From positions 1 through 20,588 of IMG/VR virus record IMGVR_UViG_3300020168_000035: a stretch of 20,588 nt of DNA; one strand, 5' to 3'. This stretch comes from a virus. This document shows positions 1 through 20,588 of the stretch, one piece after another (position 1 is the stretch's first letter; every line of letters begins with the position of its first letter). Below the pieces are notes generated by a model. That model did not search any database and was not told the DNA's origin. It worked only from the letters and a program-made list of their open reading frames with translations. The position numbers were made by a program, and so were the translations under genes.

Positions 1-23
1 GATTCTATTTCATACATTCGATT

Positions 24-833
24 TTATAATGGAAAGTACAAATAATCTCGTTCTTCCGGTCGTACACAATATCCAAATGCTCGCTCAAAATCTTCTTTAA
101 CAATATGAACTTCAAATGATTCAAAGTCCATATCAAATGGAGTAAACATAATTTTATTATCCGGAAATTCATTGTTAGGAACAACGACTCTAACGTTTTT
201 AACATCGCTAACATTGAATAACGAATATTCCTTAAGAACAAAGTCTTTGGATCGTTTATCAGAAGAAACTTTAAAATAACAAACTTCATGACCAAACATT
301 TCGCTAACGGTTAATGCTAATTCTCGATTAAGAGATATAGCAGGACCCATTAAATCATATACTCTAAATAAACTACCTTCACAGTCTATTCTAATTCCTT
401 TGTAATAATCTTGAGTTGGACATGATTTAGGAGTTGGTGTAGTATAATCAGACTCAGTAACTACGGTTTCAATATCCATAGTAATATTTGTAACCGCCAA
501 TCCTGTCGGAACCGGTGGTTCTGGTTGAGACACTCTAATATATTTTAGTTGGACATAAACATTAGATCCCGAATCAAAGCTCATTGGAGGTAAAGTCTTA
601 CTTCCGTCTGGATTTCTTTCAAGTAATAGCCAAGGAGACCACGTCATGTTATCAGTGGACCAACGTAAATTTGTAATAAAATAATCGTTATCTGTAGATG
701 CTGGTGATGTAGTCTCAGCATAACTTGTGAATGACGAAACTGAGGCAAAGGCACCGTTAAAGGTAACCATAAGCGAATCGCCGTCTTTGTAAGTGATATT
801 ATTTGTAGAAAGATCTACGCTAATCTTGGCCAT
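24..833 (-). CDS. Probable virion structural protein (tail/baseplate/neck type), C-terminus possibly cut by TAA
   Basis: The protein has 269 residues. The first ~110 look like a beta-sandwich, rich in Ser/Thr and aromatics, and end in a proline-rich linker (PEPPVPTG). The second half is a separate alpha/beta domain. The C-terminus reads VKEDFERAFGY, then RPEERDYLYFPL, then TAA. In-frame after the stop the sequence reads NRMYEIE up to the window edge. That is a natural continuation of an xERDYLYFPLxNRxYEx pattern I associate with T4-type neck/structural proteins; T4 gp14 has a similar GDLIYFP segment. The TAA may therefore interrupt the gene, or a new gene may begin at the ATG at 17. The ATG at 833 is preceded by ATATATAT. 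The structural role is inferred from fold and context and no exact family is assigned. Confidence 0.6.
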   Translation of the reverse strand: MAKISVDLSTNNITYKDGDSLMVTFNGAFASVSSFTSYAETTSPASTDNDYFITNLRWSTDNMTWSPWLLLERNPDGSKTLPPMSFDSGSNVYVQLKYIRVSQPEPPVPTGLAVTNITMDIETVVTESDYTTPTPKSCPTQDYYKGIRIDCEGSLFRVYDLMGPAISLNRELALTVSEMFGHEVCYFKVSSDKRSKDFVLKEYSLFNVSDVKNVRVVVPNNEFPDNKIMFTPFDMDFESFEVHIVKEDFERAFGYCVRPEERDYLYFPL

Positions 834-851
834 CTATTTGTATTTGTTTTA

Positions 852-859
852 ATATATAT
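852..859 (-). promoter_or_regulatory. Candidate late-type promoter box (ATATATAT)
   Basis: The minus strand reads ATATATAT, 18 bases before the ATG at 833, in the short gap after the upstream gene's end at 883. It is one mismatch from the ATATATAA box seen before other genes here. No experimental support. Confidence 0.4.
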
Positions 860-882
860 TCGCAACAAATACGACCGAAATA

Positions 883-1473
883 TTATAGATATCCGGCCAG
901 CTTAATGACAGTTAATTGAATATGATCGAGTTCTTCTTTTGGAATTTCTCTTTCTTCTTTAATGAAGTCTAATGTAAAAATACCAACGACTCTTTTGTTC
1001 AAATCTAATATTGCCCATGTATAAATAGATTCAATTCCATTTTCTACCAATTGATATTTAAGTAATGTTTCTGGAAATTCTTTTGTTACACTTTTGTAGT
1101 GAGCGGTTCGTTGTTCTAATAACTTAGAAAATAACTTAATTCCTCCACTAACTGGCATTGATTGATTGTGATTTTGTATTCTAGCAATACCTTTTTCGAC
1201 TTGTTCATAAGTCATAGAATATTTCTTCATGGATTTGCCAGTAAAATACTCACCACCATTATGAAATTGGTATATTGCTGCTCTACAAGCACCGACTGAT
1301 TCTCGGATTTCTTTTAATTTTTCTAGAAGAATAGAATCTTCCTCGATCGCTTCCGTGATTATACAAGCCTTAGCTTTTTTTTCTTTTTCAAGTTTATTGC
1401 GATACCATATAGTCAGTAATGTAGTTGCCGAACCTAAAACGGTTGTAACTACAGGAATCCACATCTCGACCAT
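883..1473 (-). CDS. Membrane-anchored GAF-like domain protein
   Basis: The protein has 196 residues. Residues 4-24 form one hydrophobic segment (IPVVTTVLGSATTLLTIWY) followed by a basic stretch (KLEKEKKAK), as in an N-terminal membrane anchor with the rest in the cytoplasm. A short helical linker (about 40-60) leads to an alpha/beta domain at about 61-196. The segments CRAAIYQFHNGG, YTWAILDLN and VVGIFTLDF look like the strand and loop layout of a GAF sensory domain. The fold call is by pattern only; no ligand residues can be named. The gene has its own ATATATAA box and follows an unknown gene. A host-signal-sensing or membrane role would be speculation. Confidence 0.6.
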   Translation of the reverse strand: MVEMWIPVVTTVLGSATTLLTIWYRNKLEKEKKAKACIITEAIEEDSILLEKLKEIRESVGACRAAIYQFHNGGEYFTGKSMKKYSMTYEQVEKGIARIQNHNQSMPVSGGIKLFSKLLEQRTAHYKSVTKEFPETLLKYQLVENGIESIYTWAILDLNKRVVGIFTLDFIKEEREIPKEELDHIQLTVIKLAGYL

Positions 1474-1502
1474 TCAATTTAAAGTAATTTTTTGTTGATA
1501 GG

Positions 1503-1510
1503 TTATATAT
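1503..1510 (-). promoter_or_regulatory. Candidate late-type promoter box (ATATATAA)
   Basis: An exact ATATATAA lies on the minus strand, 29 bases before the ATG at 1473. It overlaps the TGA stop of the upstream gene (TGATATATAA). Confidence 0.45.
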
Positions 1511-2157
1511 CAATCCAACACTATTAAATGTATCATAGAGTTGTCTACTTCCATCTTCATGTCAATTATTTCCATCAATGAATTGATGGTTTCTCCATGA
1601 TCTTGGATGAATTCCTCTGAGCTTTCTAGATGTGTAATGTGCGTAATTAAATCTCTAGCTGTTATTTCGATGTATGGTGTAGGAAAGAATTTATCGTATT
1701 TCCATAGCCCACATTCTGTTAAAAGATATTGAACATCAACTAATTTTTTTGAATCTAATAATTCAGGAAGATCTATTTTTGCATGTAAAATTTTGTAGTC
1801 AAACGTAATTCCTTCTTCATTTTTTCGTGTATAATTCTTTTGATCGGACACGTTAAATTTGATAAATCGAAGATTAGTAAATGAACTAACTACGTTATGT
1901 AAGAAAAAAGCTGAATTTACTCGTTTTGATAATTGTTCTTGAGTTAATCCAGAAAGTTGCTCTAAATCTGTTTGAAATTTTTCATTTAATATATCTCGCA
2001 TATCAGCTGCTGGAATATAAAAATTAGCATGTGAATTGCCAACTTGATTTATTCTAGCATTTCTGCGAACTTCACTTAATATCCTATTATCTACAAGATT
2101 ATTCTTGTACATAACAACTTCTATGACTAGTGGATATTTAAGATTTGTCTCCATCAT
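1510..2157 (-). CDS. Unknown phage protein, 215 residues
   Basis: I do not recognise a family. The protein is mixed alpha/beta and soluble, with no signal peptide or membrane segment. It opens with a strand-like segment (YPLVIEVVMYKN) and carries a long middle part containing Gln/Leu-rich helices (LEQLSGLTQEQLSKRV). It ends with hydrophobic residues (MIHLIVLD). The start lies inside the end of the preceding gene (about 20 bases overlap), and there are two consecutive ATGs, so the second Met is an alternative start. The overlap implies co-transcription and translational coupling with the probable gp62-like gene. That places it at the end of the replication cluster, but gives no function. Confidence 0.75.
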   Translation of the reverse strand: MMETNLKYPLVIEVVMYKNNLVDNRILSEVRRNARINQVGNSHANFYIPAADMRDILNEKFQTDLEQLSGLTQEQLSKRVNSAFFLHNVVSSFTNLRFIKFNVSDQKNYTRKNEEGITFDYKILHAKIDLPELLDSKKLVDVQYLLTECGLWKYDKFFPTPYIEITARDLITHITHLESSEEFIQDHGETINSLMEIIDMKMEVDNSMIHLIVLD

Positions 2158-2563
2158 ACATCTCGTATTGTCTTTTCATTTGAGTAAAGTAATCCTGCAT
2201 TTTTTCAGGATACAATTTGGTAAGGATATCAAAATCTTTTCTTGAGATTTCGTTGATTTTCAAGTACAAAGAAACAAGTTCTTCAGAATACTTAAATTCT
2301 TTTTGCTCTTGTGCTTTTGTTTTCTTTGTTTTAGTATATATCCAACCTGGTACCTTTTTGAAACGAGATGTAACGAATTGCCAAGTGTCAATAACACCAA
2401 TACCATTGATGCCATTACGGTTTAATAATTGTGCTTGTTCAGGAAAGTTAATTGCCATAAAGCGATTAATCATAAATTGATTTTTGGCTTTATCGTTGTT
2501 CTTAACTTCTTTGTATTTCTTAGGGTCTGTAAACATAACCCTTACTAAGTCGAATAATTGCAT
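2138..2563 (-). CDS. Probable clamp-loader small subunit (T4 gp62-like)
   Basis: The protein has 141 residues and is mostly helical. Its layout resembles short gp62-type subunits of T4-like phages: an N-terminal LFDLVRVMFTDPKK segment, then a QFMINRFMAIN segment, then a basic KKVPGWIYTKTKK segment, then a C-terminal helical region (EISRKDFDILTKLYPEKMQDYF). In T4, one gp62 joins four gp44 ATPase subunits to load the gp45 sliding clamp on primer-template DNA. A gp44-like ATPase is encoded 1.5 kb upstream in the same direction, which supports the call. The protein is shorter than T4 gp62 (187 residues) and the resemblance is weak, so it is a candidate only. A CATATAATAAATA box precedes the start. 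Confidence 0.5.
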   Translation of the reverse strand: MQLFDLVRVMFTDPKKYKEVKNNDKAKNQFMINRFMAINFPEQAQLLNRNGINGIGVIDTWQFVTSRFKKVPGWIYTKTKKTKAQEQKEFKYSEELVSLYLKINEISRKDFDILTKLYPEKMQDYFTQMKRQYEMYDGDKS

Positions 2564-2573
2564 AGTTTATTTA

Positions 2574-2579
2574 TTATAT
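2574..2579 (-). promoter_or_regulatory. Candidate class-A (replication-type) promoter box
   Basis: The minus strand reads TTTCATATAATAAATAAACT directly before the ATG at 2563. The ATATAA core ends only 10 bases from the start, so a transcript would have a very short leader. Confidence 0.4.
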
Positions 2580-2583
2580 GAAA

Positions 2584-2754
2584 TTATTTCTTAGAAGATT
2601 CTCTTAATTTAACCGTTTCTAGTCGATGCATTTTTTCAGTCAATTGATTTTGCTTTTCTATCGCCGAAGCTAAACGGTTTTGTGACTCAATTAATTTTGG
2701 TAGATCGTTTTCAAAGTATTTTCTACCGGCTTTTGTATTATAGAAATCTTTCAT
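2584..2754 (-). CDS. Small coiled-coil protein, 56 residues
   Basis: This small gene runs from an ATG at 2754 to a TAA at 2584 and encodes MKDFYNTKAGRKYF, a short acidic turn, then an amphipathic helix with regular Leu/Ile/Met spacing (LPKLIESQNRLASAIEKQNQ) and a charged tail ending RESSKK. A single helix or short coiled coil is likely. It starts 9 bases after the stop of the flap-nuclease gene and fills the space before the gp62-like gene in the same direction, so it is probably co-transcribed with the replication genes. It has no recognised family. It is real by position and by fit to the gap, but function is unknown. Confidence 0.65.
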   Translation of the reverse strand: MKDFYNTKAGRKYFENDLPKLIESQNRLASAIEKQNQLTEKMHRLETVKLRESSKK

Positions 2755-2763
2755 ATATTCAAA

Positions 2764-3960
2764 TTATAGTCCAAGACCTCCGAAGAATGAAGCATCTTGA
2801 GTTGTACTAGTATTTTTTTCGTTTTGAATCAGAGGCTTAGAAATATTTTCCTTGTTTACTTGATTCATGTTATGTATTGATTGATATCCTGAATTTTCGA
2901 TATCGTTAAGCATCGCATCCATAATTGCATTTGGAATGGCTTTTTGATGCAGATACATTAGATTACGATTCATCTCGTAGCGTTCAACTAATTGAGAAAT
3001 ATTTTTATCTAAAATACGCAAATTGTTTTTTGCGATTTTACAAATTTCGGTAATTGAATCGCTAGAGAAAAATGTAGTTTGATCTATTCGACCATTGTTA
3101 TCTTCGTAATCTTCGAGTATTTTAGAAGCTTTTGAATCTGTAATATTGTATACTCGACGTTTTCCATCTTTACCTTTTTTAATGGTTTGGTGTAATGGTG
3201 ATACGTTATCGCCAGCATCGCCCATTAGAATTTTGCGAAATACAAATTCATTTACGTTAGTTTCTTTAATTTTCATACCTCTAGTAACATTTTGAAGTGC
3301 AACTTTAGTGTTGCTTGTAAGATCTAGAGGTTGATTGAAAATATCGATAGAATCCATACTAGTTTCAGATAGCCATTCGGTAAATCCTTCGAAAGCATAA
3401 ATAGATTTTGAGAATTTATTATAGAATAGTGTATTTGTTCCAGTTGAATCGTTATTGCAAACCAATTGAATAAGATCGTTATCGCCAGAAAAGATTAGCG
3501 CATTTCGGTTATTCATATTAAGATATGAAGACCATGCAAAAATAAGATCGTCGGCTTCGGCACCACTAACACGAGAAACGGTGCATCCTAAAGATTTTAG
3601 AGATTCGGCGAATTTGTCGTGTAAATCATAGATCGCTTTCCAATTAATTGTATTGTCTTTTTTGCGATGTCCTTTGTATTCTTGCGATTCGGCAGATTTT
3701 AAAGAATTAGATTCTGGATAAAAATCTTTTCGCCATGAAGATGAATCGATACAATAAACAATACCATCGAGTATTGGTGAAAAACGCTTGACTTCATAAG
3801 CGAAATCAGTTGCGAGTTTCCATGCTAATAGATCCGCATCCTTTTGTGGATCGTCGATAAAATTTAGAGGCCCATCCTTACGGGATTTAATTTTGCCTGA
3901 AATAAAAAATGTTTTGTGTAGAAAATAATTACCATCTACAATTAATGTATACCTTCTCAT
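2764..3960 (-). CDS. rnh: Flap endonuclease / 5'-3' exonuclease (T4 RNase H-like, PIN/FEN family)
   Basis: The protein has 398 residues; T4 RNase H has 305. It removes RNA primers and flaps from lagging strands in a metal-dependent reaction. The FEN acidic residues are visible: D9 in LIVDGNY, D72 next to R77-K78, E135 with D137-D138 in GAEADD, D160 and D162 in SGDNDL, and D248 and D251 in MGDAGDN, the last at the helix-hairpin-helix side. The basic helical arch YKGHRKK is at 95-101. The extra C-terminal ~60 residues look disordered (Asn, Thr, Gln-rich) and end in SFFGGLGL, which resembles a hydrophobic clamp-binding tail. The gene sits just after the gp44-like loader gene and has its own CATATAATA box. 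Confidence 0.9.
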   Translation of the reverse strand: MRRYTLIVDGNYFLHKTFFISGKIKSRKDGPLNFIDDPQKDADLLAWKLATDFAYEVKRFSPILDGIVYCIDSSSWRKDFYPESNSLKSAESQEYKGHRKKDNTINWKAIYDLHDKFAESLKSLGCTVSRVSGAEADDLIFAWSSYLNMNNRNALIFSGDNDLIQLVCNNDSTGTNTLFYNKFSKSIYAFEGFTEWLSETSMDSIDIFNQPLDLTSNTKVALQNVTRGMKIKETNVNEFVFRKILMGDAGDNVSPLHQTIKKGKDGKRRVYNITDSKASKILEDYEDNNGRIDQTTFFSSDSITEICKIAKNNLRILDKNISQLVERYEMNRNLMYLHQKAIPNAIMDAMLNDIENSGYQSIHNMNQVNKENISKPLIQNEKNTSTTQDASFFGGLGL

Positions 3961-3984
3961 ACCTTATAGGTTTATTTTGTTTTA

Positions 3985-3992
3985 TATTATAT
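3985..3992 (-). promoter_or_regulatory. Candidate class-A promoter box (ATATAATA)
   Basis: The minus strand reads CTTCATATAATATAAAAC, 24 bases before the ATG at 3960. The leader that follows is A-rich and has no Shine-Dalgarno sequence at a usable distance. Confidence 0.45.
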
Positions 3993-4018
3993 GAAGGTTT
4001 TGTGATTTAGATTCAACC

Positions 4019-4972
4019 CTAGTGCACAATCTTTTGTAGCTTGTAAACTAAACTAAGCATTGTAACCACAGGATCAATTACAAATCTAGATTCATACGAA
4101 TGTTTGTTAACTTCAAAGCAAATTTCTCCTAGATGTCTGATTGATTCTGGTTTTTCGGTTTGAATATATTCAACGAAATCAGTACCTAATGCCTTAATAA
4201 CATCATCTACTCGATGAGAATAATTAGATACTAAAAATTTGTAATTGTTTACGGTTGAATTAATATCTTCAAAAATAAGATCGAATAGATCTTTATAGAC
4301 ACCATGAAATGTGGTAACGTCTTTGATTGTGATTTTACTCACACCTTCGGCAAAGTATCCCTGAAGGACATTAATTGTATTTCTAAGATCAGGAAATTTG
4401 CGTTGTACTAATTCGAGTAAAGCATCTTTGTCGATTTCCATTCCTTCGATTTTACATATTTCGTAAATTCTTCGAAGATATTTTCGCATGATTTCAGTTT
4501 CTTCTTCGTCGCTAAAGTCGAAATTAATGCATTCAAATCGAGATTGAATATTGTCTGGAATCTTATTGAAATAATTACATGTTGCGATGAACCTTGCACT
4601 CATATGAAATTGTTCGATTGTACCGCGAAGAGCTTTCATATATTGATCAGATACTCCATCGAACTCGTCGAGTATTACGACTTTTAATTTTCGTTCACCA
4701 TCGAGCAAGGATAAAGTTGAGCAAAATTCAGATATTTTATTACGAACAGTATCTACACCAGTTTCGCTCGAGCAATTAATATACAATGATGGATGATCTT
4801 TTGCTAAGATCTTGGCCGATGAAGTTTTTCCACTTCCAGGACCACCATAAAACAAAAGGTTTTGATATACACCTTTATCTAGTTTTTTAGCAATTCTTTC
4901 TGGTACAATTAGATCTGATAATTCTTGTGGCCGATATTTCTCAGTCCACAAAAGTGCTTTGGTATGCGACAT
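4019..4972 (-). CDS. 44: Sliding-clamp loader ATPase subunit (T4 gp44-like, RFC family)
   Basis: The protein has 317 residues; T4 gp44 has 319. It is an AAA+ ATPase that opens and loads the sliding clamp. Visible motifs are the N-terminal WTEKYRP box (9-15) typical of RFC/gp44, Walker A GGPGSGKT (43-50), Walker B VVILDEFD (98-105), sensor 1 ATCN (130-133), and the SRF arginine-finger motif (144-146). A helical lid and a C-terminal collar domain follow. In T4 the loaded clamp also activates late transcription together with gp55, and a gp55-like gene is present in this window. The probable small loader subunit lies downstream, separated by the flap nuclease and a small gene. Confidence 0.95.
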   Translation of the reverse strand: MSHTKALLWTEKYRPQELSDLIVPERIAKKLDKGVYQNLLFYGGPGSGKTSSAKILAKDHPSLYINCSSETGVDTVRNKISEFCSTLSLLDGERKLKVVILDEFDGVSDQYMKALRGTIEQFHMSARFIATCNYFNKIPDNIQSRFECINFDFSDEEETEIMRKYLRRIYEICKIEGMEIDKDALLELVQRKFPDLRNTINVLQGYFAEGVSKITIKDVTTFHGVYKDLFDLIFEDINSTVNNYKFLVSNYSHRVDDVIKALGTDFVEYIQTEKPESIRHLGEICFEVNKHSYESRFVIDPVVTMLSLVYKLQKIVH

Positions 4973-4986
4973 AAAATGTTTATTAG

Positions 4987-4992
4987 TTATAT
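4987..4992 (-). promoter_or_regulatory. Candidate class-A promoter box (ATATAAC)
   Basis: The minus strand reads AGCATATAACTAATAAAC, 14 bases before the ATG at 4972. It overlaps the TAA stop of the preceding small gene. The 13-base string CATATAACTAATA also stands before the sigma-factor gene at 17965. Confidence 0.5.
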
Positions 4993-5187
4993 GCTTTCGA
5001 GTTTGCCTAGTTTCAATAATTGCATTTTGAACATTTCTCCATCACGAACATATCCTGAGATTCGAAGAACTCGACATTTATGTCCTTTAAATTCGATCTT
5101 TTCGTTCAGTGTAGGAGATTCGCCGATTGCGATAACAATAAAGTAACCATCATCCTCGGTACAAGAAATAATTTTTTCTAGATTCAT
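4987..5187 (-). CDS. Small unknown protein, 66 residues
   Basis: The predicted product is all-beta, with strand-like segments GYFIVIAIG, KIEFKGHKCRVLRI and MFKMQLLKLG, and could be a small barrel (SH3/OB size). It has no membrane segment or recognised family. Its ATG lies one base after the stop of the small membrane protein gene, so the two are co-transcribed and probably coupled. It sits directly upstream of the clamp-loader gene, which may place it with the replication genes, but no function is assigned. Confidence 0.65.
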   Translation of the reverse strand: MNLEKIISCTEDDGYFIVIAIGESPTLNEKIEFKGHKCRVLRISGYVRDGEMFKMQLLKLGKLESI

Positions 5188-5188
5188 A

Positions 5189-5392
5189 TTATTTGTTTTT
5201 GATTCGTTCGAAAGACATTACGGTATTGATAACACCTAAGAAGAATGCAGCGAAGCAAAATGCCATTTCGTTAAGTTCGCCTGCAAAATTGATGTAATTA
5301 AGAATAGAACCGGTAGCGGTCATGTAGGCGACAACGAAAGAAGCGATTGCGAATAAGAAATACTTGATGTTCAATTTGAATGAAATTTGCAT
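5189..5392 (-). CDS. Small membrane protein with two predicted transmembrane segments
   Basis: The protein has 67 residues. Two hydrophobic stretches are visible, at about 10-30 (YFLFAIASFVVAYMTATG) and 41-60 (MAFCFAAFFLGVINTVMSF), separated by a short loop and ending in a basic tail (ERIKNK). This is a helical hairpin in the inner membrane. Small two-segment phage membrane proteins include holins, antiholins and superinfection factors, but nothing here selects one, and no endolysin gene is nearby. The gene is driven from a promoter-terminator cassette repeated 740 bases away. Confidence 0.7.
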   Translation of the reverse strand: MQISFKLNIKYFLFAIASFVVAYMTATGSILNYINFAGELNEMAFCFAAFFLGVINTVMSFERIKNK

Positions 5393-5402
5393 AATTGTTT
5401 TG

Positions 5403-5474
5403 TTTAATTTGTTATTACTAATATAATAAAAAAACTTGGAAAAAAAAAATTTTTGGTCAATTATTTTTCAAAAA
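5403..5474 (-). repeat. Intergenic terminator/promoter cassette, copy A
   Basis: These 72 bases align without gaps to 6141-6212. The first 33 bases (5403-5435) and the last 20 (5455-5474) are identical to the other copy; the central 19 are different. On the minus strand it contains TTTTTTTATTATATTAG, a T-run joined to an AT-rich box, ahead of the small membrane protein gene. The central part is only A/T here and lacks the GC stem of copy B. Confidence 0.75.
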
Positions 5475-5491
5475 AGTTAAATTTTTTTCGA

Positions 5492-5908
5492 TTAGCTCCA
5501 ATCTTTCTCATAAGTATACCAATGGTCACAACTTCCTGAATAATCGAGTGCTTTAAAGATCCACTCGTTAGTGGTATCGATATCTAAATTATTCGCATAT
5601 GCTAAGCAACGCATTTCGATAAGCGGTTGTTTATCTTCGTTTTGGCTGTATCGATCGATTCCTAATGATTGGGATACTGCGCTTTGCATTTCTCCCATGA
5701 TAACGAGTGCAACTCGTTCATTGTCTTGATAACGACGCCCAGCCATCCACCCGAGGCCTTGATCCATTGTTTTGAAATATTCGGACCATTCCTTAGATTC
5801 CTTTGCTTTGGCGATAGAATCGGTTAGCTTTTCTTTAAAGCCTTTCGGAAAGTAATTTGAATTGTGGCCGGTAAAGCCTGATACTGAAATTTTTACTTCG
5901 TAACTCAT
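5492..5908 (-). CDS. Unknown phage protein, 138 residues
   Basis: I do not recognise a family. The protein is soluble and mixed alpha/beta. It begins with a strand (YEVKISVSGFTG), has a charged helix (FKEKLTDSIAKAKESKEW), then an aromatic patch and central hydrophobic segment (RVALVIMGEMQSAVSQSLG). It ends rich in Trp/Tyr (DHWYTYEKDWS). It lies between the two 72-base cassettes and has its own CATATAATAATAA box, so it may be expressed separately. Such small genes in T4-like phages are often early host-takeover or modifier proteins, which is only a class-level guess. Confidence 0.75.
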   Translation of the reverse strand: MSYEVKISVSGFTGHNSNYFPKGFKEKLTDSIAKAKESKEWSEYFKTMDQGLGWMAGRRYQDNERVALVIMGEMQSAVSQSLGIDRYSQNEDKQPLIEMRCLAYANNLDIDTTNEWIFKALDYSGSCDHWYTYEKDWS

Positions 5909-5925
5909 GTTTTGATGATTTATTA

Positions 5926-5931
5926 TTATAT
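5926..5931 (-). promoter_or_regulatory. Candidate class-A promoter box (ATATAATAATAA)
   Basis: The minus strand reads CATCATATAATAATAAATC, with the core 17 bases before the ATG at 5908, in the 30-base gap after the upstream gene. Confidence 0.4.
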
Positions 5932-5938
5932 GATGAAA

Positions 5939-6127
5939 TTATGCAATTGATTCAAGGAAAGTAGAGTATACCTTATCGATATCGACCTCTTGTTGAATAT
6001 CATCACCGAAGCGATTGATAAGATATTTAACGAAGCGAATTCTATGATTTGCTTGTTCGATGTTGAATGATGTTTCGATTAATGAATCGGAAAGATGAGA
6101 TTGAATAACGATTGATAAACGTACCAT
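5939..6127 (-). CDS. Small unknown protein, 62 residues
   Basis: The predicted product begins MVRLSIVIQSHLSD and continues as mostly helical, with a KYLINRFGDDIQQEVDIDK segment. It has no membrane segment or recognised motif. It starts immediately downstream of cassette copy B and ends 30 bases before the next gene. Support comes from its fit between regulatory sites and from uniform strand use; function is unknown. Confidence 0.6.
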   Translation of the reverse strand: MVRLSIVIQSHLSDSLIETSFNIEQANHRIRFVKYLINRFGDDIQQEVDIDKVYSTFLESIA

Positions 6128-6140
6128 AATTTGTAACTGT

Positions 6141-6212
6141 TTTAATTTGTTATTACTAATATAATAAAAAAACCCGAGATAAAAAAATCTCGGGTCAATT
6201 ATTTTTCAAAAA
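6141..6212 (-). repeat. Intergenic terminator/promoter cassette, copy B
   Basis: This is the second copy of the 72-base cassette, with outer blocks at 6141-6173 and 6193-6212 identical to copy A. Here the central 19 bases, with flanking bases, form a perfect GC-containing hairpin. On the minus strand the hairpin's T-run leads directly into TTATTATATTAG, so termination of the upstream operon and initiation of the next gene are packed together. Confidence 0.8.
6172..6195 (-). terminator. Rho-independent terminator
   Basis: The minus strand forms the 9-base-pair stem ACCCGAGAT / ATCTCGGGT around a T-only loop, followed by a run of seven T. It lies about 30 bases past the stop at 6225 and would end the operon of the ATP-grasp fusion. 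Confidence 0.85.
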
Positions 6213-6224
6213 GTTATTAACAAT

Positions 6225-6971
6225 TTAGAACTTTGGAGTATCCGGTACATATTTAGATGCCATTTCCATAAATGGTTTAATAACTATTGATACCAAAGCT
6301 CCGCCTATGGTTGCAAATGTTTCTTCATCAATAGCAATGATAGGTGCTTTATCAGTAGGATCGCCAACCGCTGGCCAAACATATTCTCCAGCACCATAGT
6401 TGTAAGTTACCCAATCTTCATTATTAGTATCTACTTTATCTTGTCTAGCGATATGACGAGTTAAAAGTACTCGATTCAAATGAACTCCGGCTTCATGCGA
6501 GATTTGCTCAACAAGCGCAGTTAATGCGCCAACCTTTTCAGCAGCTCCTCCCATTCTAGTCCCATTATTCCAGAAGTATATGTCCTTACCGCCATTCATA
6601 ATATTAACCATACCATAAATAATTGCGTCGTCTTTACTTTCTTTACCGGATTCGACATCTCTTTTAACTTCTTCTTCAGGAATACCCATAAATTTTTCTA
6701 CATCTTTACCTAAACTATAAACTCCTGTAGAATATTTAGAAAAGGCCATTGTAAAAGAGTCCTTAATAGTCGTTCCTGTTATCGTTGAATCCGGGTGTTC
6801 GACTTTAATAGAAAAGTCAAATTTTTTTGCTTCTGTATTTTCATCTGAAGGAGCATCGGTAACTGTCCATTTTGCAATATAAGTTCCTGGATACGACAAT
6901 TCGAAAGAATTGCTGCCTATATCTTCAGTAGCCTCAAAAACAAATTCATTAAATGATGGAATATTTTTCAT
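6225..6971 (-). CDS. Unknown head-associated protein with capsid-targeting-like leader
   Basis: The protein has 248 residues. Its N-terminus MKNIPSFNEFVFEA resembles the leaders of T4 internal proteins (such as MKTYQEFIAEA), which target proteins into the prohead and are cut after Glu by the gp21 protease. Here the cut would be after E13. A beta-rich region (about 20-90) and an alpha/beta domain follow. HEAGVH at 159-164 and another His at 173 sit on a predicted helix. The spacing is HExxxH, not the HExxH of zincin proteases, so metal binding is only possible. The final 30 residues are hydrophobic and helical. The gene is last in the operon, 8 bases after the ATP-grasp gene and before a strong terminator. 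Confidence 0.7.
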   Translation of the reverse strand: MKNIPSFNEFVFEATEDIGSNSFELSYPGTYIAKWTVTDAPSDENTEAKKFDFSIKVEHPDSTITGTTIKDSFTMAFSKYSTGVYSLGKDVEKFMGIPEEEVKRDVESGKESKDDAIIYGMVNIMNGGKDIYFWNNGTRMGGAAEKVGALTALVEQISHEAGVHLNRVLLTRHIARQDKVDTNNEDWVTYNYGAGEYVWPAVGDPTDKAPIIAIDEETFATIGGALVSIVIKPFMEMASKYVPDTPKF

Positions 6972-6979
6972 TTTTTATT

Positions 6980-8434
6980 TTATTTTTCGAATTCTATACC
7001 TCCATACACTTCACCAATAGTACTTTCAGGATCATATTCACCCGTAAACTCAGTGGCTTTAAACGCTTTTGATGGACTAACAATTATGCCTAACCTATCC
7101 ATAAACGAACGATTCGCTAAAGCCGGTGTACTTTTATCTTTTCTATCAACTACTGATATATGAACATGCGGTACTAATTTTCCTGCAAATACTATATCCT
7201 TTTCAATAATAGGTCGCTTTTCAACCTTATCGCCAACTACCGCATTTGCGTATCCAACTATTTTATCTTTAAATTTCTTTCCGTTAATTTCCCATTCAAG
7301 ATACTTGCCTTTTTCTTCAGCCTTATCACCATGTATAGTCATAGATTTAGATCCATTGCCTGTGTCCATTTTTACAACCATTTCTCCAATTCCGGGAATT
7401 GTTAAACATTCGCGGAATCCACAGTGTATCGTCGGATATGTCCAATTTGCTTTATCTAAAATATAATCTAGAACAACACCCATTACTGGAATACCAGTAG
7501 CCTCGGTTATACCTTTAGTTCCTGGTGAAGCATTGACTTCCAATATGTATGGCTTTTTAGTTTCTTTGTCGATGATTAAATCAACAGCACACCAGGTACA
7601 ATCAACCGCTTTTGCTGCACCTTTAGCTATTTCTTCCATTTCTTGAGTTAACTTAATCTTTTTAACTCCTCCACCAATTGAGTAATTAGTTCTAAAATCC
7701 TTTTTTGCAGCAGTTCTCTTCATTGCCGCAACCACTTCAGATTGTTCCTCTCTAGGACTGAAGAATTTTTTAGAAAGAACGTGAATCCGAACATCGCCAT
7801 CAGCAGGAACTTTTTCTTGTAAAAGAATTTCGTTCTTGCCACTAGCTTTCCAAAGTGTTTGTAATACCGATTTTAAAGATTCGTAAGAATCTACTTGAGA
7901 AACTCCAATTCCTTGAGATCCGGAAAGCATCTTTACAATAATAGGAAACTTACCGCCGATTTCTTTCAATGCATTATCAATTCCATCAGGATCAGAAACA
8001 ATTGCGTTTTTAGGAGTAGGTAATCCATTTGCTTCAAGAATACGGTTAGTTGTATTCTTGTTTTCACAATTCATTATTGACTCGATTTCATTAACACAAA
8101 AGAAATTGTAAGATTCTAAATCTTCTACTAATTGTCTTGTATATGTTGATGAAACTACACCGCGTCTATTAATGATAACTGTATTCAATCTATTGATAGA
8201 AAATGGTTTTGTTTCTGCATCACCAATTTTAATATCGTTTCTCTTATTAACATATTCTTTAATATATGCAGTTGATGCATCTAAAGCAAAGCATGGAACA
8301 CTACGCTTAGCACATTCCTTTTTGATAGTCTCTACCGTCGTTGATTTACTATCTAAGTTAGACAAAACCACGACTTGAACTGAATCAAGAGAGAGGGCTT
8401 CGGTAATCATCTGAAAGTTTTCGAAGTGTCTCAT
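6980..8434 (-). CDS. RimK-like ATP-grasp ligase fused to a retropepsin-like protease domain (PF05618-like)
   Basis: The protein has 484 residues. Residues 1-13 (MRHFENFQMITEA) look like a capsid-targeting leader with a cut after E12. Residues 15-325 match RimK-type ATP-grasp enzymes, which form amide or peptide bonds using ATP. Visible are the nucleotide lysine in IIVKMLSGSQGIG (K168), QEKV (206-209), DVRIHVL with D214 and R216, RTN (248-250), a GGG loop (254-256), D285, and EVNASPG with E299 and N301. Residues 340-460 resemble the RimK-associated putative protease family. They hold MDTGNGSKS with D357-T358-G359 and a late segment LANRSFMDRLGIIVSPSKAF typical of its C-terminal strand. The start overlaps the previous gene as ATGA. 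Ligation target and protease activity are unknown. Confidence 0.88.
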   Translation of the reverse strand: MRHFENFQMITEALSLDSVQVVVLSNLDSKSTTVETIKKECAKRSVPCFALDASTAYIKEYVNKRNDIKIGDAETKPFSINRLNTVIINRRGVVSSTYTRQLVEDLESYNFFCVNEIESIMNCENKNTTNRILEANGLPTPKNAIVSDPDGIDNALKEIGGKFPIIVKMLSGSQGIGVSQVDSYESLKSVLQTLWKASGKNEILLQEKVPADGDVRIHVLSKKFFSPREEQSEVVAAMKRTAAKKDFRTNYSIGGGVKKIKLTQEMEEIAKGAAKAVDCTWCAVDLIIDKETKKPYILEVNASPGTKGITEATGIPVMGVVLDYILDKANWTYPTIHCGFRECLTIPGIGEMVVKMDTGNGSKSMTIHGDKAEEKGKYLEWEINGKKFKDKIVGYANAVVGDKVEKRPIIEKDIVFAGKLVPHVHISVVDRKDKSTPALANRSFMDRLGIIVSPSKAFKATEFTGEYDPESTIGEVYGGIEFEK

Positions 8435-8913
8435 TTATTTGTTATGTATTTTAAGAAGTTCTTTCTATCTTTATTTATCAAACGTTTGCAATGTTCTGTG
8501 AATGCTACCGAGTTATTTAATATCAATTCACTTACGATCTTACCGTTGTTAGTATATGTATCATAGCAATCTTTGCAAGTAAAATTCTTTACTGAGAAAT
8601 CATCCATTTTTGAATTGATTTCTTTTTGACAAAATGAGCAATTCCAAGGAATTATTCGTATTTCATCCTGTAATCGCTTTCTTGGTTTTACTTCTAAATC
8701 CGTAGGATCTATGAAGTATTTGCTTTTGTTTTTAATTCTCGATTCTCTATCAACTATACCAAATAGTATATTAACAAACTTATCATCTTCACAGGATTCC
8801 TTAATGAATTCGTATTTCTTTAAGGTTTGTTGATAAAGAGGTTTAAGACCTTTTAGAACGATTCCATGCTTAGTTGGATTCTTTCCTGGCTTAGATCGTT
8901 TGATTTGAATCAT
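8431..8913 (-). CDS. Unknown protein with a CxxC...CxxC zinc-ribbon-like site
   Basis: The protein has 160 residues, basic at the N-terminus (KRSKPGKNPTKHG). At about residues 91-118 it carries CSFC and CKDC pairs about 20 residues apart, spaced as in a zinc ribbon, with further helical sequence after (TEHCKRLINKDRKNF). It lies between the coiled-coil protein gene and the ATP-grasp fusion gene. Its start overlaps the former by about 23 bases and its TGA overlaps the latter's ATG, so the three are translationally coupled. A nucleic-acid-binding or protein-interaction role is usual for such ribbons, but the actual partner is not visible. The whole-protein family is not recognised. Confidence 0.75.
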   Translation of the reverse strand: MIQIKRSKPGKNPTKHGIVLKGLKPLYQQTLKKYEFIKESCEDDKFVNILFGIVDRESRIKNKSKYFIDPTDLEVKPRKRLQDEIRIIPWNCSFCQKEINSKMDDFSVKNFTCKDCYDTYTNNGKIVSELILNNSVAFTEHCKRLINKDRKNFLKYITNK

Positions 8914-11266
8914 TATATGCTTTATAGAATTTAGACCTAAAAGATTCGTTAGTAGTATCCGCCTTCTTTTCTGGCTTATCTTCTTTCACTTTAAAGTTTT
9001 TGTCCGTTAAATTGATTTCAGGATACATTGGATCTTTTGGATCGTCTAATTTAATTTTGTAAACTTGTGGGTCTCCAGTTCTCATCGGTAAATCTCCTTC
9101 CGGTTCACGCTCGTTTTCTTTGAATACTTTAATTATTTCGCCTGTTGCACCATCTAATTGACCCATATCCTTATTTCTCATGTCAACTAGTACAACCTTT
9201 TTACCTTGAAGTGTATTACCTTTATCTTCTTTTGCCTTACCAGAATCATCACTCTTTGTTTTGGCAGGTTCTTCTTCTAATAATTCTTTTCTCGTTTCAA
9301 CAATGATATTATATTCGTTTAGCAATGTATCTATATCACGTTCGAGTATAGCTAAACTAAATTTGTAATATGCAGATTCACCGAGCTTATCTTTCATTTT
9401 ACGAAGTTCAACTTTCTTGTCGTTGAATGCCTTTATATTAGCTTCAACCGATTCTTTCTTTTCAGCAGGAACCTTCCCTGATTTGATTGCTTCTTTTGCG
9501 CCTTCGATCTTTTGGTTTATTCTTTCGATTTCTGAATCAATGGCTTCTTTTCTTTTAGCAACATCCTTCTTTTTATCCTCAGCCTCTTTTGCATCTATTT
9601 CGGCTTGTTTATCTTTAACTCCTTGTTCTGCTTTATCAATATCGCTATCCGATGCGTCAACTTTGTCTGTTGCTGCTTTTTCAGTTTCTTCGCCCTGTTT
9701 CATTCTTTCTTCAGCATCTCTTTCTTGTGCATCTAATGCTTTTTCTTGTTTTGCTTTATCTTTATCACTAAGCATATCATTTGTGGTTATTGCATCTCGC
9801 TTAGCCTGTAGTACTTCTTGATCGTGTTCTGCTTTTATTTTCTGAACGTATCCTTTAGCGAAACCAAATATCTTTCCTCCAAGGCCACTTGCCTTTTCAC
9901 CGCCACCACTGGTTCCACTTATTCTATCAGCATCCTTTGTAGCTTGTTCAACTTCAGCGCTTAATTGTTCTTTCTCCTTGGTGGCCTGTTCTTCGGCTTG
10001 TGCCTTTTCTTTTTCGCCACCTCTAGGTTTTCCTTTTTCTTTTATGTCTTTAAGCTCATCGTCAAAGCTAGAAACCTCATCCTTTAAGGCTTGTTTTTCT
10101 GCCTTTAATGCTTTAACGTCGTTATTTTTACTAAGCTCGTCTTTAATATCGCTTCGTTGTTGTAAAAGTTTTTCGAGATTACCTTTGATTTTATCTACCT
10201 CCTTTTGAGCAGCTTCCTTCTCCGGATTTTCTCCGTCTTTAAGCTGTTTAATTTGATCAGCTAATTTTGCTTTTTGATCTCCTAATTTTTTATTCTGAGA
10301 ATCGTCTGATTTTAATCCTTTTCGTTGATCTTCAATTTTATCTATTTGTTTTTGAAGCTTTTCAACTTCCTTTTCTATTTCCTTTGGATCTAAAGTCGCA
10401 TCTTTAACCTTTTGCTGAGCTTTTTGTAATTCGCCATCCTCTCCGCCAGATTCTTTATTTTCTGCAGGTTTTTCACCCTCTTCATTTACTGATTCTTCCG
10501 TTGTTTCCTTTGCGTCTGTTTTCTGTGTAGTGTCTGCAGTTGTAGTGTCTGCAGTTGGAGTGTCTGCAGTTGGAGTTTCTTCAGTTGGAGTTTCTTCCTC
10601 CTCTTTTGGTGCTTGAGTAGGGTCTATTTCCCGTATCCCTGCATTAACATCTTTTAATTTCGTTTTAAGATCAGTAGTTTCTTTTTCTTTATCTGCGTCA
10701 AAGTTATCTAGCTCGGTTTTCTTTTCTGACTTTTTCGCTTCGATTTCTTTAGTCTTCTCTTCGACTTCTTCTTTACTTAATTCAGGTTCGAATTCTCGTA
10801 ACTTATCTGCAAGATCTTTATCAACGGTTATCTTCTCTAATTTTTTATCTCTAACTGCTTCCCATGCCTTTCTAATTTTCTTTTTCTTAAACAAGAAACT
10901 TATATATGCAGCCAAAGAAGCAGCACCAGCGACTGCAGTGACACCGGCAGTTTGTATTCCTTTACTGATATCGTCATCCCAACCTTCTTCATTTAAGTAA
11001 TTTTCATTAAGGGAAAGTGTTTGGTCAAAAGACTCAAATCTAGATTCTTCTACTAATCCAGAATTTATCATTAATTCTTTTAATAAGTTGTAGTGTGATT
11101 CGCATAGTCTAGCACTATTTTGATTGCTAATAAGCAATAAATATCTAACCATCTCATCGAATTCAGGATCTGTAACTTTTTGTAAATCTTCGTAGGTAGC
11201 TAATCTCCGAAGTCCTATAACCGTTTCATTTATACGATTGTATTCTTCTCTTGATAATAAGTTCAT
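8891..11266 (-). CDS. Large membrane-anchored coiled-coil protein, 791 residues
   Basis: Residues 1-100 are a helical acidic domain. Residues 104-126 (GIQTAGVTAVAGAASLAAYI and on) form one hydrophobic segment followed by KKKKIRK, as in a single transmembrane or virion-membrane-active helix. From about 130 to 640 the sequence is almost wholly Lys, Glu, Asp, Ala and Gln in heptad-like order: long coiled coils broken by a Thr/Pro/Glu linker with pentapeptide repeats. A second small glycine-containing patch (GTSGGGEKASGLGGKIFGF) sits in the middle. The C-terminal ~100 residues contain a beta-barrel-like segment (KKVVLVDMRNKDMGQLDG). Several N-E-(S/N/E) sites resemble prohead-protease sites. I do not recognise a family. 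It is first in the operon leading to the ATP-grasp fusion; an internal head or ejected structural protein is possible. Confidence 0.8.
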   Translation of the reverse strand: MNLLSREEYNRINETVIGLRRLATYEDLQKVTDPEFDEMVRYLLLISNQNSARLCESHYNLLKELMINSGLVEESRFESFDQTLSLNENYLNEEGWDDDISKGIQTAGVTAVAGAASLAAYISFLFKKKKIRKAWEAVRDKKLEKITVDKDLADKLREFEPELSKEEVEEKTKEIEAKKSEKKTELDNFDADKEKETTDLKTKLKDVNAGIREIDPTQAPKEEEETPTEETPTADTPTADTTTADTTQKTDAKETTEESVNEEGEKPAENKESGGEDGELQKAQQKVKDATLDPKEIEKEVEKLQKQIDKIEDQRKGLKSDDSQNKKLGDQKAKLADQIKQLKDGENPEKEAAQKEVDKIKGNLEKLLQQRSDIKDELSKNNDVKALKAEKQALKDEVSSFDDELKDIKEKGKPRGGEKEKAQAEEQATKEKEQLSAEVEQATKDADRISGTSGGGEKASGLGGKIFGFAKGYVQKIKAEHDQEVLQAKRDAITTNDMLSDKDKAKQEKALDAQERDAEERMKQGEETEKAATDKVDASDSDIDKAEQGVKDKQAEIDAKEAEDKKKDVAKRKEAIDSEIERINQKIEGAKEAIKSGKVPAEKKESVEANIKAFNDKKVELRKMKDKLGESAYYKFSLAILERDIDTLLNEYNIIVETRKELLEEEPAKTKSDDSGKAKEDKGNTLQGKKVVLVDMRNKDMGQLDGATGEIIKVFKENEREPEGDLPMRTGDPQVYKIKLDDPKDPMYPEINLTDKNFKVKEDKPEKKADTTNESFRSKFYKAYNDSNQTI
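10531..10590 (-). repeat. Four tandem 15-base repeats within the coiled-coil gene
   Basis: On the plus strand the unit is TGTCTGCAGTTGGAG: two exact copies (10546-10575), one with a single change, and a fourth with three changes. It encodes the pentapeptides TPTEE, TPTAD, TPTAD, TTTAD in a flexible linker, consistent with slippage expansion. Confidence 0.9.
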
Positions 11267-11290
11267 TTCTGCAGAATTTGTTTTATATTC

Positions 11291-11298
11291 TTATATAT
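11291..11298 (-). promoter_or_regulatory. Candidate late-type promoter box (ATATATAA)
   Basis: An exact ATATATAA lies on the minus strand, 24 bases before the ATG at 11266 and just after the capsid-gene terminator. It would give the downstream operon its own transcription start. Confidence 0.5.
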
Positions 11299-11312
11299 TC
11301 GTACAAAAAAAC

Positions 11313-11338
11313 AAAAGGTCTCCCGAAGGAGACCTTTT
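11313..11338 (-). terminator. Rho-independent terminator with cUUCGg loop, after the capsid gene
   Basis: On the minus strand, AAAAGGTCTCC pairs perfectly with GGAGACCTTTT around the loop TTCG, giving the very stable C(UUCG)G tetraloop, followed by GTTTTTTTG. It lies 27 bases after the major capsid gene's stop. Confidence 0.95.
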
Positions 11339-11364
11339 GCGTATAATCTATGTGTTAGTTATGA

Positions 11365-13017
11365 TTAAACTAATTGTCCAACCTCACTAGCGACACCGAA
11401 TGTCAAGTACATAGTTTCAGGGTGGAATCCAGCCTCAACTAAAGCGTAACGAGATTTTACAGCGATTTTTGGCGCCATAGTTCCCTCAGCGATAGTTTGT
11501 ACAGATTCAGCCATTAAGTAAGGCATGAATACAAGACCTGGAGAGTTTCCATCACCTTTTCTACCTACAGTTACTCGAGTATCACTCCAGCTCATGTAAG
11601 GATCAACATAAACCGCTAATCCAGCCAAAGTACCAATTGGGTACAAAGAACCAGTTTGTTGGTTAATGGTGTTAGCCATTGGAGCAGGAACGAATCCAGC
11701 AACATCTTGAAGAGCAGATCCAACTTGGCCGTTAGTCACTACGAAAGTAGCAGGACCACGACGTCCACGGATAGCGATCAAGTTAGCAACAGCCAAGACC
11801 TTAGACATGATTTTTCTCTGACGAGTGTGAAGGTTCTCAGCAGAAGATTGGTAAACTTCAGAAGCAGGAACTGAAGGATTGTATAATCCAGTAGTACCGA
11901 ATACCGCAGCACCATCAGATCCTTTAGAATCTAAAGCAGCTAATCCAGGGATAGCAGAGTAGTTAGCGGCAGAAGTTGCACCAACTGCTAAGTTAAATTG
12001 AACACCTTGAGTTTTGTATACGTTACCGTGGTTAGTGTAACCAAGTCTACGTAATCTTTCAAGGATGTTTTTGTTGATGTCTTGAGTTAACTCGTTGATA
12101 AGTACTGATTCAACTTGTGCAACAGCATCGATACCGAATTGCTTCAAGTCTTGAACTTGCTCACGAGTTACTGCAGCAGCAACTTGGTAAGTTTTAGCCT
12201 CAACAGATTTGTTGAATAGGCTCAAGTTCATTACGTTATCTTGAGTAGACTCACCTTCTAATCTTGACATAGGCTCAGAAGAACCATCCCAGGTATTAGA
12301 AGAGAAACCGATTACGTGATCTTCAAGAGCTTTTACTAAAGCAGGAGCGCTAGATACAGTAGCTCCAGTAGCAACACCGCCAAGAGCGATAGTAGCACCA
12401 GTAGCGAAAGCAGAAGCAACAGTTTTACCAGATCCGAGAGAATCAACTTTCCAGATTTCGTATCCGTCAATTCTTGATTCACCTACGAAGGTAACAGTTG
12501 CATCAGCAGCACCTACCGAGTAAGTAGTACCAACAACGAATGCAGTACCAGGAGCGGTAGTATCAGCTTTGATGATAAGTGGCATATCAGGTGAAGTTCC
12601 AACACCAGATAAGAATCCACCAGTTTGTCCGACAGTAGGTACTTTACCTCCAGCGTACACAAAATCTAAGTAAGTCAAGATTCCCATAGGGCCGTTCATA
12701 GGAACAACCGGTACAAGATCAAGACCAACAGTTTGAGCCGCAACTTGCATTGCAAGTGGAAGAAGAGTGTAAGGCTTATCGCCAGAACCTGTAGTTTGAG
12801 TATCGAATGCAGTTTGAGCACCTGGGTTACCAGGGAATCTAACTGACCCCATACCATTTACAGAACCAACAGTTGCGTAAGAATTGTTCTCATACAACTC
12901 GTGGTTATGGCAATATTTTGACATCCACTCTAATTTACCTTTGTCTTCGATTCCGGTAGTAGACTCAATAATAGGAGCCCATTTACCGAAGATTTCAGAT
13001 TCATTAATTAAGTTCAT
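11365..13017 (-). CDS. 23: Major capsid protein (T4 gp23-like)
   Basis: The protein has 550 residues; T4 gp23 has 521. It builds the icosahedral head shell in the HK97 fold. Recognisable parts are the N-terminal KWAPIIE segment (like T4 KWKPLLE), the QPMNSP-like segment PVVPMNGPMGILTYLDFVYA, and the helix YQVAAAVTREQVQDLKQFGI with VESVLINELTQDIN. Also visible are the P-domain segment NLIAIRGRRGPATFVVTNGQ, VYVDPYMSWSDTRVTVGRKG and MPYLMAESV, and the tail ending TFGVASEVGQLV. The order following portal and protease matches T4. A T4-type propeptide cut may fall after E43 (ELYE/NNSY) or at another early Glu. The gene is visibly less AT-rich than its neighbours, as expected for a highly expressed protein. 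No ATATATAA box precedes it, so it probably shares the transcript from 14807. Confidence 0.95.
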   Translation of the reverse strand: MNLINESEIFGKWAPIIESTTGIEDKGKLEWMSKYCHNHELYENNSYATVGSVNGMGSVRFPGNPGAQTAFDTQTTGSGDKPYTLLPLAMQVAAQTVGLDLVPVVPMNGPMGILTYLDFVYAGGKVPTVGQTGGFLSGVGTSPDMPLIIKADTTAPGTAFVVGTTYSVGAADATVTFVGESRIDGYEIWKVDSLGSGKTVASAFATGATIALGGVATGATVSSAPALVKALEDHVIGFSSNTWDGSSEPMSRLEGESTQDNVMNLSLFNKSVEAKTYQVAAAVTREQVQDLKQFGIDAVAQVESVLINELTQDINKNILERLRRLGYTNHGNVYKTQGVQFNLAVGATSAANYSAIPGLAALDSKGSDGAAVFGTTGLYNPSVPASEVYQSSAENLHTRQRKIMSKVLAVANLIAIRGRRGPATFVVTNGQVGSALQDVAGFVPAPMANTINQQTGSLYPIGTLAGLAVYVDPYMSWSDTRVTVGRKGDGNSPGLVFMPYLMAESVQTIAEGTMAPKIAVKSRYALVEAGFHPETMYLTFGVASEVGQLV

Positions 13018-13040
13018 GATTGTCTTAATTTTTTTAGGGT

Positions 13041-14780
13041 TTATTTGTTAAAGCGTCGTTTAAGTCCTTCTGTAACAGTATCCATGTAAGTGTTTGGAGT
13101 TTCATACTTTGAATCGTCTTTCGATTCGTTCAAAGATTTTTCTTCAACCAATTGCTCAGATGGATTGTGTGAACGTAATTCTCTAGTTGCCCAGAAGTGA
13201 TCGATCTTATACTGAGTATCGAGATTTCTCACAGATGCTTGAGCTTTAATCGCAGTTTGTTGAGATTCATTTAATGACTCCCACAAGCTTTGATATTTGC
13301 TCGGCATATTTTCTAGCCAATCTAAAGTCTTAACAGGCTCAGCGAATACTGACTCCCAAATAGATGATGCATCAGCAGATCCAAACCAAGATTTTGACTC
13401 ATAAGCTCTAATAACTTGCGTTTTAGTCTCATCATCAAATCCTTTAAATTCGTTTCTACGTGATTCATTCAAGAAATTTAAGAAGTGAGTGTTAGCAGAC
13501 GTTTCTTCCACTTTTTGCGTCTTAGCGGATTCGACTAACGCTTGAATTTTATTTGATAGTTCGTTTTTGAATGTTTCGTTTTCAGTTACAATTGTTTCTT
13601 CTACAGTAGTTTCTTCAGATTCATTAATAGGCTCTTTTGAAGTTACCTCAACCTCAGCCTCATTTAATGACTTAACAATATAATCAGTATATTTACCTAA
13701 GTTTTCTACGTTTTCTTTAATATACTCGCTATATGAAACCGCAGCATCGATACCTTCAACCAAGTAGTTTTGATAATCGATTACTTTGTCTACGTTTTCG
13801 TTAACATAATCTTGATATTCGAAGCGACTGTTTACATTTTCAACTACATGCTTAGAATACTCAATATTTTGATCGGTTTTAAGACCAACATATTCAGCAT
13901 AATCTTTTACTCTAGTAAGATTTTCAATGATGTAATCGTTGTGTGAAATTAAATTGTCAACGTTTTCGCTCACCTTCTCAACGTAAGAAGATAATTCGTT
14001 AACTCTCTTAGCAACCGTTTCGGTATATTGAATTAAATCAGGAGTTTGGTTACCTTCCGTGATCTTTTCCATATCACCTTTAAGAGATTCAAATTGCTCT
14101 TTGATGATTTTTGAGTATTCGTTAAAATCCTCGACGGAAACGAAATTACCTTGTCCCTCATTAATGGTTTTCATATCTGTAGAATTTTCCATTGTTTCGA
14201 GTTCTTTTTGTATTTCTAAGTTGTTATTTTCTATATATCCTTGCAATTCAAAGATTTGTACATTATCGTCGTTCTCGAAACCATAAGCTTCATTAACTCT
14301 TTTGAGTTCGGCGTTTTCAAATCCAGGATCTGCCACTAAATCGTAAGTAAATAACTTCTTGATTTTAACGTGACCATTATTCTCAACCACACCAGCAGCT
14401 CTACTTGAAATATGAATAGGAATACCTCCATCAACAAGAGCTTTAGCTTGTTTTCCAGCCTCAGTATCAAGCAAACGGATTTTACCTTTTACTACCTTAT
14501 TGGCTTTATCATAAGTGATTTCTTCTATTACGTGTGATACGTTTTTTAATGAGATGTCAAATTGCTTAGGGTGATCTAATTCACCAAGCAACTTGCCGTT
14601 TTTAATCTTCTCTTGAAGAGATTCAATGTGAGGAATTAATTCCTTTTCATCATAAATTCGGTTATTCTTATTCTTCTTACCGATTTCAGAAAAGGTACCT
14701 TCCAAAACATATTTTTCGTCGGCACTTGCTTCGAGGATCGATGTTGATCTTTCGAGTACCAATAATTTTGGTTGATCCAT
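13041..14780 (-). CDS. 21: Prohead protease fused to scaffold/core protein (gp21-gp22 fusion)
   Basis: The protein has 579 residues. Residues 1-170 match the gp21-type S77 serine protease that matures the prohead. The active-site His is in GELDHP (H70) and the Ser in HISSRAAG (S125 or S126), with the usual NKNNRIYDEK start. The remaining ~400 residues are helical, replacing the separate gp22 scaffold of T4. Nine consecutive 14-residue units occupy 252-377, and a helical tail carries several L/I-N-E-S/A sites (163, 206, 372, 386, 437, 503, 550). Such sites fit the gp21 cut rule (hydrophobic-x-Glu), so self-processing into protease, core and peptides is likely. It lies between portal and capsid genes and has its own ATATATAA box. 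Confidence 0.93.
   Translation of the reverse strand: MDQPKLLVLERSTSILEASADEKYVLEGTFSEIGKKNKNNRIYDEKELIPHIESLQEKIKNGKLLGELDHPKQFDISLKNVSHVIEEITYDKANKVVKGKIRLLDTEAGKQAKALVDGGIPIHISSRAAGVVENNGHVKIKKLFTYDLVADPGFENAELKRVNEAYGFENDDNVQIFELQGYIENNNLEIQKELETMENSTDMKTINEGQGNFVSVEDFNEYSKIIKEQFESLKGDMEKITEGNQTPDLIQYTETVAKRVNELSSYVEKVSENVDNLISHNDYIIENLTRVKDYAEYVGLKTDQNIEYSKHVVENVNSRFEYQDYVNENVDKVIDYQNYLVEGIDAAVSYSEYIKENVENLGKYTDYIVKSLNEAEVEVTSKEPINESEETTVEETIVTENETFKNELSNKIQALVESAKTQKVEETSANTHFLNFLNESRRNEFKGFDDETKTQVIRAYESKSWFGSADASSIWESVFAEPVKTLDWLENMPSKYQSLWESLNESQQTAIKAQASVRNLDTQYKIDHFWATRELRSHNPSEQLVEEKSLNESKDDSKYETPNTYMDTVTEGLKRRFNK
13650..14027 (-). repeat. Nine 14-residue (42-base) coding repeats in the scaffold domain
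   Basis: Units run without gaps from residue 252 to 377, with consensus Y-x-x-Y-(V/I)-x-E-N-V-(D/E)-x-(L/V)-x-x. Examples are YQDYVNENVDKVID and YSEYIKENVENLGK. A tenth, separated unit (YSKIIKEQFESLKG) is at 222-235. The period equals two heptads. The DNA copies have diverged, so the repeat shows mainly in protein. Confidence 0.85.
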
Positions 14781-14806
14781 TGCTAATAGATTATTTTAAC
14801 TTTTTA

Positions 14807-14814
14807 TTATATAT
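14807..14814 (-). promoter_or_regulatory. Candidate late-type promoter box (ATATATAA)
   Basis: An exact ATATATAA lies on the minus strand, 26 bases before the ATG at 14780 and just after the portal gene's stop. It could drive the protease-scaffold and capsid genes together. Confidence 0.5.
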
Positions 14815-14838
14815 CTGTGTTCAGTTTTACAAATGACA

Positions 14839-16428
14839 TTACATGCCATCCTCGTCTTGTGCCATTGCATCAAGTTCTTCTTGCTCTTTCTTCTTCATTT
14901 TTGCATTAGATCTAATATCCTCTTCACTAAGATCTAAGAAACGTCTAATTAAGAATTCAGATGAGAAGTATTTAATTTCGTTTCCATTTGGATCGTAATC
15001 AACAAGTCCATCCTTCATTGTGGTAATAAAGTCAATTCTCTTTTGTAATAACTCCATTTCCTTCATTTCTTCGAAGACATTATACTTGTTAAATTTAACA
15101 CCAACCTGAGACTTAAACGAATCATCGTTCATTAAGTCAGGATAATCTAATGTCATTTGAATCCAAAGGGGTTTTACTACGATTTCTTGGAATACTGATC
15201 TTAAGCGATTAATAAATCTACCGAATTTAATTTCGTCTCTTGTAAGTCCTTCAGCATTGATTTCCCATGATGGCGGATTTTCAACATCGAATCGGTTCAT
15301 AGGAATTTTAGAAACTCGGCGTAAATTTTCTTTGAAGTATTTTAATGAATCTGTATCTGAAAGATCAGGACCATCACCGCCGATTGTTTCGATTTGTGGA
15401 GAACCAGCGTCACCCTCAGGTAACCAATATTCTTTATTAAATGGCATCATCGGACGACCATTAGTTTTTAATTCACCACTATCATAATCAAAATCAACCT
15501 GTTCACGATAGTTTTGCATCAAAACACCGAGAGATTGTTTTGCTCTCGTTTTCGACTTACCACCGACAGGAATAATAAATTTAGTTTTGAACGATGAATT
15601 AACAACTGCCCAAATAATTCTAGAATGCTCCATGATACGAAGCAAGTTAAACGAACGAATAAGTCTCTCAACGTAAGATATTCGAGTTGGCGAATTCATG
15701 TTAGCATAGGAAATGTAAATGATCTGCGAATCATATAACATCCTTGCTTTTCCAGGAACATCCTTAAATTGTTTCCAAACTCTTTTACCTTGATCGTCGA
15801 TTCCTGGTTCTAATGTGATCGGATCTAATTCCTTGAATCCGATAACGTTTCTCTGATCATTATCATATATTATCTCAAACGCTAGATAACCATCAACTAG
15901 CCATTTCCTAAAGTATGACCAAGCGGTGATATCGTTATTAAAACCAAAGTATTGATAAATTCTCTTGAAATTAATTGAAATGGCCCCTCGAATTTCTTCA
16001 ACCTTTTCGGGTGCTAATAAATCATCATCAAATAAAAGGGGATCACAAAAATAATTCTTGCTATCATAAACAACACACTCATCACAAAGTGTATCTAAAA
16101 TTTCTTCTATTTCATCTTGAACCGCGAATCTTCTAAGTTCTTCTCGCTTTTTTGGATATGACTTATCAAATATTGATATTGATTTTTTGAGTGCAATATC
16201 GGAAAGTGCAAGGTTTGCAAAAAGCGCATAATCATCATAATCACCACCAACTAAACCTCGTGGATCGTATGTCCAACCGAATTGATCCTCAACAATACCA
16301 ACGGCTTGAGAATTACGAAGCACCATATCGTCGTACTTCATTCCAAAAGAACTGAGTTGTTTTAGGGCATTAGATGCAATAAACCTAGGTCCATTTGCAC
16401 CATCACCTCTTTCTACAAATCCTGCCAT
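14839..16428 (-). CDS. 20: Portal protein (T4 gp20-like)
   Basis: The protein has 529 residues; T4 gp20 has 524. Twelve copies form the head vertex ring for DNA packaging and tail attachment. Diagnostic parts are the clip/stem segment DSQIIYISYANM...YVERLIRSFNLLRIMEHSRIIW, the GGKSKTRAKQSLGVLMQNYR segment, the tunnel-region sequence EYWLPEGDAGSPQIETIGGD, and the late conserved block SLKYFKENLRRVSKIPMNRF. GLTRDEIKFGRFINRLR then follows, as in gp20. The C-terminus ends in a charged coil (KMKKKEQEELDAMAQDEDGM). The gene starts the conserved portal-protease-capsid run and has an ATATATAA box immediately after the preceding gene's stop. Confidence 0.95.
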   Translation of the reverse strand: MAGFVERGDGANGPRFIASNALKQLSSFGMKYDDMVLRNSQAVGIVEDQFGWTYDPRGLVGGDYDDYALFANLALSDIALKKSISIFDKSYPKKREELRRFAVQDEIEEILDTLCDECVVYDSKNYFCDPLLFDDDLLAPEKVEEIRGAISINFKRIYQYFGFNNDITAWSYFRKWLVDGYLAFEIIYDNDQRNVIGFKELDPITLEPGIDDQGKRVWKQFKDVPGKARMLYDSQIIYISYANMNSPTRISYVERLIRSFNLLRIMEHSRIIWAVVNSSFKTKFIIPVGGKSKTRAKQSLGVLMQNYREQVDFDYDSGELKTNGRPMMPFNKEYWLPEGDAGSPQIETIGGDGPDLSDTDSLKYFKENLRRVSKIPMNRFDVENPPSWEINAEGLTRDEIKFGRFINRLRSVFQEIVVKPLWIQMTLDYPDLMNDDSFKSQVGVKFNKYNVFEEMKEMELLQKRIDFITTMKDGLVDYDPNGNEIKYFSSEFLIRRFLDLSEEDIRSNAKMKKKEQEELDAMAQDEDGM

Positions 16429-16449
16429 TTCTTATTGTTTTTTATTAGT

Positions 16450-16457
16450 TTATATAT
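16450..16457 (-). promoter_or_regulatory. Candidate late-type promoter box (ATATATAA)
   Basis: An exact ATATATAA lies on the minus strand, 21 bases before the portal ATG. It begins directly at the TAA stop of the upstream gene. Confidence 0.5.
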
Positions 16458-17135
16458 TTACTTCTTTTTTCTCAACTTTTGGATGTATTGCTCATATAAA
16501 GTTTTAACATCGTTTTCTTGTATACCTTCATAATCATTCCAATTAATCATAACCGCCCTAATCCAATCTTCATAGCATACCACTGATACTTCTTGCATTC
16601 GATTATAGTAATATTGACGGACACAATGTCCTAATCCCCATTGACCTAAATTTCTTTCTAATAATCTAAAATCTATATCAACTTGATCTTGTTCGTTGGC
16701 TCTTCTCCATTTATTACCACTCGCTGCATTAATAATATCGCCTTCATATACTCGGAATATTTCGCCAACCATCCAATATCTAGCGACTTTAGGAAGGAAA
16801 TTAATATTAATACCAACTTCTAATCCTTTTGCGTTTTGTCCTAATGATATAATCATTGGAGACTTATCAAAATAAGATAATCGATCTTTAGTAAGAGGAT
16901 CATATCTAAAATGATATAATTTACCCCATGTCAAATTTTGGCCCGATACTGCTTCGACGTAAGTTGAATCTCTATCAACTAAGGTTTCATGAAACCAGTC
17001 ATACGCATATTGGGCAGCCTTTTGACGACCGCCATATTTCTTTTCCCATAATTCAACATAGGCTTGAAAATTACGTTTTATCTCATCCAATTCCGGTAAT
17101 TCTGCAAAAGCTTCTCCTCTAATAAAATCTGCCAT
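16458..17135 (-). CDS. Conserved T4-like phage protein of unknown role, 225 residues
   Basis: The central part reads GKLYHFRYDPLTKDRLSYFD, then SPMIISLG, then GININFLPKVARYWM. This matches a pattern I associate with a protein widespread in T4-like phages (YDRFPL...GLNLHYLPP...R), whose role I cannot name with confidence. The N-terminal ~75 residues are helical (KRNFQAYVELWEKKYG) and the C-terminal part is mixed with many aromatics. It lies 6 bases after the gp4-type nuclease gene and 29 before the portal gene. In T4 the neighbours of gene 4 encode the baseplate wedge protein gp53 and the DNA-end protector gp2, so a virion-assembly role is likely, but neither sequence is matched. Confidence 0.75.
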   Translation of the reverse strand: MADFIRGEAFAELPELDEIKRNFQAYVELWEKKYGGRQKAAQYAYDWFHETLVDRDSTYVEAVSGQNLTWGKLYHFRYDPLTKDRLSYFDKSPMIISLGQNAKGLEVGININFLPKVARYWMVGEIFRVYEGDIINAASGNKWRRANEQDQVDIDFRLLERNLGQWGLGHCVRQYYYNRMQEVSVVCYEDWIRAVMINWNDYEGIQENDVKTLYEQYIQKLRKKK

Positions 17136-17141
17136 ATCTTA

Positions 17142-17609
17142 TTATTTTTTGAAAAATGATTCAGTCACAACTAAAAACTTCCAACCCCTTTTATGACACC
17201 AATGCTCTGCGAATTGTATTTTACACATATTCGTTACATACATTTCGTATGCATATTTGTAATTTGCAACCGCCTTTTTTGTTTTTCTTTTTGGTGGTGT
17301 TGGTTTTTGTAATTGTGCTGATGGTTTAACTTCGATGAGATACTCGTCACCATTATCCAGTTTCATATAATAATCTGGGAAATATGAGTGTTCTCTCCCA
17401 TCGAGACTATTTATGTATTTGATCTTTACTGGTTCAGATGACCATTGTAATATTTGTGGATTGGACTCACAATACATACAAAACTTTCGTTCCCATGAGG
17501 AACGATAAATTATTGGACCTTTGCCAATGTATTTCTGACATTCGTTAATCGGAAAATAACCTTGACTAAATCCTGAATTCTTCTTAGGTTTGTTGTTCTT
17601 AATATTCAT
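17142..17609 (-). CDS. 4: Head-completion nuclease-like protein (T4 gp4-like)
   Basis: The protein has 155 residues; T4 gp4 has about 150. T4 gp4 is needed to finish filled heads before tail joining. Visible family features are the YRSSWERKFCMYCESNPQIL segment (T4 has YRSNWEKFFFEWLDKNPEI), WSSEPVKIKY, and the nuclease core of PD-(D/E)xK type: P78-D79 in YFPDYYMK and E93-V-K95 in YLIEVKPSAQ, with E40 as a likely further metal residue. The C-terminal domain (CKIQFAEHWCHKRGWKFLVVTE) also matches the T4 layout. The gene overlaps the sigma-factor gene as ATGA, so its translation is coupled to it. Confidence 0.92.
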   Translation of the reverse strand: MNIKNNKPKKNSGFSQGYFPINECQKYIGKGPIIYRSSWERKFCMYCESNPQILQWSSEPVKIKYINSLDGREHSYFPDYYMKLDNGDEYLIEVKPSAQLQKPTPPKRKTKKAVANYKYAYEMYVTNMCKIQFAEHWCHKRGWKFLVVTESFFKK

Positions 17610-17965
17610 AGAGAATAAATACCACCGTCATCAGAAGATCCTGTTAGACTTATGGTTCCAGAATATTTCTTTGGGTGTAATTTATTCCAGCCTTTAGCGT
17701 ATCCTTTCTTTGCTATTTGTGTATAATATGCAAACGCATTATTAGACTTTTCTGGATTAAATCTATCCCAATACTTAAATAAATCTAATTGTGCGAATGC
17801 TAAACAATCTAATCTATCTTCTGGGTTTTTGTATTTAAGTTTTCGTATTGCTCTTTCGGATAATAAGATTAACATTTCAATCGCTTCGGGAGTTAGTTTT
17901 CCTTGCTCCTTAGATTTGATAATCTCAGCGACTAAATCTTTATTTCGTAAATATACTTTTGCCAT
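17606..17965 (-). CDS. 55: Late-transcription sigma factor (T4 gp55-like), short form
   Basis: The protein has 119 residues; T4 gp55 has 185. It would bind host RNA polymerase core and recognise late promoters. The region-2-like signature is clear: LDCLAFAQLDLFKYWDRF followed by NPEKSNNAFAYYTQIAKK (70-87), the same as the gp55 FDPEKSNNPFAYFTQI block. After this there are only ~30 residues, ending SDDGGIYSL. There is thus no sigma region 4, as in gp55; T4 gp55 uses its C-terminal tail to contact the gp45 clamp, and the hydrophobic end here may do the same. It sits among late genes with a class-A box (CATATAACTAATA), which fits expression before the late genes. Confidence 0.9.
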   Translation of the reverse strand: MAKVYLRNKDLVAEIIKSKEQGKLTPEAIEMLILLSERAIRKLKYKNPEDRLDCLAFAQLDLFKYWDRFNPEKSNNAFAYYTQIAKKGYAKGWNKLHPKKYSGTISLTGSSDDGGIYSL

Positions 17966-17984
17966 TTTCTTCTTTTAATATTAG

Positions 17985-17990
17985 TTATAT
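17985..17990 (-). promoter_or_regulatory. Candidate class-A promoter box (ATATAAC) before the sigma gene
   Basis: The minus strand reads GGCATATAACTAATATT, with the core 19 bases before the ATG at 17965. Thirteen bases are identical to the box before the clamp-loader gene. Confidence 0.5.
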
Positions 17991-18013
17991 GCCGGCAATC
18001 TGTACAAGTTTCA

Positions 18014-18037
18014 AATGGAGCCCCGAAGGACTCCATT
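18014..18037 (-). terminator. Hairpin terminator or RNA-stabilising stem with cUUCGg loop
   Basis: On the minus strand, AATGGAGTCC pairs with GGGCTCCATT (one U-G pair) around TTCG, giving a C(UUCG)G tetraloop. What follows (TTGAAACTTG) is only weakly T-rich, so termination may be partial, or the stem may protect the 3' end of the upstream message. Confidence 0.75.
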
Positions 18038-18064
18038 CAAAATATATAAGGGTTCAAGGTTGGT

Positions 18065-19543
18065 TTAGATTTCTACCGAAAGATATTTCTTCTGAACTTC
18101 AATAATTTCATTTGAAGGAAGAATAATACTGATCATATCTTTAGTACCAGCTTGTGTATATTGTCCAGCATTAACTTGAACCTTAGTTCCAGGTCCATAA
18201 GTCTTAACCTTCATTTTAATTTCACCGGGTACATAATCTGCATCAGAAGCTTCATGAACCTCAACATTCTTTGTTTTGAACATTGTATTCAATTTAGCTT
18301 TTTCAGCCTCAAGTGCATCGCTAAGAATTTTCTTAGCTTCTTTAATCTCATCCATTTCATCTAATCCTAATTCAGAAATTTTAGAGATTTCGTTTTTAAT
18401 ATAATCGATACGCTCGTAAATGTCGTTTTCTTCCTTTTTGCGAGCTTCTTCGATTTTTGCTTCGCCTTCAAGTAAATCCTTAACGCTGTTTGTAATATCA
18501 TAATCAACGAATTCCATTACCAAGTTAATTGCGTCGGTAGTAGTTTCAGGCTTAACTAAAACGTTTTCGTTCATATATGAATTAATCTTGTTAACATAAA
18601 CTCCATTATCAGTTTTGAATACGTTAACTTCAACACCTTCATAAACATTTGACTTAATAGTTTCTACAAAATCTAATTCGAACAATTTGTCAGCAGAATG
18701 TAAAGCATGCTCTAGAACTTTAATAGTTCCATATTCACCCGCTCTAAATTTACCGGTTGCCATCAATGCAGATGATAAATGATTTTCATCGATTTTAGCA
18801 CCGTCTAATTTAACTTCTTTGGAGATGGTTCCATCTTCGTTTTCGTTGACTATAATATCTACGATACCATTATTCATTTTCATTCTCAAGCCTTCCTCTG
18901 TGAAAGTAAAGTTTTCAGCCAAAGAAACTAAAGAGGCAAACTCATTAGTAAGTTCTTCTTTACTAGCAACTCTGATTTCACCACTTTCGTTCATCGCATA
19001 AGCACGATTTCCAACAGCAAAAATAAATTCACCAGATTCGTTTTCAACGATAGGAGAAACAGGACGCTTATTTGTAAATCTATGATCAGTAGTTGTATTA
19101 ACTCCATTCACAGTTTCAACCAAAGCAATTAATTCCTTAACACCAGGTACCCAAGAGTGAGTAGACATTTTGTTAGGAAGTCTTTTTCTCAATTCACCTT
19201 CAGAAAGATCTTTCATTTCTTCTAATGTGTTGATAGCAGCTGAATAAGTTCCTTTATTTCTATCTTTGTGTAAGTATTCTAAGGTGTTTAACACACCAAA
19301 AGAAACCTCGTTTTCTAAAACGAAATTTCTTGATTCTGCGATAAATGAATCGACTTGAGATAGCCAGTCGTATTGCTTCATTTCTGAAACACAGTCGGCT
19401 AAAATTGAATAGTCAGATCTAAGATCTAATTGACCGATATACTTTTCAACGATAGATTTAGAAGAACCATTGCGCTCATCTAAAGACTCGTATAAGTTTT
19501 CTAGTCTAGATCTCAAATTGAGATTTTCTAAAACTTGTGACAT
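18065..19543 (-). CDS. Unknown large late protein, probable virion or core component
   Basis: The protein has 492 residues and no recognised family. The N-terminal ~150 residues are helical (YIGQLDLRSDYSILADCVSE). The middle (about 165-350) is a beta-rich part with repeated NESGE/NENEDG turns. Residues ~360-425 form a charged coiled coil (EARKKEENDIYERIDYIKNE). The last ~60 residues are a small beta-barrel (VPGEIKMKVKTYGPGTKVQV to the C-terminus). It has its own ATATATAA box and a cUUCGg hairpin after it, so it is probably a separate, strongly expressed late message. Position just before sigma and head genes suggests a virion protein. Confidence 0.75.
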   Translation of the reverse strand: MSQVLENLNLRSRLENLYESLDERNGSSKSIVEKYIGQLDLRSDYSILADCVSEMKQYDWLSQVDSFIAESRNFVLENEVSFGVLNTLEYLHKDRNKGTYSAAINTLEEMKDLSEGELRKRLPNKMSTHSWVPGVKELIALVETVNGVNTTTDHRFTNKRPVSPIVENESGEFIFAVGNRAYAMNESGEIRVASKEELTNEFASLVSLAENFTFTEEGLRMKMNNGIVDIIVNENEDGTISKEVKLDGAKIDENHLSSALMATGKFRAGEYGTIKVLEHALHSADKLFELDFVETIKSNVYEGVEVNVFKTDNGVYVNKINSYMNENVLVKPETTTDAINLVMEFVDYDITNSVKDLLEGEAKIEEARKKEENDIYERIDYIKNEISKISELGLDEMDEIKEAKKILSDALEAEKAKLNTMFKTKNVEVHEASDADYVPGEIKMKVKTYGPGTKVQVNAGQYTQAGTKDMISIILPSNEIIEVQKKYLSVEI

Positions 19544-19574
19544 TTTGTTCTGTTTTTTTTATTAGCAAATTTAA

Positions 19575-19582
19575 TTATATAT
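19575..19582 (-). promoter_or_regulatory. Candidate late-type promoter box (ATATATAA)
   Basis: An exact ATATATAA lies on the minus strand, 31 bases before the ATG at 19543, in the 59-base gap after the first gene's stop. Confidence 0.5.
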
Positions 19583-19602
19583 CTTCAGTCTTTTTCAAGA
19601 TA

Positions 19603-20588
19603 TTAAGCGTATTTCTTCTGTAAAAGCTTTTTCGCAAGCTCTAAATTAGCTTTATCTTTAGGACTCAAAAGTTTTCCGGCTCTATTGATGTAAAACATTA
19701 ATCTACTCATAGCTTGATCTAAATCTTCGCTATCTTTATGTAGAACATCTGCAATCTTAGCAGCAGGTTCTGTAAATAATCCTGCAGGTGGAGTCCATTT
19801 AGGTTTAACATCAGCACTCCATTTATCATCAGCCTCTTCTACTTTAGATTCATCAGCAGGTTCTTCAACCTCGATCTCATCACCAGTTTCCTCATCTTCA
19901 ATATCTTCTTTATCGGTTTCTTCTTTGCCATCGGCATCTAATTCAACCTCTTTAGCTTCACCCATTAAGATATCCTTGATTTTATCAAGTTTTTCTTTAT
20001 CTTTCTTAGCGGAAGCAACGGCCTTTTCTAAATCACTCCCATCTTCTTCCTTTTCATCAGATTCAGGGGCCTCATCATCAGGACCTTGAAATTCATCTTC
20101 GTCACCATCGGCAAGATCATCGATCATATCATCAATATCTTCACCATCGCCTTCAACTTGAAGCGTTTCTTTATTAAGTTTCTCATCGACTTTTTCTTTA
20201 TCTTCTTCGTCGATTTGATCGCTACCAGCAAGACCTAAAAGGAATGCAGCGGCTGCATCTTCAAAAGTTTTCTTTTTAGCTTCATTAACAGATTCGCCTA
20301 ATGCATCTAAAAAGTCTGATTCAATTTCCTCTCCATATCTGTCGTCATAAATAACTTTTAAATCATCTACAGTGACCTTACCTTTGTAATTAGATTTGAT
20401 ATCGTCTATTATATCTACTCTATCTCCTTTCATAATATCTTCACCAAAGGCGTCTTTGTAAGCGGATATAATATCTTTTATCGTGTATTTTTTAGCTTCA
20501 TTAACTTCTGATTCGTAAACTACAGCCCCATCAGGCATATAAGAATAAACCGCATAGGCAGGAGCACCGCCTCTTCCGACCGTTCCAA
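19603..20588 (-). CDS. Acidic probable head/core protein with C-terminal DUF3175-like domain (5' end outside window)
   Basis: The reading frame stays open past the first ATG at 20538 to the window edge, encoding GTVGRGGAPAYAVYSY before it, so the true start lies outside. Within the window: a glycine-rich start, two VNEAKK sites (20494-20505 and about 72 residues later) that fit gp21 cutting after Glu, two short helical repeats between them, and a very acidic middle (Asp/Glu-rich, about residues 109-235 from the internal Met). The C-terminal ~70 residues read KWTPPAGLFTEPAAKIA and SRLMFYINRAGKLLSPKDK, then a helix of Leu-Ala-Lys. This resembles the DUF3175 family, whose function is unknown. 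High acidity and protease-like sites suggest an internal head or scaffold role. Confidence 0.75.
   Translation of the reverse strand, partial: GTVGRGGAPAYAVYSYMPDGAVVYESEVNEAKKYTIKDIISAYKDAFGEDIMKGDRVDIIDDIKSNYKGKVTVDDLKVIYDDRYGEEIESDFLDALGESVNEAKKKTFEDAAAAFLLGLAGSDQIDEEDKEKVDEKLNKETLQVEGDGEDIDDMIDDLADGDEDEFQGPDDEAPESDEKEEDGSDLEKAVASAKKDKEKLDKIKDILMGEAKEVELDADGKEETDKEDIEDEETGDEIEVEEPADESKVEEADDKWSADVKPKWTPPAGLFTEPAAKIADVLHKDSEDLDQAMSRLMFYINRAGKLLSPKDKANLELAKKLLQKKYA

What the first reader, a model, noticed from the sequence alone, without database searches (positions are those of the whole stretch)
6980..8434. ATP-grasp ligase fused to a retropepsin-like protease in a phage head operon
One protein joins a complete RimK-type ATP-grasp (K168, D214/R216, RTN 248-250, D285, EVN 299-301) to a domain with D357-T-G and the terminal strand of the RimK-associated putative protease family (PF05618-like). 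In bacteria these two activities are typically found as neighbouring genes. A ligase that adds residues and a protease that may trim or sense them, on one chain and in a virion operon, suggests a system for reversible modification of a host or virion protein. Target and direction are inference.
Basis: partly seen in the sequence, partly recalled or inferred. Interest (0 to 1): 0.85.

Follow-up and report, generated by a model that had tools for sequence, protein, structure and literature searches.

The report
Phage-packaged glutamate-adding and -trimming enzyme
A large family of phages carries one protein that joins an enzyme that adds glutamates to proteins with one that cuts glutamate chains off, and its front end looks like the tag that packs proteins into the phage head, so it may be injected with the DNA to edit a host protein at once.

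Summary
The gene (minus strand, 484 aa) encodes a complete RimK-type ATP-grasp ligase (residues ~19-332) followed by a retropepsin-like domain (~336-463) of the PF05618/RimB/RloA family. The window sequence alone misses PF05618, but 35 of 42 relatives hit it, the family profile hits the three solved relatives, and the predicted fold matches RloA2 at Z 16.4. All catalytic residues are invariant. It belongs to a phage-specific family with ligase-protease order (491-582 IMG/VR stretches); the described bacterial RimBK hybrid has the reverse order. I found no published description. New here: members carry a ~20-residue N-terminal extension, absent from standalone cellular RimKs, that matches phage T4's capsid-targeting/prohead-protease propeptide (strict pattern in 27 of 70 relatives, 0.06 expected by shuffling; window MRHFENFQMITE|A is a spaced variant). 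A fusion was detected in YerA41 virions by mass spectrometry, though many cytoplasmic enzymes were too. The head-gene neighbourhood holds only in the nearest relatives. Best reading: a head-packaged, ejected enzyme that polyglutamylates a host protein, possibly ribosomal S6, and trims it. Packaging and glutamate chemistry are likely; the target is a guess. DTGN replaces the usual DTGA, so protease activity needs testing.

The parts
6980..8434 (-). RimK-RimB (ligase-protease) fusion gene, 484 aa
8399..8434 (-). codons 1-12, MRHFENFQMITE: capsid-targeting-like propeptide, predicted prohead-protease cut after E12 (before A13)
   Evidence: F4 and F7 at T4 CTS positions 4 and 7; I-x-E|A; compared with T4 IPII/IPIII MKTYQEFIAE|A and PMC9026906; model pLDDT <50 for residues 1-15
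7439..8380 (-). residues 19-332: RimK-like ATP-grasp ligase domain; K168, R216, R240, R248, N250, D285, E299, N301 invariant
   Evidence: (Z 31.1 to RimK 7qys)
7046..7429 (-). residues 336-463: retropepsin-like domain of the PF05618/RimB/RloA family
7355..7366 (-). D357-T-G-N360 active-site motif (N where cellular relatives read have A)
6983..7045 (-). residues 464-484: C-terminal tail with a family-conserved GGI.FE-type motif, function unknown
6225..6971 (-). 248-aa protein, next gene of the unit; N-terminus MKNIPSFNEFVFEA matches the same capsid-targeting pattern
8431..8913 (-). 160-aa zinc-finger-like protein, ATGA overlap with the fusion gene
8891..11266 (-). 791-aa Lys/Glu-rich protein, first gene of the unit; N-terminal I-N-E site; core/scaffold-like by composition (inference)
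6171..6196 (-). intrinsic-terminator-like hairpin closing the four-gene unit (consensus match only)
11311..11340 (-). strong intrinsic-terminator-like hairpin between the major capsid gene and the four-gene unit (consensus match only)
11365..13017 (-). major head protein (T4 gp23-like)
   Evidence: PHROG 138
13041..14780 (-). head maturation (prohead) protease, T4 gp21-like: the enzyme expected to cut the propeptide
   Evidence: PHROG 207
14839..16428 (-). portal protein (T4 gp20-like)
   Evidence: PHROG 213

Best explanation
The protein is a head-packaged, ejected enzyme for adding and trimming glutamate chains. It is made from a four-gene unit next to the capsid gene. Its first 12 residues act like T4's capsid-targeting sequence, bring it into the prohead core and are cut off by the phage prohead protease after ITE. 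The mature enzyme sits in the head with the DNA and enters the host with it. In the host its RimK domain uses ATP to add glutamates to the C-terminus of a host protein (ribosomal protein S6 is the obvious candidate), while its RimB-like domain, as a dimer, cuts glutamate chains back or tunes the ligase, so chain length is controlled on one polypeptide. Shown here by computation: both folds, intact catalytic residues, the fused chain, the N-terminal motif, the gene context. Reported elsewhere: a full-length homologue in purified YerA41 virions. Inferred: cleavage, ejection, glutamate as substrate, the target, and reversibility.
For: RimK fold and residues. Protease fold. Three of the four lysines/arginines said to grip polyglutamate on both sides of RloA (K46, R114, R137; PMC12239564) fall, by my register through 9g58, on K355 (K/R in 50/51), R407 (50/51) and R431 (51/51). 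N-terminal extension of median 22 residues against about 0-15 in most standalone cellular RimKs. Strict T4-CTS pattern in 27/70 nonredundant fusions, 0.06 expected by shuffling, 0/877 internal windows; 28/58 against 12/914 N-termini of other genes. The pattern's anchor residues are those that T4 experiments assign to targeting (4, 7) and processing (8, 10) (PMC9026906). The capsid and protease proteins of the window carry I-x-E|S/A sites near their own N-termini. YerA41 g112, 'Ribosomal protein modification protein', carries the asterisk for LC-MS/MS detection in particles (PMC7354516); its GenBank entry says 'structural protein'.
Against: No enzyme activity, cleavage or ejection has been measured for any member. 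The window's own motif has two extra residues between F7 and ITE and fails the strict T4 spacing. One clade (L049-L057) has lost the I-x-E. The YerA41 particles also yielded polymerases, helicases and dUTPase, so detection there is weak evidence, and the YerA41 gene is expressed in the middle phase, not late. DTGN instead of DTGA is unusual. Bacterial RimBK did not glutamylate S6 in the one published test (PMC11957791). The host, and whether its S6 has a suitable tail, are unknown.
Confidence: 0.5

Rival explanations
1. The enzyme works inside the producing cell on a phage head or core protein: it polyglutamylates, and later trims, an assembly protein during head morphogenesis, and the N-terminal tag brings it to the prohead for that purpose.
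For: Gene next to the capsid, prohead protease and portal genes in the window and five close records; the tag targets the core; the neighbouring 791-aa protein is rich in Lys and Glu.
Against: In Mosig, YerA41 and most IMG/VR relatives the gene is not in the head cluster. No window head protein examined ends in a polyglutamate tail or has a run longer than four.
Confidence: 0.2
2. An ordinary host-takeover or metabolic enzyme made after infection; the N-terminal motif is not a working capsid-targeting sequence and virion detection is carry-over.
For: Middle-phase expression of the YerA41 homologue and many cytoplasmic enzymes in the same particle list; variable gene neighbourhoods.
Against: The motif is far above chance and specific to the N-terminus; K-only members (L003, L188) keep it.
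Confidence: 0.2
3. The retropepsin domain is not a protease here but a dimerising or stimulating module for the ligase (bacterial RimB also stimulates RimK). This can be true together with the packaging model.
For: DTGN replaces DTGA in the intact viral motifs read; L075 and L175 have a degenerate FDDN motif with an intact ligase, and L003/L188 have no B domain; RimB stimulates RimK (PMC11957791).
Against: D357, T358, G359, R431 invariant and R407 50/51, which is hard to explain without catalysis or substrate binding.
Confidence: 0.25

Closest known systems
RimBK hybrid of Desulfotalea psychrophila and others (PMC11957791)
   Same: RimB-like retropepsin and RimK ATP-grasp on one chain
   Different: Protease at the N-terminus (here C-terminus), cellular, no capsid-targeting-like propeptide; cellular examples re-found here in Algimonas have B-K order and DTGA, not DTGN (L191, L194)
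RimABK system of Pseudomonas (RimK ligase, RimB protease of RpsF polyglutamate)
   Same: Both enzyme families; same expected chemistry
   Different: Separate genes; no RimA recognised next to the phage gene; cellular B domains read here carry DTGA
RloA/RloA2 secreted retropepsins (9g58, 9g59; PMC12239564) and Lpg0085 (2pma)
   Same: Fold of the C-terminal domain (Z 15.6-16.4) and three of four reported polyglutamate-contact positions
   Different: Free-standing proteins (RloA/RloA2 secreted), not fused to a ligase
T4 internal proteins IPI-IPIII and Alt
   Same: Short N-terminal propeptide with aromatic residues at positions 4 and 7 and an I/L-x-E cut site; Alt is also a packaged enzyme that modifies a host protein
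   Different: Unrelated enzyme domains; packaging and cleavage are proven in T4 and only predicted here
'S6 glutaminyl transferase' genes of cyanophages S-RIM8/S-RIM12 (PHROG 2599)
   Same: RimK-like ATP-grasp in T4-like phages
   Different: No protease domain, almost no N-terminal extension, K domain groups with cellular RimKs, so probably a separate acquisition

Membership tests
RimK family alpha-L-glutamate ligases (TIGR00768 / PF08443) | profile score above curated cut-off | tested here: met
   TIGR00768 159.5 vs 143.4 bits; PF08443 113.6 vs 21 bits
RimK family alpha-L-glutamate ligases (TIGR00768 / PF08443) | ATP/Mg and substrate residues (K168, D285, E299, N301, R248, N250) | tested here: met
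   51/51 invariant, aligned with RimK structures
RimK family alpha-L-glutamate ligases (TIGR00768 / PF08443) | S6-specific RimK equivalog (NF007764) | tested here: not met
   98.4 vs cut-off 331 bits: family member, not the S6-specific RimK
RimK family alpha-L-glutamate ligases (TIGR00768 / PF08443) | ATP-dependent glutamate ligation | not testable with these tools
   needs biochemistry
PF05618 / RimB-RloA retropepsin-like family | Pfam profile match | tested here: met
   Met at family level: 35 of 42 members match at E<=1, best 9e-10; the window sequence alone does not
PF05618 / RimB-RloA retropepsin-like family | fold | tested here: met
   Z 16.4 over 126 residues to RloA2, 16.1 to 2pma, about 9 to HIV protease
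PF05618 / RimB-RloA retropepsin-like family | catalytic DTG | tested here: met
   D357-T-G 51/51; next residue N instead of A
PF05618 / RimB-RloA retropepsin-like family | polyglutamate cleavage, dimeric active site | not testable with these tools
   needs biochemistry
Bacterial RimBK hybrids | protease domain N-terminal to ligase domain | tested here: not met
   viral loci are K-B; Algimonas hybrids are B-K
T4-type internal (ejected) head proteins | N-terminal capsid-targeting sequence with T4 spacing | tested here: inconclusive
   Strict pattern in 27/70 relatives and in the neighbouring 248-aa protein; the window protein has a two-residue insert
T4-type internal (ejected) head proteins | present in the head, cleaved by prohead protease, ejected | not tested
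   only the particle detection of the YerA41 homologue is reported

The most novel reading that the evidence does not exclude
Many T4-like and jumbo phages inject, with their DNA, a self-contained enzyme that both writes and erases polyglutamate, and so reset host translation (through S6 or another factor) before any phage gene is expressed.
Probability: 0.27. Interest if true: 0.87.

Novelty: new variant of a known kind. Interest (0 to 1): 0.68.

Why it matters
T4 Alt is a classic case of a phage enzyme carried in the head to modify the host at once. A widespread family that looks like a packaged glutamate ligase/protease would add a second chemistry, tie phages to the poorly understood RimK/RimB system of ribosome modification, and give it a testable role in infection. 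It also offers a natural single-chain ligase-protease to study polyglutamate control.

Tried and rejected
PF05618 search of the window sequence alone and of the window record with a lax threshold found nothing; only the family-level search worked. In the VIA list for the full-length model no retropepsin appears because the ligase domain fills the list; the domain was folded alone. Considered that cells might also carry ligase-protease order: the MAG contigs that do (L173-L184) look like misbinned phage DNA in those whose neighbours I read. Considered a conserved partner gene: no neighbour is kept across the family. Looked for T4-type late promoters (TATAAATA): none on the gene's strand. Looked for polyglutamate tails on window head proteins: none. 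'B-K' labels printed for viral or Firmicutes MAG loci (L115, L140, L141, L184) are artefacts of reading the first rather than the best domain hit; DTGN follows the ligase at residues 364-367 in the three IMG/VR cases. The 'DTGLP' strings printed for three loci were not traced: the three I suspected (L115, L140, L141) have DTGN. The 2009 amidoligase survey (PMC3268129) was not held, so I could not check whether it mentions this architecture; the 2021 jumbo-phage survey does not mention RimK or aspartic proteases.

Full report
Observation. The gene lies on the minus strand at 6980-8434 and encodes 484 residues. Residues ~19-332 form a RimK-type ATP-grasp: TIGR00768 is above its curated cut-off and PF08443 scores E=1e-32; the AlphaFold model (mean pLDDT 85) matches Pseudomonas RimK at Z 31.1, 2.7 A over 289 residues. 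It is not the S6-specific RimK equivalog by score (98 against 331 bits). Residues ~336-463 are retropepsin-like. The window sequence alone does not hit PF05618, but 35 of 42 homologous domains do, a profile of the family hits 2pma, 9g59 and 9g58 at about 1e-10 with DTG on DTG, and the domain model (pLDDT 88) matches RloA2 at Z 16.4 over 126 residues, Lpg0085 at 16.1 and RloA at 15.6, against about 9 for HIV protease.

The family. A scan of IMG/VR with three full-length fusions found 491 relatives, and a scan with the protease domain alone found 582, some on contigs of 200-430 kb. Cultured examples are Pelagibacter phage Mosig and Yersinia ruckeri phages YerA41 and GN1. In the 80 protease-domain loci returned, the domain is carried behind a ligase (with the artefact noted in Tried and rejected). 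Catalytic positions of both halves are invariant in 51 aligned members. In a tree of 63 ligase domains the fusions fall on one side of a branch (89/98, not a starred branch) together with a few ligase-only relatives, apart from cellular RimKs and from the RimKs of cyanophages S-RIM8/S-RIM12. This fits one origin of the fusion with later loss of the protease in Melnitz (L003) and L188, and decay in L075 and L175 (FDDN instead of FDTG). The tree does not prove one origin: its label count needs three changes.

Known relatives. Little et al. [quoted passage not shown] its protease worked but it did not glutamylate RpsF. The genome scan recovered such B-K hybrids in Algimonas. The phage proteins have the opposite order, DTGN instead of DTGA, and a different N-terminus. 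RloA structures and polyglutamate cleavage are in PMC12239564. Of the four residues there reported to contact polyglutamate from both protomers, three (K46, R114, R137) correspond, by my own register through the 9g58 alignment, to K355, R407 and R431, which are kept in nearly all phage members. This supports, but does not show, polyglutamate as the substrate.

The N-terminal tag. The ligase fold starts at about residue 19; cellular standalone RimKs start at residue 1-2 or a few residues later, and the phage fusions have a median of 22 extra residues. The window extension is MRHFENFQMITEALS, disordered in the model. T4 internal proteins II and III begin MKTYQEFIAE|A. According to PMC9026906, residues 4 and 7 of that sequence target proteins into the head, residues 8 and 10 govern cleavage, and gp21 cuts after L/I-x-E. 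Written as a pattern, this fits 28 of 58 family members but only 12 of 914 other genes of the same contigs at the N-terminus and 4 of 3924 internal windows. In a second count on 70 nonredundant fusions 27 match a slightly wider form, against a mean of 0.06 after shuffling and 0 of 877 internal windows. Members are related, so these counts are not independent events; but the match is specific to the N-terminus, occurs with diverged sequence, and a tag of this type is kept in members that lost the protease. I formed the pattern while knowing the T4 sequence, so it is a directed test. The window protein itself has F4 and F7 but two extra residues before ITE|A and fails the strict spacing. The next gene (248 aa, MKNIPSFNEFVFEA) fits strictly, and the window's capsid and protease proteins have I-x-E|S/A sites near their N-termini.

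Context. In the window the gene is third of four minus-strand genes (791 aa, 160 aa zinc-finger-like, fusion, 248 aa) between terminator-like hairpins at 11311-11340, just after the major capsid gene, and at 6171-6196 (consensus matches only). The order portal-protease-capsid-791-zinc finger-fusion is kept in the closest records, not beyond. So 'head operon' is true here but is not the family's rule.

Virion evidence. In YerA41 the homologue is listed as g112, 'Ribosomal protein modification protein', with the asterisk for detection in purified particles, in the middle-expression class (PMC7354516); I identify g112 with YerA41_066 from its position after the reductase genes. The same list has polymerases, helicases and dUTPase, so this is supportive, not decisive.

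Mechanism and odds. I put packaging in the head at about 0.7, glutamate ligation at about 0.7, active polyglutamate cleavage at about 0.55, and S6 as the main target at about 0.3. The 0.5 given to the best explanation is for its core, 'a packaged glutamate-editing enzyme acting on a host protein'; the exact target is not included in that figure. That the ligase persists without an intact protease, while the protease was never seen without a ligase in these scans, suggests that ligation is the core function and trimming is regulatory.

Novelty. I found no description of a ligase-protease (K-B) phage family, or of a capsid-targeting sequence on it, in the papers searched; subscription journals and one key survey were not available. 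It is a new variant of a known kind.

Noticed in passing
L072:908-3076 and L073:1728-3896: Three-domain version: an N-terminal nucleotidyltransferase-like domain (FGRFQPPTIGHEKL) precedes the ligase and protease.
   Followed up: no
L075:6545-8314 and L175:872-2635: Relatives with an intact ligase but a degenerate protease motif (FDDN for FDTG) and a longer C-terminus.
   Followed up: partly
L003:82-1131 and L188:1484-2524: Ligase-only relatives (Methylophilales phage Melnitz-3; a contig in a Flavobacteriales MAG) that nest in the fusion clade and keep a capsid-targeting-like N-terminus.
   Followed up: partly
L173-L184: Ligase-protease fusions on contigs assigned to bacterial or archaeal MAGs (including a Thaumarchaeota MAG); those whose neighbours I read look like misbinned phage DNA, some of jumbo size.
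   Followed up: partly
L061:6684-7427: A P-loop kinase/ATPase-like protein upstream of the fusion also starts with a capsid-targeting-like sequence (MMFSFAKFLSEAK), suggesting other enzymes packaged the same way.
   Followed up: no
L070:7935-8990 and the frames after it: The reading frame of the fusion breaks at the start of the protease domain; part of its remainder is readable downstream. Natural split or sequencing error not resolved.
   Followed up: partly
window 8891-11266: 791-aa Lys/Glu/Asp-rich protein beside the capsid gene with an N-terminal I-N-E site; possible head core or scaffold protein.
   Followed up: no
window 6983-7045 (residues 464-484 of the fusion): Short C-terminal tail conserved across most of the family (KG....GI.FE), outside both domains.
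   Followed up: no
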